Below are positions 1 through 64,000 of a DNA stretch of 64,000 nucleotides, one piece after another (position 1 is the stretch's first letter; the number at the start of each line of letters is the position of its first letter). Under the pieces are notes generated by a model. The model was not told the origin of the DNA and made no database searches. It was given only the letters and a program-made list of their open reading frames with translations. The DNA is from Rufibacter sp. DG15C (lineage in GTDB: Bacteria; Bacteroidota; Bacteroidia; Cytophagales; Hymenobacteraceae), in NCBI RefSeq assembly GCF_001577755.1, contig NZ_CP010776.1, positions 1,364,001 through 1,428,000 on the forward strand. Direction: 5' to 3'. Both the position numbers and the translations under genes were made by a program.

Positions 1-745
1 TCACGGGCAGGTTACGCTCATTGTACTGGTAGGTGTAGACGGTAACGCGCTGCTCACCACTGGCCAGCAGCGTGGTCACTTTGCCGGGGTTGTTGCGCTG
101 CAAGACAATGGTGGGCGTAAACAGAGAGTCGGTCATGTGCTGCACGCCGGTCTTGCTGTCATAGTCAGTGAACTTCTGGGTCTGGGTTAGTTGCCAATCA
201 GAGGTGAGGCCGGGTTTGTGGTAAGAAGCTATCTCTGTGACGTTGCTGCTGGCGTCATAGGTATACACCAGCTTATTGGTGGCTCTTGGCGCATCTGTGA
301 CTGAGGCGTCTTTGTAGAAGCTGTAGCGCGTCTTTAAAAGGCGGTTGGCGTCATATTCAAACGTATGGTAGCGCTCAACGGTGCCGTCCACTAACTCCTC
401 CAGCTTATAGAGCATGTGCTCAGAGGTGTAATGGTAGACGTTCTCTGAGTCTTTGCCAGACCCGTCTGTGATCACGTAGGCAATCCGGCGCCAGTTGTCA
501 AACAACACATTGCTGGTAGACGCCTGGTTGTCATTAAGGCTGTAGCGGCCTTTGCCTATGATCTGGGTGAGCCACCCTTGGCTGTTGTACACAAACTGGC
601 GCTCGTCTCCCTGGCTGGTGCTCACTTTGTTCAGGTATACCGGGCTTTGTGCAGGGTCTACAGGCGTGGGCTCTTCCAGGTCACAGCCGGTCAAGAGGAC
701 CGGCACCAGCAAGGCAGTTGCTAAAAAGCGTAAAATTGAGGTCAT
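1..745 (-). CDS. Lipoprotein with YD-like segments, C-terminus beyond window edge
   Basis: The frame is open from an ATG at 745 to the left edge, giving about 248 visible residues; the C-terminal part is missing. The N-terminus is a lipoprotein signal with lipobox LLTGC (Cys21), so the mature protein should be lipid-anchored in the envelope. The body holds aromatic-rich stretches such as LVYTYDASSNVTEI and VTVYTYQYNERNLPV, which resemble the YD/RHS-type strand repeats found in many Bacteroidota lipoproteins. No catalytic motif is visible and I do not assign a function. The next gene (937..1356) lies upstream on the same strand, separated by a palindrome copy. Confidence 0.8.
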   Translation of the reverse strand, partial: MTSILRFLATALLVPVLLTGCDLEEPTPVDPAQSPVYLNKVSTSQGDERQFVYNSQGWLTQIIGKGRYSLNDNQASTSNVLFDNWRRIAYVITDGSGKDSENVYHYTSEHMLYKLEELVDGTVERYHTFEYDANRLLKTRYSFYKDASVTDAPRATNKLVYTYDASSNVTEIASYHKPGLTSDWQLTQTQKFTDYDSKTGVQHMTDSLFTPTIVLQRNNPGKVTTLLASGEQRVTVYTYQYNERNLPV

Positions 746-883
746 AGAATAGGTCAGGTATGGGGGGAAGCGGCAAACAGATTACCACTAGAAAGAGCCT
801 GAACCAGGCGCAAAGGTTGCATGCCTCCCAAACTAAGACCGCTCTGGAAGCGACCCCTCTTCCTGAACAATGCATGTGCGCCT

Positions 884-921
884 CGTTTTTGGCCTGTTTC
901 CTAGAAAATAAGCTAAAAACG
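884..921. repeat. Intergenic palindrome, copy 1
   Basis: Left arm CGTTTTTGGCCTGTTTCC, right arm GAAAATAAGCTAAAAACG; the inner pairs are decayed. Short outer bases (CCTCG / CGAGG) also pair, offset by a few nucleotides. It lies between two minus-strand genes. Confidence 0.85.
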
Positions 922-936
922 GAACGAGGAGCTTTC

Positions 937-1356
937 TTAGAATTCTTGCAACAGCCACTCCACGGCGGCTTCCTGCTCACTAAAATCACAGAGAACTAAA
1001 TTGGCGGTATCACCGGTGCGCTCCACTATCTGGGCGATGGATTCTGTGTGTTGTACGTCTTCAGAGACGACGGTGGCCATGCGCCGCAAGGAGCCCGTCA
1101 AGATCTGGGGCACGGCGTTTTGCAGAATCCAGAGCTGGTCTTCTGGTGAGAAGGCGCGCATCTTGCGGTTATCTGCCAGCCAACGGGTAAGCCCGTAGCG
1201 TTCTACCACGTATCCGCAGAGCAAGATGGCTTCGCGGATCTCTTCGCTTCTCAGTTTTCCTTGCCAGACTGCCATACCCAAGGACTGCTCCTCATCATAC
1301 CTGATGGTGACGGCATAGCTCTCATAGTAGACTTTAGGAAGGGTAAGTAACATCAT
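937..1356 (-). CDS. STAS/SEC14-like small cytoplasmic protein (paralogue of 1972..2385)
   Basis: 139 residues, no signal peptide or membrane segment. The layout fits the SpoIIAA/STAS-like or SEC14-like small proteins common in Cytophagales. An N-terminal strand pair with VWQGKLRSEEIREA is followed by an RWLADNRKMRAFSPED motif, a short RMATVVSED strand and a C-terminal helix ending AAVEWLLQEF. The same pattern (YLSDNTNI, RYVAHVL, DAQHWLSEQ) is seen in the gene at 1972, so the two are divergently placed paralogues with a 0.6 kb gap between their starts. The family has no firm biochemical role; a signalling or regulatory partner-switch role is only an inference. A second ATG lies directly after the first. 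Confidence 0.7.
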   Translation of the reverse strand: MMLLTLPKVYYESYAVTIRYDEEQSLGMAVWQGKLRSEEIREAILLCGYVVERYGLTRWLADNRKMRAFSPEDQLWILQNAVPQILTGSLRRMATVVSEDVQHTESIAQIVERTGDTANLVLCDFSEQEAAVEWLLQEF

Positions 1357-1687
1357 TCTTTAGTTTAAAATCGGCTAGCGTTATGCAAACCTTAGTGTTC
1401 ACCCCAGAAAGGGCATTTGTTCAAAGAGACAAGCACGCAGCTGCGGCAGGCCTTTTTTATCATTTTTGAATAAAGGACGGGGGATTTCCTCTATGGTTTC
1501 GGGGGCGAAGGACTTTTTCCTTTAGCGGCAGAAACAGCGGCAAGCAACTGCCCACCGGTATAAGTCGCACCAGACAGAATTGTTTGCAAATAACACTTTT
1601 AGTTTGATTTCGGCTTTTCAAATCTTTATACAGCCAGCTGCTTAGAGGTTAATGGACATAGAAGGTTAAATTCAAAAAGATTTTTAT
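1357..1687. other. Gene-free stretch, first part of the 0.6 kb gap
   Basis: This lies between the divergent starts of the two STAS-like paralogues. It is rich in short T and A runs and probably carries the promoters of both genes. I see no convincing reading frame, palindrome copy or RNA gene in it. Confidence 0.5.
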
Positions 1688-1720
1688 TTGAGTAGTCAAA
1701 AGCACATTATGACTACTCAA
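1688..1720. repeat. Perfect inverted repeat, possible operator or hairpin
   Basis: TTGAGTAGTC at 1688-1697 and GACTACTCAA at 1711-1720 are perfect 10-nt complements around a 13-nt spacer. It lies about 250 nt upstream of the 1972 gene and is not part of the palindrome family found elsewhere. There is no T-run after it, so an operator or RNA hairpin is more likely than a terminator. Confidence 0.5.
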
Positions 1721-1971
1721 TCCCTACAGATGACTGCCACTAGCCATACTTTGGCGAAGCTGGTTTTAGAGAATGTCGTTAGACAAGCCCCGCTCATGAA
1801 ATTGCATTTTGCCAAAACGAGGTATAAAAAATGAGATATGCGGCTATTTTTCAGTGGCTTATAGGCGTTTGTTCATGTAAAAGTGAAGGATACTGCAGAA
1901 AATCAGCGCATAATTTCATAGATTTACTTTCTCTGCATATGTAGAGAGTGTTTACTTTTTGCTTTCCCCTT

Positions 1972-2385
1972 ATGCTTGCACAGGAACAATCTACCGTACT
2001 ACAATTTGGCCAGGCGTCTCTGCGCTTGGTGTATGATGCCAAGAACGGCTGGATTTATGGTGACTGGATTGGCGTACATTCCTTGAATTCCATTCAGAAA
2101 GGCATGAACACCCTTTTGGAGTGGATTCAGCAGACAGGCGCTAGCAAATACCTAAGTGACAACACCAACATTGTTGGCGGCTGGAACACGGCCAATGAGT
2201 GGCTGGCAGACGTATGGACGCCCCTGGCCGTAGACGCCGGCATGCGCTATGTGGCCCACGTGCTGGCGCCGGGTATCTTCGGGCAGATGTCCATGGAGGC
2301 CTTGGAGCCTCAAATCAACAACATGGTCACGCTACAGCTGTTTGACTCTATAGAAGACGCCCAACACTGGCTATCTGAGCAATAA
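1972..2385 (+). CDS. STAS/SEC14-like small cytoplasmic protein (paralogue of 937..1356)
   Basis: 137 residues from the ATG at 1972; a GTG at 1948 in the same frame would add a short hydrophobic leader (FTFCFP) that looks spurious. The protein is cytoplasmic, with strand-helix alternation and the motifs WIYGDWIGVHS, KYLSDNTNI, MRYVAHVLAP and a C-terminal DAQHWLSEQ. These line up with the neighbouring protein at 937..1356, so both belong to one STAS/SEC14-like family of unknown role. The first line of the mature sequence (QFGQASLRLVYDAKNGW) matches the usual beta-strand opening of that family. Confidence 0.7.
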   Translation: MLAQEQSTVLQFGQASLRLVYDAKNGWIYGDWIGVHSLNSIQKGMNTLLEWIQQTGASKYLSDNTNIVGGWNTANEWLADVWTPLAVDAGMRYVAHVLAPGIFGQMSMEALEPQINNMVTLQLFDSIEDAQHWLSEQ

Positions 2386-2548
2386 GCCGCTCATCCTCCT
2401 ATTTCTTATTTTCCTGCCATAATGCCATTTACCCTGATGGCCTGCTTTGTCATTTTGTCTTATTAATGCTCTCAAAAGTCTTTTTAGTGGCTTGGTATAT
2501 GCTTTGCTATGTCTCCTGTGTCTGAAATAGAGCATTAGGAGAGATACC

Positions 2549-2929
2549 ATGAAGTTGATAAAAGATAAAAAGTTCTTACAGAACATTGCCCATTACATAG
2601 ACGTGACCAATACCATTGGCGGCGGCGTGGTGCAGCCGCAGGTTCGGTTACAGAAAGGCAAGAAAGAGGCGGTACTACAAGTATTGCTGCCCAGCGTGCA
2701 GGTAGAACAGTGCCAGGTCCTTCTGGATAAAAACCAACTAACGGTCATGGCGCTGCACCGCAACGAGGACTACCCCGTCCTGCAGGCACCTTTGTTTCAT
2801 CAAGAGTTTGTGTTACCGGCCAATGTGGACTACGCCCAGATGCGGGTAGTGCACAAAGGACATGAGTTGCGGGTACACCTGCCGTACCTGCCATCGGGAC
2901 CCAGATTGTTGGACATTGAGCAATTGTAA
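2549..2929 (+). CDS. Divergent Hsp20/alpha-crystallin-like protein
   Basis: 126 residues, started at an ATG preceded by an AGGAGA ribosome site (TTAGGAGAGATACC). The central part reads like an alpha-crystallin domain: EAVLQVLLPSVQVEQCQVLLDK, NQLTVMALH, then EFVLPANVDYAQMRV and GHELRVHLPYLP. These align with the strands GFEIEVSLPGL, GRLTISGE, SFQLPDIVDANN and GVLHVTVPK of the true Hsp20 downstream at 3094. The usual G-V-L triad is replaced by HELRV. It was probably derived from an Hsp20 by duplication and divergence. It may act as a partner of the downstream chaperone or may bind other substrates; both are inference. Confidence 0.65.
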   Translation: MKLIKDKKFLQNIAHYIDVTNTIGGGVVQPQVRLQKGKKEAVLQVLLPSVQVEQCQVLLDKNQLTVMALHRNEDYPVLQAPLFHQEFVLPANVDYAQMRVVHKGHELRVHLPYLPSGPRLLDIEQL

Positions 2930-2987
2930 ACTCATAGAATACGTATAAAGGAAAGTACCCAAACGCGTAAACCTGTTCAGGACACAT

Positions 2988-3024
2988 TGTTTTGGGCTCT
3001 TTTCCTGGAACCAGGCCAAAAACG
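2988..3024. repeat. Intergenic palindrome, copy 2
   Basis: Left arm GTTTTGGGCTCTTTTCC, right arm GGAACCAGGCCAAAAAC. Inner pairing is partly lost. It sits in the gap between the two Hsp20-type genes, so it could separate their transcripts. Confidence 0.8.
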
Positions 3025-3093
3025 GCCCTTGCGTACCATCCAGTCAATCTACTTATTTTTTGTGTAACCTAGTCAAAAGAAAAGGAGGATATT

Positions 3094-3648
3094 ATGGCCA
3101 TTCAACGTTATAACGGCGGCTTTGATGACATGATGCCACAAAGCTTCAGCACTATGCTGGACCGTTTTTTCCAAGACTCTGTAAGCAACCGCGATCGGAT
3201 GAACCGCTTTAGCCCACAGGTAGACACCTGCGAGACTGAGAAAGGGTTTGAGATTGAAGTTTCCCTGCCTGGCCTCAAAAAAGAGGACATCTCCCTTGAT
3301 TTCCAACAAGGCAGACTCACCATCTCTGGAGAGCGCCAGTTCAACCAAGAGAAGAAAGAGAAACGCTACCACATGGTGGAAAGCCAGTACGGCTCTTTCT
3401 CACGTTCCTTCCAGTTGCCAGACATTGTAGACGCTAACAACATTGAAGCTGTCTTTGAAAACGGCGTATTGCATGTGACCGTGCCAAAAGATGAGCGCAA
3501 AACCTCACGCCAGCGCATTGAGGTGCGGGAAGGCAAAGGCAAGGCTTCTAACATGCGGCTAGAAAACAAAAACGCGAACCAATTTGAGGAAGCGAATGCC
3601 CCTATCAAGGAAACCGCTTCTAAAAAACAGAAAAGCAATCACCACTAA
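3094..3648 (+). CDS. Small heat shock protein, Hsp20 family
   Basis: 184 residues, longer than the usual 140-150 because of a lysine/asparagine-rich tail after residue 145. The alpha-crystallin domain runs from about residue 45 to 140 and contains FEIEVSLPGLKKEDISL, RLTISGE, the signature ENGVLHVTVPK and RIEV. It is an ATP-independent holdase that keeps denatured proteins soluble in the cytoplasm. The start has a strong ribosome site (AAAGGAGG at 3081-3088, 5 nt before ATG), unusual for this phylum. No CIRCE or clear sigma-32 site was recognised. A long terminator hairpin follows at 3664. Confidence 0.95.
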   Translation: MAIQRYNGGFDDMMPQSFSTMLDRFFQDSVSNRDRMNRFSPQVDTCETEKGFEIEVSLPGLKKEDISLDFQQGRLTISGERQFNQEKKEKRYHMVESQYGSFSRSFQLPDIVDANNIEAVFENGVLHVTVPKDERKTSRQRIEVREGKGKASNMRLENKNANQFEEANAPIKETASKKQKSNHH

Positions 3649-3663
3649 GCCGGTGCTTGTCTA

Positions 3664-3710
3664 AGCAGAAGAGGCACCCTGGTCGTTCAGGGGTGCCTCT
3701 TCTGCTTTTA
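3664..3710 (+). terminator. Terminator after hsp20
   Basis: A perfect 16-bp stem (AGCAGAAGAGGCACCC at 3664-3679 with its complement at 3691-3706) with an 11-nt loop, followed by TTTT. It ends the Hsp20 transcript and may also serve the opposing gene ending at 3764. Confidence 0.85.
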
Positions 3711-3763
3711 TACTTATCAAGCTACAGCGTTCTTGCTACAACTTGAGGACTGGTAATAACTAC

Positions 3764-3985
3764 TTACTCAGGCTTTGATCCGCTGGACACCTTACCTGCC
3801 GTAGTGTATCCATCTCTTGAAGTTGGTGGACGCATTGAACTACCGCGATCCTTCCCATTAGACAAACCTTCGGATTCTACTGGGCTTGCGTGGTTGGCTT
3901 GGTAATAATAGTACACGGTGATGAACACCGCAATGAGCAAAAGGATTACCAGTGCTATGAACATAGGGCTTGCATTAGATGACAC
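3764..3985 (-). CDS. Small single-pass membrane protein
   Basis: 73 residues from a GTG at 3985, chosen because an AAGGAG ribosome site (3993-3998) lies 7 nt upstream; an ATG at 3964 would drop the first seven residues. One transmembrane helix (MFIALVILLLIAVFITVYYYY, about residues 8-28) is followed by a polar Ser/Gly-rich tail of about 45 residues. I recognise no family. It is convergent with hsp20 and may be a stress or envelope protein by its setting only. Confidence 0.55.
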   Translation of the reverse strand: MSSNASPMFIALVILLLIAVFITVYYYYQANHASPVESEGLSNGKDRGSSMRPPTSRDGYTTAGKVSSGSKPE

Positions 3986-4125
3986 ACATACACTCCTTCT
4001 CTTTTACTCACTTGGGCAGGCACCGTTGCCAAAAGTCATGGCACATCATCCATTTCTACCCCGTTTCCGTTTTTTATGTACCTTTAATCCAATAGGCTGT
4101 TGTCTTTTTTCGTTTGTATAAAGCT

Positions 4126-4881
4126 ATGATGAAGAAACTGTTTTTCTTGCTACTACTAGCTTGGGCCACCACAGAGAGTGCGTGGGCGCAGGACATGAGC
4201 AAACCTTATTTTATAGAACTGATGACCGGTGAGCGTATTTACGCAAGACGCATTCAGTTCAAAAGCCCCTTGTTCAAGCAGAACTACTTTCTGCTGGATG
4301 ATTCTCTGCAGTACACCCCAGAGCGCGTGCGCTACTACCAGAACCAGGACGGTTTCTTTGCGCGCCTCAACACCACGGGCCGCCGGTACAGTGACTTTGC
4401 CCAGCGTGAAACCTCTGGCAAAATCTCTACCTATTTTACCTACCGTACAGACTATAGCGGCTATGCGCCCGGTGTTGGCGTAGGCATGGGTGGAGTAGGC
4501 GTGGGGATGGGAGGCGGCTATGGGTACGGCTATCCTACGCAGCGCCGCGTGTACTACTTCTCTAAAGAAAACGGCCCCTTAGAACCGCTGTCTTACAAGA
4601 ACCTGCGGGTGGCCTTGTCAGATAACCCGGGTAGTATGGAGAGCTTGCAGAAGTACAAAACCGGCCAGAACATCCAGTTGGGCATGTACGTGGTGGGCGG
4701 CGGCTTGCTGGTGGCTGGCGCGCTTCAGCAGTTCAAGTCCGGCTCAGATGGCAGCAGCAGGATTTCGCCGCTGTTTTATGTGGGCTTGGGTGTGACCTTA
4801 CTGCCGCAGGTGATACGATTGGTTAAAAAAGACCAGCTCTCTGAGGCCATTGAACTCTATAACTACACGCCGGTCAACTAA
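4126..4881 (+). CDS. Secreted or envelope protein with Gly-rich segment and C-terminal hydrophobic helices
   Basis: 251 residues from ATG 4126 (MMKKLFF); a TTG at 4114 in frame is a less likely start. A signal peptide ends near AWAQ. Residues about 25-105 contain a motif FIELMTGERIYARRIQF, found in Bacteroidota proteins that display a parameter-like beta-roll. A glycine-rich segment (GVGVGMGGVGVGMGGGYGYG) follows, then two hydrophobic stretches (MYVVGGGLLVAGALQ and FYVGLGVTLLPQVIRLV). Function unknown. A terminator follows at 4904. Confidence 0.65.
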   Translation: MMKKLFFLLLLAWATTESAWAQDMSKPYFIELMTGERIYARRIQFKSPLFKQNYFLLDDSLQYTPERVRYYQNQDGFFARLNTTGRRYSDFAQRETSGKISTYFTYRTDYSGYAPGVGVGMGGVGVGMGGGYGYGYPTQRRVYYFSKENGPLEPLSYKNLRVALSDNPGSMESLQKYKTGQNIQLGMYVVGGGLLVAGALQQFKSGSDGSSRISPLFYVGLGVTLLPQVIRLVKKDQLSEAIELYNYTPVN

Positions 4882-4903
4882 GCCAGGCTTTCAATCTCTT
4901 TAC

Positions 4904-4944
4904 AATCGGTCATCATTCTCAAGAGTGGTGACCGATTCTTTTTT
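4904..4944 (+). terminator. Terminator after 4126..4881
   Basis: Stem AATCGGTCATCAT / GTGGTGACCGATT around TCTCAAGA, followed by CTTTTTT. A standard intrinsic terminator 20 nt after the stop codon. Confidence 0.8.
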
Positions 4945-5010
4945 GCACTAGGACCATTTGGTCAGCTCGGCCTGCGGCCAAAAGCATGTCTGCTCGTTGC
5001 ATGATTGCTG

Positions 5011-5018
5011 TATATTTG
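5011..5018 (+). promoter_or_regulatory. Bacteroidota-type -7 box for the GNAT gene
   Basis: TATATTTG matches TAnnTTTG. It lies inside the in-frame upstream extension of the acetyltransferase gene, so transcription would begin near 5024, which argues for the later GTG start at 5068. Confidence 0.5.
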
Positions 5019-5067
5019 CACTGGAGCACGTGTTGGCACGAGCTCTGTTCACATTAACCAGCAACCA

Positions 5068-5499
5068 GTGCCCACTCCCTTCACCATTCGTCCCATCACC
5101 AGCTACCAAGAAATGCTGGACCAGTTCCGGCTCATTCAGCTGTTGAATCCGCACATGACGCAGGAGCGCTACACCCAGCTTATTGACCAGATGCACCCCA
5201 GTCCTTACAAGATGGTGGGTTGTTTTAAGGACGATGTCTGCGTGGGGCTTTCTGGCTACTGGATTGCCACCAAACTCTACAGCGGCAAGTACCTGGAGAT
5301 TGACAATTTTGTGGTAGACGAACCGTACCGCTCCCAAGGCGTGGGCAAGCTGCTGTTGGACTGGCTCTTGGTTCTGGCCAAAGCCCAAGCCTGCGAAACC
5401 GCCATGCTGGACGCCTACGTGGTTAATGCCCCGGCCCATAAGTTCTACCTGCGCGAAGGCTTCCAGATCAAGGGTTTCCACTTCTTGAAGAAGCTCTAA
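5068..5499 (+). CDS. GNAT family N-acetyltransferase
   Basis: 143 residues from GTG 5068; a longer frame from TTG 5005 would place the start upstream of the likely promoter box. Cytoplasmic acetyl-CoA-dependent acetyltransferase fold: strand YLEIDNFVVDEPYRSQGVGKLLLDWLL holds the acetyl-CoA pyrophosphate loop (Q/R-x-x-G-x-G, here RSQGVGK), and AHKFYLREGFQIKGFHFLKK is the usual C-terminal YxxxGF block. The substrate cannot be told from sequence. It is followed by a palindrome copy and then the hydrolase at 5588. Confidence 0.85.
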   Translation: MPTPFTIRPITSYQEMLDQFRLIQLLNPHMTQERYTQLIDQMHPSPYKMVGCFKDDVCVGLSGYWIATKLYSGKYLEIDNFVVDEPYRSQGVGKLLLDWLLVLAKAQACETAMLDAYVVNAPAHKFYLREGFQIKGFHFLKKL

Positions 5500-5510
5500 C
5501 TGTCTTTTTT

Positions 5511-5548
5511 CGTTTTTGGCCTCTTTTCCAGAAACCAGCCTGAAAACG
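5511..5548. repeat. Intergenic palindrome, copy 3
   Basis: Left arm CGTTTTTGGCCTCTTTTC, right arm GAAACCAGCCTGAAAACG. It begins 12 nt after the GNAT stop codon, between two plus-strand genes. Confidence 0.85.
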
Positions 5549-5587
5549 AGGTTTTCTTTTTCTGCGCAGGTTCTGTAATTTACATCT

Positions 5588-6280
5588 ATGAAACCTCTGT
5601 TGCTATTACACGGTGCGCTGGGCGCCGAAAACCAGTTTGAACCGCTTCTCACCTTGTTGCCAGAACAGGTACCGGTCTACTCCTTCAATTTAGCAGGCCA
5701 CGGCGGTGCACCGTTCGCAGAGGCTCCCTTCACCATGTCCTCCTTTGTGGAGCAGCTTCTGCAGTGGCTAGAAGAAAAGAAGTTGGGACAAGTCAACGTC
5801 TTTGGCTACAGCATGGGCGGTTACGTGGCTCTGGAGGCGGCAAGGCAGCAGCCTCAGCACTTTGCGCAGATTTTTACACTGGCCACTAAGTTTGCTTGGT
5901 CCCCAGAAAGCGCCCAGCATGAAACCGCCAAGCTACAGCCCGAGGTCATCCAAGAGAAAGTACCAGCCTTTGCCGAGGCCCTTCGGCAGCGCCACGCCCC
6001 GCAGGACTGGCAGGAACTGATGCGCCAAACCGCCCAGATGATGCACCAGTTGGGAGCGCAGCCGCTCCTTACCGCAGAGACTCTTGGCCAGATCATGGTG
6101 CCTGTGCGCGTAGCCGTGGGAGACCGTGACCAGATGGTGACCCTGGAGGAAACCATCCATGCGTACCGTCACTTTAGCAATGCCCAATTGCAGATACTGC
6201 CTAACACCAAGCATCCGTTAGAACAACTACACTGGCCGCTATTGGCGCAGGCGCTTACCCACTTCTTCACCTATGCCTAG
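5588..6280 (+). CDS. Alpha/beta hydrolase
   Basis: 230 residues, no signal peptide. Opening MKPLLLLHGALG gives the oxyanion HG motif, FGYSMGGYVALEA is the nucleophile elbow (catalytic Ser in GYSMGG), VRVAVGDRDQMV supplies the acid Asp and LPNTKHPLEQL the catalytic His. It resembles small esterases and MenH-like hydrolases. No menaquinone gene is nearby, so the substrate remains open. Its last bases overlap the start of the RlpA-like gene, so the two are co-transcribed and probably translationally coupled. Confidence 0.88.
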   Translation: MKPLLLLHGALGAENQFEPLLTLLPEQVPVYSFNLAGHGGAPFAEAPFTMSSFVEQLLQWLEEKKLGQVNVFGYSMGGYVALEAARQQPQHFAQIFTLATKFAWSPESAQHETAKLQPEVIQEKVPAFAEALRQRHAPQDWQELMRQTAQMMHQLGAQPLLTAETLGQIMVPVRVAVGDRDQMVTLEETIHAYRHFSNAQLQILPNTKHPLEQLHWPLLAQALTHFFTYA

Positions 6281-6692
6281 TCTTTCCCCCTTGTTGCTGA
6301 GAAGAGTTGTATTGTCTTTGAGTTTTCTGGCGCTTCTGTGGCTGGGCAGCTGTACCTCTACTGGCCCGGCCCTAGGCGAGAAAGGCTACACTGAGAAAGG
6401 CAAGGCCAGTTACTACAGCAACAAACTCAGCGGTAAGAAGATGGCCAACGGCCAGCGCTACAGTCCCGGCAAAAAGACGGCAGCGCACAAGAAACTACCC
6501 TTCGGGACCAAGGTGCGCGTTACTAACCCAGCCAACGGTAAGTCGGTGAAAGTACGCATCACGGATAGAGGACCTTTTACACCCGGTCGTATCCTGGATC
6601 TTTCTATGAAAGCCGCCCGCCAGTTGGATTTGGAGAAGTCTGGTGTGGCGAAGGTGGAGATGGAGGTGGTGAAGCCTGCTAAGAAGAAGTAA
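6273..6692 (+). CDS. RlpA-like lipoprotein (double-psi beta-barrel)
   Basis: 139 residues with a lipobox (LWLGSC, Cys about 27). The mature part is an RlpA double-psi beta-barrel: GKASYYSNKLSGKK, TAAHKKLPFGTKVRVTN, VRITDRGPF and RILDLSMKAARQL. RlpA proteins act in the periplasm on peptidoglycan strands that lack stem peptides. The His of TAAH and the Asp of DRGPF are kept, but the Glu of the usual TASGE motif is Gln here (MANGQRY), so lytic activity is uncertain. There is no SPOR domain. It overlaps the hydrolase upstream by 8 nt. Confidence 0.88.
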   Translation: MPSLSPLLLRRVVLSLSFLALLWLGSCTSTGPALGEKGYTEKGKASYYSNKLSGKKMANGQRYSPGKKTAAHKKLPFGTKVRVTNPANGKSVKVRITDRGPFTPGRILDLSMKAARQLDLEKSGVAKVEMEVVKPAKKK

Positions 6693-6713
6693 GGTTTGCC
6701 AAGCAGCGGTTTT

Positions 6714-6750
6714 GTTTTTAGCTTGTTTTCTGGGATTCAGGCAGAAAACG
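6714..6750. repeat. Intergenic palindrome, copy 4
   Basis: Left arm GTTTTTAGCTTGTTTTC, right arm GATTCAGGCAGAAAACG. Located 21 nt after the RlpA-like stop; several pairs are lost. Confidence 0.75.
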
Positions 6751-6798
6751 GTTTTATTCTTTCGCTGGTGAAGGTGGTTTCATCATTGAATTCTTGCC

Positions 6799-7196
6799 AT
6801 TGTTGGTGTTCTCACCAATAACTAAACCTGCCTATCAATTTGTCATTGTGCACGGCTTTGGCTGTTCCTGAGAAAGCCCGTTTTATCCGGTGCCCTTATG
6901 CTGCCATGTTTCATTTTCACCGCCAAGCGCTCACGGCCGCGAGGCCCCGTCTTCCCGCCTCGCGCTGTACCAGCTTGCCTACTTTTCATAGATGCTCCCT
7001 TGTATTAGCTGAGCGGTATCGCTTTGTAGTGACCGCTGTCCTGCCAGAGGCGGCAACCTGCTTAGGCGACTCGCCGGAAAGACTGGATCAGGTGCTAGTA
7101 GCAAAGACCTTTGCCAAACGCAGATTCTCCCCTTGAGGATTGCCCAAACGAGAGTTTGAGGCAGCGAGCGGTAGCTCTGTAGAGGGGTGTCTACAT
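6799..7196. repeat. Long dispersed intergenic element, copy A
   Basis: About 400 nt that matches 32291..32717 in blocks with variable segments between. Shared blocks include the GC-rich GCCCCGTCTTCCCGCCTCGC and the stretches CCTGCTTAGGCGACTCG, CCTTTGCCAAACGCAG, ATTCTCCCCTTGAGGATTG and AGAGGGGTGT. A hairpin with a GAGA loop (CAAAC-GAGA-GTTTG) lies near its right end. Reading frames differ between copies: the CAA in the most open frame here is a stop (TAA) in the other copy. It therefore does not look protein-coding. Nature unknown: structured RNA, mobile relic or other repeat. Confidence 0.75.
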
Positions 7197-7245
7197 CAAA
7201 AGATAAATCAACTAACAATCAACAACCAGCAATCAACAATTTGCC

Positions 7246-7283
7246 CGTTTTTGGCTTGTTTTCTGGAAAATAGCCCAAAAACG
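7246..7283. repeat. Intergenic palindrome, copy 5
   Basis: Left arm CGTTTTTGGCTTGTTTTC, right arm GAAAATAGCCCAAAAACG, in a convergent gap. It is flanked on both sides by short degenerate units of the type AACAACCAGCAATCAACAAT. Confidence 0.85.
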
Positions 7284-7410
7284 CATCTGAACCTGAAATC
7301 AACCAGCAATTGACAATTAACAACCAGCAATTCCATCAAAGAAAAAGCCCTGGCAGCGTGCGCTACTCAGGGCCTCTTCACCTGTCAAGGATGCTAAAGG
7401 AAAGGTTGAG

Positions 7411-8130
7411 TTAGAGGGGCTTTACTTTGCCCATGCCCGTGTGCTGCACTTTAGGTGAGCCTTTGTAGCCCACGCTCATGATGCCAGAGGCGTCTACTTT
7501 CAGTTCTTTAGAAGCAAACACTTCGGCGTTGCCGGCGCCAGAGGCATCTAGGGCAAGGTATTGGGTCTTCAGCTCGGTGGCTTTAAGGTTGGTGGCGCCA
7601 GACACCTCTAGCGTCACGTTGTCTGCCGTACCGCGTAGGGTGATGTCAGAACCGCCAGACAAGTCAACTTTCAGATCTTTTAGGTCTAGGTCCATGTCTA
7701 AATGCATACCGCCGCTGGCATCCAGCTTGAGGGCAGTGCCTTTTAGCGGGTTGGTGGTAGAAAGCTTAATGCCGCCGTTCAGGTCCAGGGTCTTCAGGTC
7801 TTTGACCGTCACGTACAATTTCAAGCCCTTCGCCTTTCTGATGTTGACATTGTTCTTGGAGGCAACGTACAGAACGCCATCGGTTACCTTGGTCTCTATC
7901 AAAGGCAGAATGTTAGCGTCTCCTTCTATTTTCAGGCTTTCCTGGCCACCTTGGGTAAGGAAGACCTCATAGCCGCCGCTGATGTGGAGGCCTGTAAAAC
8001 CCTGCACGGCTCTGGTTTCTGATTTAATGGTTCCGTTGCCCTCTACGGTGTTGTGGTCTTGTGCCTGAGCGCAGGAAGCGATGCCAATAAAGGACATCAG
8101 AATCATTAGAAAAGTAGTCGTCTTTTTCAT
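7411..8130 (-). CDS. DUF2807 (GIN domain) secreted protein
   Basis: 239 residues. The N-terminal signal ends at IGIASC/AQA, which also fits a lipobox. The rest is a DUF2807 or putative auto-transporter head GIN domain: AVQGFTGLHISGGYEVFLTQG, followed by many short beta turns with Gly/Ser-Gly pairs (LDASGGMHLDMDL, VDLSGGSDITLRG, LEVSGATNLKATEL, LDASGAGNAEVF). This pattern forms a beta-helix-like adhesin head. These proteins are exported to the outer membrane or cell surface; their ligand is unknown. ATG 8130 is the only sensible start. Confidence 0.85.
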   Translation of the reverse strand: MKKTTTFLMILMSFIGIASCAQAQDHNTVEGNGTIKSETRAVQGFTGLHISGGYEVFLTQGGQESLKIEGDANILPLIETKVTDGVLYVASKNNVNIRKAKGLKLYVTVKDLKTLDLNGGIKLSTTNPLKGTALKLDASGGMHLDMDLDLKDLKVDLSGGSDITLRGTADNVTLEVSGATNLKATELKTQYLALDASGAGNAEVFASKELKVDASGIMSVGYKGSPKVQHTGMGKVKPL

Positions 8131-8222
8131 GGTATCTTAAGAGTAAAATTCTGTGAGGTTCTTTCCTGTATAGATGCAGGTTTTACCCAATGGTTGCACG
8201 GCTTCCCAGAAATTTATTCCCA

Positions 8223-9266
8223 CTAGAACATGGCGCTTACGCCCAGCCCCAGCAAACCAGTGAACAGGCCTACTATGCAGTACAAAAATACCAGCACAAA
8301 CATATTGAAGAAGGTGCGCAGGTAGCTTCTATGGAACACGCGCTTAAGGCCAAGGAAAAGATACACTGCTACCAACAGGTTAAACCAGGGCAGTAAATCA
8401 TAGGCGAAGTGCAGGTTTTCAATGATCATGTAGATAATGAACAGCAGAAACACAAAGCAGTGCAGGTGAATACTGAACATGAGGTGCTCCATGTAGTACC
8501 TCCGTGCTTTCAGGAAAACCAACTTGGTAAGCAACGCAAAGATGGGCATGAGCACGAACATGAGCACAGACCAGTACTTGAGCAGCTTAGTAATCAATTG
8601 TTCCTGAGGCAGCTTAACGATCTGGACGGCCTTGCGCATGGCAGACCGTGTGTACCAGTTAGGAGACAACCCGGCATCTCTAATTAAAGAATCAATGGAG
8701 GCTTGGGGCGCGAAATCTGAGACGGCTCCCATTCTCTCCAAATCAAAGGAGTCTGATTTCTTTACCTTTACCGTGGCCTTTTTGTTAAGCTTAGCCAGAG
8801 AATCTGCCCGCTGCACTTCCCTTACTTCGGCTAAAATACTATCACGCTGCAGCTTTGAGAGACTCAAATCCTCCATAAAACTCATGTCTGTGCTGCTCAC
8901 CTGCTGAGCAATGCTCCGGTTGGCTTTCTCGCTAGACACATGGCCCACGCGCATAGACAGCAGAAAGAAAAACACGAAGTTGATGAACACATACAGTCTG
9001 ATGGGAGGCACGTAGTCCATCCGGCGGCCCCTGTGGAACTCATTGGTGAGCTTGCCCGGGTAAAACAGCAGGTATTTGATGGTGGTCCAGAACTTGGTGT
9101 CGTAGTGGATGGTGCCTTCCAGCACCTCTAAGGCCACATGCTTGAAGGGGACGTTGAGGTCGTGGTTCTCCTGCCCACATTTGGGGCAGAAGTTATCTGG
9201 TTCGCCTTCTTGAAAGGCGTAATTGCAATTGGTACAGACCGGGTATTTGCGCCGATGTTTGGCCAT
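8223..9266 (-). CDS. DUF3667 membrane protein with N-terminal zinc ribbon
   Basis: 347 residues. Two CxxC pairs (CTNC and CPKC within the first 35 residues) form a zinc ribbon. The hallmark HYDTKFWTTIKYLLFYPGKL and EFHRGRRMDYVPPIRLYVFINF of DUF3667 follow, with a first membrane helix. A polar cytoplasmic or periplasmic insert (about 110-215) is followed by three or four more helices at the C-terminus, the last ending near the stop. The family is widespread in Bacteroidota and its role is unknown. Start at ATG 9266. Confidence 0.85.
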   Translation of the reverse strand: MAKHRRKYPVCTNCNYAFQEGEPDNFCPKCGQENHDLNVPFKHVALEVLEGTIHYDTKFWTTIKYLLFYPGKLTNEFHRGRRMDYVPPIRLYVFINFVFFFLLSMRVGHVSSEKANRSIAQQVSSTDMSFMEDLSLSKLQRDSILAEVREVQRADSLAKLNKKATVKVKKSDSFDLERMGAVSDFAPQASIDSLIRDAGLSPNWYTRSAMRKAVQIVKLPQEQLITKLLKYWSVLMFVLMPIFALLTKLVFLKARRYYMEHLMFSIHLHCFVFLLFIIYMIIENLHFAYDLLPWFNLLVAVYLFLGLKRVFHRSYLRTFFNMFVLVFLYCIVGLFTGLLGLGVSAMF

Positions 9267-9344
9267 GGAAAGAGAGACTTGCCAGAAGAATATATAACTA
9301 GAGCAATATATACTTTTTGCGCGTCACAAACTGAACCCTCATGG

Positions 9345-9382
9345 CGTTTTCGGCCTATTTTCCAGAAAACAGCCCAAAACCG
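9345..9382. repeat. Intergenic palindrome, copy 6
   Basis: Left arm CGTTTTCGGCCTATTTTC, right arm GAAAACAGCCCAAAACCG. The outer T-to-C change is compensated (CGG / CCG). Between two minus-strand genes. Confidence 0.85.
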
Positions 9383-9412
9383 AAGGCCCCTTGCCATAAC
9401 GATGCGGTTTGG

Positions 9413-9928
9413 TTACGTCCGGATGATGCCGTTGGGGCCTACGCCCACGCTCTGCCCGGGAGTGACGTTGGAGAAAAGGCGCCAGAACAGTTCTTCGCCC
9501 AGCACGCCTTGCTTGGGTTGAATATGGAGCACCACCCCGCGGCTTAAAGCAATGCGCACCTCGCCCTCTGGGGAGGCCTGCACCTGCCACACTTTCAACT
9601 CCTCTATTGGTCTGCGCACCAGGTCCTGCAGCTTGCGGTCGCGCAGGTTGGCGCCGGGCACCATTGGGTCAAAGTTGGGATCTGCCAAGGCCTGCGTGTC
9701 TCTGGGAATCTGGGCTTCTTGGTGGTCAACGGTGATTTTGCCGCCTTCCTCTACCTGCCAGAAGCAACTCACCTCCAGCGTCCAGGCACCCACGTCCAAA
9801 ATCAATCCGCTGCTGTTGGTCACGTGCGCCCGCCCGAAGTGGAAGTATTGCACATGCCCCAGCCGGGTGGTTTTGGTCAAGGGAAGTTCCAGCAGTTGCT
9901 GCCATTCAGGGAAGTTTTGCTCGCTCAT
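9413..9928 (-). CDS. Conserved-looking protein of unknown function
   Basis: 171 residues from ATG 9928 (MSEQNFPEWQ). An upstream in-frame ATG at 9973 is rejected because a strong -7 box (TACCTTTG, 9951-9958 on this strand) lies between the two. No signal peptide or membrane helix. Visible segments are LILDVGAWTLEVSCFWQVE, DPNFDPMVPGANLRDRKLQDL, EGEVRIALSRGVVLHI and a C-terminal PGQSVGVGPNGIIRT. I do not recognise the family. A cytoplasmic beta-rich fold is likely. Confidence 0.65.
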   Translation of the reverse strand: MSEQNFPEWQQLLELPLTKTTRLGHVQYFHFGRAHVTNSSGLILDVGAWTLEVSCFWQVEEGGKITVDHQEAQIPRDTQALADPNFDPMVPGANLRDRKLQDLVRRPIEELKVWQVQASPEGEVRIALSRGVVLHIQPKQGVLGEELFWRLFSNVTPGQSVGVGPNGIIRT

Positions 9929-9950
9929 AGTTAGCCTCACAGGTCTGCCC

Positions 9951-9958
9951 CAAAGGTA
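9951..9958 (-). promoter_or_regulatory. -7 promoter box of the 9413..9928 gene
   Basis: TACCTTTG on the minus strand, a full TAnnTTTG match, 22 nt before the ATG at 9928. Confidence 0.6.
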
Positions 9959-9985
9959 CAACAATCCAGACATTTGCGGTAAAGG

Positions 9986-10023
9986 CGTTTTCGGGCTGTT
10001 TTCTGGGAAAGAGGCTAAAAACG
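9986..10023. repeat. Intergenic palindrome, copy 7
   Basis: Left arm CGTTTTCGGGCTGTTTTC, right arm GAAAGAGGCTAAAAACG. It lies between two divergent genes (starts at 9928 minus and 10116 plus), so it cannot be a simple 3' terminator here. Confidence 0.85.
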
Positions 10024-10115
10024 GAATCTGCCAACTATCAACAAATACAATATATTAGCAGATAGAACCAGCACTTTCCCTCTTGAACCAGACTAGCAGC
10101 CTTTTAGAACCTGAC

Positions 10116-11612
10116 ATGGCAGAAACCTATCCAACCCTCCGGGAGAAACACGCGTGGGTAGGCAAGTACTTCAAATACGTGGTGTTGGCGGTGCTGGTAG
10201 TGGTTCCGTTGTTTGGATATCTTGGCACCTTGCCTATTAGGATGTGGGATGAGTCCAGGTTGGCCAACAACGCCTTTGAGATGTATGATACGGGGCATCT
10301 GCTGGTCACCACGTTTGAGTACAGCCCAGACCTGTGGAACACCAAACCGCCATTGTTGATCTGGCTGCAAGCAGGCCTCATGCACCTGCTAGGCGTGAAC
10401 GAATGGGCGGTTAGATTACCCTCTGCCGTGGCGGGTTTACTAACATGTGCACTGCTGTTCTTTTTCTCGCTCCGTTACCTGAAAAGCTTTTGGTTTGGAT
10501 TCATCGCCGTCCTGGTTTTAATCACGGCAGAGGGCTACGTCACCGAACATGGTACCCGCACCGGCGATTATGATGCGCTATTGACCTTGTTCACCACCCT
10601 GAGTGCCCTGGCCTTTTTTGCCTACTGTGAAACCAAGCGCACTAGATATCTCTACTGGGTGTTTGCAGCTACTGCTTTAGCAGTGTTGACTAAAAGCGTG
10701 GCTGGGGTTCTGTTTGTGCCAGCCCTGGGTCTTTATGGCATTCTTAGAGGTCAGGTACTCTCCTTGCTTAAGAACAAGCATTTCTATTTTGGCCTGCTAG
10801 GTTGTTTTGGCGTCATTGCCGGGTATTATCTACTAAGAGAGGCGTCAAGCCCGGGCTACTTACAGGCCATTTGGAACAATGAACTGGGCGGACGCTATCT
10901 GCAAGTCAACGAGAACCACACCGGCGACTTCTGGTTCTACTACTATGGCTTTTCAGAACTGAAACTCACGGCCTGGTACCTGCTGGTGCCGTGTGGCTTT
11001 GCAGTAGGTATGCTCTTGAAAAATGACCGTATGAACCGTTTAGCCTTGTTTTGTGCGCTGGTGACAGTTTGTTTTTTTCTGGTAATCTCCATTTCCAAGA
11101 CCAAGCTGCACTGGTATGACATTCCACTATATCCGTTTCTGGCCATGCTCATTGCTATGCTGGTTTTTACCGTTTTTGACTGGCTACGGCACTTGGAGTG
11201 GGCCAACCATACCATGCGCTACAACATCTGGCCCTTTGTGTTTCTGTTTGTGCTGGCCATCAATCCTTACCGCAAGACCTTAGATAGAACCTACACCCCC
11301 GAAGAAAACCCCGGCGACAAGGTGTTTTTTGACATCGGGTATTTCTTGAAAGACGCTTTAAAAGGAAAACAAGACATTACGGGCCACTCGCTGCTGTATG
11401 AGGGTTTCAACACGCACAACCTGTTCTATTTGTACGCGCTCCGGGACAAGGGCACGCGGCTAGACTTCCAGGATTGGACCAACCTTACACCCGGCGAACG
11501 GGTCATTGTGCCACAAGAGCACATCAAGCAGTACGTACGCGAGCATTATGACCATGAAGTTGTAGAAGAGATAGGCACCATCACCAAATTCAGGATTCAT
11601 GGAAGGAAATAA
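10116..11612 (+). CDS. GT39/ArnT-like membrane glycosyltransferase
   Basis: 498 residues from ATG 10116; a TTG at 10083 would add eleven residues. GT-C fold with about ten membrane helices. The first periplasmic loop has the acidic catalytic motif of the PMT/ArnT family (LPIRMWDESRLANNAFEM), and a second DYDALLTLF motif lies near residue 150. Such enzymes move a sugar from a polyprenyl-phosphate donor to lipid or protein in the periplasm. The next gene, a GT2 polyprenyl-phosphate glycosyltransferase, overlaps by 14 nt and would make that donor. This supports a two-gene envelope glycosylation unit. Confidence 0.88.
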   Translation: MAETYPTLREKHAWVGKYFKYVVLAVLVVVPLFGYLGTLPIRMWDESRLANNAFEMYDTGHLLVTTFEYSPDLWNTKPPLLIWLQAGLMHLLGVNEWAVRLPSAVAGLLTCALLFFFSLRYLKSFWFGFIAVLVLITAEGYVTEHGTRTGDYDALLTLFTTLSALAFFAYCETKRTRYLYWVFAATALAVLTKSVAGVLFVPALGLYGILRGQVLSLLKNKHFYFGLLGCFGVIAGYYLLREASSPGYLQAIWNNELGGRYLQVNENHTGDFWFYYYGFSELKLTAWYLLVPCGFAVGMLLKNDRMNRLALFCALVTVCFFLVISISKTKLHWYDIPLYPFLAMLIAMLVFTVFDWLRHLEWANHTMRYNIWPFVFLFVLAINPYRKTLDRTYTPEENPGDKVFFDIGYFLKDALKGKQDITGHSLLYEGFNTHNLFYLYALRDKGTRLDFQDWTNLTPGERVIVPQEHIKQYVREHYDHEVVEEIGTITKFRIHGRK

Positions 11613-12591
11613 TAATGTGGCTATTTCTGTCATTGTGCCTATTTATAATGAGGAGAAGAACCTTCCTGAACTGTACCGCCGCCTACAAGACACCCTGATT
11701 AGTTTAGACCTACCGTATGAATTGATTTTTGTGAACGATGGCAGCAAGGACAACTCGCTTTTGCACCTTCTCCGCTTGAGCCAGGAGGACAACTCTGTGT
11801 TCTACGTCAACTTCAGCCGGAACTTTGGGCACCAGATTGCCGTGATGGCGGGCTTGGATGCTTGCCGCGGTGCCTGTGCCGTCATTATAGACGGTGACCT
11901 GCAAGACCCGCCAGAACTCATTTCTGAATTGTACCAAAAGCACCAGGAGGGCCATGAGGTGGTCTACGCCAAGCGTGCCACCAGAAACGGCGATAGCTTC
12001 TTCAAGAAAGCCACCGCCAAGCTTTTTTACAGGCTCCTGCGTGCTTCCACGGCCACAGACATCCCGTTAGATACCGGCGACTTCCGGCTCATAGACCGCA
12101 AAGTGATTGATTATTTAAAGCAGATGCCGGAGCAGAATAAGTTTTTACGGGGTCAGATTGCCTGGCTGGGCTTTAGGCAGACGCACGTGCTCTTTGACCG
12201 GGACAGCCGAAAGCATGGTACGTCTGGGTATTCTTTAGGCAAGATGCTGCGCTTTGCCATGGATGGCATCACGGGTTTCTCAGATGCGCCGCTCCAATTT
12301 GTCACGCGCCTGGGCTTTACCATCTCGGCCTTGTCCTTCTTGATTATCCTGTATGCCGTCTACAGCCACTTTGTCCTGCACCGCACCATTACGGGATGGA
12401 CCTCGCTCATCATCAGCTCCATGTTTATTGGGGGCGTGCAGCTCATCTCGGTGGGCATCATTGGCGAATACGTGAGTCGCATCAACCGCAACGTCTTGAA
12501 CCGGCCGCTCTACATTGTACAAGGCTCCAACCTAAACCAAAAGGCGGCAACGGTGAACGGCAGAACCCAGGTCACAGCGGCACAATCCTAG
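11599..12591 (+). CDS. GT2 polyprenyl-phosphate glycosyltransferase (GtrB/DpmI-like)
   Basis: 330 residues. N-terminal GT-A domain with ISVIVPIYNEEKNLPELY, FVNDGSKDNS and the DxD-type motif IIDGDLQDPPE, then two C-terminal membrane helices (about 235-255 and 268-290) and the NRPLYIV end seen in GtrB and DPM1-like enzymes. It should transfer a sugar from a nucleotide donor to undecaprenyl phosphate on the cytoplasmic face, supplying the GT39 enzyme encoded just upstream. The ATG at 11599 overlaps the GT39 coding end, which suggests translational coupling. Confidence 0.93.
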   Translation: MEGNNNVAISVIVPIYNEEKNLPELYRRLQDTLISLDLPYELIFVNDGSKDNSLLHLLRLSQEDNSVFYVNFSRNFGHQIAVMAGLDACRGACAVIIDGDLQDPPELISELYQKHQEGHEVVYAKRATRNGDSFFKKATAKLFYRLLRASTATDIPLDTGDFRLIDRKVIDYLKQMPEQNKFLRGQIAWLGFRQTHVLFDRDSRKHGTSGYSLGKMLRFAMDGITGFSDAPLQFVTRLGFTISALSFLIILYAVYSHFVLHRTITGWTSLIISSMFIGGVQLISVGIIGEYVSRINRNVLNRPLYIVQGSNLNQKAATVNGRTQVTAAQS

Positions 12592-12595
12592 CAGT

Positions 12596-12633
12596 CGTTT
12601 TTGGCTTGGTTCCTGGGAAAGAGGCCAAAAATG
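12596..12633. repeat. Intergenic palindrome, copy 8
   Basis: Left arm CGTTTTTGGCTTGGTTCC, right arm GAAAGAGGCCAAAAATG, 5 nt after the GT2 stop codon; one outer pair lost. Confidence 0.85.
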
Positions 12634-12711
12634 ACTTTCCAGATGTTACGTTAAGGCTTACATTTACCGCGGCTTTCTCAGGAACTCGCCATTAAAAGTG
12701 TACCGCAATTT

Positions 12712-13329
12712 ATGACAACTAGAAGCGTGCATTACTTCTCTGGACTGGCCCTCACCGTGTTTATAGGGATGCACTTGTTCAATCATGTTTGGGCCCTCTT
12801 TGGGGCGCAGGCGCATATTGAGATGATGCACACGCTCCGGCTGGTGTATAGGAACAGAGTAGTAGAGTCTATTATACTGGGAGCAGTGCTGGTGCAGATA
12901 GTGTCTGGTAGTAAGCTGGTTGCGGCTAATAGAAAACGGGCAATGGCTGGTTTTGACAAGCTTCACCTCTGGACGGGGCTGTATCTGGCGGCGTTCTTAT
13001 TGATCCACGTAGGGGCTGTGCTCACGGGTAGGTTGCTGCTCAACCTGGACACTAACTTTTATTTTGGGGTGGCGGGCCTTAACTCCTTTCCTTTTAACCT
13101 GTTCTTTTTCCCATACTACGGGCTGGCCATGCTGGCATTCTTTGGGCATGTGGCGGCGGTGCACCAGAAGAAGATGACCCACGCCTTCCTGGGCCTTTCA
13201 CCCAACAGACAATCACGGCTCATCTTAGCTGCTGGGTTGTTACTGACGGTGGTGATTTTTTATAGCTTAACCAATGGCTTCAGGGGGGTGGCCATTCCAG
13301 CAGCCTACCATATGCTTATTGGGAAGTAA
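12712..13329 (+). CDS. Membrane protein with conserved-type His residues, cytochrome b-like
   Basis: 205 residues with five likely membrane helices. Histidines lie in or near helices: FIGMHLFNHVWALFG (helix 1), LHLWTGLYLAAFLLIHVGAV (helix 3) and FFGHVAAVHQKK (helix 4). The arrangement resembles the membrane anchors of succinate dehydrogenase or other di-haem cytochrome b proteins, so haem binding is possible. No flavoprotein or iron-sulfur subunit is adjacent. I call it a possible haem membrane protein with low certainty. Start ATG 12712. Confidence 0.6.
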   Translation: MTTRSVHYFSGLALTVFIGMHLFNHVWALFGAQAHIEMMHTLRLVYRNRVVESIILGAVLVQIVSGSKLVAANRKRAMAGFDKLHLWTGLYLAAFLLIHVGAVLTGRLLLNLDTNFYFGVAGLNSFPFNLFFFPYYGLAMLAFFGHVAAVHQKKMTHAFLGLSPNRQSRLILAAGLLLTVVIFYSLTNGFRGVAIPAAYHMLIGK

Positions 13330-13356
13330 GGATGGTTTTCCAATGCAGTGCCTTTT

Positions 13357-13599
13357 CTAGGACTTTTCTGGCTTGTCGTCTTGGTGCGGGAAATGATTCT
13401 TGCGCAGGTTCATGCCGTAGGTGTAATTGGTGGAGAGGATGACGTCATTGCAGTCAAAGTGCTTGATGACGCCGTCCTTCTGTAAGGCTACTACCCAGCA
13501 GGTATTCTGGTGCATGCCGTAGTCAATGATAAAAATGGCTTGTCCGGTTCCCAAAGGGGTTTCTACTAAGATAGTTGGCTTTAATTGCAAAATAGACAT
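13357..13599 (-). CDS. Small protein of unknown function
   Basis: 80 residues, beta-rich N-terminal part (LKPTILVETPLGTGQAIFIIDYG, TCWVVALQKDGVIKHFDCNDVIL) and a polar, charged end. No signal or membrane helix. The first half looks like a small barrel; I recognise no named family. It is convergent with the membrane protein at 12712 and divergent from the esterase at 13771. Confidence 0.6.
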   Translation of the reverse strand: MSILQLKPTILVETPLGTGQAIFIIDYGMHQNTCWVVALQKDGVIKHFDCNDVILSTNYTYGMNLRKNHFPHQDDKPEKS

Positions 13600-13770
13600 C
13601 TACACGAACGTTTAAGGTGGGGGTGCAGCAGTGCGCTTTCACTTCATGTTTCTAAAAACAGACATGCGTGGCACTTGTTTTGAAAAGTGCCTTCTACCTA
13701 GCGCAAGTGGTCTGCAAACTTGTGTATATTGGCTCTTAGTACCTGCTTTTGTCCATTACCCAAAGGTCCC

Positions 13771-14646
13771 ATGAGAGCCATCTTACTGTTCGCACTATTC
13801 ACTACCTCCTTAGTTGTTCCTTGCCTTTCTCAAACCAAAAAAGGCGGCAAATCCTCAGCAGTTAAGCCGTACGTAATTGGCGTGATTGAAGAGATACCAT
13901 CCAAGCAGTTAGGAGAGAACAGGACACTGAACATCTATTTGCCGGAAGGTTATAACGCCAAAGACACAGTCACCTACCCGGTCATCTACCTGCTAGACGG
14001 CTCCGCGGATGAGGACTTTCTGCACGTGGTGGGCTTGGTGCAATTCAATACGTTCCCTTGGATCAACCAACTGCCTAAGTCTATTGTGGTGGGCATTGCC
14101 AACATAGATAGGAGAAGGGATTTCACCTATCCCACCACCGTGGCCGCAGACCAAGGCCGGTACAAGACGGCTGGCCAGTCTGCCAAATTCATATCGTTCC
14201 TGGAGACCGAATTGCAACCGTTCATAGATCGTCACTACAAAACCACCAAGTCAAAAACTGTGATTGGCCAGTCCTTGGGCGGTTTGTTAGTCACCGAGGT
14301 CCTGTTCATGAAACCCACCCTGTTCAATAAGTACATTATCATCAGTCCAAGTATCTGGTGGGACAACGGCTCCCTGCTGGCGCAGACTTCGGTCGCTTTG
14401 CAGGAAAGTTTTAACCAGAAGACCGAGGTGTATATTGGAGTGGGCAAGGAAGGCTTGACGCCCAGTGACACGCCGCGCGTCATGGAAGTAGACGCCAACC
14501 TGCTCTATGAAAAACTGCGCGGCGCCAAGAACAACCAACTCACGGTCTATTTTGACTACCTGCCACAAGAAGACCACGCCACCATCACACACCAGGCCGT
14601 CTTCAACGCCTTCAGGTTGTTATATCCGCTGCCAGCAAAAAAATAA
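13771..14646 (+). CDS. Secreted alpha/beta hydrolase, esterase D/Fes-like (COG2819 type)
   Basis: 291 residues from ATG 13771 (MRAILLFAL); the frame extends upstream but the signal peptide begins here and ends near CLSQ. Motifs: NIYLPEGYNAKDTVTYPVIYLLDG, the nucleophile elbow IGQSLGGLLV, the SPSIWWDNG loop typical of enterobactin-esterase/esterase D relatives, and EDHATI with the catalytic His. It should hydrolyse an ester in the periplasm or outside; siderophore esters are one known substrate class for relatives, but no siderophore gene is nearby. Confidence 0.87.
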   Translation: MRAILLFALFTTSLVVPCLSQTKKGGKSSAVKPYVIGVIEEIPSKQLGENRTLNIYLPEGYNAKDTVTYPVIYLLDGSADEDFLHVVGLVQFNTFPWINQLPKSIVVGIANIDRRRDFTYPTTVAADQGRYKTAGQSAKFISFLETELQPFIDRHYKTTKSKTVIGQSLGGLLVTEVLFMKPTLFNKYIIISPSIWWDNGSLLAQTSVALQESFNQKTEVYIGVGKEGLTPSDTPRVMEVDANLLYEKLRGAKNNQLTVYFDYLPQEDHATITHQAVFNAFRLLYPLPAKK

Positions 14647-14730
14647 CAGGGGTGTCTTCTCATTTGTGGTGAGAAAGAGTATCTTCCAACAAGTATTTGC
14701 GCTTTAGGTTTATTCCATATTTCGTTTACC

Positions 14731-15366
14731 ATGGAGCCTTACCAAACCACTATCCATACCTGGAACAAGCTGGCTTCTCTTTATCAGGAGAAGTTCATGG
14801 ACGTGGGTTTGTATGACGACACCTATGACCGGTTCTGCCAGTTAGTGGGCAAGCCCAACGCGCGGGTGCTGGAACTAGGCTGTGGCCCCGGCAACATTAC
14901 CCGCTACCTGCTTGCTAAGCGACCTGACTTTGAGCTAGAGGCCACAGACGCAGCGCCCAACATGGTCCACCTGGCGCAAGCCAACAACCCAGATGCGCAA
15001 TGCTCTGTCTTGGACTGCCGAAACCTATCCCAGCTCATGCCAAGCTATGACGCCGTTGTGTGTGGCTTCTGCCTGCCGTACCTCTCGCCAGCCGACTGCC
15101 TGAAACTCATACAAGACAGCGCCTTACTGCTTACCTCTGGCGGAGTCCTCTACCTCAGTTTTATAGAAGACGATCCTCAGAAATCTGGCTATGAAACCAG
15201 TAACAACGGAGAGCACTCTTTGTACATTCATTACTACCAAACCCCTTACCTTTTAGACGTTCTTGAAGCCAACGGTTTTGAGCTGGCAGAGCGTTTCCAG
15301 AAATGCTATCCTGCTGGCAAAGAGGAACCGGCCACGCACACCATTCTTATAGCCCGAAGAAATTGA
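14731..15366 (+). CDS. Class I SAM-dependent methyltransferase
   Basis: 211 residues, cytoplasmic. The SAM-binding motif I is VLELGCGPGNITRYL, motif II FELEATDAAPNM, and motif IV VVCGFCLPYLSP. The early segment TWNKLASLYQEKFMDVGLYDDTYDRF is common in small-molecule methyltransferases of this type. The substrate is unknown. The gene stands alone on the plus strand with 84 nt before and 43 nt after. Confidence 0.87.
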   Translation: MEPYQTTIHTWNKLASLYQEKFMDVGLYDDTYDRFCQLVGKPNARVLELGCGPGNITRYLLAKRPDFELEATDAAPNMVHLAQANNPDAQCSVLDCRNLSQLMPSYDAVVCGFCLPYLSPADCLKLIQDSALLLTSGGVLYLSFIEDDPQKSGYETSNNGEHSLYIHYYQTPYLLDVLEANGFELAERFQKCYPAGKEEPATHTILIARRN

Positions 15367-15409
15367 TTTCAGAAGCCTTTTATTTTCTAAACCTATAACT
15401 CTTTGAACT

Positions 15410-15787
15410 ATGATCACTACCGCGCCCAAAGACATTGACAGCTACATTGCAGGGTTCCCAAAAGAGGTTCAAGGCCTTCTACAACAGATAAGGAGCCTTA
15501 TCCAAGAGAATGCTCCAGAGGCCACAGAATGCATAAAATACGGCATGCCCACCTTTGACCTGCACGGCAATCTGGTTCACTTCGCGGCTTTTGTGCATCA
15601 TATAGGCTTTTACTCTGTGCCAACCTTGCAAGAAGAATTTACAGCAGACTTGCAAGACTACAAGGTGGGCAATGGGTCTGTACAGTTCCCGTTACACCAA
15701 CCCCTGCCTACTGAGCTGATCACCAAGATTGTCAAGTATCGGGTACAGGAGAACCTGGCGGCGGTGAGTATTCTAGAAACTACCTAA
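15410..15787 (+). CDS. DUF1801 (YdhG-like) protein
   Basis: 125 residues. Opening DIDSYIAGFPKEVQGLLQQIRSLI and the core ATECIKYGMPTFDLHGNLVHFAAFVHHIGFYSVP are the DUF1801/YdhG pattern, a frataxin-like fold. Relatives have been linked to iron handling or are simply of unknown role. C-terminal helix has ELITKIVKYRVQENL. Its 3' end faces the blaR1-type gene across palindrome copy 9. Confidence 0.85.
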   Translation: MITTAPKDIDSYIAGFPKEVQGLLQQIRSLIQENAPEATECIKYGMPTFDLHGNLVHFAAFVHHIGFYSVPTLQEEFTADLQDYKVGNGSVQFPLHQPLPTELITKIVKYRVQENLAAVSILETT

Positions 15788-15922
15788 TCCTACGCTAACT
15801 GCCGGTTTTCTGAAAGCCAATTACTAGATGTAAAAAGGCATCTACGATCCTGAGGTCTACAGGCGCAGAACGGAGTATGGTGTGCAAAAAGTTTTTGCTT
15901 TAAGGCCCGCCATAGAAATATA

Positions 15923-15990
15923 AAAATCCCTGAGCAGCGTTTTTGGCCTGTTTCCTGGAAAGGAGGCCAAAAACGCTGCTCAGGGATTTT
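15923..15990. repeat. Intergenic palindrome, copy 9, with arms extended into the flanks
   Basis: The 38-nt core (15938-15975) is extended by AAATCCCTGAGCAG on the left and its exact complement on the right, giving arms of about 27 bp and ending in TTTT. It lies between convergent genes and looks like a working bidirectional terminator, unlike most copies, which lack a T-run after the stem. Confidence 0.9.
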
Positions 15991-16025
15991 CATTACAAGG
16001 CATAGCCTAATGCTATACCAATTGC

Positions 16026-18119
16026 CTACTTTTTGCTGCTTTTGTTGGTGTTGATGGTAAAGTTAGAGCCGTCTTTCTTGAGCATCATGTCTACATCTTC
16101 ACCGGTGGCGGTAGAGATAATCTTCTTGTACTTCTGGTAGAACGCGTCTGACTGTTTTTTCTCATCTACATACAGCCCGGTCTTGTCCAGCTTGAAGGTG
16201 TAATCTGCTTCACTGGATTTGATCAACCCGTCAGAGAGCAAGGCGGCTTTGAGCTCTTTCATCATGGCGTCATGCTTTTTCATGCGCTCATCGTGCTCCT
16301 TCATGCGTACGGCGTGGTCGGCCATACGCTTCTCGTGCTCTTTCATACGCACGCCGTGTTCTTCCATGCGTTTCTTATGCTCTTCCTGACGCTTGGCATT
16401 GTCTGCTTGGCGGGCTTTGTGGTCACCTTGAGCGGCGGCTACATAGGTTTCCTGGCGAGAATGAAACTCATCCATCCGGGAGTGGAATTCCTGCATTTGG
16501 CGCTCATACTCTTTTAAGTCTTTCTTGTAGCGCTTCTGGCCCTCCTCATCTCCTGACAATGGAGCCACCGGTGCCACCGGCGGAACGGGAGGAACCGGGG
16601 CCACCATGCCTACTCCGCGGCCACCCACGCTAGTGCCTCTTCCCTGGGATATGTATTCCCTTGGGGCCATAGGCGGTCTTGGGGCATGCACGCTTACTCT
16701 TTCTACTTCATCCAAGGTGCCATTTGCTACAGCCATGGCGCGCTCTGTTTCCTCAGAGGACATGGTTTTGGCGTTTTTGGCGGCTTTTAGCTGGCGTTCA
16801 ATACGGTCCTGGTATTTGCTTAGCTCGTTCTTAGGCACGCGCTTTCCGTTCACGTACACCTCCACCACTTTGCCTTTCTTGTTCTGCACAATCACCAGGT
16901 CATCGTCTAACTGCACCATAGTCAAAGCTTCCTCCAGTTCCTCTTCGGGCTCTGGCGAGTTAACCGGCACGGCGGCGGCCACATAAGGCTTGGCAGGCGC
17001 CGGCTCCTGTATAGTCAACGGTTCTTGGGGTTGCGGCGCCTCTGGGTTTTGTTGGTAATTGGCCCAGGCGGTGGCAGAGAAGACCAGCAGGCCGGCGGTC
17101 ACGGCGCAGGCGGCCAGGAAGCCCTCAGAGAAGGACGGTCTAAGCGCCGGTTGTTGCACCAGTCTGGTAATGCGGCTCAACAAAGAGCGGCGACGGCCCG
17201 AGAAGGCCATGGAAAGGCGAGGGGTGGTGGTTGGGTTTTTCATGAGTAGTTCTTCTAAATGGGTTAGGGCATAGGCGTAAGTAAGGGAGTCGCTGCAGAC
17301 AGAAATGGCCAGGTCGTCACAGGCGTGTTCCCGTTCGGTTCTAATGCAGTCAGAGATCCACCACACCGCCGGATGAAAGAAAAAGAGCGTCTCTACCAAG
17401 CTCTGTAGCAGGTTGAGCAGATAGTCTTTGCGGTGCACGTGGGCCAGTTCATGGGCCAGGATGGCCTCTATCTGGGCCGTAGACAGCCCGGCCAGCGTAC
17501 CCAGCGGCAATAGGATGAGCGGTTTTAGGTGCCCGATGACCATAGGCACTTTGATCAAAGCAGACTCGGCTATGGACACGGCGTGCGTAAGGCCCAATTG
17601 CTGGCCCACCTCCATCGCTTTCTGCTGCCAGGCCTCCGGCACGGCTTGTACCCGGTAAGAGCGCAGGCGCTGCACGTACACCCAGCCTCCTAACAAGCGC
17701 ATGCCCATCAAGACCATGCCTAGCAGCCACAAAAGCACGATGGCGGGCAGGTGCTGATCAAAATAAGCCTGACCCTGTGCTGTTACTTTTTCCCAGAACC
17801 CTTGTGATGTAGCGGTCTCTGCCCCTGCTATAACTAGAGTAGTGCTGGTGATGGCAGACCCGGCGCTAACAGCAGCTTGTGGCAAAGGGGGTTCATAGAG
17901 TTTGTAGTAAGTGATGCCCGCCATCAGGACCAAGGCCATTAACCCGGCCCAGGCTACGCGGTAGCGGGTGGCCGCCGAATGACGGTGCATTAACCGCAAC
18001 AACACGGCTAGGATAATGGCCAGCAGCGCGCCCTGCCAGACAGAATGTAGCAGGGTCCAGCCCAGGGCATTGAGGCTAGCCTGTGGCAGTACCTCATGGA
18101 GTAGGTTTGTGGGAGTCAT
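16026..18119 (-). CDS. BlaR1/MecR1-type M56 membrane metallopeptidase
   Basis: 697 residues. Four or so membrane helices surround an M56 peptidase domain with zinc motif AHELAHVHRKD (His223, His227) and the downstream EREHACDD. In the known BlaR1 system the sensor cuts or inactivates the BlaI repressor. Here there is no penicillin-binding sensor domain; instead residues about 340-697 form a periplasmic or cytoplasmic tail rich in Pro, then a charged coiled coil with a seven-residue H-x-x-R-M repeat (about 577-619). The start overlaps the repressor gene by 26 nt. The signal sensed is unknown. Confidence 0.92.
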   Translation of the reverse strand: MTPTNLLHEVLPQASLNALGWTLLHSVWQGALLAIILAVLLRLMHRHSAATRYRVAWAGLMALVLMAGITYYKLYEPPLPQAAVSAGSAITSTTLVIAGAETATSQGFWEKVTAQGQAYFDQHLPAIVLLWLLGMVLMGMRLLGGWVYVQRLRSYRVQAVPEAWQQKAMEVGQQLGLTHAVSIAESALIKVPMVIGHLKPLILLPLGTLAGLSTAQIEAILAHELAHVHRKDYLLNLLQSLVETLFFFHPAVWWISDCIRTEREHACDDLAISVCSDSLTYAYALTHLEELLMKNPTTTPRLSMAFSGRRRSLLSRITRLVQQPALRPSFSEGFLAACAVTAGLLVFSATAWANYQQNPEAPQPQEPLTIQEPAPAKPYVAAAVPVNSPEPEEELEEALTMVQLDDDLVIVQNKKGKVVEVYVNGKRVPKNELSKYQDRIERQLKAAKNAKTMSSEETERAMAVANGTLDEVERVSVHAPRPPMAPREYISQGRGTSVGGRGVGMVAPVPPVPPVAPVAPLSGDEEGQKRYKKDLKEYERQMQEFHSRMDEFHSRQETYVAAAQGDHKARQADNAKRQEEHKKRMEEHGVRMKEHEKRMADHAVRMKEHDERMKKHDAMMKELKAALLSDGLIKSSEADYTFKLDKTGLYVDEKKQSDAFYQKYKKIISTATGEDVDMMLKKDGSNFTINTNKSSKK

Positions 18120-18498
18120 CTTCCAGGCGTTTTAAGAGGTTCTTGATTTGATTTAACTCATCTGGGGTAGTGGACCGGTTGCCCAAAGCCTGCATCACAA
18201 GCTTCATGGCTGAGCCCCTAAAGGCGGTGTCCAGAAAACGGTCCAGCAAATGCTTCTGGGTGTCTTCTTCGGTGACGGCGGCCTGGTACAAATGGGAACG
18301 GCTTTCCTCATCCCGTGACACCAGGTTTTTCTCATGCATGATCTGGAGCAGCTTGAGCGTGGTGGTGTAGCCGGTCTCTTTCACTTTATTCTGGGCCTCA
18401 TTGACAAAACGCACCGTGCTGGGACCGTTCTGCCAGAGAATCTGCAGAATCTCTAGTTCGGTCTCGGTGGGTTTAAGCGGCGGGGTCTGGTTGGTCAT
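18094..18498 (-). CDS. BlaI/MecI-type transcriptional repressor
   Basis: 134 residues. A winged-helix N-terminal domain (PTETELEILQILWQNGPSTVRFVNEA and TGYTTTLKLLQIMHEKNLVSRD) precedes a dimerisation helix part (HLLDRFLDTAFRGSAMKLVMQAL), the usual BlaI/MecI plan and length. It should bind palindromes upstream of its own operon and be released when the M56 partner acts. Three TACGA/TCGTA palindromes lie just upstream (18521-18592), consistent with self-repression. Confidence 0.93.
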   Translation of the reverse strand: MTNQTPPLKPTETELEILQILWQNGPSTVRFVNEAQNKVKETGYTTTLKLLQIMHEKNLVSRDEESRSHLYQAAVTEEDTQKHLLDRFLDTAFRGSAMKLVMQALGNRSTTPDELNQIKNLLKRLEDDSHKPTP

Positions 18499-18520
18499 GG
18501 CGGTACGCTGAAATTGTATC

Positions 18521-18592
18521 TACGATTGATTTCGTACTCAATTATACGAACACTTTCGTAAAAGGAAAACTTTTTTACACGAAATTTTTCGT
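18521..18592 (-). promoter_or_regulatory. Cluster of three TACGA/TCGTA palindromes, likely repressor operators
   Basis: TACGATTGATTTCGTA at 18521-18536, TACGAACACTTTCGTA at 18545-18560 (perfect 6-bp arms) and ACGAAATTTTTCGT at 18579-18592 lie within 95 nt upstream of the blaI-type start. The pattern of several short palindromes around the promoter is what BlaI/MecI repressors use. A TATAATTG-like box overlaps the second site on the minus strand. Confidence 0.65.
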
Positions 18593-18762
18593 AGTTCTTC
18601 AATTCCTTTCTTTACTGTGCTTTAGAAGGCCTTGTATACCCCTCAAGGAAAAGGCATTGCCTTCTACTTAAAGGGCATATTGGGGCAAGGCTGGCAGAAG
18701 AAATTCTGTCACCTTGCAAGAGAGGTTATACCAGATATGAAAATTGTTGCGTAATCTACAGC

Positions 18763-19281
18763 ATGAAGAGAACAGCAGTGTTGGTCTTGGTGGCGGGGCT
18801 TCTTTCTAGTGCCCCAGCCTGGGCCCAAAAATACCGGACGGCCGCGGGTTTGCGGGTGGGTAAAAACGAAGTGGGCCTAACCATACAACAGAAGATATTT
18901 GAGAAAACCACACTGGAGGGCTTAGCTACGGCCGCCCCCCGCGAGGTTTTGGCCACGGTACTGGCCGAACAACATTTTAACATTCTAGGAAAACGCCTGA
19001 ACTACTACATGGGCGCGGGCGCGCACGGCGGGAAGCTGAAGGATTATGGGGCCGTCTACGGGTTTGACGTCATAGCCGGCCTAGAGTATAAAATCAACGG
19101 GCTCCCGTTTGTCCTATCCGCCGATCTGAAACCGGCTTTTCATCTGCGTCACGAGGAGTGGTTCAATCTGGGCAGCGCTTTCTCCATCAGGTATGTGATA
19201 GTGAAAGAGCCAACAGAGTCACCGCTGGATTTCATCAAAGGAATCTTTTCGCCGTCTGGGAAAAGCAAGAAGGGGGACTAG
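18763..19281 (+). CDS. Secreted protein, probably small outer-membrane beta-barrel
   Basis: 172 residues with a signal peptide ending at AWAQ. The mature part alternates hydrophobic and polar residues (TAAGLRVGKNEVGLTIQQKIF, FNILGKRLNYYMGAGAHGGK, FDVIAGLEYKINGLPFVLSADLKPAF, AFSIRYVI), typical of eight-strand outer-membrane barrels in Bacteroidota. The C-terminal tail is polar. No known function. Its gene is divergent from the blaI-type gene across the operator region, so it could be a target of that repressor (inference). Confidence 0.65.
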   Translation: MKRTAVLVLVAGLLSSAPAWAQKYRTAAGLRVGKNEVGLTIQQKIFEKTTLEGLATAAPREVLATVLAEQHFNILGKRLNYYMGAGAHGGKLKDYGAVYGFDVIAGLEYKINGLPFVLSADLKPAFHLRHEEWFNLGSAFSIRYVIVKEPTESPLDFIKGIFSPSGKSKKGD

Positions 19282-19295
19282 TTATCTTGTGGGGT

Positions 19296-19332
19296 GCTTT
19301 TGGGCTTGTTTTGGGAAAACAAGCTAAAAACG
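19296..19332. repeat. Intergenic palindrome, copy 10
   Basis: Left arm GCTTTTGGGCTTGTTTT, right arm AAAACAAGCTAAAAACG; inner arms pair fully (CTTGTTTT / AAAACAAG). Convergent gap. Confidence 0.85.
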
Positions 19333-19340
19333 GGTAAGCT

Positions 19341-19529
19341 TTATAGAGAGGCAATCTGAGCGTAAGAGGCCAAAGTCTCTGACTGTGCATGGTCTTCTGG
19401 TGATAAAACTTGTGTCCCGTTTTGGTTCACATAAATAACTTCTTGTTTGTAGTCTACACTGCTTAACGCGTTGTCTAACGCGAAGCTAGAACCCAAACAT
19501 GCTGCGAACAATAATACGATCAATTTCAT
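19341..19529 (-). CDS. Small secreted peptide-like protein
   Basis: 62 residues with a signal peptide (MKLIVLLFAACLGSSFA). The remaining 45 residues (VDYKQEVIYVNQNGTQVLS) are polar and Gln-rich. It is short but has a clean start and signal. No family recognised. Confidence 0.5.
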   Translation of the reverse strand: MKLIVLLFAACLGSSFALDNALSSVDYKQEVIYVNQNGTQVLSPEDHAQSETLASYAQIASL

Positions 19530-19949
19530 GGCTTTAATCTTTAATGGTTTGTTTAAGAGACTATCTGATTCTTAATTAGTTGCACCGTTTTACAAAGTTT
19601 TTTTTCGGTACCTGAAGGTCATTTTCTGTTTTGTTCATCTGGCTTCTGTTAGTAAGATGCACATGGCCTTCATTGGGTTGCCTTGCTTGTGAACTATTAT
19701 ATCCAAACGGTGTGCCACAAGTGTAAATCATTGATTATAAGCGTTTTAAGGCATATTTTTATTTTTCAATTGTCCAACACCGAACAAAATATGTCCGCTA
19801 CCGGACAAGTGACAACCAATTTCGTACATGATTGTCCGGCTAAGAGGGCCACATGCGCACATAAAAAACTGAATTTGAAGCAAATACCATCTGTCAAAAC
19901 TCCTCTTGGCCTGACGCCCACCATCTCCTGACAGCCGACCCCATCCTAT
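19530..19949. other. Gene-free stretch of 420 nt upstream of arfB
   Basis: AT-rich. It contains a set of TGTCC-type sites (19771-19840, listed separately). An 82-residue frame at 19683 has atypical composition and no family resemblance, so it is not called. Confidence 0.5.
19771..19840. promoter_or_regulatory. Phased TGTCC-type operator-like sites
   Basis: TGTCCAACACCGAACA (19771-19786) and TGTCCGCTACCGGACA (19792-19807, perfect 6-bp arms) share 12 of 16 bases and start 21 nt apart. A third half-site TGTCCGGC begins at 19833, 41 nt later. Spacing of two and four helical turns suggests tandem binding of a dimeric regulator upstream of arfB. No matching regulator gene is in the window. Confidence 0.45.
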
Positions 19950-20354
19950 ATGACACTCCCAGATTTAACCCCCGAATTGGTTTTCCAGACATCGCGCAGC
20001 AGCGGCCCCGGCGGACAGAATGTGAACAAGGTAGAAAGCCGCGTAGAAGTGTGGTTCTCCATTGAGAACTCAGCGCTGCTCAGCCCAGAGCAAAAAGAAT
20101 TGATGTTGGAGAAATTGGCGCCGCGTCTGAACAAAGAAGGTTTTCTGCACCTGGCCAGCCAAGAAGACCGCAGCCAGCTAGTCAACAAGGAGCTAGCCAC
20201 TCAAAAGCTCTATGAGACCCTGGAACAAGCCCTGCACCGTCCCAAACCCCGCAAAAAGACCAGACCCTCTAAAGCCGCCGTCCAGAAACGCATTGAAGCC
20301 AAGAAGAAGATTGGTCAAAAGAAAGCCAACCGAAGGTTTAGTTCTGAGTCTTGA
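19950..20354 (+). CDS. arfB: Alternative ribosome-rescue factor ArfB
   Basis: 134 residues, the length of ArfB/YaeJ. The GGQ peptidyl-hydrolysis motif lies in RSSGPGGQNVNKVESRVEVW, and the basic C-terminal tail (KPRKKTRPSKAAVQKR and KKKIGQKKANRRF) is the part that enters the mRNA channel of stalled ribosomes. It lacks the stop-codon recognition domains of RF1/RF2. The product hydrolyses peptidyl-tRNA on non-stop ribosomes. Confidence 0.95.
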   Translation: MTLPDLTPELVFQTSRSSGPGGQNVNKVESRVEVWFSIENSALLSPEQKELMLEKLAPRLNKEGFLHLASQEDRSQLVNKELATQKLYETLEQALHRPKPRKKTRPSKAAVQKRIEAKKKIGQKKANRRFSSES

Positions 20355-20392
20355 GTAGCGAGTCTAGCGTCTTAAAAAGGAAAATAGATTGG

Positions 20393-20429
20393 CGTTTTTT
20401 GGCTGTTTTCTGAGAATCAGGCCAAAATG
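20393..20429. repeat. Intergenic palindrome, copy 11
   Basis: Left arm CGTTTTTTGGCTGTTTTC, right arm GAATCAGGCCAAAATG. With copy 12 it brackets a 190-nt stretch, in a convergent gap. GAGTCTTGAGTAGCGAGTC-like units precede it. Confidence 0.75.
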
Positions 20430-20484
20430 GACAGGTGGTTTTTCCGCTCTGAGCAAGCAGGGCAAGATGATGTTGAATAAAAAT

Positions 20485-20514
20485 GTAGAGACAACGGCAC
20501 CGCCTTGTCTCTGC
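20485..20514. repeat. Small palindrome of a second family, copy 1
   Basis: GTAGAGACAA and TTGTCTCTGC flank CGGCACCGCC. The second half (GGCACCGCCTTGTCTCTGC) closely matches GGCACTGCCTTGTCTCTAC at 32763-32781. Confidence 0.6.
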
Positions 20515-20618
20515 GCATTCCAAATTCAATTTGCGTTTGGCCAAAGAGAATGCCTGCGCCATGATAAGACAAATTCCCCATTTATACCCTTCAGACTCAC
20601 AGCGCAAGTTAGATGAAC

Positions 20619-20656
20619 CGTTTTTAGCCGGATTCCCAGGAAACACCCCAAAAACG
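20619..20656. repeat. Intergenic palindrome, copy 12
   Basis: Left arm CGTTTTTAGCCGGATTCC, right arm GGAAACACCCCAAAAACG. Followed by GACTCGCGACTCTAGACTC-type short repeats up to 20690. Confidence 0.75.
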
Positions 20657-20690
20657 ACTCGCGACTCTAGACTCAAAACTCGCGACTAAT

Positions 20691-21494
20691 TTAGAAGCTT
20701 ACCTGCAAACCGTTGGTGAGGCTGTAGAGGTACTTGGGAATGGGCACGATGGGCTGGTTCTCATAGGTGTGCGCGAAGTTGGTGGTGAGTTGCAGCCATG
20801 TGTTCACTTTCACGGTCAAGGACACATCACCGCTGAACCGGTGCCTGAACTGGTCATGCGGCTGGTCATAACCCACCTGGTAGTAATGAATAGTGCTCAG
20901 TTCCAGATAGGGGTTCAAAGGCAGACGCACACTGGCATAGTTAGAGAGCTTGGGCATGTGCTTTTTGATGTAGCGGTCCTCCGCCAGGTTATGCCAGCGC
21001 TCATGCTCATACATTACGCCCGTGCCTAGGTTAAACCGCAGGTTCTCTTTGCGCACCACCGCAAACCGGATGCCCGCCCCTACCAGTGCCCGCAACTCCA
21101 GACCACGGTTATAGTCATACTGCAACTGCCCGAAGCTCTCATAAGACAACCGCTGCTGCCTCCTGAACGTGACACGGCCGTGCACATAGCCGGTCTCTAC
21201 CTGCGTGGCGCTGCGCAGCCGCACATAGTTGTAAGAGCTAAGCAAGAGGTAGGTATTGTGCTCAGAGACGTAGCCAATGTTGCCGTTACCCGTCAGGCCA
21301 ATGAAATGGTCTGTTTTGCCTTCTCTGCCAGTGGCCCTGTTGAACAGGTTTAAGTTGACGCCCAGCTTACCGGTAAAGTAATGCGAGGAGTCCCGCTCCA
21401 CACGCGCCTTCTCCACGTTTAAGATTTGACCCGAAGCGACAATGGAAAGTAAAAAAAAGAGGATTAGAAAGGAAAAGCGGACTGGTAAATTCAT
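20691..21494 (-). CDS. DUF481-type outer-membrane beta-barrel protein
   Basis: 267 residues with a signal peptide ending near VASGQ. The mature part is built of amphipathic strands (TGKLGVNLNLFNRAT, FIGLTGNGNIGYVSEHNTYLLLSSYNYVR, AGIRFAVVRKENLRFNLGTGVMYEHERW, FSGDVSLTVKVNTWLQLTTNFAHTYE) with a terminal aromatic residue (LQVSF), the sign of an outer-membrane barrel. The overall layout matches DUF481/YdiY-like proteins. Role unknown. The stop is followed by palindrome copies 12 and 11. Confidence 0.8.
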   Translation of the reverse strand: MNLPVRFSFLILFFLLSIVASGQILNVEKARVERDSSHYFTGKLGVNLNLFNRATGREGKTDHFIGLTGNGNIGYVSEHNTYLLLSSYNYVRLRSATQVETGYVHGRVTFRRQQRLSYESFGQLQYDYNRGLELRALVGAGIRFAVVRKENLRFNLGTGVMYEHERWHNLAEDRYIKKHMPKLSNYASVRLPLNPYLELSTIHYYQVGYDQPHDQFRHRFSGDVSLTVKVNTWLQLTTNFAHTYENQPIVPIPKYLYSLTNGLQVSF

Positions 21495-21639
21495 CTAAAA
21501 ATAAAGACCGAAAGAAGGCGTGGACGCTAAAAGAAAAGGCAAATTATCAAAAGAATTGCCAATGCCCTCTACCTTTTAGCATGGTGCAGTCCTCAGTCAT
21601 AAAAGACGGCCAAATGATTTTGTCCATCTCTTCATTTTA

Positions 21640-21684
21640 GGCATCGCTTCCTTCTTCTTTAATAAGTAGAAAGAAGCGATGCCC
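21640..21684. terminator. Stem-loop downstream of the 21687..22121 operon
   Basis: GGCATCGCTTCCTTCT at 21640-21655 pairs with AGAAAGAAGCGATGCC at 21668-21683. It directly follows the minus-strand stop at 21687. It lacks a clear U-run on the minus strand, so termination efficiency is uncertain. Confidence 0.6.
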
Positions 21685-21686
21685 TT

Positions 21687-22121
21687 TTAAGCTACACTGT
21701 TTCTCACTTTTCTACTGGTCAGAAACTTGATCAACAACAGAAAGGGAATGGACCAGATAAGTGCCATCATGAAATGGTCAAAGGTATGCTCTCCTTTGTC
21801 AAAAGGATTGTATGGCGCCAAAAAGATGGCTTGCCCCCAAACATACAACAGATAGAGAACAGACACGCCTATGGCCAGGGTTCTGGCCCAATTTCTATAC
21901 TTCGCCAGAAATATCCCTGCCACTAAAAGAGACAAGCTCAAGACAATTCCGGCCGTTGCCACAAAAGGCGCAAATGCTCTTACTTGGCTAGAGTACTCGT
22001 CTATGGTTATTTTAAGGGTTTGAGACACAATCAACCCGACCACATTGCTCATCAGGATTACTCCCGAAAGCAGTGCCATGACAATGCCAACCGTCCTGAC
22101 AGATTTGACCCGTTCCTCCAT
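21687..22121 (-). CDS. Four-helix membrane protein in operon with the MBL/rhodanese gene
   Basis: 144 residues with four membrane helices (about 10-32, 48-70, 78-98, 115-135). No cytoplasmic domain. The start ATG lies 3 nt after the stop of the MBL/rhodanese gene, so they share a transcript. I recognise no named family; a role alongside sulfur or sulfide metabolism is only suggested by the operon. Confidence 0.75.
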   Translation of the reverse strand: MEERVKSVRTVGIVMALLSGVILMSNVVGLIVSQTLKITIDEYSSQVRAFAPFVATAGIVLSLSLLVAGIFLAKYRNWARTLAIGVSVLYLLYVWGQAIFLAPYNPFDKGEHTFDHFMMALIWSIPFLLLIKFLTSRKVRNSVA

Positions 22122-22124
22122 CCA

Positions 22125-23456
22125 CTAAAACTGCGAAATGGCGTCTCCCAAGTCATATACGGGCACGCCCACTACATGAGGCTTCACAATGCTGGTGGCG
22201 GCGGCAGACCTATACCCGGCTGCGCAATGGATGATAACGGGCTTGTCTGCCGGCACTTCTTCTACGCGTTCCCGCAACTCTGGCAAAGGAATCTCCAGCG
22301 CCGAAGGAAAAATCTTGCGCTGCTTGATCTCGTTCCAGTTGCGTACGTCTACAATGGTGTAGTTCTCAGGGTGCTGTTTAAAGTCCTCCAGGTTCAGTTC
22401 GGGGGTTTTGTCTGTGGCCTCGGGAGGACAGGTAAGGGCGCCCAAGATGAGACGGTTATAGCCAATGCGGGCGGTCTTGCTAATGATTTCCTGCACCTTG
22501 GCCTCATTCTCTACCACTAGGTAAAACTGCTCTGTGGGCCAGACAATAGACCCCAGCCACGTCTCAAACTTACCACCGTCTTGCAGGTTGATGGAATTAG
22601 GCAAATGACCTTTCTTGAACTGAGCCTGCGGGCGGGTGTCAATCACCAAGGCGTTCTTCTCCAGTTCATGGTCAGCGGGCAGCACGGGCACGCGCTTGAC
22701 AGAAGACTCATACTTGGGTGCGCCTTTACGATTAATGGCCACGGCATGCTCAAAGTACTTAGGCACGAAGGGCTGGTCTGAGGTGAGGTATTGCACAAAC
22801 GCGTCTTCAGACATGGGTTGCAGGGCCGGGTTGGTGCGCTTCTCATCCCCAATGGTGCTGCTGTTGGCGCTGCTCATGCCCTTGCCGCAGAGGCTGCCCG
22901 CGCCGTGCGCCGGGTATACCAATACGTCATCTGGCAGGGTCATCAGTTTCTCACGGGTGGAGTGGTACATCTGGCGGGCCAGTTCTTCTCTGGAGGCCGT
23001 CAGGTTGCCCACATTCTCGCGCAAGTCAGGACGGCCCACGTCCCCAATGAACAGGGTGTCACCGGTGAAGACGGCGTGCTCTTTCCCTTCTTCGTCTAAC
23101 AATAAGATAGAGATGCTGTCTGGTGAATGGCCGGGCGTGTTGATGGCCTTTAAGGTCACTTTACCCAATTTAATGACGTCGCCGTCATCAAAGGTGGTGT
23201 GTTTGTATTCGGCGCCTAAGAGTTCACTCACGTAGATGGTGGCGTTCTTGGCTTCGGCTAGTTCTAGGTGACCGCTCACAAAGTCGGCGTGCGGGTGGGT
23301 TTCTATGATGGTGGTGATGCGGGCGTCATGCAACATGGCGTACTCCTCATACTGCTTGGGGTCGCGGGTGGGATCAATGACGGCAATCTCGGCATCACTC
23401 ATGATGATGTATGAATAATGGGCCAGGCCCTTGTCTTCAAACTGCTCTATTTTCAT
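22125..23456 (-). CDS. MBL-fold hydrolase with two rhodanese domains (persulfide dioxygenase-like)
   Basis: 443 residues. The N-terminal metallo-beta-lactamase domain has THPHADFVSGH, TPGHSPDS, FTGDTLFIGDVGRPDL and YPAHGAGSLCGKG, as in ETHE1/CstB persulfide dioxygenases. A first rhodanese domain (about 260-345) lacks an active Cys. The second (about 360-443) has HCAAGYRSA with the persulfide-carrying Cys. Known relatives oxidise glutathione or low-molecular persulfides to sulfite or thiosulfate and protect from sulfide. The gene leads the operon with the membrane protein at 21687. Confidence 0.92.
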   Translation of the reverse strand: MKIEQFEDKGLAHYSYIIMSDAEIAVIDPTRDPKQYEEYAMLHDARITTIIETHPHADFVSGHLELAEAKNATIYVSELLGAEYKHTTFDDGDVIKLGKVTLKAINTPGHSPDSISILLLDEEGKEHAVFTGDTLFIGDVGRPDLRENVGNLTASREELARQMYHSTREKLMTLPDDVLVYPAHGAGSLCGKGMSSANSSTIGDEKRTNPALQPMSEDAFVQYLTSDQPFVPKYFEHAVAINRKGAPKYESSVKRVPVLPADHELEKNALVIDTRPQAQFKKGHLPNSINLQDGGKFETWLGSIVWPTEQFYLVVENEAKVQEIISKTARIGYNRLILGALTCPPEATDKTPELNLEDFKQHPENYTIVDVRNWNEIKQRKIFPSALEIPLPELRERVEEVPADKPVIIHCAAGYRSAAATSIVKPHVVGVPVYDLGDAISQF

Positions 23457-23868
23457 AGGGAAAGAGGTTACGGAGGAATGAATAAGGCAAAGTTGTCATT
23501 TTACAGCGGTAATTCATAGATGACGTTCGTCAGCTTTGCCGGTCGTTTTTGGCCTGCTTTCCAGAAAATAGGCCAAAAACGGCACGTATGTGGCAATTTA
23601 AAGATTGCTCAGAAATTTCCAGCATAGAATAGGGCAGCCCTTGTCTTAGGTTTACTTCAGGGAACCAGTCCATGAGCCGTTGCCCTTCTTAAAAGTACCA
23701 ACTCCTAGAAATAAGTAGAAACACGTAGGTTTTCATAACTTGAGGCAGGGCTTTTTAGTTATGTCTTATACGAACATCTTAGTACTAGAGCCAGATGCTT
23801 GCCCTCAACCTATATTTTAGGCAAACTATCCAGAGACTATTCATTCACTGTTCATATAGAAGGAATAC
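23457..23868. other. Divergent intergenic region of 412 nt
   Basis: It holds the start regions of the MBL/rhodanese gene (minus) and the cyanophycinase-like gene (plus), and palindrome copy 13. I see no other gene. A CAACTTTG-like -7 candidate for the minus gene lies at 23488-23495. Confidence 0.5.
23544..23581. repeat. Intergenic palindrome, copy 13
   Basis: Left arm CGTTTTTGGCCTGCTTTC, right arm GAAAATAGGCCAAAAACG. In a divergent promoter gap, where no gene ends. Confidence 0.9.
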
Positions 23869-24693
23869 ATGCAAGAACCAAAAGGCACCTTGATTGCGCT
23901 AGGCGGCGGCGATGATGACGGCCTCATCAGCCTCATACGGGGCGAGCTCTGCAGCCGGGACTCCAACATTGAAGTCATCACCACCGCCACACTAGAGCCG
24001 CTAGAGTCTGGCCAGGCCTACAAAGAGGCCTTTGAAGAGCTGGGCTGCAGCAGCGTGCGCTTTATGCACATTGACGAAGACAACATAGCCGACAAGCCTG
24101 ACTACCTGGACCGCATTCAGCAGGCAGAGGTTATCTTCTTTACCGGCGGCAACCAGTTGCGTTTAAAAGAGTTTCTGGCCAACACCAACCTGCACGCCCT
24201 CATGCTCCAGCGATACCAGTATGACGAGGTCACCATTGCCGGCACCAGCGCCGGGGCCGCCGCCATGTCTGACCGCATGATTTATGAGGGCTACGGCTAT
24301 TACTCTCTATTAAAAGGCGAAGTGAAAACCACCGAGGGTCTGGGCTTTATCCAGAACGTCTTCATTGATACCCATTTTACAGAGCGCGGCCGTTTTGGGC
24401 GCCTGGCGCACGCCGTCACCAAACGCCCCGAGTTTGTGGGCATTGGACTAGGTGAGGAAACCGGCGTCATCATCAAAGGCGGCAACCATGTGGAGGTGTT
24501 TGGCAACGGCGTGGTCACCATCATGGACGGCTCTCATGTGCGCTACACCAACATCACAGAAGTAGCCGAAGGCGAACCCATCGCCATTGAGAACCTCACC
24601 ATGCACCTGCTGGTAGAAGGCCATGAATACTGCCTCAAAGACCGCTTCTTTAGAAAACTCTCCCAACAGAAAAAGAAGTCACTGGTGAAATAA
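23869..24693 (+). CDS. Cyanophycinase-like S51 serine peptidase
   Basis: 274 residues, no signal peptide. It has the S51 fold signature: LIALGGGDDDG, FFTGGNQLRLKEFL and the nucleophile motif AGTSAGAAAMSDRMI with the catalytic Ser, then THFTERGRFGRL and GIGLGEETGVII. Cyanophycinase cleaves multi-L-arginyl-poly-L-aspartate to dipeptides inside the cell. No cyanophycin synthetase or isoaspartyl dipeptidase lies in the window. The start has an AGAAGGAA site 5 nt before ATG. A related peptidase E activity is the main alternative. Confidence 0.88.
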   Translation: MQEPKGTLIALGGGDDDGLISLIRGELCSRDSNIEVITTATLEPLESGQAYKEAFEELGCSSVRFMHIDEDNIADKPDYLDRIQQAEVIFFTGGNQLRLKEFLANTNLHALMLQRYQYDEVTIAGTSAGAAAMSDRMIYEGYGYYSLLKGEVKTTEGLGFIQNVFIDTHFTERGRFGRLAHAVTKRPEFVGIGLGEETGVIIKGGNHVEVFGNGVVTIMDGSHVRYTNITEVAEGEPIAIENLTMHLLVEGHEYCLKDRFFRKLSQQKKKSLVK

Positions 24694-24720
24694 GCACCAG
24701 CCTACATACATCTTATTGAC

Positions 24721-24776
24721 AGCGGCCCTCGTTTTTGGCCTGTTTTCTGGAAAACAGGCCAAAAACGAGGGCCGCT
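24721..24776. repeat. Intergenic palindrome, copy 14, perfect with extended arms
   Basis: The core 24730-24767 is extended by AGCGGCCCT on the left and AGGGCCGCT on the right, so the full 56 nt is palindromic apart from the central CTGG. A CTTT follows. It lies 28 nt after the cyanophycinase-like stop, in a convergent gap. Confidence 0.92.
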
Positions 24777-24806
24777 CTTTATTCTATTTAGTCTTGCGTT
24801 TTAAAG

Positions 24807-25700
24807 CTATTGCCTGAATTCCTTCTGCAGTTCTATGTTAATGGCGACGGCGGCCTTAGTGCCTTCGGCGGCGGCGACTATGACCAGTTGCATGTCTCGG
24901 GCAGAATCACCGGCTACGTAGAGGCCTTTCACATTGGTCTCTTGGTGTTTGTACGTGCGCACCACCCCTTTACTGGTGAAGTCACAGTCCAGTTGGCTGG
25001 CCAGGTCTGAGCGTTGGTCTGATCCGGTCGCAAAGAACAGAGCCTCGCGCTCTTCTATCTGGCCGTTGCCCAAATGAATAGTTTTCATCTGGCCGTCTTC
25101 ACCCTCAATCTTTTCTATGGGAGCGGTGGTGTATTTGATGCCGTTGCGCGTGAGCAGTTCCCGGTCCTCACGGGTGAGCTTGTTGGTGCCGTCTGTGAAC
25201 AGCATCACGTCCAGGCTCCACGTTTTCAAGGACAAGGACAAGCCAATGGCGTTTCTGCCTTTTCCGTAGGCCGCCAGCGGCTTGTTTTTGGACTCAAAGC
25301 CATCACAGTACGGGCAGTGGTGGATGCTGGTGCCAAAGAAAGGCTCGGCGCCCGGTATTTGGGGCCATCTGTCGGTAAGGCCCGTGGCCAACAGTACTTT
25401 CCTGGAGAGGTAGGCTTGGCCGTCCTCGTCTAGGGCTTGAAATAAATCGCCTTTCTTGTGGAGTTTGGTGATGCGCCTCTGCTTAAAGTCAACTTCGTAT
25501 TTGGCCAAGTCTTCGCGGCCCAGTTGCAGGAACTCGCTGGGCGGGGTGCCGTCCCGGGTAATGAAACCGTTCATGGCATGCGAGTACGCATTGCGGTACT
25601 CGCCGGTATCAAACAACGCTACTTTGCGCAAGCACCTGCCCAACAACATGGCAGCGCTTAAACCGGCCGGGCCACCCCCCACTATTAATACGTCATACAT
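24807..25700 (-). CDS. Thioredoxin-reductase-like FAD/NAD(P)H oxidoreductase
   Basis: 297 residues from ATG 25700 (MYDVLIVGG), which has a GAAGGTGA site just upstream; a GTG two codons earlier is less likely. The FAD-binding motif is GGGPAGLSAAML, the redox pair is in HHCPYCDGFE (CxxC), the NADPH loop is AYGKGRNAIG and the C-terminal FAD motif is GLYVAGDSARD. It resembles the small thioredoxin-reductase-like proteins of Bacteroidota that lie outside the canonical TrxB group. Its partner is unknown. Confidence 0.9.
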   Translation of the reverse strand: MYDVLIVGGGPAGLSAAMLLGRCLRKVALFDTGEYRNAYSHAMNGFITRDGTPPSEFLQLGREDLAKYEVDFKQRRITKLHKKGDLFQALDEDGQAYLSRKVLLATGLTDRWPQIPGAEPFFGTSIHHCPYCDGFESKNKPLAAYGKGRNAIGLSLSLKTWSLDVMLFTDGTNKLTREDRELLTRNGIKYTTAPIEKIEGEDGQMKTIHLGNGQIEEREALFFATGSDQRSDLASQLDCDFTSKGVVRTYKHQETNVKGLYVAGDSARDMQLVIVAAAEGTKAAVAINIELQKEFRQ

Positions 25701-25911
25701 AGTCACCTTCTTTTTACCTGAAATGGCTTAACGCAAATAAGCCGAAAGTGATGGGCTTTCTGATGGTATTTTCATAGTGTAACCTGCTTCCTTTAGTCAT
25801 TTCTTACCCTGAAGAGATGTGTCTAAACTCCTGTAAATACCCGTTTGGTTGCTAAAAATTAAAATAATAGTGCGTATGCATACTAACATTAGAATATCAT
25901 TCCAATTTTTC

Positions 25912-25919
25912 TATCTTTG
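25912..25919 (+). promoter_or_regulatory. -7 promoter box of the FadL/SGNH operon
   Basis: TATCTTTG, a full TAnnTTTG match, 49 nt upstream of the FadL-type start. Confidence 0.6.
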
Positions 25920-25967
25920 GTTAACAAACTCACACATTCCACTTAACCAGATTTAACAAACCAACGC

Positions 25968-27212
25968 ATGAAAAGTAAATTTTTAGCCTTTCTGGGCAGC
26001 GCTGTGCTTACCGCAGGCGTTGCCAATGCCGGAGGATACCAAGCAAACCTCCAGGGGCAAAAGCAGATAGGGATGGGGCACGCCGGCACTGGCTTAGCAT
26101 TAGACCAGAGCAGTATCTTCTTTAACCCAGGTGCTTTGGCGCATTTGAGACAGAACGGCATCCAACTAGGCATAAGCGCCTTAAATTCTAAGATAGCGTA
26201 CCGCGAATCTTCTGGTGGCGTGGCCGAGTCTCAGACCGACAACCCACTGGGTACTCCTTTTCAGGTGTACGCCTCTTACGGTGCCGCTGAGAGCCCCTTG
26301 CGTTTTGGTATTGGCGTGTATACTCCGTACGGTAGCACCGTGAACTGGGGAAGCACGTGGCAAGGACGTTTTGGTTTGAATGAGTTAACCCTGCAGGCTA
26401 TTTACATCCAGCCTACCGTGAGCTACAGAATCACTGACAAGTTGGGCGTGGGCGCTGGCTTAATTGTTTCTATAGGCAGCGTAAACCTACAACGTTCTGT
26501 TCCCTTGACAGATGAGAACGGCAACGAAGGCCGCATTGAGCTAGACGGAAAATCTAAAACCGGTATTGGCTTTAACGCAGGCGTGTACTTCCAGCCAACA
26601 GAGAAGCTTTCTTTGGGCTTGACCTACCGCTCTAAAGTTGATGCAAAGGTAGAAGACGGAGACATCATCCTTCAGATTCCAGACGCAGCGCCGGTGAGAG
26701 CTCAGTTTAAAGGAGACAAATTCAATGCTACCCTTCCTTTACCCGCTAACCTTACCTTGGGCTTAGGCTACAAGGCTACAGACAAGTTGACGCTTGCCTT
26801 AGACGTACAGCGTGTGGAGTGGAGTGCCTATGAGTCTTTGCGCTTTGACTTTAATGACGTGATTGGCGGCCAGACTTCTTCTGAGGCTCAGCGTCAGTAT
26901 GAAGATTCTTACATCTACCGTTTAGGTGCCCAGTATGTCTTATCTGACATCATGACCCTGCGTGCGGGCGCCTACTATGACCAGTCTCCGGTAGAAGACG
27001 GTTATTTAACCCCAGAGACGCCAGACTCAGACTCTAGAGGTGTTTCTGTTGGCTTAACGCTTAAGCTTTCTGAGAAAGTAGACCTAGACGCTTCTTTCTT
27101 ATATGTCAACAAAAAAGAGCGCACAGATGACGCCAGCAAGTCTAACGGTGTAGCCGGTACTTTCAAATCGGTGGCCTATATTCCTGGTGTAGGGGTTAAC
27201 TATAAATTCTAA
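25968..27212 (+). CDS. OmpP1/FadL/TodX-type outer-membrane transporter
   Basis: 414 residues with a signal peptide ending in VANAGG. The FadL N-terminal motif (GGYQANLQGQKQIGMGHAGT followed by GLALDQSSIFFNPGALAHL) is clear; the rest is a 14-strand barrel ending in a Phe (VGVNYKF). FadL proteins take up long-chain fatty acids and other hydrophobic molecules across the outer membrane. It is followed after 8 nt by an SGNH/GDSL lipoprotein gene, a pairing often seen in this phylum, which may release acyl chains at the surface. Confidence 0.92.
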   Translation: MKSKFLAFLGSAVLTAGVANAGGYQANLQGQKQIGMGHAGTGLALDQSSIFFNPGALAHLRQNGIQLGISALNSKIAYRESSGGVAESQTDNPLGTPFQVYASYGAAESPLRFGIGVYTPYGSTVNWGSTWQGRFGLNELTLQAIYIQPTVSYRITDKLGVGAGLIVSIGSVNLQRSVPLTDENGNEGRIELDGKSKTGIGFNAGVYFQPTEKLSLGLTYRSKVDAKVEDGDIILQIPDAAPVRAQFKGDKFNATLPLPANLTLGLGYKATDKLTLALDVQRVEWSAYESLRFDFNDVIGGQTSSEAQRQYEDSYIYRLGAQYVLSDIMTLRAGAYYDQSPVEDGYLTPETPDSDSRGVSVGLTLKLSEKVDLDASFLYVNKKERTDDASKSNGVAGTFKSVAYIPGVGVNYKF

Positions 27213-27220
27213 TCGAATTA

Positions 27221-28642
27221 ATGAACATGAAAAATATCTTACATAAACTGGGTGCTGTTGCTTTCCTTTCCAGCTCCCTACTGTTTACTGGTTGTGATCC
27301 TGAGTTTGAAGATGACCGCACCTTTAGTGCCGGCTCTCTTGACTTGACTAAATACGTGGCGGTTGGTAACTCCCTTACGGCCGGCTACCAAGACAACGGT
27401 CTTTCTTTAGAAGGACAGTTGAATTCTTATCCAAACATGCTGGCTAACCAGTTCTCTTTTGTAGGCGGCGGCGGCTTTACCCAGCCATTGTTTTCTTTAG
27501 AGCAAAGAAACGGTACTGGTTATCTTAGACTGACTGGTTTTACCAGCACGGGTAGCCCTATCACCACCACTGTGAACACTGAGTTGGCGGTAAGAGGCCT
27601 TGGCGCAGACGGCAAAACACCTTTGTTGACTAAATTCACTGGTGCCATCAACAACTTTGGCGTACCGGGTATTAGAGTGGCTGACATCAACACGCCAGGC
27701 TACGGCTTGAACAACCCACAAGGCTTCAACCCTTATTTTGAGAGACTTTTACCAGACAATTCTTTCACGACGTATCTGCAGAAGGTTTCTACCAGCGCGC
27801 CTACCTTCTTTAGCTTATGGTTAGGAAACAACGACGTGCTAGGGTATGCCACTGCAGGTGGTTTTGCCGGAAGCATCACGGCTACCAGCACGTTTGAAAC
27901 CAATTACACCGCCATGGTGAATGCCCTTTCTGCCAACAACACAGAAGGCATTGTGGCTACTATCCCTGACGTACGCGCGGTTCCTTTCTTTACAACCGTA
28001 GGTCCAACGTTTAAGGCGTCTTTGCCAGCGGCGGTACCAGCAGTAGTAGTATTAACCAAGAACACGCCTACTCGTAAAGTAGTCCTTAAGTCAGACATCA
28101 AATCTGCAGCCGGCGGAACTGTCTTGTTCACGTTGACATCTGCTCCTTACTTGCCGTTGGTGGGCACGCCTACCGGTAAATACTGGAGAGATCTGGCTAA
28201 GTCTCAAAGCCCAACAAACCCTAACGCAGCCTTGCAGCAATACTTGGCGGCCTTCCAGATTGACACGACCAAGATGTTTGGCTTAAGCGGCGAGAACCCG
28301 TTCCCAAGTGCGTTGGTTTTGGACAACGATGAGCAGGCAGAGATTGCCACGGCCACTACGGCGTTCAACACCTTCATCAAAGCACAAGCTACTTCTAAAA
28401 ACCTGGCGGTGTTTGATGCTTTTGAGTTCTTTAACAGAATCCAGACTGGCTTCGCGTTGAATGGTGTTAACTATTCTCCTGCGTTCATCACGGGTAACCT
28501 GTTCTCATTGGACGGTGTGCACCCTACGCAGCGTGGCTACGCCATCATTGCCAACGAGATGATCAGAGCCATCAACACCAAATACGGTTCTACCATCCCA
28601 ACCATTGACGTAACCCAGTTTAGAGCGGTACAAATCCCGTAA
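27221..28642 (+). CDS. SGNH/GDSL-type hydrolase lipoprotein
   Basis: 473 residues, lipobox LLFTGC near residue 25. SGNH blocks: VAVGNSLTAGYQD (block I Ser), a Gly near FGVPGIRV, LWLGNNDVLGYA (block III Asn) and DGVHPTQRGYAIIANEM (block V Asp and His). A large insert lies between blocks. These enzymes hydrolyse acyl or other esters at the cell surface or in the periplasm. The gene is operonic with the FadL-type transporter, with a shared terminator at 28664. Confidence 0.88.
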   Translation: MNMKNILHKLGAVAFLSSSLLFTGCDPEFEDDRTFSAGSLDLTKYVAVGNSLTAGYQDNGLSLEGQLNSYPNMLANQFSFVGGGGFTQPLFSLEQRNGTGYLRLTGFTSTGSPITTTVNTELAVRGLGADGKTPLLTKFTGAINNFGVPGIRVADINTPGYGLNNPQGFNPYFERLLPDNSFTTYLQKVSTSAPTFFSLWLGNNDVLGYATAGGFAGSITATSTFETNYTAMVNALSANNTEGIVATIPDVRAVPFFTTVGPTFKASLPAAVPAVVVLTKNTPTRKVVLKSDIKSAAGGTVLFTLTSAPYLPLVGTPTGKYWRDLAKSQSPTNPNAALQQYLAAFQIDTTKMFGLSGENPFPSALVLDNDEQAEIATATTAFNTFIKAQATSKNLAVFDAFEFFNRIQTGFALNGVNYSPAFITGNLFSLDGVHPTQRGYAIIANEMIRAINTKYGSTIPTIDVTQFRAVQIP

Positions 28643-28663
28643 GCTGCTTTACCACTTATAGAG

Positions 28664-28692
28664 AAGGCCCGGCACACGCTGGGCCTTTTTTT
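28664..28692 (+). terminator. Terminator after the FadL/SGNH operon
   Basis: Stem AAGGCCC / GGGCCTT with loop GGCACACGCT, followed by TTTTTTT. It lies about 20 nt after the stop. Confidence 0.88.
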
Positions 28693-28722
28693 GTACCTTC
28701 CGGTAAGTAACCACCATTTTTT

Positions 28723-29148
28723 ATGAGCAGAACCTTTCTCCCAGCTCTATTCTTTCTATTGGTTTTCTTTTGTACCACAAGTTGCCAGCAAGACGAAGGT
28801 GCTCCAGATCAGAAGCAACTTCTGGCAAAGACTTGGCTGGTAGCGTCACAGGTTGTGCAACGCAATGACGGTCCCAAAGAAGACGTTTATGCCCAACTAG
28901 AGGACTGCCAAAAAGACGACGAACTCATTTTCTTTGAGAACGGCACCTATGAGCTTAACCCAGGCAAAGACGAATGCCAGATTTCTGTGATGGAGGAAGG
29001 AACCTGGGAGTTGTATGACAAGCAACTGTTCATTGCCGAGCAGGAGTATGAAGTACAGCAACTGTCCAGCACTGTACTGGTGCTAGGGTTTAAAGCAAGC
29101 AAAGGAGATGACAAGATTGTCACCACTACCACCTACAAAGCCAAATAG
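28723..29148 (+). CDS. Lipocalin-like lipoprotein
   Basis: 141 residues with lipobox CTTSC (Cys about 21). The mature part begins with KQLLAKTWLVASQVVQRNDG, a common opening of the lipocalin-like (DUF5004/DUF4488-type) lipoproteins of Bacteroidota, and continues with strands DELIFFENGTYEL, EEGTWELYDKQLFI and TVLVLGF. It probably binds a small hydrophobic ligand in the envelope; this is by family only. It runs convergent with polA. Confidence 0.78.
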   Translation: MSRTFLPALFFLLVFFCTTSCQQDEGAPDQKQLLAKTWLVASQVVQRNDGPKEDVYAQLEDCQKDDELIFFENGTYELNPGKDECQISVMEEGTWELYDKQLFIAEQEYEVQQLSSTVLVLGFKASKGDDKIVTTTTYKAK

Positions 29149-29161
29149 CTCCAAGCCTTAA

Positions 29162-29205
29162 TACAAAAAGAGGAAGCTCCTGAACAGGAGCTTCCTCTTT
29201 TTGTA
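29162..29205. terminator. Bidirectional terminator between the lipocalin-like gene and polA
   Basis: Perfect 21-bp stem: TACAAAAAGAGGAAGCTCCTG at 29162-29182 pairs with its exact complement at 29185-29205, with an AA centre. Both strands then read a run of T (CTTTTTG), so it can serve both genes. Confidence 0.92.
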
Positions 29206-29211
29206 TACTCT

Positions 29212-29249
29212 CATTTTTAGCCTGATTCTCAGAAAACAAGCCAAAAACG
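29212..29249. repeat. Intergenic palindrome, copy 15
   Basis: Left arm CATTTTTAGCCTGATTCTC, right arm GAAAACAAGCCAAAAACG. It abuts the stop codon of polA, beside a separate full terminator, so it is not needed for termination here. Confidence 0.85.
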
Positions 29250-29250
29250 G

Positions 29251-32115
29251 TTAATGGGCCTGTAGCCAATTCTCGCCGGTGCCCATGCCAACTTCCATAG
29301 GCACGCTCAGCGGGAAGGCATTCTTCATAAGCTCCTCCACTTTGGCTTGTACTATTGGTAGTTCTTCTTTGAGCACGTCAAACACTAATTCATCATGCAC
29401 CTGCAAGATCATGCGGCTGGCCAGTTTCTCATCGCGTAGCCACTGGTCAATGTTGATCATAGCAATCTTGATGATGTCGGCCGCCGTGCCCTGGATTGGG
29501 GCGTTGATGGCATTTCGTTCGGCGTAGCCACGTACGTTCTGGTTACGGCTATTGATGTCCCTTAAGTAGCGTCTACGGCCCAGCAAGGTCTCCACAAACT
29601 CCTGCTCACGGGCTTCGTTGATGGCACTGTCCATGTACTGCTTCACCGCCGGAAACTCCTGGAAGTACGCCTCAATAATCTCGGCGGCCTCTCTTCTTGG
29701 AATAGCCAGACGCTCTGCCAGCCCAAACGCCGAAATACCGTAGATAATCCCGAAGTTAATGGTTTTGGCCTTCCGGCGCATGTCACTGTCTACTTGGTCC
29801 ACGGGCACGTGGAACACCTTGGCCGCGGTAGACGAGTGAATATCCAGGCCCTTCTGGAACGCTTCTTTCATGGTGGCGTCATTACTGAAATGCGCCATGA
29901 TGCGTAGCTCAATCTGCGAGTAATCCGCGGACAGCAGGACGTGGTTTTCATCCCTCGGCACAAAGGCTTTGCGTATCTCCCGCCCTTTCTCTGTGCGAAT
30001 GGGGATATTCTGCAGGTTGGGATTGGTGGAGCTCAAACGGCCCGTCGCGGCCACGGCTTGGTTGTAGGACGTGTGCAAACGGTTATCCTCACGGCAAATC
30101 AATTGCGGCAATGCGTCTACGTACGTGCTCTTCAATTTAGTAAGCTGCCGGTGATCCAGAATCAACGCGACAATCTCATGCTCAAAGGCCAGCTTAGATA
30201 GAATCTCCTCGCCGGTAGCATACTGGCCCGTCTTGGTTTTCTTAATCTTGTTCCCTCCCAACTGCAGGCGGTCAAATAACACCTCGCCCAGCTGTTTAGG
30301 TGACCCGATGTTGAACTCCATGCCGGCCAGGTTGAAGATTTTCTGCTCAATCTCCTGGATGCTGGTTTGCAGCACTTGAGAGGATTCTCCCAAGGCTTCG
30401 GCGTCAATGCTCACGCCCTCACGTTCCATGTGACCCAGCACGCGCAACAATGGGTTCTCCACCTCATTGAAGAGCTTCTTAAGGCCTTGTTTCTCCAACA
30501 GCGGGTCAAAGTAGTTCTTAAGTTGAAGCGTGACGTCCGCGTCCTCGCAAGCGTATTCATAGATTTGGAGCGGTGGCAGCTTATCCATGGTGAGCTGGTT
30601 CTTGCCTTTGCCTAACAGCGTCTCAATGGCAATAGGCGTGTAATGCAAGTACGTCTCAGCGAGCAGGTCCATGTTGTGGCGCATGTCGGGCTCCAGGAGG
30701 TAGTGGGCCAGCATGGTGTCATAGAGCGGTCCCTGTACGTCAATGCCGTAGCGTTGTAGCACCACTAGGTCATACTTGATGTTCTGGCCAATCTTGGTGA
30801 TGCTAGGGCTTTCCAGTATTTCCTTGAACTCCTGCACAATCTCTAGGGTAGCCTCATAGTCATCTGCCGGCACCGGAATGTAATAGGCCTCGCCGGGGAT
30901 GTAACAGAACGAGATGCCCACCAAGCGTGCGGTGATGGCGTCTATGCTGGTGGTCTCGGTGTCAAAAGAGACTTCCTTCTGGAGTTTCAGGTATTTTAAA
31001 AGTTGCGCTCGCTGCTCTGGGGTGGTAAGCAGGTGGTACTCATGCAGGGTAGTGTCAATAGTTTTTCTGACGCCTGTGATATAGGTACCTGCGGTGGTTT
31101 CCTCGCCTTCTTCCTGGACAACGGTCTCATTGGCGGGCATGTCAAACAGAGACGTCTGGCCCATGGGCTTGTCTGATTTGAAGCCTTTGCCCACCGTGGG
31201 CTTGTTGGAAATGGGTTTGGGGACGGCGGGCGAGGCGGTACCCAGCACGCGGGTAGCCAGTTGCCTGAACTCCAGTTCGTCAAAGAGTGCCGCCAGTTTC
31301 TCCACATCTGGCCCTTCATAAAACAGGCCTTGCTCGTCAAAGTCAATGGGCACGTCCAGATGGATGGTGGCCAGTTCTTTGGACATGAGGCCCTGCTCCG
31401 CGAACTTCTCCACGTTCTCCTTTTGCTTGCCTTTCAACTCATGCGAGTGGGCAATAAGGTTCTCTACCGAACCGTATTTCTGAATGAGCGTCTTCGCGGT
31501 TTTCTCGCCAATGCCCGGGATGCCCGGGATGTTGTCCACGGCATCCCCTTGCAAACCTAGAATGTCAATGACTTGTTTTACATCGCTTATTTCCCAGCGC
31601 TCCAGCACTTTGGGCTTGTCAATCACTTCTATGGCATTGCCCAAGAACGCGGGCTTGTAGACAAACACATGGTCTGTTACCAATTGGTAGTAGTCCTTGT
31701 CTGGCGTCATCATGAAGACGTCGTACCCGGCCTTCTCGGCTTTGCAGGAAAGCGTGCCTATGATGTCATCGGCCTCAAAACCGTCCAGCATCATGCCTGG
31801 TATGCCAAAGGCCTCCACAATCTTCTTCACATAGGGGATGGCGATGGAAATATCTTCGGGCATAGCCTGGCGGTTGGCCTTATATTCCACGAAGCTGTCA
31901 TGCCTAAACGTCTTGGACGGCGCATCATAGCAGACCCCAATGTGCGTGGGCTTTTCGCGGTTGAGCAGGTCTACTAAGGTGTTGGTGAAGCCCAGCGCGG
32001 CGCCGGTGTTCATGCCCTTGGAGTTGATTCTAGGATTCTTACTGAACGCGAAGTGGGCGCGGTAAATGAGCGCCATGGCGTCTAAAAGGAAAAGGCGTTT
32101 GTCTGGTGTACTCAT
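29251..32115 (-). CDS. polA: DNA polymerase I
   Basis: 954 residues, with all three domains. The N-terminal 5'-nuclease domain carries FLLDAMALIYRAHFAF, DGFEADDIIGTL, GDAVDNIPGIPGIGEKTA. The 3'-5' exonuclease keeps its metal residues (VSFDTETTSIDA, NIKYDLVVL, YACEDADVTL), so proofreading should be active. The polymerase has motif A LLSADYSQIELRI, motif B RRKAKTINFGIIYG and motif C QVHDELVFDV. It fills gaps and removes primers in replication and repair. A -7-like TACCTTCG box lies at 32123-32130, giving a very short or no leader. Confidence 0.97.
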   Translation of the reverse strand: MSTPDKRLFLLDAMALIYRAHFAFSKNPRINSKGMNTGAALGFTNTLVDLLNREKPTHIGVCYDAPSKTFRHDSFVEYKANRQAMPEDISIAIPYVKKIVEAFGIPGMMLDGFEADDIIGTLSCKAEKAGYDVFMMTPDKDYYQLVTDHVFVYKPAFLGNAIEVIDKPKVLERWEISDVKQVIDILGLQGDAVDNIPGIPGIGEKTAKTLIQKYGSVENLIAHSHELKGKQKENVEKFAEQGLMSKELATIHLDVPIDFDEQGLFYEGPDVEKLAALFDELEFRQLATRVLGTASPAVPKPISNKPTVGKGFKSDKPMGQTSLFDMPANETVVQEEGEETTAGTYITGVRKTIDTTLHEYHLLTTPEQRAQLLKYLKLQKEVSFDTETTSIDAITARLVGISFCYIPGEAYYIPVPADDYEATLEIVQEFKEILESPSITKIGQNIKYDLVVLQRYGIDVQGPLYDTMLAHYLLEPDMRHNMDLLAETYLHYTPIAIETLLGKGKNQLTMDKLPPLQIYEYACEDADVTLQLKNYFDPLLEKQGLKKLFNEVENPLLRVLGHMEREGVSIDAEALGESSQVLQTSIQEIEQKIFNLAGMEFNIGSPKQLGEVLFDRLQLGGNKIKKTKTGQYATGEEILSKLAFEHEIVALILDHRQLTKLKSTYVDALPQLICREDNRLHTSYNQAVAATGRLSSTNPNLQNIPIRTEKGREIRKAFVPRDENHVLLSADYSQIELRIMAHFSNDATMKEAFQKGLDIHSSTAAKVFHVPVDQVDSDMRRKAKTINFGIIYGISAFGLAERLAIPRREAAEIIEAYFQEFPAVKQYMDSAINEAREQEFVETLLGRRRYLRDINSRNQNVRGYAERNAINAPIQGTAADIIKIAMINIDQWLRDEKLASRMILQVHDELVFDVLKEELPIVQAKVEELMKNAFPLSVPMEVGMGTGENWLQAH

Positions 32116-32122
32116 AGGCTAG

Positions 32123-32130
32123 CGAAGGTA
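32123..32130 (-). promoter_or_regulatory. Possible -7 box of polA
   Basis: TACCTTCG on the minus strand differs from TAnnTTTG at one base. It ends only 7 nt before the ATG at 32115, which would give a nearly leaderless transcript. Confidence 0.35.
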
Positions 32131-32200
32131 CAAGCAATGCGTCTGCTGTGCAACGGTGTTGTTTATTTAACTGAAGACGCGGCAGAAAGTTAGGGGAAAG

Positions 32201-32238
32201 CGTTTTTGGCTTGTTTTCTAGGAATTAGGAGGAAAATG
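32201..32238. repeat. Intergenic palindrome, copy 16
   Basis: Left arm CGTTTTTGGCTTGTTTTC, right arm GAATTAGGAGGAAAATG; the right half is decayed. Upstream of polA. Confidence 0.7.
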
Positions 32239-32290
32239 GATTTGATTGTCGATTGTGGATTGGCTAGGCTGTAGCTACACTGCCCGCCGT

Positions 32291-32717
32291 TGTGTTATCA
32301 CCAATGACATAGACTGCCTTCAAACAACTTTGTCTATGACGCGCATGATACTACCCTGACTCCCTCTGCCGTGCACTACCATTGGGGCTATGCCTGAGAA
32401 GATCTTTCCTTCCGGTGCTCTTATGCCACCCTGTTTCATTTTGACCGCTAAGCGCTCGCGGCCGCGGGGCCCCGTCTTCCCGCCTCGCGCTGTACCAGCT
32501 TGCCTCTTCTTCGTGGTTTCTTCCTATGTTATTTAAACTTACTTGCTGTGTTGTAACCGCTGGTCAGTCAGAGACGGCAACCTGCTTAGGCGACTCGACG
32601 GAAGGACTGGAATAGGTGCGTTTGGTTAAGGCCTTTGCCAAACGCAGATTCTCCCCTTGAGGATTGCTCAAACGAGAGTTTGAGGCAGCGAGCGTAGCTC
32701 AGTAGAGGGGTGTTTAC
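32291..32717. repeat. Long dispersed intergenic element, copy B
   Basis: Matches 6799..7196 over its whole length with block-wise identity. Blocks: TTTCATTTTGACCGC, the GC-rich CGTCTTCCCGCCTCGCGCTG, CAACCTGCTTAGGCGACTCG, GCCTTTGCCAAACGCAGATT, and AGAGGGGTGT. The hairpin near the right end is fully paired here (CTCAAAC-GAGA-GTTTGAG). The middle segments differ in length and sequence, which excludes a shared coding frame. Confidence 0.75.
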
Positions 32718-32752
32718 GCGAGCAGATGAACCTTGCAAAAGAAAGCAATGTG

Positions 32753-32783
32753 TGGGAGACTAGGCACTGCCTTGTCTCTACAT
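32753..32783. repeat. Small palindrome of a second family, copy 2
   Basis: GGCACTGCCTTGTCTCTAC matches GGCACCGCCTTGTCTCTGC at 20496-20514. The left arm here (TGGGAGACTA) is decayed. Confidence 0.5.
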
Positions 32784-32846
32784 TATCTCAAACATCAGCC
32801 CTCTCATCCTAGCATTCTCCCTCTAGGAGAAGGGACGGTGCTTTTC

Positions 32847-32883
32847 TGTTTTGGGTTGTTTTCCAGAAAACAGGCTAAAAACG
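32847..32883. repeat. Intergenic palindrome, copy 17
   Basis: Left arm TGTTTTGGGTTGTTTTC, right arm GAAAACAGGCTAAAAACG. It lies 11 nt beyond the stop of the permease gene. Confidence 0.85.
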
Positions 32884-32894
32884 GAATTCAGGAA

Positions 32895-34118
32895 TTACAG
32901 ATTCTCTCTGATGGAAAGGGAAGCGGCTTTGCGGGCGGGACGGATGGAGACCAGCAAGGTAATAATAACAATGGCGGCGGCGGTGAACAGAAAGTCCTCC
33001 ACGCGCATGAGCACGGGGTAAGCTTCTACCACTGAGGTCGTCATGCCCATGGACACGATGCCGAAGGTCTGTTGCGCCCAGCAGATGCCTCCGCCAATCA
33101 CCAAACCCACCACGGCCCCGGTAAACGCAACAATGGCACCCTCTAGTAAGAAGATCTTCCGGATGGTGCCTGGGTCGGCACCCATAGAGGCTAGGATGGC
33201 GATGTCTTTCTGCTTGTCCAGAACTAGCATGGACAGCGAGAAGAAGATGTTGATGGAGGCTATGAGCAAGACAAACGTAAAGGTCACAAACACAAACAGC
33301 TTCTCTACCTTGACGGCGCGCAGAAGGCTCACGTGCTGCTCCTCGCTGTTCTGTACTTGAAAGCCCGACCCCAATTTCTCCTGTAAGGCGTTTTTAATCT
33401 GGTCAATGTTGTCCGGCGAATTGGCCTTCACCTCAATGGACGTGCGCTTGTTCTCATAGCCTAACAATTCCTGGGCAAATTCTAGCGGCACAAACACGTA
33501 CTGGTCGTCATACTGCCGCTCAATGGCAAACACGCCACCCGCCTGAATGCCCAATTGCCTGAACGCGTTTTCTGGGTTTAAGGTGACTTTCTTACCCGCC
33601 TTAGGGTACATGAACTGTAATGGTGAGAATGGATTCTCGGGCCGTATAGACAACTGATATTGCACGCCGCGGCCAATGAGCGCATACTGCTGCTCGCCGC
33701 GTTTCAGGCGGCGGTCTCCGTCTACAATAGCAGAGTCAATCTGGTTTTGTTTGTAGTAATTGTCACTCACGCCTTTGATCTTGACTACCATCTGGCGGTC
33801 ATTGTAGCGGAGCAGGGCGTTGTCTTCTATGACCTCGGTGAGCAGGACCACGCCGGGCGTTTTCTTGATGCGCTCCAAAAAGGCGGCATCGGTTTCAAAG
33901 GACTTGCCTTCTACTGAGGTGATCTTGATTTCGGGGTCAAACTTGCCGTACAGAGACCTGATCAAATCTTCTAGTCCGTTGAACACGGACAAGACCACAA
34001 TAAGCGCCATGGTGCCTACGCCCACGCCAATCATGGCAATGATGGAGATGATGTTGATGATGTTGCGCTTCTTCTTGGTGAAGAAGTACCGCTTCGCGAT
34101 AAAAAGGGCAACGTTCAT
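32895..34118 (-). CDS. LolC/LolE-type ABC transporter permease (FtsX family)
   Basis: 407 residues. One N-terminal helix (IINIISIIAMIGVGVGTMALIVVLSVFNG) is followed by a large periplasmic MacB/LolE-like domain (about 45-270) and three C-terminal helices with the FtsX-type LDKQKDIAILASMGADPGTIRKIF motif. It is the membrane subunit of a system that releases lipoproteins from the inner membrane. The ATPase (LolD) gene is not in the window. The gene follows rbfA, the methyltransferase and the GNAT gene on the same strand, though gaps of 0.1-0.2 kb hold separate elements. Confidence 0.92.
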   Translation of the reverse strand: MNVALFIAKRYFFTKKKRNIINIISIIAMIGVGVGTMALIVVLSVFNGLEDLIRSLYGKFDPEIKITSVEGKSFETDAAFLERIKKTPGVVLLTEVIEDNALLRYNDRQMVVKIKGVSDNYYKQNQIDSAIVDGDRRLKRGEQQYALIGRGVQYQLSIRPENPFSPLQFMYPKAGKKVTLNPENAFRQLGIQAGGVFAIERQYDDQYVFVPLEFAQELLGYENKRTSIEVKANSPDNIDQIKNALQEKLGSGFQVQNSEEQHVSLLRAVKVEKLFVFVTFTFVLLIASINIFFSLSMLVLDKQKDIAILASMGADPGTIRKIFLLEGAIVAFTGAVVGLVIGGGICWAQQTFGIVSMGMTTSVVEAYPVLMRVEDFLFTAAAIVIITLLVSIRPARKAASLSIRENL

Positions 34119-34255
34119 CTAGTGGGGTATGAGTGAATGCTTGTATGAATGGGGAGAATAGTCTCTAGGGCTATTCAGGTTGCGTGTACTGTTTTGGCGG
34201 CAAAGGGTTATATTCTCTCACTCCTAGAACTTCTATCTTATAGTCTTCCAGCAAC

Positions 34256-34726
34256 TTATCGGCAGGCATTTTCTAGCTGCAGTTCTTTTTTCATGCACAC
34301 GCTGGTGGCTATGTTGGCGTACTGCCCATAGTTGGGAATGACCTCAAAACCGCTCTTGGTATACAGCCTGATGGCCTCTGGCATGGCTTTGCCTGTTTCC
34401 AGGACCAGATGCTTAAAATCCAGTTCGGCGGCCCAGCACTCCAGCTCCTGCAAGATTTGGCCGGCAATGCCCAAACCCCTGAATTCTGGTTGCACAAACA
34501 TGCGCTTGACCTCGGCTACGCCAAAGCTAAACGGCTTAATGGCCCCGCAGCCCACGGGCTGCTCATCTTGATAGGCCACCACTACCTGTTTGATGGCGTC
34601 TATCTTGTTGAACTGGGCAAAGAAGGAATGGTCATCCCCGTCCCGTACGTGCAGTTCGGCGTCCAGCAGAAACACCAGTTCTACAAAGTCCTGGTTACCT
34701 GAATCTGTTCTAACTAACTCTAGCAT
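34256..34726 (-). CDS. GNAT family N-acetyltransferase
   Basis: 156 residues. Motif A is VAEVKRMFVQPEFRGLGIAGQILQELECWA with the acetyl-CoA loop (FRGLGIA), followed by LVLETGKAMPEAIRLYTKSGFEVIPNYG with the YxxxGF block. The N-terminal HVRDGDDHSFFAQFNKIDAIKQ is typical of the small GNATs of unknown substrate. It runs with the upstream methyltransferase but palindrome copy 18 lies between. Confidence 0.88.
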   Translation of the reverse strand: MLELVRTDSGNQDFVELVFLLDAELHVRDGDDHSFFAQFNKIDAIKQVVVAYQDEQPVGCGAIKPFSFGVAEVKRMFVQPEFRGLGIAGQILQELECWAAELDFKHLVLETGKAMPEAIRLYTKSGFEVIPNYGQYANIATSVCMKKELQLENACR

Positions 34727-34812
34727 AATAGTGTAAGAATTAGGGGGACTTGAAAATAATCTATGGAAGATAGCTTTTCTCTACCTATTGTCAAAACCGA
34801 AGACCTGCTACG

Positions 34813-34850
34813 CGTTTTTAGCCTGTTTTCTGGAAAACAAGCCAAAAACG
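34813..34850. repeat. Intergenic palindrome, copy 18
   Basis: Left arm CGTTTTTAGCCTGTTTTC, right arm GAAAACAAGCCAAAAACG, nearly perfect. Between two minus-strand genes. Confidence 0.9.
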
Positions 34851-34893
34851 ATTAAACTCCTATTCTAAGAACCGCCTCTGTTAAAGAAGGTTT

Positions 34894-35706
34894 CTATTTC
34901 CAGGCCTTTACAATCAATCCCGTGCCCGTTTCATGCTTGGTGTTGGTGTCCAGCCAGTTTAGCACCAGACAGAACGGGTACACAACCAGGTAATAGAACG
35001 GCAACAGCACAAAAAACAGCTTAGAGGCACCCAGCATCAAGATGGGGTACTTCATGCTCAGGCGCCAAGAGATCTTGCCTGGCGTGCCGTAAGAGTAATG
35101 CGCCTCGGTGCGGCTGAAACCGGCGCTCTTTAACTTGTCTTGTATCTCCTGGATGTTGTAACCGTCGCGTACGTGCTCTTCTATGAACGAGCTTTCATCA
35201 TCGCCGTGCACGTCTGAGCCGCCTTGGTCTGAAGGCGTAGAAATCAATACCATTCCGCCGGGCTTCATAGAGGCATAGAAGTTTTTGAACACCTCCACGT
35301 CCTCTAAAATATGCTCCATCACGTCTACAGACAGCACCAGGTCAAAGGTCTCCTGCGGCTCGCGGTAAGTCACCAGATCCTCTTTCCGGAAGATGACGTT
35401 GCGGCGGTTTATCTTATTGAAGAAGTTGGTGCAGTCGGCTATCTGCTCGTCTTTGACGTCTACGGCCAGCACGCGCCATTTCTCGCTCATGCCGGTTAAG
35501 TAGTAAGAATACTGCCCGAAGCCAGAACCCGCATCCAGAATCTGAAGCGGCTGTTGGCGTCTGCCTTTGCCCCAGGCCCGCAGTTCTTTGTGAATGTGCC
35601 AGGTTCTAAGTAAAAGCAAGTCCAGCAGGTTATAGAAGACCTTGCGCAGGAATGGGGTTTTGTTGAACGCATCGCCTAAGACGCGCTTGATAGGATCGTA
35701 CTGCAT
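34894..35706 (-). CDS. Class I SAM-dependent methyltransferase with C-terminal hydrophobic segment
   Basis: 270 residues. Motif I ILDAGSGFGQYSYYL, motif II VLAVDVKDEQIADC, and motif IV LVLSVDVMEHILED identify it. The C-terminal part (about 215-250) is hydrophobic (LFFVLLPFYYLVVYPFCLVLNWL) and may attach it to the membrane, so a lipid or envelope substrate is possible. Start ATG 35706 is 36 nt after the rbfA stop. Confidence 0.87.
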   Translation of the reverse strand: MQYDPIKRVLGDAFNKTPFLRKVFYNLLDLLLLRTWHIHKELRAWGKGRRQQPLQILDAGSGFGQYSYYLTGMSEKWRVLAVDVKDEQIADCTNFFNKINRRNVIFRKEDLVTYREPQETFDLVLSVDVMEHILEDVEVFKNFYASMKPGGMVLISTPSDQGGSDVHGDDESSFIEEHVRDGYNIQEIQDKLKSAGFSRTEAHYSYGTPGKISWRLSMKYPILMLGASKLFFVLLPFYYLVVYPFCLVLNWLDTNTKHETGTGLIVKAWK

Positions 35707-35742
35707 GTTGGGTTTAGTATCAGGCTTGGGTAGCGACGCAGC

Positions 35743-36207
35743 TTAGCGGTCGCGGCGGTCTTCATCATCCTCTTCGTCCAGGTTCTCGTCCTGGAAGTCC
35801 TCCTCATCCTCGTCTTCCTCAGTATGGAACGGGTTGGTAGGGTCTTCTTTAGATTCGCCGGGAATGTCTAATTGGGAGATGATCTTGTCCATCTTGGCGG
35901 CGTACTCGGCGCTTTCGTCAATGTAGAAAATCAGCTCGGGTACCACGCGCACCTGGTTTCTGATGCGCTTGGCCAGCTCATGGCGTATGGTCTTGGTATG
36001 AAACTGTATCTCTTTAAGCAAGTCTTTGCCGTTGGGGTTGAGCAGAAAGCTCAAATGCGTCTTGGCCACGCCCAGATCTGGTGACACGCGCACTCCACTA
36101 ATTGATATGTATGACCCCTGAAACAAGTGAGAAACATCTCGCTGAAAGATTTCAGCCAGCTCCTTTTGTATCAGTCGGGCGAATTTTTGTTGGCGTTTAC
36201 TATCCAT
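35743..36207 (-). CDS. rbfA: Ribosome-binding factor A
   Basis: 154 residues. The KH-like domain starts SKRQQKFARLIQKELAEIF and includes ISISGVRVSPDLGVAKTHLSF and IRHELAKRIRNQVRVVPELIFYIDES, all characteristic of RbfA. It helps mature the 5' end of 16S rRNA in the 30S subunit. The C-terminus adds about 35 residues that are almost wholly acidic (EEDEDEEDFQ), beyond the usual end near residue 120. It is divergent from the membrane protein at 36292. Confidence 0.94.
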   Translation of the reverse strand: MDSKRQQKFARLIQKELAEIFQRDVSHLFQGSYISISGVRVSPDLGVAKTHLSFLLNPNGKDLLKEIQFHTKTIRHELAKRIRNQVRVVPELIFYIDESAEYAAKMDKIISQLDIPGESKEDPTNPFHTEEDEDEEDFQDENLDEEDDEDRRDR

Positions 36208-36291
36208 GGTTCGACAAATATCGCATTAATTTCACATTTTTACTTCACAAACCGCCGTCCTCTTTGTGGGGCGGCTCTTCTGCGTTCCCTC

Positions 36292-37704
36292 TTGATACGT
36301 TTCTTCCGTAGTTTGTTTCCCTCCAGATGGGTAGTGCTGGTGTTGCTGTTTCTTTTGATTCGGCTGCCGTTGCTGTTCTTTGGACTGCCTGCCACCCTCA
36401 CAGAGCTGCACCACATGCTCTTGGGAGAGCGCCTGCAAGACGGTTTTATCATGTACCAAGACGTGTATGACACCACGGCGCCGCTCACGGCCGGTCTGTA
36501 CAAATGGCTGGACGCGCTCTTTGGCAAGTCTTATCTGGCGCACCGCATACTAGCGCTCTTACTCACGCTGTACCAGGCGTTCTTGCTCAACTTCATCTTT
36601 AATAGAAACCAGGTACACCCGCAGAAGTCCTTCTTGCCGGCGCTGTTCTATCTAGTGTTCAGCAGCGTCTTCTTTGAGTTGGATGTCTTGTCCCCGCTGT
36701 TGCTGGGCCATACATTTGTGCTGTTGGGCGTCTATAGCTTAACCGCTATCTCTAAGGACGGCGCTAATGCACAGCGTCTCTTTAAAGCGGGGTTTATGCT
36801 AGGCTTGGCTGCTTTGTGCTACCTGCCTTTGGTTTGGTTTCTGGTGCTGGGGTTCTTTGCCATCATCTACTTTGCATCTAGCGCGGTAAGAAGCACGCTC
36901 TTGCTGATTACGGGTTTTCTGTTTCCGTTTAGCGTGGCCATTACGTTCTTTTTGTACCAGGATTCTTTACTTCCCTTTCTAGAGCTTGGGCTGGCGTGGT
37001 CTTGGCAGTTTAAATTTACGTTTGCGTTGCCGTTTGTGCAGGTCTTAAAAGTGGGGGCCATCCCGCTGGGCGTACTGGCGTTGTCTCTGATCACCTTGCC
37101 CTTGGTAAACCTTGGGTTGAACTACCAGGCGCGTTTCTTGCAGTTCATGCTCATCTGGCTCATTGTGGCAGGATTGGTGTTGGTGAGCGGACATGACGGC
37201 TCTGCCAAAGGCTTGATTCTCTTCATGCCCATCATCGCGTATTTTGGGGTATTCTTGTTCACGCAATGGACAGGCAAGAAAGTGCTCATCAATGAAGTCT
37301 TCTTCCTGGTCTTGCTGGCGAGCACGCTCTTTATGCGCTTCAATCCTCTGGGCTTGGTGTATTCTACCTTGGGGATCCAGCCCGAACTGATCCAGGTAAG
37401 TGAACTACCCAAATACCACCAGGTTGAGAATGAGCGTTTGTTGGTGTTAGGATCAGATTTGAACTACTATCAGCACAATAGCCTAGGCTCGCCGTTCCTG
37501 CGTTGGGATTTGGCCCAGCCCTACTTTGGGCACCTGGCCAAGTATGATGCGCTGTTCACCATCTTCCAGGATTTGCGCAAAGCGCCGCCTGCCTACATCA
37601 TAGACCAACAGGGCCTCATGCCTGAGTTGCAGTACAAACTGCCAGTGTTATTTAACCGCTATGATCGGGTACAGAATGGGTTGATTTATAAAAGGGTGAA
37701 GTAG
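36292..37704 (+). CDS. Multi-pass membrane protein, GT-C glycosyltransferase-like
   Basis: About 470 residues with ten or more membrane helices. A first loop between helices 1 and 2 holds LQDGFIMYQDVYDTTAPLTAGLYKWLDALFG, similar in layout to the acidic loops of GT-C transferases; the C-terminal soluble part has ERLLVLGSDLNYYQHN. I place it as GT-C-like with low certainty. The start is unclear: the frame is open back to 36127 but overlaps rbfA there. No ATG exists near, so TTG 36292 is a working choice (GTG 36334 is another). Confidence 0.65.
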   Translation: MIRFFRSLFPSRWVVLVLLFLLIRLPLLFFGLPATLTELHHMLLGERLQDGFIMYQDVYDTTAPLTAGLYKWLDALFGKSYLAHRILALLLTLYQAFLLNFIFNRNQVHPQKSFLPALFYLVFSSVFFELDVLSPLLLGHTFVLLGVYSLTAISKDGANAQRLFKAGFMLGLAALCYLPLVWFLVLGFFAIIYFASSAVRSTLLLITGFLFPFSVAITFFLYQDSLLPFLELGLAWSWQFKFTFALPFVQVLKVGAIPLGVLALSLITLPLVNLGLNYQARFLQFMLIWLIVAGLVLVSGHDGSAKGLILFMPIIAYFGVFLFTQWTGKKVLINEVFFLVLLASTLFMRFNPLGLVYSTLGIQPELIQVSELPKYHQVENERLLVLGSDLNYYQHNSLGSPFLRWDLAQPYFGHLAKYDALFTIFQDLRKAPPAYIIDQQGLMPELQYKLPVLFNRYDRVQNGLIYKRVK

Positions 37705-37776
37705 TTTAAAAAGTCTATAGCTGCTTCAGCAAGATAACTTACCAGCCATTTTCACTAAACTATTCTTAATGCAAGA

Positions 37777-37820
37777 AGCCGTTTTTGGCCTGATTCCATG
37801 GAATCAGGCCAAAAACGGCT
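37777..37820. repeat. Intergenic palindrome, copy 19, perfect 44 nt
   Basis: Fully symmetrical around CCATGG: left half AGCCGTTTTTGGCCTGATTC and the exact complement. The core is altered relative to the family (CTGATTC instead of CTGTTTTC) but both arms changed together. It lies between convergent genes. Confidence 0.93.
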
Positions 37821-37845
37821 TTCTTAATTCTATTTGAGATTTCTA

Positions 37846-38277
37846 CTAAGAGCAGGCAATCTTAGCTACCCGGTTCTGATGCCGCCCGCCTTCAAAAGGA
37901 GTATTCAGGAAAGCAGCTACCATGTCCTTGGCCACGTCTTCAGAAACAAACCTGGCTGGAATGCACAGTACGTTGGCGTTGTTGTGGGATTTGGACAGCT
38001 CGGCCAGTTCTTTGTTCCAGCACAGGGCGGCCCTGATGCCAGCGTGCTTGTTGGCCGTCATGGCTACGCCGTTTCCGCTTCCGCAGATCAAGATGCCTAA
38101 GTCGTACTCTTGCTTCTCCACGGCACTTGACAATGGGTGCACAAAGTCGGGGTAATCTACCGAGTCCTCAGAAAAAGGCCCGAAGTCTTTCATCTCATGC
38201 CCCAACTGTTCTAATTGAGTTTTGAGCATCTCTTTGTATTTAAAACCAGCATGATCGCCGCCTAATGCAATTTTCAT
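37846..38277 (-). CDS. rpiB: Ribose-5-phosphate isomerase B
   Basis: 143 residues. KIALGGDHAGFKYKEML with the conserved Asp and His, ILICGSGNGVAMTANK with the catalytic Cys, and the GIRAALCW and HNNANVLCIPARF motifs define RpiB. It interconverts ribulose-5-phosphate and ribose-5-phosphate in the pentose phosphate pathway. It is last in the glyA-tatC-rpiB operon, 9 nt after tatC. Confidence 0.95.
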   Translation of the reverse strand: MKIALGGDHAGFKYKEMLKTQLEQLGHEMKDFGPFSEDSVDYPDFVHPLSSAVEKQEYDLGILICGSGNGVAMTANKHAGIRAALCWNKELAELSKSHNNANVLCIPARFVSEDVAKDMVAAFLNTPFEGGRHQNRVAKIACS

Positions 38278-38286
38278 AATTCTGGG

Positions 38287-39141
38287 TTAAGAAGTAGCTT
38301 GTTTGTTTAGTCTGGCCACATCCCGTCTGCGCACCAGCCATGAGATATGGATACTCACCTCATACAATAACAGCAAGGGAATGCCCATCAAGGTCATGCT
38401 CAACACGTCTGGCGGCGAAAGAATGGCGGCCACTATCAATATCACCACAATGGCATGCTTGCGGTACAGCTTCATCAACTCTGGGCTTACCAGACCGGCT
38501 CTTGACAAGAAGAACACAATCATGGGCAGCTCAAACATGATGCCGCAGGAGAGCACCAAGGTCATCAACGTAGAAATGTACGCCGATAAGTCAATGTCGT
38601 TTCTAATGCTAGGGTCTACCTGGTAGTTGGCCAAAAAGTTGATGGACAGTGGAGCCACAATCAAATACCCAAACACGCAGCCGAGCAGAAATAAGAAGGA
38701 AACAAAAAACACCGCTCCTCTTGAGCTTTTCTGCTCATGTGGGTACAGGCCTGGTCTAATGAACCGCCAGATTTCCCAGAACAGATACGGGAACGCCAAC
38801 AACAAACCAATCACGAAGGAGCTGGTCATGTGCATGGTGAACTGTGAGGACAGCTCCCGGCTCTGCAGCACAAAGGGTAGCTTGTTGATGCAAAGGCCCG
38901 AAGAGTTCAGGTGCGCGCCCAGCTCACAGAGTTTCCGGTAGGTGAAAAAATCTGTGCGCGAGGGCCCTAGTATGATCTCATGAAACACAATTTCTGGGTA
39001 GCTGAACGCCAGGATGGTGAAGACTACCACCGCGATAGCCGCCCTGATCAAGTGCCACCTTAATGCTTCAAGGTGGTCCAAAAAGGTCATTTCATGTTCT
39101 TCAGCATCCTGCACAGCCACCTCTTCGGAACGTAAGCTCAT
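38287..39141 (-). CDS. tatC: Sec-independent translocase subunit TatC
   Basis: 284 residues with six helices. EMTFLDHLEALRWHLIRAAI is the TatC N-terminal signature, followed by FVIGLLLAFPYLFWEIWRFIRPGLYPHEQK and the C-terminal SPPDVLSMTLMGIPLLLLYE. It recognises twin-arginine signals for export of folded proteins. TatA/B genes are not in the window. The gene lies between glyA and rpiB, 15 nt from glyA. Confidence 0.95.
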   Translation of the reverse strand: MSLRSEEVAVQDAEEHEMTFLDHLEALRWHLIRAAIAVVVFTILAFSYPEIVFHEIILGPSRTDFFTYRKLCELGAHLNSSGLCINKLPFVLQSRELSSQFTMHMTSSFVIGLLLAFPYLFWEIWRFIRPGLYPHEQKSSRGAVFFVSFLFLLGCVFGYLIVAPLSINFLANYQVDPSIRNDIDLSAYISTLMTLVLSCGIMFELPMIVFFLSRAGLVSPELMKLYRKHAIVVILIVAAILSPPDVLSMTLMGIPLLLLYEVSIHISWLVRRRDVARLNKQATS

Positions 39142-39156
39142 TTGATAAATCTAGTA

Positions 39157-40431
39157 TTAGTAGCTAAACAGCGGAAACTGTTGCATCCAGCTGTTGATTT
39201 CTTTTCTGGTGTCAGAAAGAATGGTGTCGTTGTCATGGTTCATGAGCACGCGATCAATGTAGTCCACCACACGGTCCATGTCTTGTTCTTTCAGTCCACG
39301 GGTAGTTACGGCAGCGGAGCCAATCCGGATTCCGGAGGTCACAAACGGAGACTTGTCATCAAACGGCACCATGTTCTTGTTGATGGTGATGTCTGCTTTG
39401 ATCAAGGTGTTCTCAGCCAATTTACCCGTTAATCCTTTAGAACGAAGGTCAATGAGCATTAAGTGATTGTCTGTCCCCCCAGAGATTAATTGGTAACCAC
39501 GGTTCACAAATCCTTGCGCCAACATCTGGGCATTCTTCTGCACCTGCAGTTGGTACTCTTTAAACGAAGGCGATAAGGCCTCAAAGAACGCCACGGCCTT
39601 GGCAGCGATCACGTGCTCCAAAGGTCCGCCCTGCGTACCTGGGAATACCGCGCTGTCCAACAAGGCAGACATCATGCGTACTTCACCCTTGGGTGTTTTC
39701 AACCCAAACGGGTTTTCAAAGTCCTTGCGCATCATGATCATACCCCCGCGTGGGCCTCTTAGGGTTTTGTGCGTGGTGGTAGTTACTATATGGCAATGGT
39801 CAAACGGATCATTCAACAAGCCCGTGGCAATTAAACCCGCTGGGTGGGAGATATCGGCCAATACCAATGCGCCAACGGCATCGGCGGCTTCTCTTATTTT
39901 CTGATAGTTCCAGTCACGGGAATACGCCGAGGCACCGCAGATGATCAACTTTGGTTTCTCACGCTGCGCCACCTCCATGATCTTATCCCAGTTGATTTCA
40001 CCAGTTTCCTGCTCTACGCCATAGAACACCGGTCTGTACAATTTACCAGAGAAGTTCACAGGGGATCCATGCGTCAAGTGGCCACCGTGTGACAAGTCGA
40101 AGCCTAGGATAGTGTCTCCCGGTGACAACACGCCCAGCATCACCGCCGCATTGGCCTGCGCCCCTGAGTGCGGCTGTACGTTCACCCATTCTGCGTTGAA
40201 CAGTTGCTTGGCACGGTCAATGGCCAATTGCTCTGATTGGTCTACAATCTCACAGCCTCCGTAATACCGCTTGTTCGGCAAACCTTCTGCGTACTTATTC
40301 GTCATCACGCTGCCCATGGCCTGCATTACCTGCTCAGAAACGAAGTTCTCTGAAGCAATTAACTCAATGCCGTGTAACTGGCGTTCGTGCTCTTTTTGGA
40401 TAAGGTCGAAAATCTGTTGGTCGCGTTGCAT
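39157..40431 (-). CDS. glyA: Serine hydroxymethyltransferase
   Basis: 424 residues. PLP-binding Lys lies in [15 protein letters not shown]; other marks are [39 protein letters not shown] and [18 protein letters not shown]. It converts serine and tetrahydrofolate to glycine and methylene-tetrahydrofolate. It is first in an operon with tatC and rpiB. A consensus promoter lies at 40451-40482, giving a 20-nt leader. Confidence 0.96.
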
Positions 40432-40450
40432 ACGTTGGTGTTTAGGTTCT

Positions 40451-40482
40451 CAAAAGTACAGGGAATGCGTCAATTAACCAAT
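40451..40482 (-). promoter_or_regulatory. Promoter of the glyA-tatC-rpiB operon
   Basis: -7 box TACTTTTG (40458 to 40451 on the minus strand) and a TTGG -33 box at 40482-40479, spaced 20 nt, as in Bacteroidota promoters. Confidence 0.6.
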
Positions 40483-40532
40483 GCTTTGCATGAGAGGTTT
40501 GAGAAGCATCATTTTGATTTACACTGGTGGAC

Positions 40533-40570
40533 ATAAAAAAAGCCTGAGCGAAGGCTCAGGCTTTTTTTAT
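40533..40570 (-). terminator. Terminator of the T9SS cargo gene
   Basis: Perfect 17-bp stem ATAAAAAAAGCCTGAGC / GCTCAGGCTTTTTTTAT around GAAG, 12 nt past the stop at 40583 on the minus strand. T-runs on both strands. Confidence 0.92.
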
Positions 40571-40582
40571 TAGTATAAGAGC

Positions 40583-42631
40583 TTATTCTTTAATCAAGCG
40601 AGTGGTCTTGGTAGTACCATCTACTTGCGTAGTCAGGAAGTACAAGCCAGTCTTTAGGTTAGTAGGCAAGTTTACTAAGATATTGCTAACACCTACTTCT
40701 ACTGAAATAGATTTTGCAAACACTTTATAGCCCCTAGCATCATAAAGCGTGGCCACCATTTCGCCAGCCTGCTCTACTTCTACCTCAAGATTTACTTGCT
40801 CCTTAAATGGATTTGGATACACATTTACCAAACCTTTTCCTTTGGCAGCCTGCTTAATGTTTACAGACACTACTTTACTGTATTCAAACGCACCGTCCGT
40901 ATCTACTTGCTTTAAGCGGTAGTATACTGTAGTACCCCTGGCAGCAGTAGCATCTAAGAACTCATATGAAAGTAAGGTGTTGCTGTTACCGTTTTGGGTG
41001 ATTACACGTCCCAACGTCTTGAACTCACCTGACTTCAAGTTGTTTGTAGACTGAACTTCAAAATAAGCGTTGTCCTTCTCAGAAGCAGTTTGCCAAGATA
41101 GTTTAGCGCCAACCGTAGTTGGAGTAGCAGTGAAGTTTACTAACTCAACTGGCAGGGGAGTAGATTCAACTGTAAACACATCCTGGCTTTCTGCAAGACC
41201 GGCATCGTCCACAATAGTAATGATGCCCGTTCCGGAACCCTCTGGCACCACGGCGCGAATCTGGGTTGGGCTGTCAAACCCAATTATGTCTGCGAAGACA
41301 TAGCCTCCATTGCCGTCACTGAATGCTAGGGCGAAGTTCTCCGTGAAGCCTGAACCAGTAATAATTACTTCATCTCCTACTTTACCAGCACCTGGGCTAA
41401 ATGAAGAAATACCAAAAACGGTAAAGACATCCGAACTCTCGGCAAGGCCCGCGTCGTCCACCACAGTGATGATGCCAGTACCGGCGCCCTGTGGTACCAC
41501 GGCCCGAATTTGCGAAGAGTTGTCGAAGTTGATTACATCCGCGAAAACATAGCCACCTTCCCCGTCACTGAAGGCCAAGGCGAAGTTCTCCGTGAAGCCC
41601 GAACCTATTACAGTAACCTCTGTACCTACAGGACCTACCGCTGGAGAAAAGGAAGTAATTGTTAATACCTCTACTGCAGTACCTGATAATTTAATCAAAT
41701 AAGGATTCTCATCAGAGTCATTGTTGGGAATAGACAAAGTTGCATCTATCTTCAGTGCAGGAGTTGCATTGGTAGGCTTGAATGAAACTGTGAATGTGGT
41801 GCTTCCACCAGTGACAATGGATGCGGTTGGTTGACTGGTTACTTCAAATTGATTAGCGTCTGTACCAAGTATGGTCACATTACCAGTTATGGAAAGTGTG
41901 CTTCCTGTATTTTTAATAGTAAACGTGGCAGGGGTTGTAGTGCCTACGTCTTGACTCCCAAAATCAAAAGGTATAGCTGAACCAGAAGTAAAGGCCACCC
42001 CTCCGGCTTCCACAGAGATTTCTGGGGTTCCTGTAATGGCGACATTATCAATACCTACACTAGCAAGCGCCTCTGATCCTTGCTGAGCATATCTTATTCT
42101 AATGCTTCTTGCATTTGCATGTGGTGTAAAAGTAATGAGAGTTCCAGCAGCTGTAGTAGCCAGTGACGTAGTTTGCTGTTTTGGTAAGGTGTTATATCCT
42201 GAACTGCCATCAGCAAGTGTTGACTGCTCTACAACCAAAATACCTCCAGTGAATCCAGGACTTGTTGTTCCTGAAGTTGCTCTTACACGAGCATTAAATG
42301 ATATTGCACCTGGCCTTTGATCAAATGCAATAGAAATATAATCGCCATCACTATTAGATATACCTGAACCACCTAATGCTAATTTGGCTGACACAAGTGG
42401 CAATGTGCTAGTACCACCAATCTCACCTGAAAAGGTCTGAGCATTGCTTCTAGACCATCCAGAGGGTAAAGGATAAGATGCTTGCCCCCAGTTGCTTCGG
42501 TTTGTATAAGGCAGAGATGCTGTTTGTGCAAATACATTAATTGTTGAAAACAGGCTTAGAAAGGCCAAAAGCATTACTGCGCGTACCCCTCTTAATCCCT
42601 TTAAATTGACACTGAGTAAAGTTTGTTTCAT
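40583..42631 (-). CDS. T9SS cargo protein with choice-of-anchor D and two IPT domains
   Basis: 682 residues. Signal peptide ends near VFAQ. Residues about 38-200 look like a jelly-roll carbohydrate-binding or adhesive domain (ARSIRIRYAQQG). The choice-of-anchor D domain spans about 203-320 (FDFGSQDVGTTTPATFTIKNTG). Two IPT/TIG domains of about 83 residues each (from about 325 and 408) are about 80 percent identical. An FN3-like part (LPVELVNFTATPTTVGAKLSW) precedes the C-terminal type IX sorting domain (VYPNPFKEQVNLEVE to KTGLYFLTTQ). It is exported and attached to or released from the cell surface. Role probably adhesive. Confidence 0.92.
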   Translation of the reverse strand: MKQTLLSVNLKGLRGVRAVMLLAFLSLFSTINVFAQTASLPYTNRSNWGQASYPLPSGWSRSNAQTFSGEIGGTSTLPLVSAKLALGGSGISNSDGDYISIAFDQRPGAISFNARVRATSGTTSPGFTGGILVVEQSTLADGSSGYNTLPKQQTTSLATTAAGTLITFTPHANARSIRIRYAQQGSEALASVGIDNVAITGTPEISVEAGGVAFTSGSAIPFDFGSQDVGTTTPATFTIKNTGSTLSITGNVTILGTDANQFEVTSQPTASIVTGGSTTFTVSFKPTNATPALKIDATLSIPNNDSDENPYLIKLSGTAVEVLTITSFSPAVGPVGTEVTVIGSGFTENFALAFSDGEGGYVFADVINFDNSSQIRAVVPQGAGTGIITVVDDAGLAESSDVFTVFGISSFSPGAGKVGDEVIITGSGFTENFALAFSDGNGGYVFADIIGFDSPTQIRAVVPEGSGTGIITIVDDAGLAESQDVFTVESTPLPVELVNFTATPTTVGAKLSWQTASEKDNAYFEVQSTNNLKSGEFKTLGRVITQNGNSNTLLSYEFLDATAARGTTVYYRLKQVDTDGAFEYSKVVSVNIKQAAKGKGLVNVYPNPFKEQVNLEVEVEQAGEMVATLYDARGYKVFAKSISVEVGVSNILVNLPTNLKTGLYFLTTQVDGTTKTTRLIKE

Positions 42632-42954
42632 AAGTCTTTCTTTTTGAGCCTATTATTACTGATTACAAAAATATGGTTTTTTATTCGCGGTTTCAATACT
42701 AATTGCTGAGTATTTTATTTTTTTAACTAAATATAGGCAACATTCAATATGTAAATTTCCTATATTAAAGGCTTCTTCATAACTATTCCCGTAAAGAATA
42801 GTTCAATCCCAGTGAAGATAATTTATCAGCTTTATTCAATATTTTCAAGTCACAACAGCACTCCTTAAATCAACCTGCTGAATATAAAGTAGTTGCCTTT
42901 AAAAATCAGAAAGTAGGATTTCCAACTATTTCAAGACCTAGCTAAGCCAACAAT
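42632..42954. other. AT-rich gene-free stretch of 323 nt
   Basis: It holds the promoter of the T9SS gene and otherwise long A/T-rich sequence. No gene or palindrome copy was seen. Confidence 0.5.
42666..42696 (-). promoter_or_regulatory. Promoter of the T9SS cargo gene
   Basis: -7 box TATTTTTG (42673 to 42666 on the minus strand) and -33 TTG (42696 to 42694) with a 20-nt spacer. Confidence 0.6.
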
Positions 42955-43653
42955 CTATTCTTTTACTTTAATTGCATATTCATCTTCTATATTCCTCTGC
43001 CATAACAACTGTCGCTTATCTAAATCATAGCCGCACAACCAGCCCAATTCAGCGTTCTTATAGTAAACACAACCGGCATCCAGGTTCACGCTTATCCTGT
43101 TTTGCTGAACAGCCTTCTCTATGCTGGCCATAGACACCGGCAGGTGACCATGAATCAAAATCCTTTTTCCCAGTTTTCTTACAGAGGGCTGAAAGCGCTT
43201 GATATTCAAAAGCGTGTAAGAATCAGTGGCTAAGAGATTGGCTTGAGAGAAGTCCAGCCCGGCGTGTATTAAGATATAATCGTCTAGTACAACCAACAGG
43301 GACATAGACCTGATAAATTGGATATAACCCACAGGTATATCCTCAAAACGCTCAACTCCAAAATTTTGCAAGGTGGCTTGCTGTTCTTCAGGGGTTAGCC
43401 AAACGGTATGGACTCCTTTATCTATGGCATCTAGCAGCAACTGGTCATGGTTGCCGCGCAGGCAGGTGAGTTGAAAGCCGGAGCGTTGTAAGTGCAGAAT
43501 ATAATCTAAAACGCCTTTGCTGTCTGGCCCTTTGTTGATGTAGTCCCCTAAAAGATAGAGATGGTCATTAGGTTCAAGTTTAAGCACTTGCTCCACCATG
43601 GCCTTGAAGGTGGCCAAACAACCGTGTATGTCAGAAATAGCGTAACGGGCCAT
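42955..43653 (-). CDS. PPP-type metallophosphatase (ApaH/PrpE-like)
   Basis: 232 residues, cytoplasmic. Metal motifs: ISDIHGCLATF, LLGDYINKGPDSKG, LRGNHDQLLL, ILIHAGLDF and LIHGHLPVS. In the second block the usual GDxxDRG is GDYINKG: the first Asp is kept but the later Asp and Arg are Asn and Lys. Family members remove phosphate from proteins or split dinucleoside polyphosphates. The gene stands alone with AT-rich sequence around its end. Confidence 0.88.
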   Translation of the reverse strand: MARYAISDIHGCLATFKAMVEQVLKLEPNDHLYLLGDYINKGPDSKGVLDYILHLQRSGFQLTCLRGNHDQLLLDAIDKGVHTVWLTPEEQQATLQNFGVERFEDIPVGYIQFIRSMSLLVVLDDYILIHAGLDFSQANLLATDSYTLLNIKRFQPSVRKLGKRILIHGHLPVSMASIEKAVQQNRISVNLDAGCVYYKNAELGWLCGYDLDKRQLLWQRNIEDEYAIKVKE

Positions 43654-43739
43654 TGGGGGAATAGGCTTAAGAAGCTAAATATAGACATAAAGTCTGATGC
43701 TTGGGAATATTAATAACCAGATCACAAGAGCGCACATTG

Positions 43740-43777
43740 TGTTTTTGGCATATTTCCTAGAAAACAGGTAAAAAACG
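43740..43777. repeat. Intergenic palindrome, copy 20
   Basis: Left arm GTTTTTGGCATATTTCC, right arm GAAAACAGGTAAAAAACG; inner pairs weak. It is next to a separate terminator (43785-43816). Confidence 0.75.
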
Positions 43778-43784
43778 GACATAA

Positions 43785-43816
43785 AAAAACGCCTTCCCGT
43801 GAGAGAAGGCGTTTTT
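43785..43816 (-). terminator. Terminator of the 43838..45343 cluster
   Basis: Perfect 12-bp stem AAAAACGCCTTC / GAAGGCGTTTTT with loop CCGTGAGA, 21 nt downstream of the stop at 43838; T-rich on both sides. Confidence 0.85.
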
Positions 43817-43837
43817 CTTGAATATAGGATATTTCAG

Positions 43838-44080
43838 TTATGAGCCGCTGTAGGGCGGTTTGTCAATATCTTCTTTATTGGTGTTACGGTTGGGATGGGT
43901 GACAGCGTCTTGCGTTGGACGTTCGCCTTCACGCACGTGCTTGGCCACAATTTCCTCATCCCGTTTTATTTGGTCTGGGTTACCGGGCTGTTTTACATCA
44001 GCTTTGCTCTGGCCACGGCCAGACGGGTTTCCTTTGTTTTCACTGCCTCTTTGGTTGGTGTTATTGCTGTTATAGGGCAT
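43838..44080 (-). CDS. Small hydrophilic protein, probable stress protein
   Basis: 80 residues, very polar (NSNNTNQRGSENKGN, then ADVKQPGNPDQIKRDEEIVAKHVREGERP). No signal or helix for membrane. A strong AAGGAGG site lies 5 nt before the ATG, unusual in this genome. It follows a general-stress-like SDR gene and another hydrophilic protein on the same strand, which suggests a role in desiccation, osmotic or general stress. That role is inference. Confidence 0.65.
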   Translation of the reverse strand: MPYNSNNTNQRGSENKGNPSGRGQSKADVKQPGNPDQIKRDEEIVAKHVREGERPTQDAVTHPNRNTNKEDIDKPPYSGS

Positions 44081-44133
44081 GATTTCCTCCTTTTCTGGTT
44101 AGGTTCAACAATTAATCAAAGGCACTGGTTCTA

Positions 44134-44421
44134 TCAGGTGCCGCGACCTTCGTCGTCGGTGCGCATGTTGTCTTTTGGATGCTCTGTGCTGTCTGCATCC
44201 TCGTTCACGCTTACGCTAGACGGGCCGTCAGAGCTGTCAGAGCCGTAGCCCTCTTTGCCGTCACGATTCCCGAAGCCACCGCGTTGGGCCTCATTCTTGG
44301 GCGGATCTGCGCCCGGGATGATGTGTCCTGCCATCATGTCTTCCATGTTGGTAGCTGTGTCATCAATAACCCTCACCGGCCGATCATGACCATTGGGGTG
44401 TTGCTTATCTTCAGTAGCCAT
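44134..44421 (-). CDS. Small hydrophilic acidic protein, probable stress protein
   Basis: 95 residues from ATG 44421 (MATEDKQHPNGHDRP); a GTG at 44469 in frame would add 16 residues but would begin 17 nt after the SDR stop. The protein is disordered-looking, rich in Gly, Asp, Ser and Glu (GGFGNRDGKEGYGSDSSDGP). It is one of three genes in a probable stress cluster. Confidence 0.6.
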   Translation of the reverse strand: MATEDKQHPNGHDRPVRVIDDTATNMEDMMAGHIIPGADPPKNEAQRGGFGNRDGKEGYGSDSSDGPSSVSVNEDADSTEHPKDNMRTDDEGRGT

Positions 44422-44485
44422 AGGCGTTAGAATTAGGTGAATATTGTCTGGTAGTTTACTCTTTTCCACGTGGAAAGGTTAAGCT

Positions 44486-45343
<858 letters not shown>

Positions 45344-45465
45344 GGTTTTATTGTTGATTAATAGTTTCTGATAGGAGTTCTATTCATCTAAAAAATCCAC
45401 TTAAGGATAACCTGGTCTACAGACGAACGGAATAAGGAAATACGAAAAGCAAAAAAGAAGGGAGC

Positions 45466-45503
45466 CGTTTTTGGCCTGATTTCCGTAAAAGAGCACAAAA
45501 ACG
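45466..45503. repeat. Intergenic palindrome, copy 21
   Basis: Left arm CGTTTTTGGCCTGATTTC, right arm TAAAAGAGCACAAAAACG. In a divergent promoter gap between the SDR gene and the pterin dehydratase gene. Confidence 0.8.
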
Positions 45504-45572
45504 CATGGCAGAGGCACAATCAAGGCATGCTCTTTGTACATTGCTTTAGCTCCAACCTAAACCAGAGCAGTT

Positions 45573-45818
45573 ATGTGGAAAGAAGAAGACAATAGCTTGA
45601 AAAAGAGCTTCACGTTCAAGGATTTCAAAGAGGCCTTCGTGTTTATGAGTGAAGTAGCAGAGGCCGCCGAACACCTCAACCACCACCCCTGGTGGAGCAA
45701 CGTCTACAATAAAGTGAACATTGAACTGACCACCCATGACGCCGGCAACACTGTCACCGAAAAAGACTGGGAACTGGCCAAGCAGATTGACGAGATAGCC
45801 AAGACCTTAGGGCAATAA
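45573..45818 (+). CDS. 4a-hydroxytetrahydrobiopterin dehydratase (PCD/DCoH)
   Basis: 81 residues, shorter than the usual 95-105 because the N-terminal helix is brief. The signature is AAEHLNHHPWWSNVYNKVNIELTTHDAG, with the catalytic His-His and Trp residues and the following TEKDWELAKQIDEIAK helix. The enzyme dehydrates 4a-carbinolamine pterin formed by aromatic amino acid hydroxylases. No hydroxylase lies nearby, so a moonlighting or moco-related role is possible. Confidence 0.92.
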   Translation: MWKEEDNSLKKSFTFKDFKEAFVFMSEVAEAAEHLNHHPWWSNVYNKVNIELTTHDAGNTVTEKDWELAKQIDEIAKTLGQ

Positions 45819-45825
45819 CAACTTC

Positions 45826-45863
45826 TGTTTTTGGCCTGGTTTGGGTAAAACAAGCCAAAAACG
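45826..45863. repeat. Intergenic palindrome, copy 22
   Basis: Left arm GTTTTTGGCCTGGTTTG, right arm TAAAACAAGCCAAAAACG; 7 nt after the pterin dehydratase stop. Followed by GACTCAAGACTCAGAACTC-like short repeats. Confidence 0.85.
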
Positions 45864-45937
45864 CTTTTCTCCTCCCCCCAATAAGTGAGAATTCTGACTC
45901 TAAGGTTAGGACTCAAGACTCAGAACTCAAAAAGCAC

Positions 45938-45945
45938 TATCTTTG
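45938..45945 (+). promoter_or_regulatory. -7 box of rsmI, only 4 nt before the ATG
   Basis: TATCTTTG, a full TAnnTTTG match, ends at 45945; the ATG is at 45950. If used, the transcript would be leaderless. No TTG -33 box was seen at the proper spacing. Confidence 0.5.
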
Positions 45946-45949
45946 GGCT

Positions 45950-46645
45950 ATGGCTCAGCCCCAAGAAGAAACCGTTTTATATTTAGTGCCCACACCTATT
46001 GGCAATCTGGAGGACATCACCCTGCGCGCCATCAGAGTGCTCAAGGAAGTGGATGTGATCCTAGCTGAAGACACCCGCACCAGTGGTAAGCTGCTCAACC
46101 ACTTAGGAATTGAGAAGCGCATGCACAGCCACCACCTGCACAATGAGCACAAAGCCGTGGCGCACTTGGTAGAACGTCTCAAGAAAGGCGAAAAAATGGC
46201 TCTGATCTCAGATGCGGGCACACCCGGTATCTCAGACCCTGGTTTTTTATTGGTACGCGCCTGCGTGCAGGAAGGCATTAAGCTGGAATGTCTGCCTGGG
46301 GCCACTGCCTTTGTGCCGGCCTTGGTAAAATCGGGTTTCAGTACGGATAGGTTTACGTTTGAAGGTTTTTTGCCGGTAAAGAAAGGCCGCCAGACCCGCC
46401 TGCAAAGCTTGGCCCTAGAAGAGCGTACCATGATTTTCTACGAATCGCCGCACCGGGTGCTTAAAACTTTGGAGCAGTTCAAAGAAGTGTTCGGGCCCGA
46501 CAGACAGGCCTCCGTCTCCAGAGAAATCTCTAAGATGTTTGAAGAGACCTTGAACGGCACGCTGGCTGAGCTGGCGGAAATCTTCACGACCAAGGCCATC
46601 AAAGGTGAGTTTGTGGTGGTAGTAGACGGTTTTAGTAAAAAATAA
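45950..46645 (+). CDS. rsmI: 16S rRNA (cytidine-2'-O)-methyltransferase RsmI
   Basis: 231 residues. Tetrapyrrole methylase fold: LVPTPIGNLEDITLRA at the N-terminus, VILAEDTRTSGKLL, ALISDAGTPGISDPG, LPGATAFVPALVKSGF and FYESPHRVLKTLE, all RsmI signatures. It methylates the 2'-O of C1402 in 16S rRNA. It leads a run with the DUF4105 gene (13 nt gap) and the inositol phosphatase gene (25 nt gap). Confidence 0.96.
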   Translation: MAQPQEETVLYLVPTPIGNLEDITLRAIRVLKEVDVILAEDTRTSGKLLNHLGIEKRMHSHHLHNEHKAVAHLVERLKKGEKMALISDAGTPGISDPGFLLVRACVQEGIKLECLPGATAFVPALVKSGFSTDRFTFEGFLPVKKGRQTRLQSLALEERTMIFYESPHRVLKTLEQFKEVFGPDRQASVSREISKMFEETLNGTLAELAEIFTTKAIKGEFVVVVDGFSKK

Positions 46646-46658
46646 CCCTTCGCTTCTA

Positions 46659-47837
46659 ATGATGTCCTCTTTCATTAAGAAAATTGCCGCTTTGTGTTTG
46701 TTGCTGGCATTTGGCGGTTCTGCCAAGGCCTTACCCTTGTCTCCCCAGGCTCAAATCAGCTTGATCACTGTTTCGCCGGGCGCCGAGCTGTACTCCATGT
46801 ATGGCCACAGTGCCATTAGGATAGTGGACCCAGCCAACGGCATGGACTATGCCTTCAACTACGGCACCTTCAATTTCAACACGCCCAATTTCTACGTGAA
46901 GTTTGTGCGCGGCAAGCTGATGTACCAGCTGGCACCCGGCTATTTCTCAGAACTGAAAGACCGCAACATAGAAGACAACCGCTCTGTCTACGAGCAAGTC
47001 TTGAACCTTACCCCGGCGCAGAAACAGCGCGTCATGGACTTCCTAGAAACCAACTATGAGCCTCAGAACCGTGAGTACCTCTATGATTTCCTGAAGGACA
47101 ACTGCGCCACCCGCATCCGGGACGTTTTCAAAAAGACATTGGGTGATTCTCTGCAATACCCTTCAGACATACCTGGCACGCCCAGCACCTTTAGACGCAT
47201 GGTAGGCATTTACCAGACGCCGCACCCGTGGGTGGACCTGGGCGTGGACCTGGCCATGGGTTTGCCCTCAGATGAGAAAACCGGTGTTTGGGAAGCCATG
47301 TTCCTGCCAGACTACTTGCTGGCCAGCTTCGCGAAAGCCAAGTTGCAAACGCCTACAGGTGCTGTAGCCTTTGCGGGACCGGTCATCAAGCATTATGAAG
47401 CCACTGCGGTACCTGCTAATGATTCTCTGGTGACACCAATGGTGGTCTTCTGGACCTTGTTTGTACTAGTGACCATCATCACGTTCCTGCAATTCAGAAA
47501 CAAAAAGGCGGGCCGAGGTTTGGATGTAGTACTGTTCTCCCTAACCGGCTTTTTTGGATTTGTAGTGCTGTTCCTGTGGTTTGGCACCGACCATCAGTCC
47601 TTTGCCGGCAACCTGAATCTGCTGTGGGCTTTCCCGGTGCACCTGATTACGGGCCTGCTGTTGTTGCAAAAGAATCCTCCATCTTGGCTCAAACCTTATT
47701 TCTTGGTGACGGGCATAGTTATGGTAGTACTGGTTCTGGCTTGGAAGTTTTTGCCACAGGAATATCATCCATCCTTGTTGCCGCTCGTATTGACCTTAGC
47801 ACTTAGAGCCATCTATATCTGGCGAACGCTACGGTAA
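46659..47837 (+). CDS. DUF4105 membrane protein
   Basis: 392 residues. A signal peptide or first helix precedes a periplasmic DUF4105 domain (about 30-250) with ELYSMYGHSAIRIVDP and YDFLKDNCATRIRDVF, where a His and a Cys suggest a NlpC/P60-like or papain-like catalytic pair. Five helices follow from about residue 260 to the end. The domain is found throughout Bacteroidota; its substrate is not known. Located in the rsmI operon. Confidence 0.87.
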   Translation: MMSSFIKKIAALCLLLAFGGSAKALPLSPQAQISLITVSPGAELYSMYGHSAIRIVDPANGMDYAFNYGTFNFNTPNFYVKFVRGKLMYQLAPGYFSELKDRNIEDNRSVYEQVLNLTPAQKQRVMDFLETNYEPQNREYLYDFLKDNCATRIRDVFKKTLGDSLQYPSDIPGTPSTFRRMVGIYQTPHPWVDLGVDLAMGLPSDEKTGVWEAMFLPDYLLASFAKAKLQTPTGAVAFAGPVIKHYEATAVPANDSLVTPMVVFWTLFVLVTIITFLQFRNKKAGRGLDVVLFSLTGFFGFVVLFLWFGTDHQSFAGNLNLLWAFPVHLITGLLLLQKNPPSWLKPYFLVTGIVMVVLVLAWKFLPQEYHPSLLPLVLTLALRAIYIWRTLR

Positions 47838-47862
47838 TTTCAAACTTCAACCTATCCATTCC

Positions 47863-48660
47863 ATGGCAGATTTAGCATCCCTCAAAGAACAAGTCATCGC
47901 GCTAACGGCCCAAGTAAGAACCTTTATACAGGCAGAGGCTGCGCAGTTTGATGTGTCTAAGATGGAGCGCAAAGGCCACAACGACCTGGTGTCTTACGTG
48001 GACAAACAAGCCGAACAACAACTGGTAGAAGGCCTGCAAAAACTGTTGCCAGAGGCTGGGTTCATCACCGAAGAAGGAACCAACTCGGTTCAGAAAGACG
48101 AATACAACTGGATTATTGACCCACTGGACGGTACCACCAACTTCATCCATGGCCTGCCGGTCTACTCCATCAGCGTGGCCCTGCTACAGCACGAGGAACT
48201 GGTTTTGGGCGTGGTGCATGAGCTCAACCTGGACGAGTGTTTCCATGCCGTGAAGGGCGGCGGCGCCTTCTGCAATCAAAACCGCATCTCCGTTTCCAAA
48301 GCGGGCTCTCTGGCAGACTCACTCATTGCCACGGGCTTTCCCTACCATGACTTCGGGAGAATGAATGAGTACCTACAGGTCTTGGGCAAGTTCATGCAAC
48401 AGTCGCATGGCGTACGCCGACTTGGTTCTGCCGCCGTGGATTTGGCCTATGTGGCCGCTGGGCGCTTTGAAGGCTTCTTTGAATTCAACCTCAACCCCTG
48501 GGATGTAGCGGGCGGCGCCTTAATCGTGCAGGAGGCCGGCGGCGTAGTCACAGACTTCAAAGGCGAAAACGGTTATCTATTCGGGCGGCAGATTTGCGCC
48601 AGCAACGGCCAAGCCATCCAGCAGGAAATGCTAGCCTTGACGGAGCCTATCTGGAGATAG
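47863..48660 (+). CDS. Inositol monophosphatase family protein (SuhB/CysQ-like)
   Basis: 265 residues. The family motifs are all present: EEGTNS (Glu metal ligand), IIDPLDGTTNFIHGLPVYSIS, and WDVAGGALIVQEAGG near the C-terminus. Lithium-sensitive phosphatases of this type act on inositol phosphate, fructose bisphosphate or 3'-phosphoadenosine nucleotides; the sequence does not tell which. Last gene of the rsmI operon; palindrome copy 23 follows. Confidence 0.92.
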   Translation: MADLASLKEQVIALTAQVRTFIQAEAAQFDVSKMERKGHNDLVSYVDKQAEQQLVEGLQKLLPEAGFITEEGTNSVQKDEYNWIIDPLDGTTNFIHGLPVYSISVALLQHEELVLGVVHELNLDECFHAVKGGGAFCNQNRISVSKAGSLADSLIATGFPYHDFGRMNEYLQVLGKFMQQSHGVRRLGSAAVDLAYVAAGRFEGFFEFNLNPWDVAGGALIVQEAGGVVTDFKGENGYLFGRQICASNGQAIQQEMLALTEPIWR

Positions 48661-48699
48661 TAGGTCCAATTAACAGGAAGCAGTGAACAGCTACTCAAC

Positions 48700-48737
48700 C
48701 GTTTTTGGCCTGTTTTCTAGGAAAGAGGCCAAAAACG
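48700..48737. repeat. Intergenic palindrome, copy 23
   Basis: Left arm CGTTTTTGGCCTGTTTTC, right arm GAAAGAGGCCAAAAACG, after the inositol phosphatase gene. Confidence 0.87.
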
Positions 48738-48804
48738 ACTTCAAGGCAACAGCATCAGTATCCTTTAGCACACCTCACAATTCCGTCATCCCTTAAACTA
48801 TTTG

Positions 48805-48812
48805 TACCTTTG
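48805..48812 (+). promoter_or_regulatory. -7 box of the Cys-rich membrane protein gene
   Basis: TACCTTTG, a full TAnnTTTG match, 53 nt before the ATG at 48865. Confidence 0.55.
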
Positions 48813-48864
48813 CGGGCGTTACTTCTGGTAGAGAGGCCGCTAGGCTGGTTTAATCTGTAGGGCT

Positions 48865-49053
48865 ATGGTTCAGGAAATCATCATTTTCATCTTCTTCGCG
48901 CTGGCAAGCGTGTATGTGTTGCGTATTGGCTACAAGAGTTTCTTCTCTAAGGACACGGGCTGTGCCAAAGGCTGCGGCGGCGCTTGCTCCACCATTGACT
49001 TGAACAAGATTCAGAAGGAGATAGAAGCCAGGCAGGGTAAAATGGCCCGGTAA
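48865..49053 (+). CDS. FeoB-associated-like Cys-rich membrane protein
   Basis: 62 residues. One N-terminal membrane helix (IIIFIFFALASVYVLRIGY) is followed by the Cys motif CAKGCGGACSTID (four Cys) and a short charged helix. This matches the small FeoB-associated Cys-rich or virus-attachment-p12-like proteins; relatives are linked to ferrous iron uptake, but no feo gene is adjacent. Own promoter and terminator, so it is a single-gene unit. Confidence 0.85.
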   Translation: MVQEIIIFIFFALASVYVLRIGYKSFFSKDTGCAKGCGGACSTIDLNKIQKEIEARQGKMAR

Positions 49054-49074
49054 TTTTATTTCAGAATATAGATG

Positions 49075-49104
49075 AAAAGCTACTCCAAAAGAGTGGCTTT
49101 TTTT
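49075..49104 (+). terminator. Terminator after 48865..49053
   Basis: AAGCTACTC pairs with GAGTGGCTT around CAAAA (one G-T pair), followed by TTTTT. Confidence 0.75.
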
Positions 49105-49119
49105 ATGAGCTTCTCTTTC

Positions 49120-49157
49120 CGTTTTTAGCCCGTTTCCCAGAAAAGAGCCCAAAAACG
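49120..49157. repeat. Intergenic palindrome, copy 24
   Basis: Left arm CGTTTTTAGCCCGTTTCC, right arm GAAAAGAGCCCAAAAACG, directly after a separate terminator. Confidence 0.85.
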
Positions 49158-49215
49158 AGCATCACGCCAAACCCTCAAACAACTGATTGTCAATTACTAT
49201 ATTCATGGCTTTGAA

Positions 49216-49267
49216 TATAGCCGAAAACCATTTGCGGGTTTTACGTATAGCCGAGAACCAACTTCGG
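49216..49267. repeat. Direct repeat upstream of the 49296 gene
   Basis: TATAGCCGAAAACCATTTGCGG (49216) and TATAGCCGAGAACCAACTTCGG (49246) start 30 nt apart and agree at 17 of 22 bases. Possible tandem regulator sites; 30 nt before the ATG of the next gene. Confidence 0.45.
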
Positions 49268-49295
49268 ATATTGAACACCTAAAAAATACTTGGTT

Positions 49296-49634
49296 ATGCA
49301 AGACAAGGAAGAAGAAAGAAGCCTCGTGAACGTGGAGGCTAGATTAAACAAAGACGGCTTCACGCAAGACTTTAAAGTGGGCGAGGACAACCGCCTCTGG
49401 ACGCTGGACGGCAAAAAAAGCTACACCATTGAGGACGTGAAGATTGTGGACTTCTACCGCTTTGAGGGCGAAACTGACCCAGACGACATGTCTATTCTGT
49501 ATGCTATTGAGTGCACAGACGGCACCAAGGGCACCATCTCCAACTCATACGGTACCTATGCAGACCAAGGAATTGATGCGTTCTTAAAACAGGTAGAAGA
49601 CTTGGGCAAGAACTTAGACAAAAACTCAAAATAG
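49296..49634 (+). CDS. Small protein often mislabelled phosphoribosylpyrophosphate synthetase
   Basis: 112 residues from ATG 49296 (MQDKEEERS); a TTG two codons earlier is possible. The middle part (RLNKDGFTQDFKVGEDNRLW, VDFYRFEGETDPDDMSILYAIEC, GTISNSYGTYADQG) matches a small family that databases often label phosphoribosylpyrophosphate synthetase, although it has none of that enzyme's domains. No enzymatic role is known. Cytoplasmic. Confidence 0.8.
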   Translation: MQDKEEERSLVNVEARLNKDGFTQDFKVGEDNRLWTLDGKKSYTIEDVKIVDFYRFEGETDPDDMSILYAIECTDGTKGTISNSYGTYADQGIDAFLKQVEDLGKNLDKNSK

Positions 49635-49660
49635 CCAGCATTACAGGCTGCTTAGCATAG

Positions 49661-49694
49661 GAAAGGGGAGAACGGTTAACCGTTCTCCCCTTTC
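49661..49694. terminator. Palindrome that includes the end of the MscS gene
   Basis: GAAAGGGGAGAACGGTT at 49661-49677 is followed directly by its exact complement; the centre is GGTTAACC. On the plus strand it is followed by TCTTTT, so it can end the 49296 transcript. The stop codon and last codons of the MscS gene lie inside it. Confidence 0.7.
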
Positions 49695-50638
49695 TCTTTT
49701 GGCGTCTCTTCTGAGGCGTTCACCTTCAATTCTGTTTCGGGGGAATGGGATTGGCCGTTTTTCACTTGTATGGACAGGTCTTTGCCGCCCTTCACACCAA
49801 AGTTGAGCGTGGTGATAGGGAACGGAATCTCAATCTTTTGCTCGTCAAAAGCCTTTTTAATCTTGATGATGGCATCGCTCTTGGCGTAGACGAAGTCGGT
49901 TTGGCGTTTGTAGTGGATCCAGTAGCGCACCAAAAAGTCAATGCTGCTAGGTGAGAAATCTGTGTAGACCACCTCCACCTCTTTGCCTTCAATCATGCCT
50001 TTGATGCCGGTCATAGCCTCTTTTACCACTTCCTGCACGCGCTCCAGATCCTCGGCGTAGGACACGCCCACCTTCAAGTCAATGCGCCTAATGCCGTAAT
50101 GCGAGAAGTTGATCACCGATGTCTCAAACACCTTCCTATTGGGAATTTTCACCAGCTCGCCGGTCTGGCGACGCACGTCTACGGTGCGCAGGTTAATGCG
50201 CTCAATGGTGCCAAAGTGCTCATTGGTTTCAATCACGTCCCCTACCACAAAAGGCTTTCTGATGGCAATGATTACCCCTGATATGAAGTTGGCGGCAATG
50301 TCCTGGAACGCGAAACCCAAGGCCAAACCGATGATACCGGCACCCGCCAATAAGGTAGTCACCGTCTTGTCCAACTTGAGGATACTGAGCGTGAAGAAGA
50401 TGCCCAGCGTCATGATGGCCACATAGACGGTAGTGCCCACCAGGTTGTTCAAAGAACTGCTGTGCGTGAACCTGATGAGAAGCTTGTCTGATGTTTTGCG
50501 CAGTACCTTGGCCGCGAAGAAGGTCAGGATCAAGACCAGCGTGGCAATGATGAGGTTGGGCAGCATGAGCACCAGAGCGCGCAGCCACAGCTCTAGTTTG
50601 GCCAGAAGTAATTGAAACGCTTGATTTATTTCGGTCAC
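49676..50638 (-). CDS. Mechanosensitive channel, MscS family
   Basis: 320 residues from a GTG at 50638, the only start before the first helix. Three N-terminal helices, the third with the pore signature (LLAGAGIIGLALGFAFQDIAANFISGVIIA), then the beta domain KPFVVGDVIETNEHFGTIERINLRTVDVRR and IPNRKVFETSVINFS. It opens under membrane tension to release solutes in osmotic downshift. The C-terminal tail is polar. Length and pattern fit small MscS proteins. Confidence 0.92.
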   Translation of the reverse strand: MTEINQAFQLLLAKLELWLRALVLMLPNLIIATLVLILTFFAAKVLRKTSDKLLIRFTHSSSLNNLVGTTVYVAIMTLGIFFTLSILKLDKTVTTLLAGAGIIGLALGFAFQDIAANFISGVIIAIRKPFVVGDVIETNEHFGTIERINLRTVDVRRQTGELVKIPNRKVFETSVINFSHYGIRRIDLKVGVSYAEDLERVQEVVKEAMTGIKGMIEGKEVEVVYTDFSPSSIDFLVRYWIHYKRQTDFVYAKSDAIIKIKKAFDEQKIEIPFPITTLNFGVKGGKDLSIQVKNGQSHSPETELKVNASEETPKEKGENG

Positions 50639-50762
50639 AGGTGATAGGAGCAGTGGGTGAACAACAGGGAACTTAGTCCCTTACGGCAAAAGGCCTTGGG
50701 TAAGTTGCTGGAAATATAAGGACTATACAAGGTCTAACGCTAATCTGCTCTCATTTATCTTG

Positions 50763-51233
50763 TTACTCCCCTGTAAAGAACGTGAACGAGAGAGAAATCC
50801 TGTGCTCATTTATGCCTTGCATCTCTCTGCCTGCCACGGGCAAACCGTAACCGTACAACAGCGTAGCCTTGCCCATTGCCGTGACTCCCACCTCGGGCAT
50901 CAGCCGTAGGTCCAACCGGTCCTCGCGCAGATAGGTAATCGCATTCATTCTGGTGGCCAGAATCTTGAACGGGCAGTACTCTAAGAATCCTTTCAAGCCC
51001 AGCGTCACCTCATGGTCCAACACGCCTAATTCTACGCCTGCCCCGTAGCCGTAAGCAGACGCGTGCGCCTCTTTGTAGTGCTTGCCGTGCAGAATGCCTA
51101 GTTGAAAAAAATGGGTCTTGGCATACGCGTAGCCCACCACCACGCCGCGTTCATATTCATTGGCGGTCTGAGCCTGGCTTAAGGTTGGCAAAAAAAGAAA
51201 TACAGGGATAAGGAAAAGTAATTTTGAAGACAT
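50763..51233 (-). CDS. Secreted protein, probable outer-membrane barrel
   Basis: 156 residues, signal peptide ending at LSQAQ. The mature part (GVVVGYAYAKTHFFQLGILHGKH, AYGYGAGVELGVLDHEVTLGLKGF, HRISLSFTFF) alternates as in small barrels of the outer membrane. AAGGAG lies 6 nt before the ATG. No known family. Confidence 0.68.
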   Translation of the reverse strand: MSSKLLFLIPVFLFLPTLSQAQTANEYERGVVVGYAYAKTHFFQLGILHGKHYKEAHASAYGYGAGVELGVLDHEVTLGLKGFLEYCPFKILATRMNAITYLREDRLDLRLMPEVGVTAMGKATLLYGYGLPVAGREMQGINEHRISLSFTFFTGE

Positions 51234-51288
51234 AATCTGCTCCTTTTAAAGAATAGAATCACGTCAAAACAGAAAAGCCCAAGAGAGG

Positions 51289-52368
51289 TCATCCCCAGAC
51301 TTTGGTGCCCTCAGAGCAGTTTCGGCACATGTCAATGGTGCTTCTGCTGTGCAAGAGAGAGCCTCTAAAGGTGCGGTAGGCGTCGCTGCGCCATAATTCT
51401 TTAAACGATTGATTTTGCAAATTGCCTAACCTATGATGGGCATCTTTGTCAAAACAGCAGGGCACCACCAGCCCATCCCAAGTAATGACGCAGGAATGCC
51501 ACATCTTCCAACAGCCGTCAATCAGTTTGTTCTTTAATGAATATGTGCCGTTAGGCTGTTCTTTGTATCTGCTATAATAGTCTATGGTAGGGATGAGCGG
51601 CGAACCATTCTCATAGTCATAAATCTGAGCCGTCTTAAACCAGACATCGTCCACGCCTAGTTCCTTGGCTAGTTGTTTGGCATCTTCAATCTGGTGCTCA
51701 TTGGGTTTGACCACCAGAAACTGAAAAATGAGGTACGGCGTCTTGGACTTGAGTTCACGTTTGTGCTTGACCAAACGCTTGGTGCCTTCCAGTACTTTGT
51801 CCAAGTGGCCACCCACGCGGTACTGCTTGTACACTTCTTGCGTAGTGCCGTCCAGAGAGATGATTAACCGGTCCAAACCAGATTCAACGGTTTTGCGGGC
51901 ATTGTCATCAGATAAGTAATGGCCATTGGTGGAAGTAGCCGTGTAAATACCCTTTTTAGAAGCGTACTTGACCAAGCCTAAGAACGAAGGATGCAGATAC
52001 GGCTCTCCCTGAAAGTAGAACAGCAGGTACAGCAGCCGTTGGTGCAACTGGTCTATGGTCTCCTTGAATAGGTTGTCAGGCAGCATGCCGGTGGGCCGGG
52101 TGAAAGACCGAAGGCCGCTGGGACATTCGGGGCACCGCAGGTTGCAAGACGTGGTGGGCTCAAACGAGATGCTCACGGGACTTCCCCAATGGCGTGGCTT
52201 TTTGGTGACACGGGCCAAAGCGTAACTGCTAACCACCTGTAGGGTATTCCAAGCACGACGCGGTGTCAACTTGGACACAAAATTCAATCCATCTTGTAGG
52301 GCGCCTCTGGTCAAGGAAGTGGTGGTATAAAAAGGTAAATGCGTTGATGTGCCAAAAGTAGTCAGCAC
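51289..52368 (-). CDS. Radical SAM protein with SPASM domain
   Basis: Up to 359 residues. The cluster motif is CNLRCPEC in SFEPTTSCNLRCPECPSG, with FYFQGEPYLHPSF and STNGHYL typical of the core. The C-terminal SPASM-type region has Cys residues in CWKMWHSCVITWDGLVVPCCFDKDAHHRLGNL and a final CRNC. Such proteins modify peptides or cofactors, but no precursor peptide was seen. The GTG at 52368 lies upstream of the -7 box at 52353; a later TTG (52314) or GTG (52278) may be the real start, so the first 20-30 residues are doubtful. Confidence 0.88.
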   Translation of the reverse strand: MLTTFGTSTHLPFYTTTSLTRGALQDGLNFVSKLTPRRAWNTLQVVSSYALARVTKKPRHWGSPVSISFEPTTSCNLRCPECPSGLRSFTRPTGMLPDNLFKETIDQLHQRLLYLLFYFQGEPYLHPSFLGLVKYASKKGIYTATSTNGHYLSDDNARKTVESGLDRLIISLDGTTQEVYKQYRVGGHLDKVLEGTKRLVKHKRELKSKTPYLIFQFLVVKPNEHQIEDAKQLAKELGVDDVWFKTAQIYDYENGSPLIPTIDYYSRYKEQPNGTYSLKNKLIDGCWKMWHSCVITWDGLVVPCCFDKDAHHRLGNLQNQSFKELWRSDAYRTFRGSLLHSRSTIDMCRNCSEGTKVWG

Positions 52369-52379
52369 ATCAACGCATT
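52338..52379 (-). promoter_or_regulatory. Perfect inverted repeat around the radical SAM promoter box
   Basis: AATGCGTTGATGTG at 52338-52351 and its exact complement at 52366-52379 (14 bp) frame a 14-nt centre that contains the minus-strand -7 box TACTTTTG (52360 to 52353). It could be an operator, a 5' hairpin or the terminator of the gene upstream at 52436, since TACCTTTTT follows on the minus strand. Confidence 0.6.
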
Positions 52380-52396
52380 CAAATTAGAAACAGCTA

Positions 52397-52434
52397 CGTT
52401 TTTGGGCTGTTTTCTTAAAAGTAAGCCAAAAGCG
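52397..52434. repeat. Intergenic palindrome, copy 25
   Basis: Left arm CGTTTTTGGGCTGTTTTC, right arm AAAAGTAAGCCAAAAGCG; one nucleotide after the TlpA-like stop codon. Confidence 0.8.
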
Positions 52435-52435
52435 G

Positions 52436-53869
52436 CTATTTGATACTTGAGGCTCTGTACTGGTCTACCAAGGCGGCAATCTCCCGAGCCCCCTCGGCGT
52501 AGCCGGGACGGCGCGCGTTGGTCTTGATGAGCTTGCCGTCTGGCGCAATCAAGAAGTACGACGGGAAGTTCTTCACCTCATACGCTTTCACCACCTTGTC
52601 CTCCATGTCTGCGGAGAACAAGTGCAAACCAGGGTATTTTTTCTGTTCCAAGGTTTTCTTCCAGTTGGCCAGTTCCTCGCCCACGGTCACCTGCACAAAC
52701 GTGATGCCTTTCTCTGCCAACTGCTCCACAAAGTATTTATAGGCCTGCTGGTCTACCTGGCAGATGCCGCACAATGGGCGCCAGAAGCCCAGATACACTA
52801 ATTTGCCTTTCAAGCTTTTTAAAGAAACGCTATCGCCTTTGGCAGACATCAACTTGAAGTCTGGCGCCTGAGAGCCCATACCTACTTTCTGGTACTGGCC
52901 ATACTGGCTTTTCACATAGGCAAGATATTGCGGGTTTTGCACCTGCTTCTGGAAGTCAGAGTACATAGCGTCCGTGTCTGGCACATAGCCAAACCGCGCC
53001 GACTGCGAAATGATACGGGCCATCATCATGTCTCGGGCAGAACCTTTCAGTTCTTCCTTTACCATTTTGTACATGATGGGGTAATAGTCTTTCTCTACGT
53101 TGCCGCGGCGGTCTCCCAAAGCTCTGTATTGAAAATAATTGACCAAGAAATCCAGATAGGCTTGGTTGCGGGTGGCGCCCGGCAGGTTCAAATCCATCTT
53201 CTTGAGGTAGTCATAGTAACTAGCCGAAAGCTTTGGCGCCAAGCCCCCAATCCGGACTCTAAGCTCAGCGTAGGTGAGGCGGTCATTGGCGTAGCTATAC
53301 TCAATCTGGGCTTTGGCGTAGTTCTGGAAGGCTTCTGAGACAGGGGATTTCTTAGCGTACTTCTCCAGGAAATCGCGCTGGTCACTGCGGCGTTCCTCTA
53401 AGAACTTGATAAAGTCTGCCTCGCGCTTGTGCACATTGTCTGGCAAGACCTGGTAGTCTTCCTCTTCCTCAAACTTCTGCTCAAACTGCACCAAGTAGGT
53501 ATTCTCATTGGCCCCGGTGCCCTTGTATTTGATAGTATTCAGAAAATCGTCTGTGTTTACCCGCACGTCCAGGTTGTTGCCTGGCTGCAGAAACAGAATC
53601 ATGGACTCCGGACCGTGCACCAACTCCGCCACCATGGCCTCCTCTAAAGGTACCGTAATCTTAAACTCACCGCTGTTGTTGAGCGCCGCCGTATAAGACT
53701 TCCCCGAATAAGAGGCCGGCAAAGTGTAGAGTTCTACCAAGGCACTATCACTGATGGGTTTACTAATCTTGCCAGTGATAGTCGCGGTTTTCTGCGCCTG
53801 CGCCTGCACAACCAGCACAAACAAGAAGAAAACCGAAAAGAGAATCTTTGAGAAGTGTTGATACCGCAT
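52436..53869 (-). CDS. TlpA-like thioredoxin-fold protein with DUF4369-type N-terminus
   Basis: 477 residues. Signal peptide ending at VQAQAQ. An N-terminal beta-rich domain (ATITGKISKPISDSALVELYTLP) typical of DUF4369 precedes a helical middle part. The C-terminal thioredoxin domain (about 345-477) has FWRPLCGICQVD with CxxC and NFPSYFLIAPDG (cis-Pro loop). Such periplasmic proteins reduce or carry disulfides, for example in cytochrome maturation. The active pair is CGIC with PL before it instead of the common WCGPC. Confidence 0.88.
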   Translation of the reverse strand: MRYQHFSKILFSVFFLFVLVVQAQAQKTATITGKISKPISDSALVELYTLPASYSGKSYTAALNNSGEFKITVPLEEAMVAELVHGPESMILFLQPGNNLDVRVNTDDFLNTIKYKGTGANENTYLVQFEQKFEEEEDYQVLPDNVHKREADFIKFLEERRSDQRDFLEKYAKKSPVSEAFQNYAKAQIEYSYANDRLTYAELRVRIGGLAPKLSASYYDYLKKMDLNLPGATRNQAYLDFLVNYFQYRALGDRRGNVEKDYYPIMYKMVKEELKGSARDMMMARIISQSARFGYVPDTDAMYSDFQKQVQNPQYLAYVKSQYGQYQKVGMGSQAPDFKLMSAKGDSVSLKSLKGKLVYLGFWRPLCGICQVDQQAYKYFVEQLAEKGITFVQVTVGEELANWKKTLEQKKYPGLHLFSADMEDKVVKAYEVKNFPSYFLIAPDGKLIKTNARRPGYAEGAREIAALVDQYRASSIK

Positions 53870-53963
53870 TCCTGACCGTGTAAATATGTAATTGGATGAT
53901 TTTATCCTAAAAGCGAATGATGACTAAACGCCAATTCTCATAAAATCATTCAATCTGAGCGCC

Positions 53964-55343
53964 TTAACCAAACAATCCGCTGAAAACTTCTTCTAACCTG
54001 CTGGCCGCATGTATCCTTATGTTGAACCGGCTAAAGTCCACGCCCTTCTTGTTGTACTTGGAGATGTAGATGTCTTGGAAGCCCAGCTTCTCGGCCTCAG
54101 AAATACGCTGTTCAATGCGATGTACCGCACGCACCTCACCGCCCAAGCCTACTTCTGCCGCAAAACAAGTGGTATGTGGAATGGCGATGTCCTCAAACGA
54201 GGAAAGCAGCGCCGCGCAGATGGCCAAGTCCAATGCTGGGTCTTCAACCTTTAAGCCACCCGCAATGTTTAAGAAAACGTCTTGCGTGCCTAGTTTAAAG
54301 CCACCGCGTTTCTCCAATACTGCTAAGAGCATGTTCAGGCGCTTCACGTCAAAGCCGGTAGCCGTGCGCTGGGGCGTACCGTAGGTGGCGGGGCTCACCA
54401 AACTTTGCACCTCAATCAATAATGGACGGTTGCCTTCCATGGTACCGCCAATGGTAATGCCACTGAAGGACTCCTCGCGCTGGGAAATCAATATCTCAGA
54501 CGGGTTGCTCACTTCCCGTAAGCCCGTGCCCAGCATTTCATAGATTCCCAGCTCAGACGTAGAGCCGAAGCGATTCTTAGTGGTGCGCAAGATGCGGTAG
54601 GTCATATGGCGGTCGCCTTCAAACGTCAACACGGTGTCTACCATGTGCTCCAGAATCTTAGGACCTGCCAAAGAACCTTCCTTGGTGATGTGGCCGATCA
54701 GAAACACGGGCGTCCCGCTTTCCTTGGCAAACTTCAAGAGCTCTGCCGTACACTCGCGCACTTGCGCCACACTGCCTGCCCCGCTTTCAATAAAAGAGGA
54801 ATGCAGGGTTTGAATGGAGTCTACAATGAGGACCTCGGGTTGGAGCTGTTCTATCTGCTTGAAAATGTTTTGCGTGCCGGTCTCTGTGAGGATAAAGCAG
54901 TTAGGGTGTTGGGCACCCAAACGTTCGGCGCGCATTTTAATCTGCTGTTCGCTTTCCTCGCCAGAGATGTAGAGCACGCGCTGGTTCTTGAGGCTGAGGG
55001 CAATCTGGAGCATGAGCGTGGACTTTCCAATTCCGGGCTCTCCGCCTATCAGAACCATGGACCCGGGCACAATGCCACCGCCCAATACACGGTTTAATTC
55101 GCCGTCCTGGGTTTCAATGCGGTGCTGTTCTGAGTAGGTGATTTCTGCGATGGGCTTGGGTTTGCTGGCCACCTGCTGACTACTGGTGCCCACTTTCCAG
55201 GCCGAGGTAGGGGTCACGTCCTCGCGGGAGAGCACTTCCTCTACATAGGTATTCCACTCACCGCAGGCCGGACAACGACCCACCCATTTAGCCGACTGCG
55301 CACCACAGCTCTGGCAGAAATATGCTGTTTTGATTTTAGCCAT
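53964..55343 (-). CDS. radA: DNA repair protein RadA
   Basis: 459 residues. N-terminal zinc finger with Cys10, Cys13, Cys24 and Cys27. The RecA-like core has Walker A GGEPGIGKST (around 101-109), LIVDSIQTLHSSF and the RadA-specific TTKNRFGSTSELG. The C-terminal Lon-like domain includes GGLKVEDPALDLAICAALLSS and VGLGGEVRAVHRIEQR. It promotes branch migration and processing of recombination intermediates. Promoter candidate TATCTTGG at 55383-55376 on the minus strand. Confidence 0.96.
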   Translation of the reverse strand: MAKIKTAYFCQSCGAQSAKWVGRCPACGEWNTYVEEVLSREDVTPTSAWKVGTSSQQVASKPKPIAEITYSEQHRIETQDGELNRVLGGGIVPGSMVLIGGEPGIGKSTLMLQIALSLKNQRVLYISGEESEQQIKMRAERLGAQHPNCFILTETGTQNIFKQIEQLQPEVLIVDSIQTLHSSFIESGAGSVAQVRECTAELLKFAKESGTPVFLIGHITKEGSLAGPKILEHMVDTVLTFEGDRHMTYRILRTTKNRFGSTSELGIYEMLGTGLREVSNPSEILISQREESFSGITIGGTMEGNRPLLIEVQSLVSPATYGTPQRTATGFDVKRLNMLLAVLEKRGGFKLGTQDVFLNIAGGLKVEDPALDLAICAALLSSFEDIAIPHTTCFAAEVGLGGEVRAVHRIEQRISEAEKLGFQDIYISKYNKKGVDFSRFNIRIHAASRLEEVFSGLFG

Positions 55344-55548
55344 AAAGTATAGAAAACCGCACGGCGGTCATGGTGCCAAGATAGTGAAACAATAAGGGAA
55401 TTGGCACCGCTCGTGGGTTCTAGGAAAACAAAAAAACTACGCCTTTGGCTCCTTATAACATGAAAATTTCTGATAAATCTCGCCTTACACGCAGTATATC
55501 TCCACACCCGTTATTCCGTTTAAAAGAGGTAACTAATTGTCTCTAAAG

Positions 55549-55971
55549 ATGAATCACTCCCATTTATATATTCGTTTACCGTTTCTTTTTTTGCTGGTCT
55601 TGACTTTGCTCACTAGTTGCCAGCGCGCGCAAACACCCACCAAAACCACCAATGCTCCAGCCACCGAGGAAGCGGAGCCCACCCTTCCTTTAAGACGCGT
55701 AGACGTGCGGGGCACCGTCATTAGAAAAGTGTATGACCAAGGGCAGGTGACGCTGGAAGTAGAAGGCACCAACTCCCAGTATGCGCGCTTTACCAGAGCC
55801 TTTGTCTTGGTGACGCCCATCACGCAAATTATTGGACTGGACGGAAAGACCATCAGCATGAATGAGCTCTATGAAGGACAGAACGTGGCCATTCTCTTGC
55901 GCGGGGGCGGACAGGGAAACATGGTAGGCGTAGGCGTGGCTAGAAAGCTGTGGCTAGAGGAGAGGTACTGA
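55549..55971 (+). CDS. Small lipoprotein of unknown function
   Basis: 140 residues from ATG 55549 (MNHSHLYIRLP); TTG 55537 in frame is less likely. The lipobox is LLTSC (Cys about 24). The mature part has RRVDVRGTVIRKVYDQGQVTLEVEG, VLVTPITQIIGLDGKTISMNELYEGQNVAILLRGG, a small OB-like or beta-barrel layout seen in DUF3221-type proteins. Divergent from radA. Role unknown. Confidence 0.75.
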   Translation: MNHSHLYIRLPFLFLLVLTLLTSCQRAQTPTKTTNAPATEEAEPTLPLRRVDVRGTVIRKVYDQGQVTLEVEGTNSQYARFTRAFVLVTPITQIIGLDGKTISMNELYEGQNVAILLRGGGQGNMVGVGVARKLWLEERY

Positions 55972-55979
55972 TTCTGAGG

Positions 55980-56007
55980 CGTTTTTCGTAAATTGCGCTG
56001 AAAACGG
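55980..56007. repeat. Possible degenerate palindrome, copy 26
   Basis: CGTTTTTCG and CGCTGAAAACG flank TAAATTG; the inner arms of the family are missing. It may be a deleted copy. Confidence 0.5.
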
Positions 56008-56025
56008 AATTTACCTCGTGCCCAT

Positions 56026-57099
56026 ATGTCTAGCTTTTCCCTTAGGTCCCTTGTCCTTCTTGCCGGTTTATGCTTCTCCCTTTCTGTGAACCTGCAGGCC
56101 CAATCTGGCAAGGCCCTTAAGATTGCCGATTTAGAGGTGCAGGTAGCCGGTGCCAAACAACCGGCCACGCAATTGCAATATGCGTTTCAGGCGGGTGACG
56201 TGTTGGTGCTGGACCTGGACAACAAAGCGAAGGTCAACTACAAAGTGACGGTGCAGGAGTTCTACTCCAGTTCACCGCTGTATAGCGTGGAGGAGACCAA
56301 GAAGCTGAGCAAGTTGCGTTTGACCGTTCCGCAGAAGTCGGTGTACACCATCACCTTGCAGAGCCTTTCGCCTACCAGCACCAAGAGCCACTTCACGTTA
56401 ACGCGTATTCCGGCCAACGCCATAGCGCAGAACTTCAATACCCACGTAGCCTGGCGCACTATTCAAGACACTACCTGGACTACCGCCACGGAGAAGGTAT
56501 TGGTGAAAAACGATTTACTGGCAGAGACCATTCTGGATAAGACCTTCCGGCTGGCCTCCGTCACCAACATCACCAGCAACAACAGAACCACCGAGCGCTT
56601 CAAACTGCCCGCCAACACCAAGCACTGGGTGTATTGGGTAGGCGTAGGGCAGGAATCAGTAGAAGCCTTGCAGGAATCTGGTAAGCTGCTGGCCAAAGGC
56701 GCGACGGCTCTCCTGACGGGGAGCAACCCGTTGGTGGCCTTCGGGTTGGGGCTGTTACCGCAATTACCGCAGGTGAAAAGTAGTGGCTACATCAGCTACT
56801 ATTTACTTAACAAGACCAATGCCAACCTGTTCCGGGAGGACGAAGACGGCTGGAAACCCTACGGCGTGGCCAAAGGACAGGACGTGCTCTCTGACTACGG
56901 CAAAATAATGGCCAACCAGACCCCTAAAACCGATGACGGCTATCTGTACTTGGGCTTCGAGAACCCCAGCACCATCACCGGCCTGGACCTGACCTTGAAA
57001 GTAGTGGCCTTCGTGGACAACCCGGTGTACCAGACCCGCACGGTGCGCAAACCCTCTAAAATCACCACCCGCAAAGAGCCTATCCTGCCTGCAGAATAA
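56026..57099 (+). CDS. Secreted protein of unknown function
   Basis: 357 residues, signal peptide ending at NLQAQS. The body begins with a beta-rich domain (LEVQVAGAKQPATQLQYAFQAGD, VPQKSVYTITLQSLSPTSTKSHFTLTRI) that looks like a CARDB- or pre-peptidase-type barrel, then a helix-rich middle (LTGSNPLVAFGLGLLPQLPQ is hydrophobic) and a C-terminal strand part (GYLYLGFENPSTITGLDLTLKVVAFVD). No enzyme motif. Palindrome copy 27 follows the stop by a few nucleotides. Confidence 0.72.
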   Translation: MSSFSLRSLVLLAGLCFSLSVNLQAQSGKALKIADLEVQVAGAKQPATQLQYAFQAGDVLVLDLDNKAKVNYKVTVQEFYSSSPLYSVEETKKLSKLRLTVPQKSVYTITLQSLSPTSTKSHFTLTRIPANAIAQNFNTHVAWRTIQDTTWTTATEKVLVKNDLLAETILDKTFRLASVTNITSNNRTTERFKLPANTKHWVYWVGVGQESVEALQESGKLLAKGATALLTGSNPLVAFGLGLLPQLPQVKSSGYISYYLLNKTNANLFREDEDGWKPYGVAKGQDVLSDYGKIMANQTPKTDDGYLYLGFENPSTITGLDLTLKVVAFVDNPVYQTRTVRKPSKITTRKEPILPAE

Positions 57100-57102
57100 T
57101 TT

Positions 57103-57140
57103 TGTTTTTGGGCCCTTTTCCAGAAAACAGGCCAAAAACG
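57103..57140. repeat. Intergenic palindrome, copy 27
   Basis: Left arm GTTTTTGGGCCCTTTTC, right arm GAAAACAGGCCAAAAACG, 4 nt after a stop codon. Confidence 0.87.
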
Positions 57141-57189
57141 CTTTTCCGCAGTTGAGCTTTCTTCTGCCTTACCTTGACGTTTACCAGCC

Positions 57190-58605
57190 ATGTCTATACA
57201 ACTTCCGCTTTCCTTTCAGGTGCGCATGCAAACCCAACTGGAAGAGGACTACACCGCCTTCAAAGAAGCCTTGACCAGCCCTTCGCCCATCAGCATACGG
57301 GTGAACGCCAACAAGACCTCTTTGCCTACTTCCTTGACGCCCGTGCCTTGGACCGAGACCGGTTTCTACCTTTCTGAACGGCCCAGCTTCACGCTAGACC
57401 CCATGTTCCATGGTGGGGCGTATTACGTGCAGGAAGCCAGCTCTATGTTTCTGGAGCAAGCCTTAAAGCAGAGCGTAGATTTAGAAGAATCCTTGGCGGT
57501 ATTAGATTTGTGCGGTGCCCCTGGCGGAAAGTCTACCCACATTGCCTCTTTGCTTTCTGCCGGAAGCCTGTTGGTGGCCAACGAAGTCATCAAACCCAGA
57601 GCCAATATTCTGGCAGAGAACATCCAGAAATGGGGAAGCGGGAACGTAGTAGTCACCAACAATGACCCTAGTCACATTGGCGCCTTGACTGGTTTCTTTG
57701 ACGTCATGGTGGTAGACGCGCCCTGCTCCGGCGAAGGCATGTTCCGGAAAGACCCCGATGCCATTCAGGAATGGTCTGAGGCCAACGTCAAACTCTGCTC
57801 TGAGCGCCAGCGCCGAATCCTTATGGACGTCTGGGATGCCTTGAAACCCGGCGGTGTTCTCATTTACAGCACCTGCACCTACAATTCAGAAGAGAACGAA
57901 GAGAACCTGGCCTGGCTATCCCAACAACAGGACGTAGAGACTGTGCCTTTGACTCTGCAATCTGAATGGAACGTCACCGAAACCCAGGAACAGGGCATGC
58001 GCGGGTACCGCTTCTATCCGCATAAAACCCAGGGCGAGGGCTTCTTCCTGGCCGTGGTCCGCAAAACCGAAGGCGACGAAGCCGGCAACTACCGCAAGAG
58101 CAAACGCCCGTACCTGGTGTCTGCCTCTAAACAAGAGAAAGCCCTGGTGCAGGATTGGCTGAGTGCGCCCAGCGATTGGGAAATTGTAAAACACAAAGAA
58201 ACCCTACGTGCCTTGCCCAAGGCCTGGATGCTGGAACTGGAGCAACTCTATGAGAACCTTCGCGTGGTCTACGGAGGCATTGAACTCGCTGAGGTCATGA
58301 AAAACAACGCCAAACCTCTACCCGCCCTCGCCTTGTCGCAACATTTGTCCACAGACGCTTTCCCCCACGCCGAGGTAGACCTGGCCACCGCCCTCAAATT
58401 CCTCCACCGCGAAGACGTGGTGCTGGAAGACTCGGCCAACGGCTGGGTGCTGGTACAATTCAACGGCGTTCCACTGGGCTGGGGAAAGAAACTACAGAAC
58501 CGCGTCAACAACCATTACCCCAAGGAATGGCGGATTAGAATGAGCTTGGATGAAGTGCTTAAGCCGGAGAATCTGGAGAGGCAGTTTGTGTTGGCGAACC
58601 AGTAA
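57190..58605 (+). CDS. NSUN/RsmF-type RNA (cytosine-C5) methyltransferase
   Basis: 471 residues. SAM motifs: VLDLCGAPGGKSTHIASLL, VVVTNNDPSHIG, VVDAPCSGEGMFRKDPDAIQEWS (catalytic Cys in PCSGEG) and LIYSTCTYNSEENEENL (second Cys in the STCTYN motif). The C-terminal part (about 300-471) holds a PUA-like RNA-binding region with VLVQFNGVPLGWGKKLQNRVNNHYPKEWR. It methylates a cytosine in rRNA or tRNA. The downstream small gene starts after 15 nt. Confidence 0.94.
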   Translation: MSIQLPLSFQVRMQTQLEEDYTAFKEALTSPSPISIRVNANKTSLPTSLTPVPWTETGFYLSERPSFTLDPMFHGGAYYVQEASSMFLEQALKQSVDLEESLAVLDLCGAPGGKSTHIASLLSAGSLLVANEVIKPRANILAENIQKWGSGNVVVTNNDPSHIGALTGFFDVMVVDAPCSGEGMFRKDPDAIQEWSEANVKLCSERQRRILMDVWDALKPGGVLIYSTCTYNSEENEENLAWLSQQQDVETVPLTLQSEWNVTETQEQGMRGYRFYPHKTQGEGFFLAVVRKTEGDEAGNYRKSKRPYLVSASKQEKALVQDWLSAPSDWEIVKHKETLRALPKAWMLELEQLYENLRVVYGGIELAEVMKNNAKPLPALALSQHLSTDAFPHAEVDLATALKFLHREDVVLEDSANGWVLVQFNGVPLGWGKKLQNRVNNHYPKEWRIRMSLDEVLKPENLERQFVLANQ

Positions 58606-58620
58606 TATTGCTTTCATGTT

Positions 58621-58992
58621 ATGAAAGGGAAACAGAAGAAAAAGAAATCCTCAGGTAAACTATGGGGCATTTCAGAAATAGTTGGAGCCTTAATCATTAT
58701 TTATCTCATAGGATATACTATTTATGTTGGAGCCTCAAGATGGATAGAAGATGAAATGCTTGATGATAATACAAAAACCATCTATGCTAAAATCATAAGT
58801 GAGAGAAACTATTTAGGGAACTGCGCGGTGTCTCAAGAATATTCCTTATCCTATCAATTTTACGTAGATGGTAAGCCTTACAAAGATGACTCTAGAGACA
58901 CTGAGGCTAGTATTGGCGACTCAATCAAAGTAGAATATCACCCTAAATATCCTTTCTTCAATAGGGTTGCAACCTCTTCTACTCAAGACTAA
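58621..58992 (+). CDS. Membrane-anchored DUF3592-like protein
   Basis: 123 residues. A Lys-rich start (KGKQKKKKSSGKLWG) precedes one membrane helix (EIVGALIIIYLIGYTIYVGA) and a soluble beta part with KTIYAKIISERNYLGNCAVSQEYSLSYQFYVDGKPYKDDS and GDSIKVEYHPKYP, as in DUF3592-type proteins. The coding sequence is clearly more AT-rich than its neighbours. It may share the methyltransferase transcript. Confidence 0.75.
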   Translation: MKGKQKKKKSSGKLWGISEIVGALIIIYLIGYTIYVGASRWIEDEMLDDNTKTIYAKIISERNYLGNCAVSQEYSLSYQFYVDGKPYKDDSRDTEASIGDSIKVEYHPKYPFFNRVATSSTQD

Positions 58993-59030
58993 GACACCCC
59001 TCTACGCTCCCCTCAAGGGGAGAATCCGCG
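58993..59030. repeat. Remnant of the long dispersed element, copy C
   Basis: On the minus strand it reads ATTCTCCCCTTGAGG and GAGCGTAGAGGGGTGTC, matching the right end of copies A and B with the GAGA hairpin deleted. CTCCCCT-CA-AGGGGAG is a perfect 7-bp stem. Confidence 0.6.
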
Positions 59031-59058
59031 CTTAGTTCACGCCTTAGATATTTGAAGC

Positions 59059-59096
59059 GGTTTTTGGCTTAATTTCCAGAAACCAAACCAAAAACG
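59059..59096. repeat. Intergenic palindrome, copy 28
   Basis: Left arm GTTTTTGGCTTAATTTCC, right arm GAAACCAAACCAAAAACG. Directly followed by, and sharing its last bases with, the strong terminator at 59092. Confidence 0.8.
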
Positions 59097-59137
59097 GAAA
59101 GCCTCCGCTGTATGTAAACAGCGGAGGCTTTCCGTTT
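59092..59137. terminator. Bidirectional terminator of convergent genes
   Basis: AAACGGAAAGCCTCCGCTGT at 59092-59111 pairs perfectly with its 20-nt complement at 59118-59137 (6-nt loop). It ends the 58621 and 60371 transcripts. Confidence 0.92.
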
Positions 59138-59183
59138 AAATCAACTGAAGTCTTGCTCCCTGATACCTGCTACTTGATACTCA

Positions 59184-60371
59184 TTATTCCACATACAGCA
59201 CCAAGCCCTTCAGATATTCGCCTTCTGGGTGGAAGATGCTGATGGGGTGGTCTGCGGGTTGGGAGAGGTGGTGCATGACTTTGACGTTACGGCCGGCTTC
59301 TATGGCGGCGGCCATGACCGTGCTCTGGAACAGGTATTTGTCTACCACGCCCGAGCAGGAGAAGGTGAAGATGATACCGCCCGGCTTAATTTTCTCAATG
59401 GCTTCGGCGTTCAGGCGTTTATAGCCCATGAGTGCGTTGTGACGCACTTTCTGGCTTTTGGCGAAGGCGGGCGGGTCCAGCACAATCACGTCATAAAAGT
59501 CTTCGCGGCCTTTCATAAAGTCAAACGTATCCATGGCAAAGGCTTCGTGGCGGTCCTGGCCGTTGTTTAGCTCGGCGTTCTGCTCGGTGAGCACAATGGC
59601 TTTTTTGGAAACGTCTACAGAATGCACGGCTTCGGCGCCCGCGTTGAGGGCGTAGATGGAGAAACCGCCGGTGTAGCAGAAGGTGTTGAGGACAGTCTTG
59701 CCTTTGGAATAATGGGCCAGCAACTCACGGTTTTCGCGCTGATCAATGAAGAAGCCGGTTTTCTGACCAGTTACCCAGTCCACCAAGAACTTGTTGCCGT
59801 TCTCGGTGACCACGTGCGGAGTAGACGTTTCGCCAATCAGGTAGCCGTTCTGGCCTTGCTCGGTGCCTTTGCCCGGCAGGGTTTCAGCGCTTTTGTCGTA
59901 AACAGCGGTCAGTTTGCCGTCATAGACTTCAACCAAGGCCTGCGCAATCTGCTGACGCACGTGGAACATGCCCACGTTGTGCGCCTGCAAGACGGCAGTA
60001 TTGCCATAGACGTCAATGATGAGACCAGGCAGACTGTCTCCCTCGGCGAAGACCAAACGGTACACATCCGTGTCTGGGGTGTCCAGAAAACCTTGCTCCC
60101 GACGGTAGTCAACGGCGCGCTGTACCCGGCTTTTCCAGAAAGCGTAGTCAATCTCCACTTCCTGAAAAGAGAAGATGCGCACCGCAATAGAGCCCGGCTG
60201 ATAATGCCCGATGCCCAGAAACTCACGGCGGTGGGTATACACGGCCACAATGTCGCCTTCCTGCACATCGCCCTCAATCTTTTTAATGGCCCCCGAGAAA
60301 ACCCACGGGTGGAAACGCTTTAAGGAATGCTCTTTGCCGTTGTGTAGTAAAATAGAAGGTAAGGATGCCAT
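59184..60371 (-). CDS. RlmI-type 23S rRNA (cytosine-C5)-methyltransferase
   Basis: 395 residues from ATG 60371 (MASLPSILLHNGKEHSL). The frame extends upstream to 60449 but that part reads through palindrome copy 29. The N-terminal PUA domain (SLKRFHPWVFSGAI, GDIVAVYTHRREFLGIGHYQPGS) precedes the RlmI-like fold with GYLIGETSTPHVVTENGNKFLVD and the SAM motif TVLNTFCYTGGFSIYAL, then VIVLDPPAFAKSQ. The RlmI family methylates C1962 in 23S rRNA. Convergent with 58621. Confidence 0.93.
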   Translation of the reverse strand: MASLPSILLHNGKEHSLKRFHPWVFSGAIKKIEGDVQEGDIVAVYTHRREFLGIGHYQPGSIAVRIFSFQEVEIDYAFWKSRVQRAVDYRREQGFLDTPDTDVYRLVFAEGDSLPGLIIDVYGNTAVLQAHNVGMFHVRQQIAQALVEVYDGKLTAVYDKSAETLPGKGTEQGQNGYLIGETSTPHVVTENGNKFLVDWVTGQKTGFFIDQRENRELLAHYSKGKTVLNTFCYTGGFSIYALNAGAEAVHSVDVSKKAIVLTEQNAELNNGQDRHEAFAMDTFDFMKGREDFYDVIVLDPPAFAKSQKVRHNALMGYKRLNAEAIEKIKPGGIIFTFSCSGVVDKYLFQSTVMAAAIEAGRNVKVMHHLSQPADHPISIFHPEGEYLKGLVLYVE

Positions 60372-60405
60372 AAGAATATAAAGAAAGGCAGTTTTGGAGG
60401 ACTGC

Positions 60406-60445
60406 CGTTTTTGACTTGTTTTTCCAAAATTCGGCAAAAAATACG
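60406..60445. repeat. Intergenic palindrome, copy 29
   Basis: Left arm CGTTTTTGACTTGTTTTTCC, right arm AATTCGGCAAAAAATACG with an extra two bases. In the divergent gap between the RlmI-type gene and the dipeptidase gene. Confidence 0.7.
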
Positions 60446-60540
60446 GCATTGTTGTGCAGTGTCATCCTCTATGCCGTAAACTGCCCAGAAACCGCGTTAA
60501 TTCTTATTCATTCAATCCTTCAATCTCTCCATCAATCCAT

Positions 60541-61527
60541 ATGAAATGGCCCATCATTGACCTGCACTGCGACCTGACCGGTTACCTGGCTTGGATTGAA
60601 GGGTCCACCGCCCTGGACGAGGACATCATTGGTTGTGCCATTCCGCATTTGCAGTCGGGCAGGGTGCGTTTGCAGACCATGGCGTTCTTCACGCCCACCG
60701 AGCCCGACAGTTCTGCGTTCACGTTAAAGCAGGCACATCTTTTCAGGGAGGTTCTATTGCAAGGGAGTGACGTTTTCACCTTGGTTAAGCCAAAGGAGTT
60801 GGAGCGACAGGTCTTGCAAGAGAACAGGATTGCGATAGTGTCTGCCATTGAAAACGCTTCTGGGTTGTGTGACGAAGGCGAGCCTTTGGCCAACGCTTTC
60901 CTGCGCTTGGAGAAAATTATAGAACTGGCCGGGCCCTTGCTCTACATCGGGCTTACCCATGTAGATGAAAACCGGTTTTCGGGTGGCAACTTCACGCCAG
61001 GCATTGGGTTGAAGCCAGACGGCGAGGAACTGTTACGCTACTTAAACGGAAGGCGCATTGCCGTGGATTTAGCGCACACCTCAGATGCTGCAGCCTTTGA
61101 CCTGCTTACCTTCATAGATAAAAACTCTCTGGACATTCCCATCATTGCCAGCCATTCCAACTTTAGAAGCGTGTATGACAACCCCAGAAACCTGCCTAAT
61201 GAACTGGTACAGGAGGTAGTGCGCAGAGGCGGGTTGATAGGCATCAATTTCCTGAAGAAGTTTGTGCACCCAGAAAAGCCAGAGGTTCTGCTGGAGCATA
61301 TTCTGTATGGTTTGGAGCAAGCTCCGCAGGCGCTGGCGTTTGGGGCGGATTTCTTTCAGGAGTCGGGGATGATGGAGGGCGGGGAATCTTACTTTCATCC
61401 AGAGCATAGAAACGCCACCAAGTATCAGAGCATTTTGCAGGAGTTGGAAGCGCAAGTGTCCACTCAGGAGTTAGAGGCTATCAGTTACGGCAACGCGCTC
61501 AGGTTTATGCAACAGCTGTGGAAATAA
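60541..61527 (+). CDS. M19 family membrane dipeptidase-like protein
   Basis: 328 residues from ATG 60541 (MKWPIIDLHCDLTG). Metal and active residues: DLHCD (HxD), SAIENASGL (bridging Glu), IGLTHVDENRFSGGNF, VDLAHTSDAAAFDLL and ASHSNFRSVYDNPRNL, followed by GGLIGINFLKKF. Family members cleave dipeptides, including D-amino acid forms, or beta-lactams with two zinc ions. No signal peptide, so the protein is cytoplasmic. Starting with a different frame part upstream is not needed. Confidence 0.92.
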   Translation: MKWPIIDLHCDLTGYLAWIEGSTALDEDIIGCAIPHLQSGRVRLQTMAFFTPTEPDSSAFTLKQAHLFREVLLQGSDVFTLVKPKELERQVLQENRIAIVSAIENASGLCDEGEPLANAFLRLEKIIELAGPLLYIGLTHVDENRFSGGNFTPGIGLKPDGEELLRYLNGRRIAVDLAHTSDAAAFDLLTFIDKNSLDIPIIASHSNFRSVYDNPRNLPNELVQEVVRRGGLIGINFLKKFVHPEKPEVLLEHILYGLEQAPQALAFGADFFQESGMMEGGESYFHPEHRNATKYQSILQELEAQVSTQELEAISYGNALRFMQQLWK

Positions 61528-61617
61528 GGGAATTCTGACGCTGAAGCCCGTAGTCATGGGCCTTGTTTATTCTGTTCCCTTCCGTCTCAGATTTAGAATC
61601 CTGTATCGCACTTTTCC

Positions 61618-61655
61618 CGTTTTTGGGCTGTTTCCCAGAAAACAGGGCAAAAACG
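61618..61655. repeat. Intergenic palindrome, copy 30
   Basis: Left arm CGTTTTTGGGCTGTTTCC, right arm GAAAACAGGGCAAAAACG. Upstream of prfA. Confidence 0.87.
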
Positions 61656-61682
61656 ACACTGCCAGTTGCGCAGGAAATTTCG

Positions 61683-61690
61683 TATCTTTG
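61683..61690 (+). promoter_or_regulatory. -7 box of prfA
   Basis: TATCTTTG, a full TAnnTTTG match, 25 nt before the ATG. A TTG lies at 61666 but the spacing is shorter than usual. Confidence 0.55.
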
Positions 61691-61715
61691 CCCCCTGAAT
61701 TAAGTAACGCAGAAG

Positions 61716-62789
61716 ATGTTAGATAAACTGGAAGCGATCAAGGTTCGGTTTGAGGACGTGAGCCAACAACTGATCCAGCCGGACGTGGTTAGTGATATGA
61801 AAAAATACAAGTCCCTGAACAAAGAGTTCAAGGACCTGGAAAAAATCGTGGCCGAATACGAGCGCTATAAACTGTTGCTGAGCAACATTGAGCATACCAA
61901 ACTGGTGATTTCCACGGAGAAGGACGAGGACTTCAGGGAGATGGCCAAGGAGGAACTAGACGAGCTGTTACCCCAGCGCGAGCAGATGGAAGAGACCATC
62001 AAAGAGATGCTGATTCCCACTGACCCAGATGACAGCAAGGACATTATCATGGAGATTAGAGCCGGTGCAGGTGGTGATGAAGCCTCTCTGTTTGCCGGTG
62101 ACCTGTACCGCATGTACAGCCGTTTTGCGGAGAAGCAAGGCTGGAAAATGGAGGTGATTGACGTGATGGAAGGTACCGCCGGCGGCTACAAAGAAGTGAT
62201 TGTAGGCATTAAAGGCGAAGACGTGTATGGCAAGCTCAAGTTTGAGTCGGGTGTCCACCGTGTACAACGCGTACCGGCTACGGAGACGGCGGGTCGTATC
62301 CACACTTCGGTGGCTTCTGTGGTAGTTTTACCCGAAGTGGAGGAACTGGACATTGACCTGAACATGAATGACATCCGGAAGGACTTGTTCTGTTCTTCGG
62401 GCCCGGGTGGTCAGTCGGTGAACACCACGTATTCTGCCGTACGCTTGACCCACTTACCTACTGGTTTGGTGGCCCAGTGCCAGGACCAGAAATCACAGAT
62501 GAAGAACTTTGACAAGGCCCTGGCCGTGTTGCGTTCCCGTATCTATGAGCAGGAGCTGGCCAAGAAAAATGAGATTGAAGGCGCCCAGCGCAAGAGCATG
62601 GTGGGCGGTGGTGACCGTTCTGACAAAATCAGAACTTACAACTATCCGCAAGGCCGCGTAAGCGACCACCGCATTGGATTGACTGTGTACAACCTGCCAA
62701 CCGTAATGGACGGCGGTATTGACGAGTTTGTGGAACAGCTAAGAATAGCTGAGAACGCCGAACGCTTGAAAGAAGGCGCCCAAGCGTAA
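61716..62789 (+). CDS. prfA: Peptide chain release factor 1
   Basis: 357 residues, the RF1 length. The stop-codon reading loop is RVQRVPATETAGRIHTS, with the P-A-T form of the RF1 tripeptide, and the GGQ motif lies in SSGPGGQSVNTTYSAVRL. The N-terminal helical domain (LEKIVAEYERYKLLLSN) is complete. It ends translation at UAA and UAG. The terminator at 62807 and its own promoter show it is a single-gene unit. Confidence 0.97.
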   Translation: MLDKLEAIKVRFEDVSQQLIQPDVVSDMKKYKSLNKEFKDLEKIVAEYERYKLLLSNIEHTKLVISTEKDEDFREMAKEELDELLPQREQMEETIKEMLIPTDPDDSKDIIMEIRAGAGGDEASLFAGDLYRMYSRFAEKQGWKMEVIDVMEGTAGGYKEVIVGIKGEDVYGKLKFESGVHRVQRVPATETAGRIHTSVASVVVLPEVEELDIDLNMNDIRKDLFCSSGPGGQSVNTTYSAVRLTHLPTGLVAQCQDQKSQMKNFDKALAVLRSRIYEQELAKKNEIEGAQRKSMVGGGDRSDKIRTYNYPQGRVSDHRIGLTVYNLPTVMDGGIDEFVEQLRIAENAERLKEGAQA

Positions 62790-62806
62790 GCTCTTATTAT
62801 ATAAGG

Positions 62807-62836
62807 AAAGCGCAACCCGTTGGGTTGCGCTTTTTT
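62807..62836 (+). terminator. Terminator after prfA
   Basis: AAAGCGCAACCC pairs with GGGTTGCGCTTT (loop GTT), followed by TTT. It ends the prfA transcript. Confidence 0.93.
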
Positions 62837-62844
62837 GTTTCTGC

Positions 62845-62882
62845 CGTTTTTGGGCTATTTTTCAGGAAACAGGCTAAAAACG
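62845..62882. repeat. Intergenic palindrome, copy 31
   Basis: Left arm CGTTTTTGGGCTATTTTTC, right arm GGAAACAGGCTAAAAACG. The in-frame extension of the next gene (from GTG-type starts) reads through it. Confidence 0.85.
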
Positions 62883-62893
62883 AAATCACACCT

Positions 62894-63295
62894 ATGAGAA
62901 AGTCCATTTTTACCAATACTGTCTTTTACTGGACAATAATTTCAATCCTTAGCGCACTATTTCTGTGGAATCTAGTCTTAGTGGTTGGCTACTCGCAGTT
63001 TCTTGGCCTTCTTCCAATAGCAATTCAAGGTACCATACTTGCTTTGGTTGTTAAAAAACATGAATATGCTAGAAGTGGGATAAAAATCTGGGCCATTCTA
63101 TTTCTTATTGTAAGCTCGAGCCTAAAGCTTGTAGGAGGCTTATTTGGGTATGTAGCAGGGTCTGTAACTGGCAACTTGGAGTCCTACAGTCTTAGTGCTG
63201 TATCTATTTTAGTTGGAATTGCGATTGTCTACTACACTAACAAAACAGTTAGAATAGACATAATAACAGATGAACCAGAAGCCAGCTACACATAG
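62894..63295 (+). CDS. Small four-helix membrane protein
   Basis: 133 residues from ATG 62894 (MRKSIFTN); an upstream start would translate palindrome copy 31 (FGLFFRKQAKNE) and is rejected. Four hydrophobic segments (about 10-32, 38-52, 62-88, 98-115) and a polar end. The DNA is more AT-rich than the neighbours. I recognise no family. Confidence 0.65.
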   Translation: MRKSIFTNTVFYWTIISILSALFLWNLVLVVGYSQFLGLLPIAIQGTILALVVKKHEYARSGIKIWAILFLIVSSSLKLVGGLFGYVAGSVTGNLESYSLSAVSILVGIAIVYYTNKTVRIDIITDEPEASYT

Positions 63296-63315
63296 TCTGA
63301 TATACACTTAGTAAC

Positions 63316-64000
63316 ATGAATAATCGCCTACCAATAATTGCCTTTTCTCCACTTCGCACCATGGTGCAGGGTTTGGCTATGGTGGCGTTTGCGGTATGGA
63401 GCATTGTTGCCTGCACCCCCCAGGACGAGGAATTCACCCCAAACGCCAGCGCCATCCTCAAGTTTGAGGCAGACACGGTGGTGTTTGACACAGTGTTTAC
63501 CGAGGTGGGCAGCGTGACCAAGCGCCTGAAGGTCTACAACAGCAACCAAAACGCGGTGCGCATCTCTGAGATTAAGGTGGCGGGGATGGGTGCATCACCT
63601 TTTAAGGTGTTTGTGAACGGGAGGCCGGGGCCCTTGCTGGAAAGCGTGGAAGTGCGGGGCGGCGACAGCCTCTTGCTTTTGGTCAAAGCCACCATCAACC
63701 CTACCGCAGACAACCAGCCGTTTCTGGTGAGAGACTCCATCCAGTTCCTAACCAACGGAAACCAACAGCAGGTAATTCTGGAGGCCTACGGGCAGAACGC
63801 GGCCTTCTACAGAAAATACACGGCGGGCTGCGCCGAAACCTGGACGGCCAGCAAGGCGCATGTCATTTATGACTCAGTGACGGTGCCGGCAGGCTGTACC
63901 TTAATTATTGAAAAAGGCGCCCAGATTCATCTGCACAAGAACGCCAAGCTCAAAGTGCTAGGCACGCTTCTAGTACGCGGCGAAGAGAAAGAGCGGGTGC
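63316..64000 (+). CDS. Lipoprotein, C-terminus beyond window edge
   Basis: At least 228 residues from ATG 63316. A signal with hydrophobic core ends in SIVACTPQ, which fits a lipobox. The visible mature part (FEADTVVFDTVFTEVGSVTK, RLKVYNSNQNAVRISEIKV) resembles the choice-of-anchor-D/abnormal-spindle (ASH)-like strands, followed by AKLKVLGTLLVRG, the start of a right-handed beta-helix type segment. A surface or envelope role is likely; the C-terminus is missing. Confidence 0.8.
   Translation, partial: MNNRLPIIAFSPLRTMVQGLAMVAFAVWSIVACTPQDEEFTPNASAILKFEADTVVFDTVFTEVGSVTKRLKVYNSNQNAVRISEIKVAGMGASPFKVFVNGRPGPLLESVEVRGGDSLLLLVKATINPTADNQPFLVRDSIQFLTNGNQQQVILEAYGQNAAFYRKYTAGCAETWTASKAHVIYDSVTVPAGCTLIIEKGAQIHLHKNAKLKVLGTLLVRGEEKERV

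Follow-up and report, generated by a model that had tools for sequence, protein, structure and literature searches.

Structured RNAs of bacteria are usually regarded as single genes or leaders, and dispersed repeats of bacteria as DNA palindromes. REP units are short, carry a GTAG- or GGAG-type tag and are arranged as inverted pairs. The RNA candidate families proposed by comparative genomics are mostly present once or a few times in a genome, beside set genes, and the GOLLD, ROOL and OLE RNAs have Rfam models. Outside bacteria, eukaryotic SINEs such as Alu are dispersed, high-copy, non-coding and bear a structured RNA.

Starting from a 64,000-nucleotide stretch of the Rufibacter sp. DG15C chromosome (hereafter the window), we recovered a large family of folded non-coding RNA elements that appears not to have been described before. 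The element is high-copy, intergenic and palindromic, with long-lived within-genome populations, as are the REPIN and REP-BIME repeats associated with RAYT (PMC3116915, PMC8049555). It departs from these repeats by a core of about 130–175 nt, covariation at the RNA level, a defined strand and the lack of any Y1/RAYT match in its own genome (G000, a single contig of 4.14 Mb). Detection by covariation and the lack of an assigned function are shared with the structured RNA candidates of comparative genomics (PMC2864571), from which the element differs by its dozens of copies and the lack of a fixed neighbour. The ornate large RNAs GOLLD, ROOL and OLE (PMC12286853) are likewise large conserved bacterial non-coding RNAs, but our element has no Rfam match in the window, a high copy number and a smaller core. 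Like Alu-type SINEs, the element is dispersed, high-copy, structured-RNA-bearing and non-coding; unlike them, it has no reverse transcriptase match in G000, and its copies occupy the same sites in different species and have been homogenised. A group II intron, a retron or another reverse-transcriptase element would require the enzyme (PF00078) that was not found in this genome. The literature on Rufibacter, on Hymenobacteraceae/Pontibacter and on structured RNAs of Bacteroidetes, in the portion covered (subscription journals and preprints lying outside its scope), held no mention of the element.

A preliminary description had reported two copies of a non-coding repeat in the window, with conserved blocks alternating with variable parts. 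Block alignment and blastn (E 5e-89) confirmed copies A and B (Table 1) as a single repeat, the two aligning in register without gaps over 150 nt (87%) and 115 nt (86%), and the block alternation was found in the copy alignments. Both copies are thus real, but their number had been set too low, as 41 blastn matches and 27 matches to an RNA covariance model (R1, described below) were found genome-wide. Thirteen long copies aligned end to end as one type (family I), while nine others (family II) had only the left half, in the orientation of the preliminary description, in common with them and ran on into a different right half. The element measures 350–430 nt, with the folded core inside it. Since 26 of the 27 copies found by R1 scored between 84 and 110 bits (the last one at 58 bits), the copies of this genome are not decayed.

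Table 1. Coordinates of the element and its parts in the window (position 1 is the first nucleotide of the window).
Feature	Position	Strand	Basis or content
Element, copy A	6799..7196	- (RNA sense)	repeat and genome-wide copies; strand from non-Watson-Crick cells and RNA-sense alignment
Element, copy B	32291..32717	- (RNA sense)	repeat and genome-wide copies; strand from non-Watson-Crick cells and RNA-sense alignment
Structured RNA core, copy A	6915..7090	-	R1, 92 bits, E 1.2e-22 (copy among the 64 sequences used to build R1)
Structured RNA core, copy B	32440..32614	-	R1, 93 bits, E 6.5e-23 (copy among the 64 sequences used to build R1)
Helix P1 5' strand, copy A	7073..7086	-	CCAGUCUUUCCGGC; RNA-sense alignment and R1
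Helix P1 3' strand, copy A	6947..6959	-	GGCGGGAAGACGG; RNA-sense alignment and R1
Hairpin P0, copy A	6935..6946	-	GGCC UCGC GGCC, then (RNA sense) near-invariant GUGAGCGC
Helix P1 5' strand, copy B	32597..32610	-	RNA-sense alignment and R1
Helix P1 3' strand, copy B	32472..32484	-	RNA-sense alignment and R1
Hairpin P0, copy B	32460..32471	-	alignments A1 and A2, covariation
End hairpin, copy A	6799..6822	-	plus strand TTGTTGGTG TTCT CACCAATAA; RNA-sense 3' end of conserved block; pairing judged by eye in 13-copy alignment
Module R, copy A	7108..7196	-	CCCCUCAAGGGG-type repeat with GAGA hairpin; also alone elsewhere in genome
Module R, copy B	32630..32717	-	also alone elsewhere in genome

The non-coding nature of the repeat, which a conserved reading frame was expected to refute, held across 223 copies: each of the six frames has stops in 122–221 of them, and the core lengths leave all three remainders when divided by three (85, 67 and 71 copies). 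A minus-strand peptide frame noticed by eye through the core of copy A was not open across copies and was rejected. Rfam 15 gave no match in the window, only sub-threshold matches in five further loci (E 0.027–0.97, all in L023 and outside its core); in three distant loci the matches, with E values up to 1, likewise stayed below threshold. The GAGA hairpin previously put forward as the notable structure of the element is present in the sequence, with C-A in copy A where copy B has T-A. However, it belongs to a separable module (module R) that also occurs alone in the genome, and therefore lies outside the conserved RNA core.

Module R (CCCCTTGAGG..GAGA hairpin..AGGGGTGTTTACA) is a dispersed repeat in its own right, standing alone for example at G000:C1:1205370-1205458. 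Eight right-end-only places from the blastn search of the genome were aligned, seven of them 88–98% alike and the eighth 79%, and close matches also occur in several relatives of the same genus.

The core itself is built, in RNA sense, as a long imperfect hairpin (P1, a tandem G-A step, P2, and P3 with a variable tip) directly followed by P0 and GUGAGCGC. Among 248 collected cores, 223 were kept (18 lacking the 3' pattern and 7 lying at locus ends were dropped), from which 117 representatives were chosen; 83 of these entered alignment A1 and 64 alignment A2, the members being hand-picked to limit size and L090 and L098 left out as over-long. A1 is a structure-blind MAFFT alignment scored against the named structure. 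The cores of both alignments were collected with a 3'-end pattern that itself prescribes part of the P1 3' strand. In A1, 83.6% of the cells are paired and 17 of 26 pairs show two-sided changes, amounting to 293 cells against 111.3±6.9 after shuffling (0/500); sliding the partner gave no more than 120. Without a given structure, RNAalifold recovered P0 and P1, with 8 of 16 pairs covarying. In the RNA-sense alignment A2, from which P3 was left out of the structure because its arms are out of register, 94.4% of the named pairs form and two-sided changes reach 133 against 44.6±5.4 in shuffles (0/500). One P1 position is U·G in 40, U-A in 10, G-C in 8 and C-G in 5 of the 64 sequences. Between P1 and P2, GAG faces CGA and is readable as tandem G·A pairs, at a place that the alignments give as Watson-Crick in L054, L162 and L168. 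Folded singly, the two window copies have an unremarkable energy (z 0.12 and -0.51), and a local hairpin CGCGRGG/CCTCGCG, attractive both by eye and in plus-strand folds of individual copies, was rejected with 2 two-sided cells against 1.6 in shuffles.

The alignment, folding and covariation suggested as a check by the preliminary description have thus been carried out, and its option of a structured RNA is strongly supported by A1, A2 and RNAalifold, with pairs covarying far above shuffles; its option of an unrecognised non-coding repeat was also right. Judging from these substitution patterns, selection almost certainly acts on the fold at the RNA level.

The strand of this RNA is indicated by the exceptions to Watson-Crick pairing. 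On the plus strand of A1, the non-Watson-Crick cells of P1 and P3 comprise 141 A·C, 3 G·T and 156 others, compared with 213, 76 and 369 in shuffled alignments. As A·C on the plus strand is G·U on the minus strand, the minus strand is very probably the one that carries the RNA, contrary to the orientation first adopted, and the RNA-sense alignment points the same way. Pairs that covary and include G-U on a single strand are the mark of a structured non-coding RNA, and they were observed here. A contrary column in P2 (53-157) has T-G in 77 of the 83 plus-strand sequences, hence A-C in RNA sense, and the structure used for A2 omits it. The same skew bears on the reading of the core as a DNA-level inverted repeat, acting as a cruciform or as a single-stranded DNA hairpin site. 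Its imperfect inverted repeat and the further palindromes crowding these intergenic regions would fit such a site, but a DNA hairpin should not tolerate A-C yet reject G-T on one strand (141 against 3), which makes this the least probable of the alternatives, and a very remote one.

The element is widespread among relatives. The genomes compared include Rufibacter, Sabulibacter ruber and several Pontibacter. A strict sequence pattern detected the core in all 16 genomes of the same genus, with 14–148 copies each, while the reversed pattern gave at most one match in any of them. R1 detected it in 45 of the 80 family genomes scanned, the top value of the per-genome counts meaning at least 41 copies; by hand count, the genera g1, g9, g82, g81, g8 and g83 contained it in 16/16, 21/23, 7/8, 1/2, 0/23 and 0/8 genomes, respectively. 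Further copies, which the preliminary description proposed to look for in related genomes, are thus present there. A patchy presence in g9 suggested by the strict patterns was discarded, as R1 finds the element in 21 of the 23 genomes and the cause is sequence divergence. Milder filters gave 20 weak matches in G160 and 1 in G163 (both g81), and 2 in G031. Among 98 genomes of the order, R1 matches were confined to G000 and to three genomes from other families (E 8e-9, 3e-8 and 6e-4), all three matches lying between reading frames. Loci L407, L408, L409 and L421 are few-copy R1 matches in other families of the order, the first three lying between reading frames, and may represent either relatives that have diverged from the high-copy family or its ancestors. 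A 231-base query had no match in the phage and plasmid collections, and carriage of the element by plasmid or phage was rejected.

The chromosomal sites were compared with 3 kb flanks for 25 copies of G000, 41 of G012 and 51 of G006, and 115 of these 117 copies are intergenic (no overlap with a frame of at least 200 codons). All four gene arrangements are occupied, by 41, 30, 23 and 21 of the 115 copies, the two overlapping copies being left out, so that the element does not keep to one place ahead of a single class of co-oriented gene. This distribution weighs on the possibility that the element acts in cis, as a leader or 3' UTR element of adjacent genes. In G000, where alone the neighbours were given names, 17 of 25 copies have a co-oriented gene downstream, and these genes, of mixed housekeeping function, include acetate-CoA ligase, PurN, HtpG, IMP dehydrogenase (guaB), PyrF, DnaK and polA, as a cis-acting element might have it. 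Over the three genomes, however, co-orientation falls to 64 of 115, with no clear preference, and different copies have different neighbours, so that a cis-acting role appears very unlikely.

A flanking gene was common to 34 cross-genome pairs of copies, 22 of them with the same side and strand, 4 mirrored and 8 arranged otherwise, where roughly one pair per genome comparison, in any arrangement, is expected by chance from gene numbers. Of 12 relatives, six have the core beside polA and six beside rlpA, with an orientation that never varies; the polA-fba region (presumably fba, as named from its first residues) has an apparently degenerate copy in G007, none in G003, G004, G009 and G010, and in G001 is cut by the end of a contig. 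These correspondences suggest that many sites are passed on by descent, or at any rate used again.

Several further features of these regions were noted. In the window (29251-34118), polA adjoins a MacB/FtsX-type permease gene, the two being far apart or on separate contigs in the 12 relatives; as the neighbour of polA thus differs from that in relatives, copy B adjoins a rearrangement. A palindrome of ~40 nt, CGTTTTTGGCCTGTTTTC..GAAAACAGGCCAAAAACG, occurs at 29 places in the window (e.g. 883-926, 24729-24772 and 48699-48742), flanks copy A (6712-6755 and 7245-7288) and copy B (32200-32243 and 32845-32888), and holds its position beside the element in two cross-species site pairs. Other small hairpin repeats of these intergenic regions include GGTTCAAGTCTGCGACTTGGACC and GGCAGTTTGCAACTGCC (right parts of L039-L047, L002 and L020), and low-complexity CAATTAACAATTGACAATCAGCAAT-type tracts lie directly beside many copies, as at 7207-7330. 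Elsewhere in the window (41168-41659), two 243-nt tandem copies, 73% identical, lie within a long reading frame.

Sequence versions are specific to species, with the fold kept. Mean identity within genomes was 0.80 (G000), 0.81 (G006) and 0.85 (G012), compared with 0.75–0.77 between these genomes, and 113 of 117 copies had their nearest neighbour in their own genome (40.9 in shuffles, maximum 57). By contrast, the 21 well-supported site pairs (of 34, leaving out the 8 arranged otherwise and 5 of the same orientation with weak flank support) had a mean identity of 0.749 against 0.758±0.006 for random cross-genome partners, and none ranked first. Nearest neighbours from the same genome, together with same-site pairs no more alike than random ones, argue that the genome's own version replaces the sequence at a site, and the copies within each genome have probably evolved in concert. 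Gene conversion fits this homogenisation best, its main rival being re-insertion at preferred sites. If each species had acquired its copies separately at the same favoured intergenic places, instead of by inheritance with gene conversion, this would also yield dissimilar copies at the same site, and would account for the four mirrored pairs and for the flanking palindromes found at corresponding places of common sites. We nevertheless consider it rather unlikely, as orientation is identical in 17 of the 21 site pairs, distances to flanking genes are nearly equal in several (255/256 and 201/201 nt), and the polA site is occupied in six relatives, apparently degenerate in one and empty in four.

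The way in which the copies spread raises the related question of mobility. A non-autonomous mobile element of SINE- or MITE-like type, spread in bursts by a mobiliser encoded elsewhere that recognises its RNA or DNA, with common sites being old insertions or preferred sites, would agree with the 14–148 copies per genome within the genus, with most copies occupying sites not common to different species, with the species-specific subtypes and with the scattered matches of one or two copies in other families of the order. However, neither the Y1 transposase of RAYT type (PF01797) nor the reverse transcriptase (PF00078) has any match in G000, and over 33 genomes the occurrence of neither family follows that of the element, PF01797 being present in 28 of them regardless of element content; both were rejected as drivers. 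A travelling protein gene was likewise rejected, since beside the copies only chance frames over the element and a few paralogues recur. No inverted terminal repeats were seen by eye in the 13-copy alignment, and few copies are decayed. Such a mobile element thus seems doubtful, and the earlier suggestion of a mobile relic is not borne out by a genome with no mobiliser found and 26 of 27 copies at 84–110 bits.

Bacteroidota promoters are of the -7/-33 type, and a motif of this type lay upstream of only 2 of 117 copies, so that an own promoter was rejected. As no promoter of its own was found, the RNA would arise from transcripts that read through the intergenic region around it. The lack of a mobiliser, of a travelling gene and of an own promoter, together with the mixed housekeeping neighbours, favours an RNA of this kind that would act independently of neighbouring genes and share a common partner. 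This partner would be bound through the invariant region of P0 and GUGAGCGC, a role that we put forward tentatively, as a possibility somewhat short of even. Copies would arise by occasional copying at the DNA level, and recombination between them (gene conversion) would keep them alike. Taken as a whole, this account of high-copy non-coding elements with a folded minus-strand RNA core, produced by read-through, bound by a partner and homogenised by gene conversion, is the one towards which we lean, with some confidence. A more speculative and distinctly unlikely view would make the family a bacterial analogue of SINEs, with RNA-bearing repeats persisting over the lifetime of a genus and being copied or homogenised through their own RNA or by RNA-guided recombination, fold and sites being kept.

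This family is both a structured RNA and a dispersed repeat, with up to about 150 copies per genome, almost certain selection at the RNA level and probable homogenisation across whole genomes. It offers a concrete system in which to address how bacterial repeats get copied and stay alike, and which partner may read the invariant hairpin.
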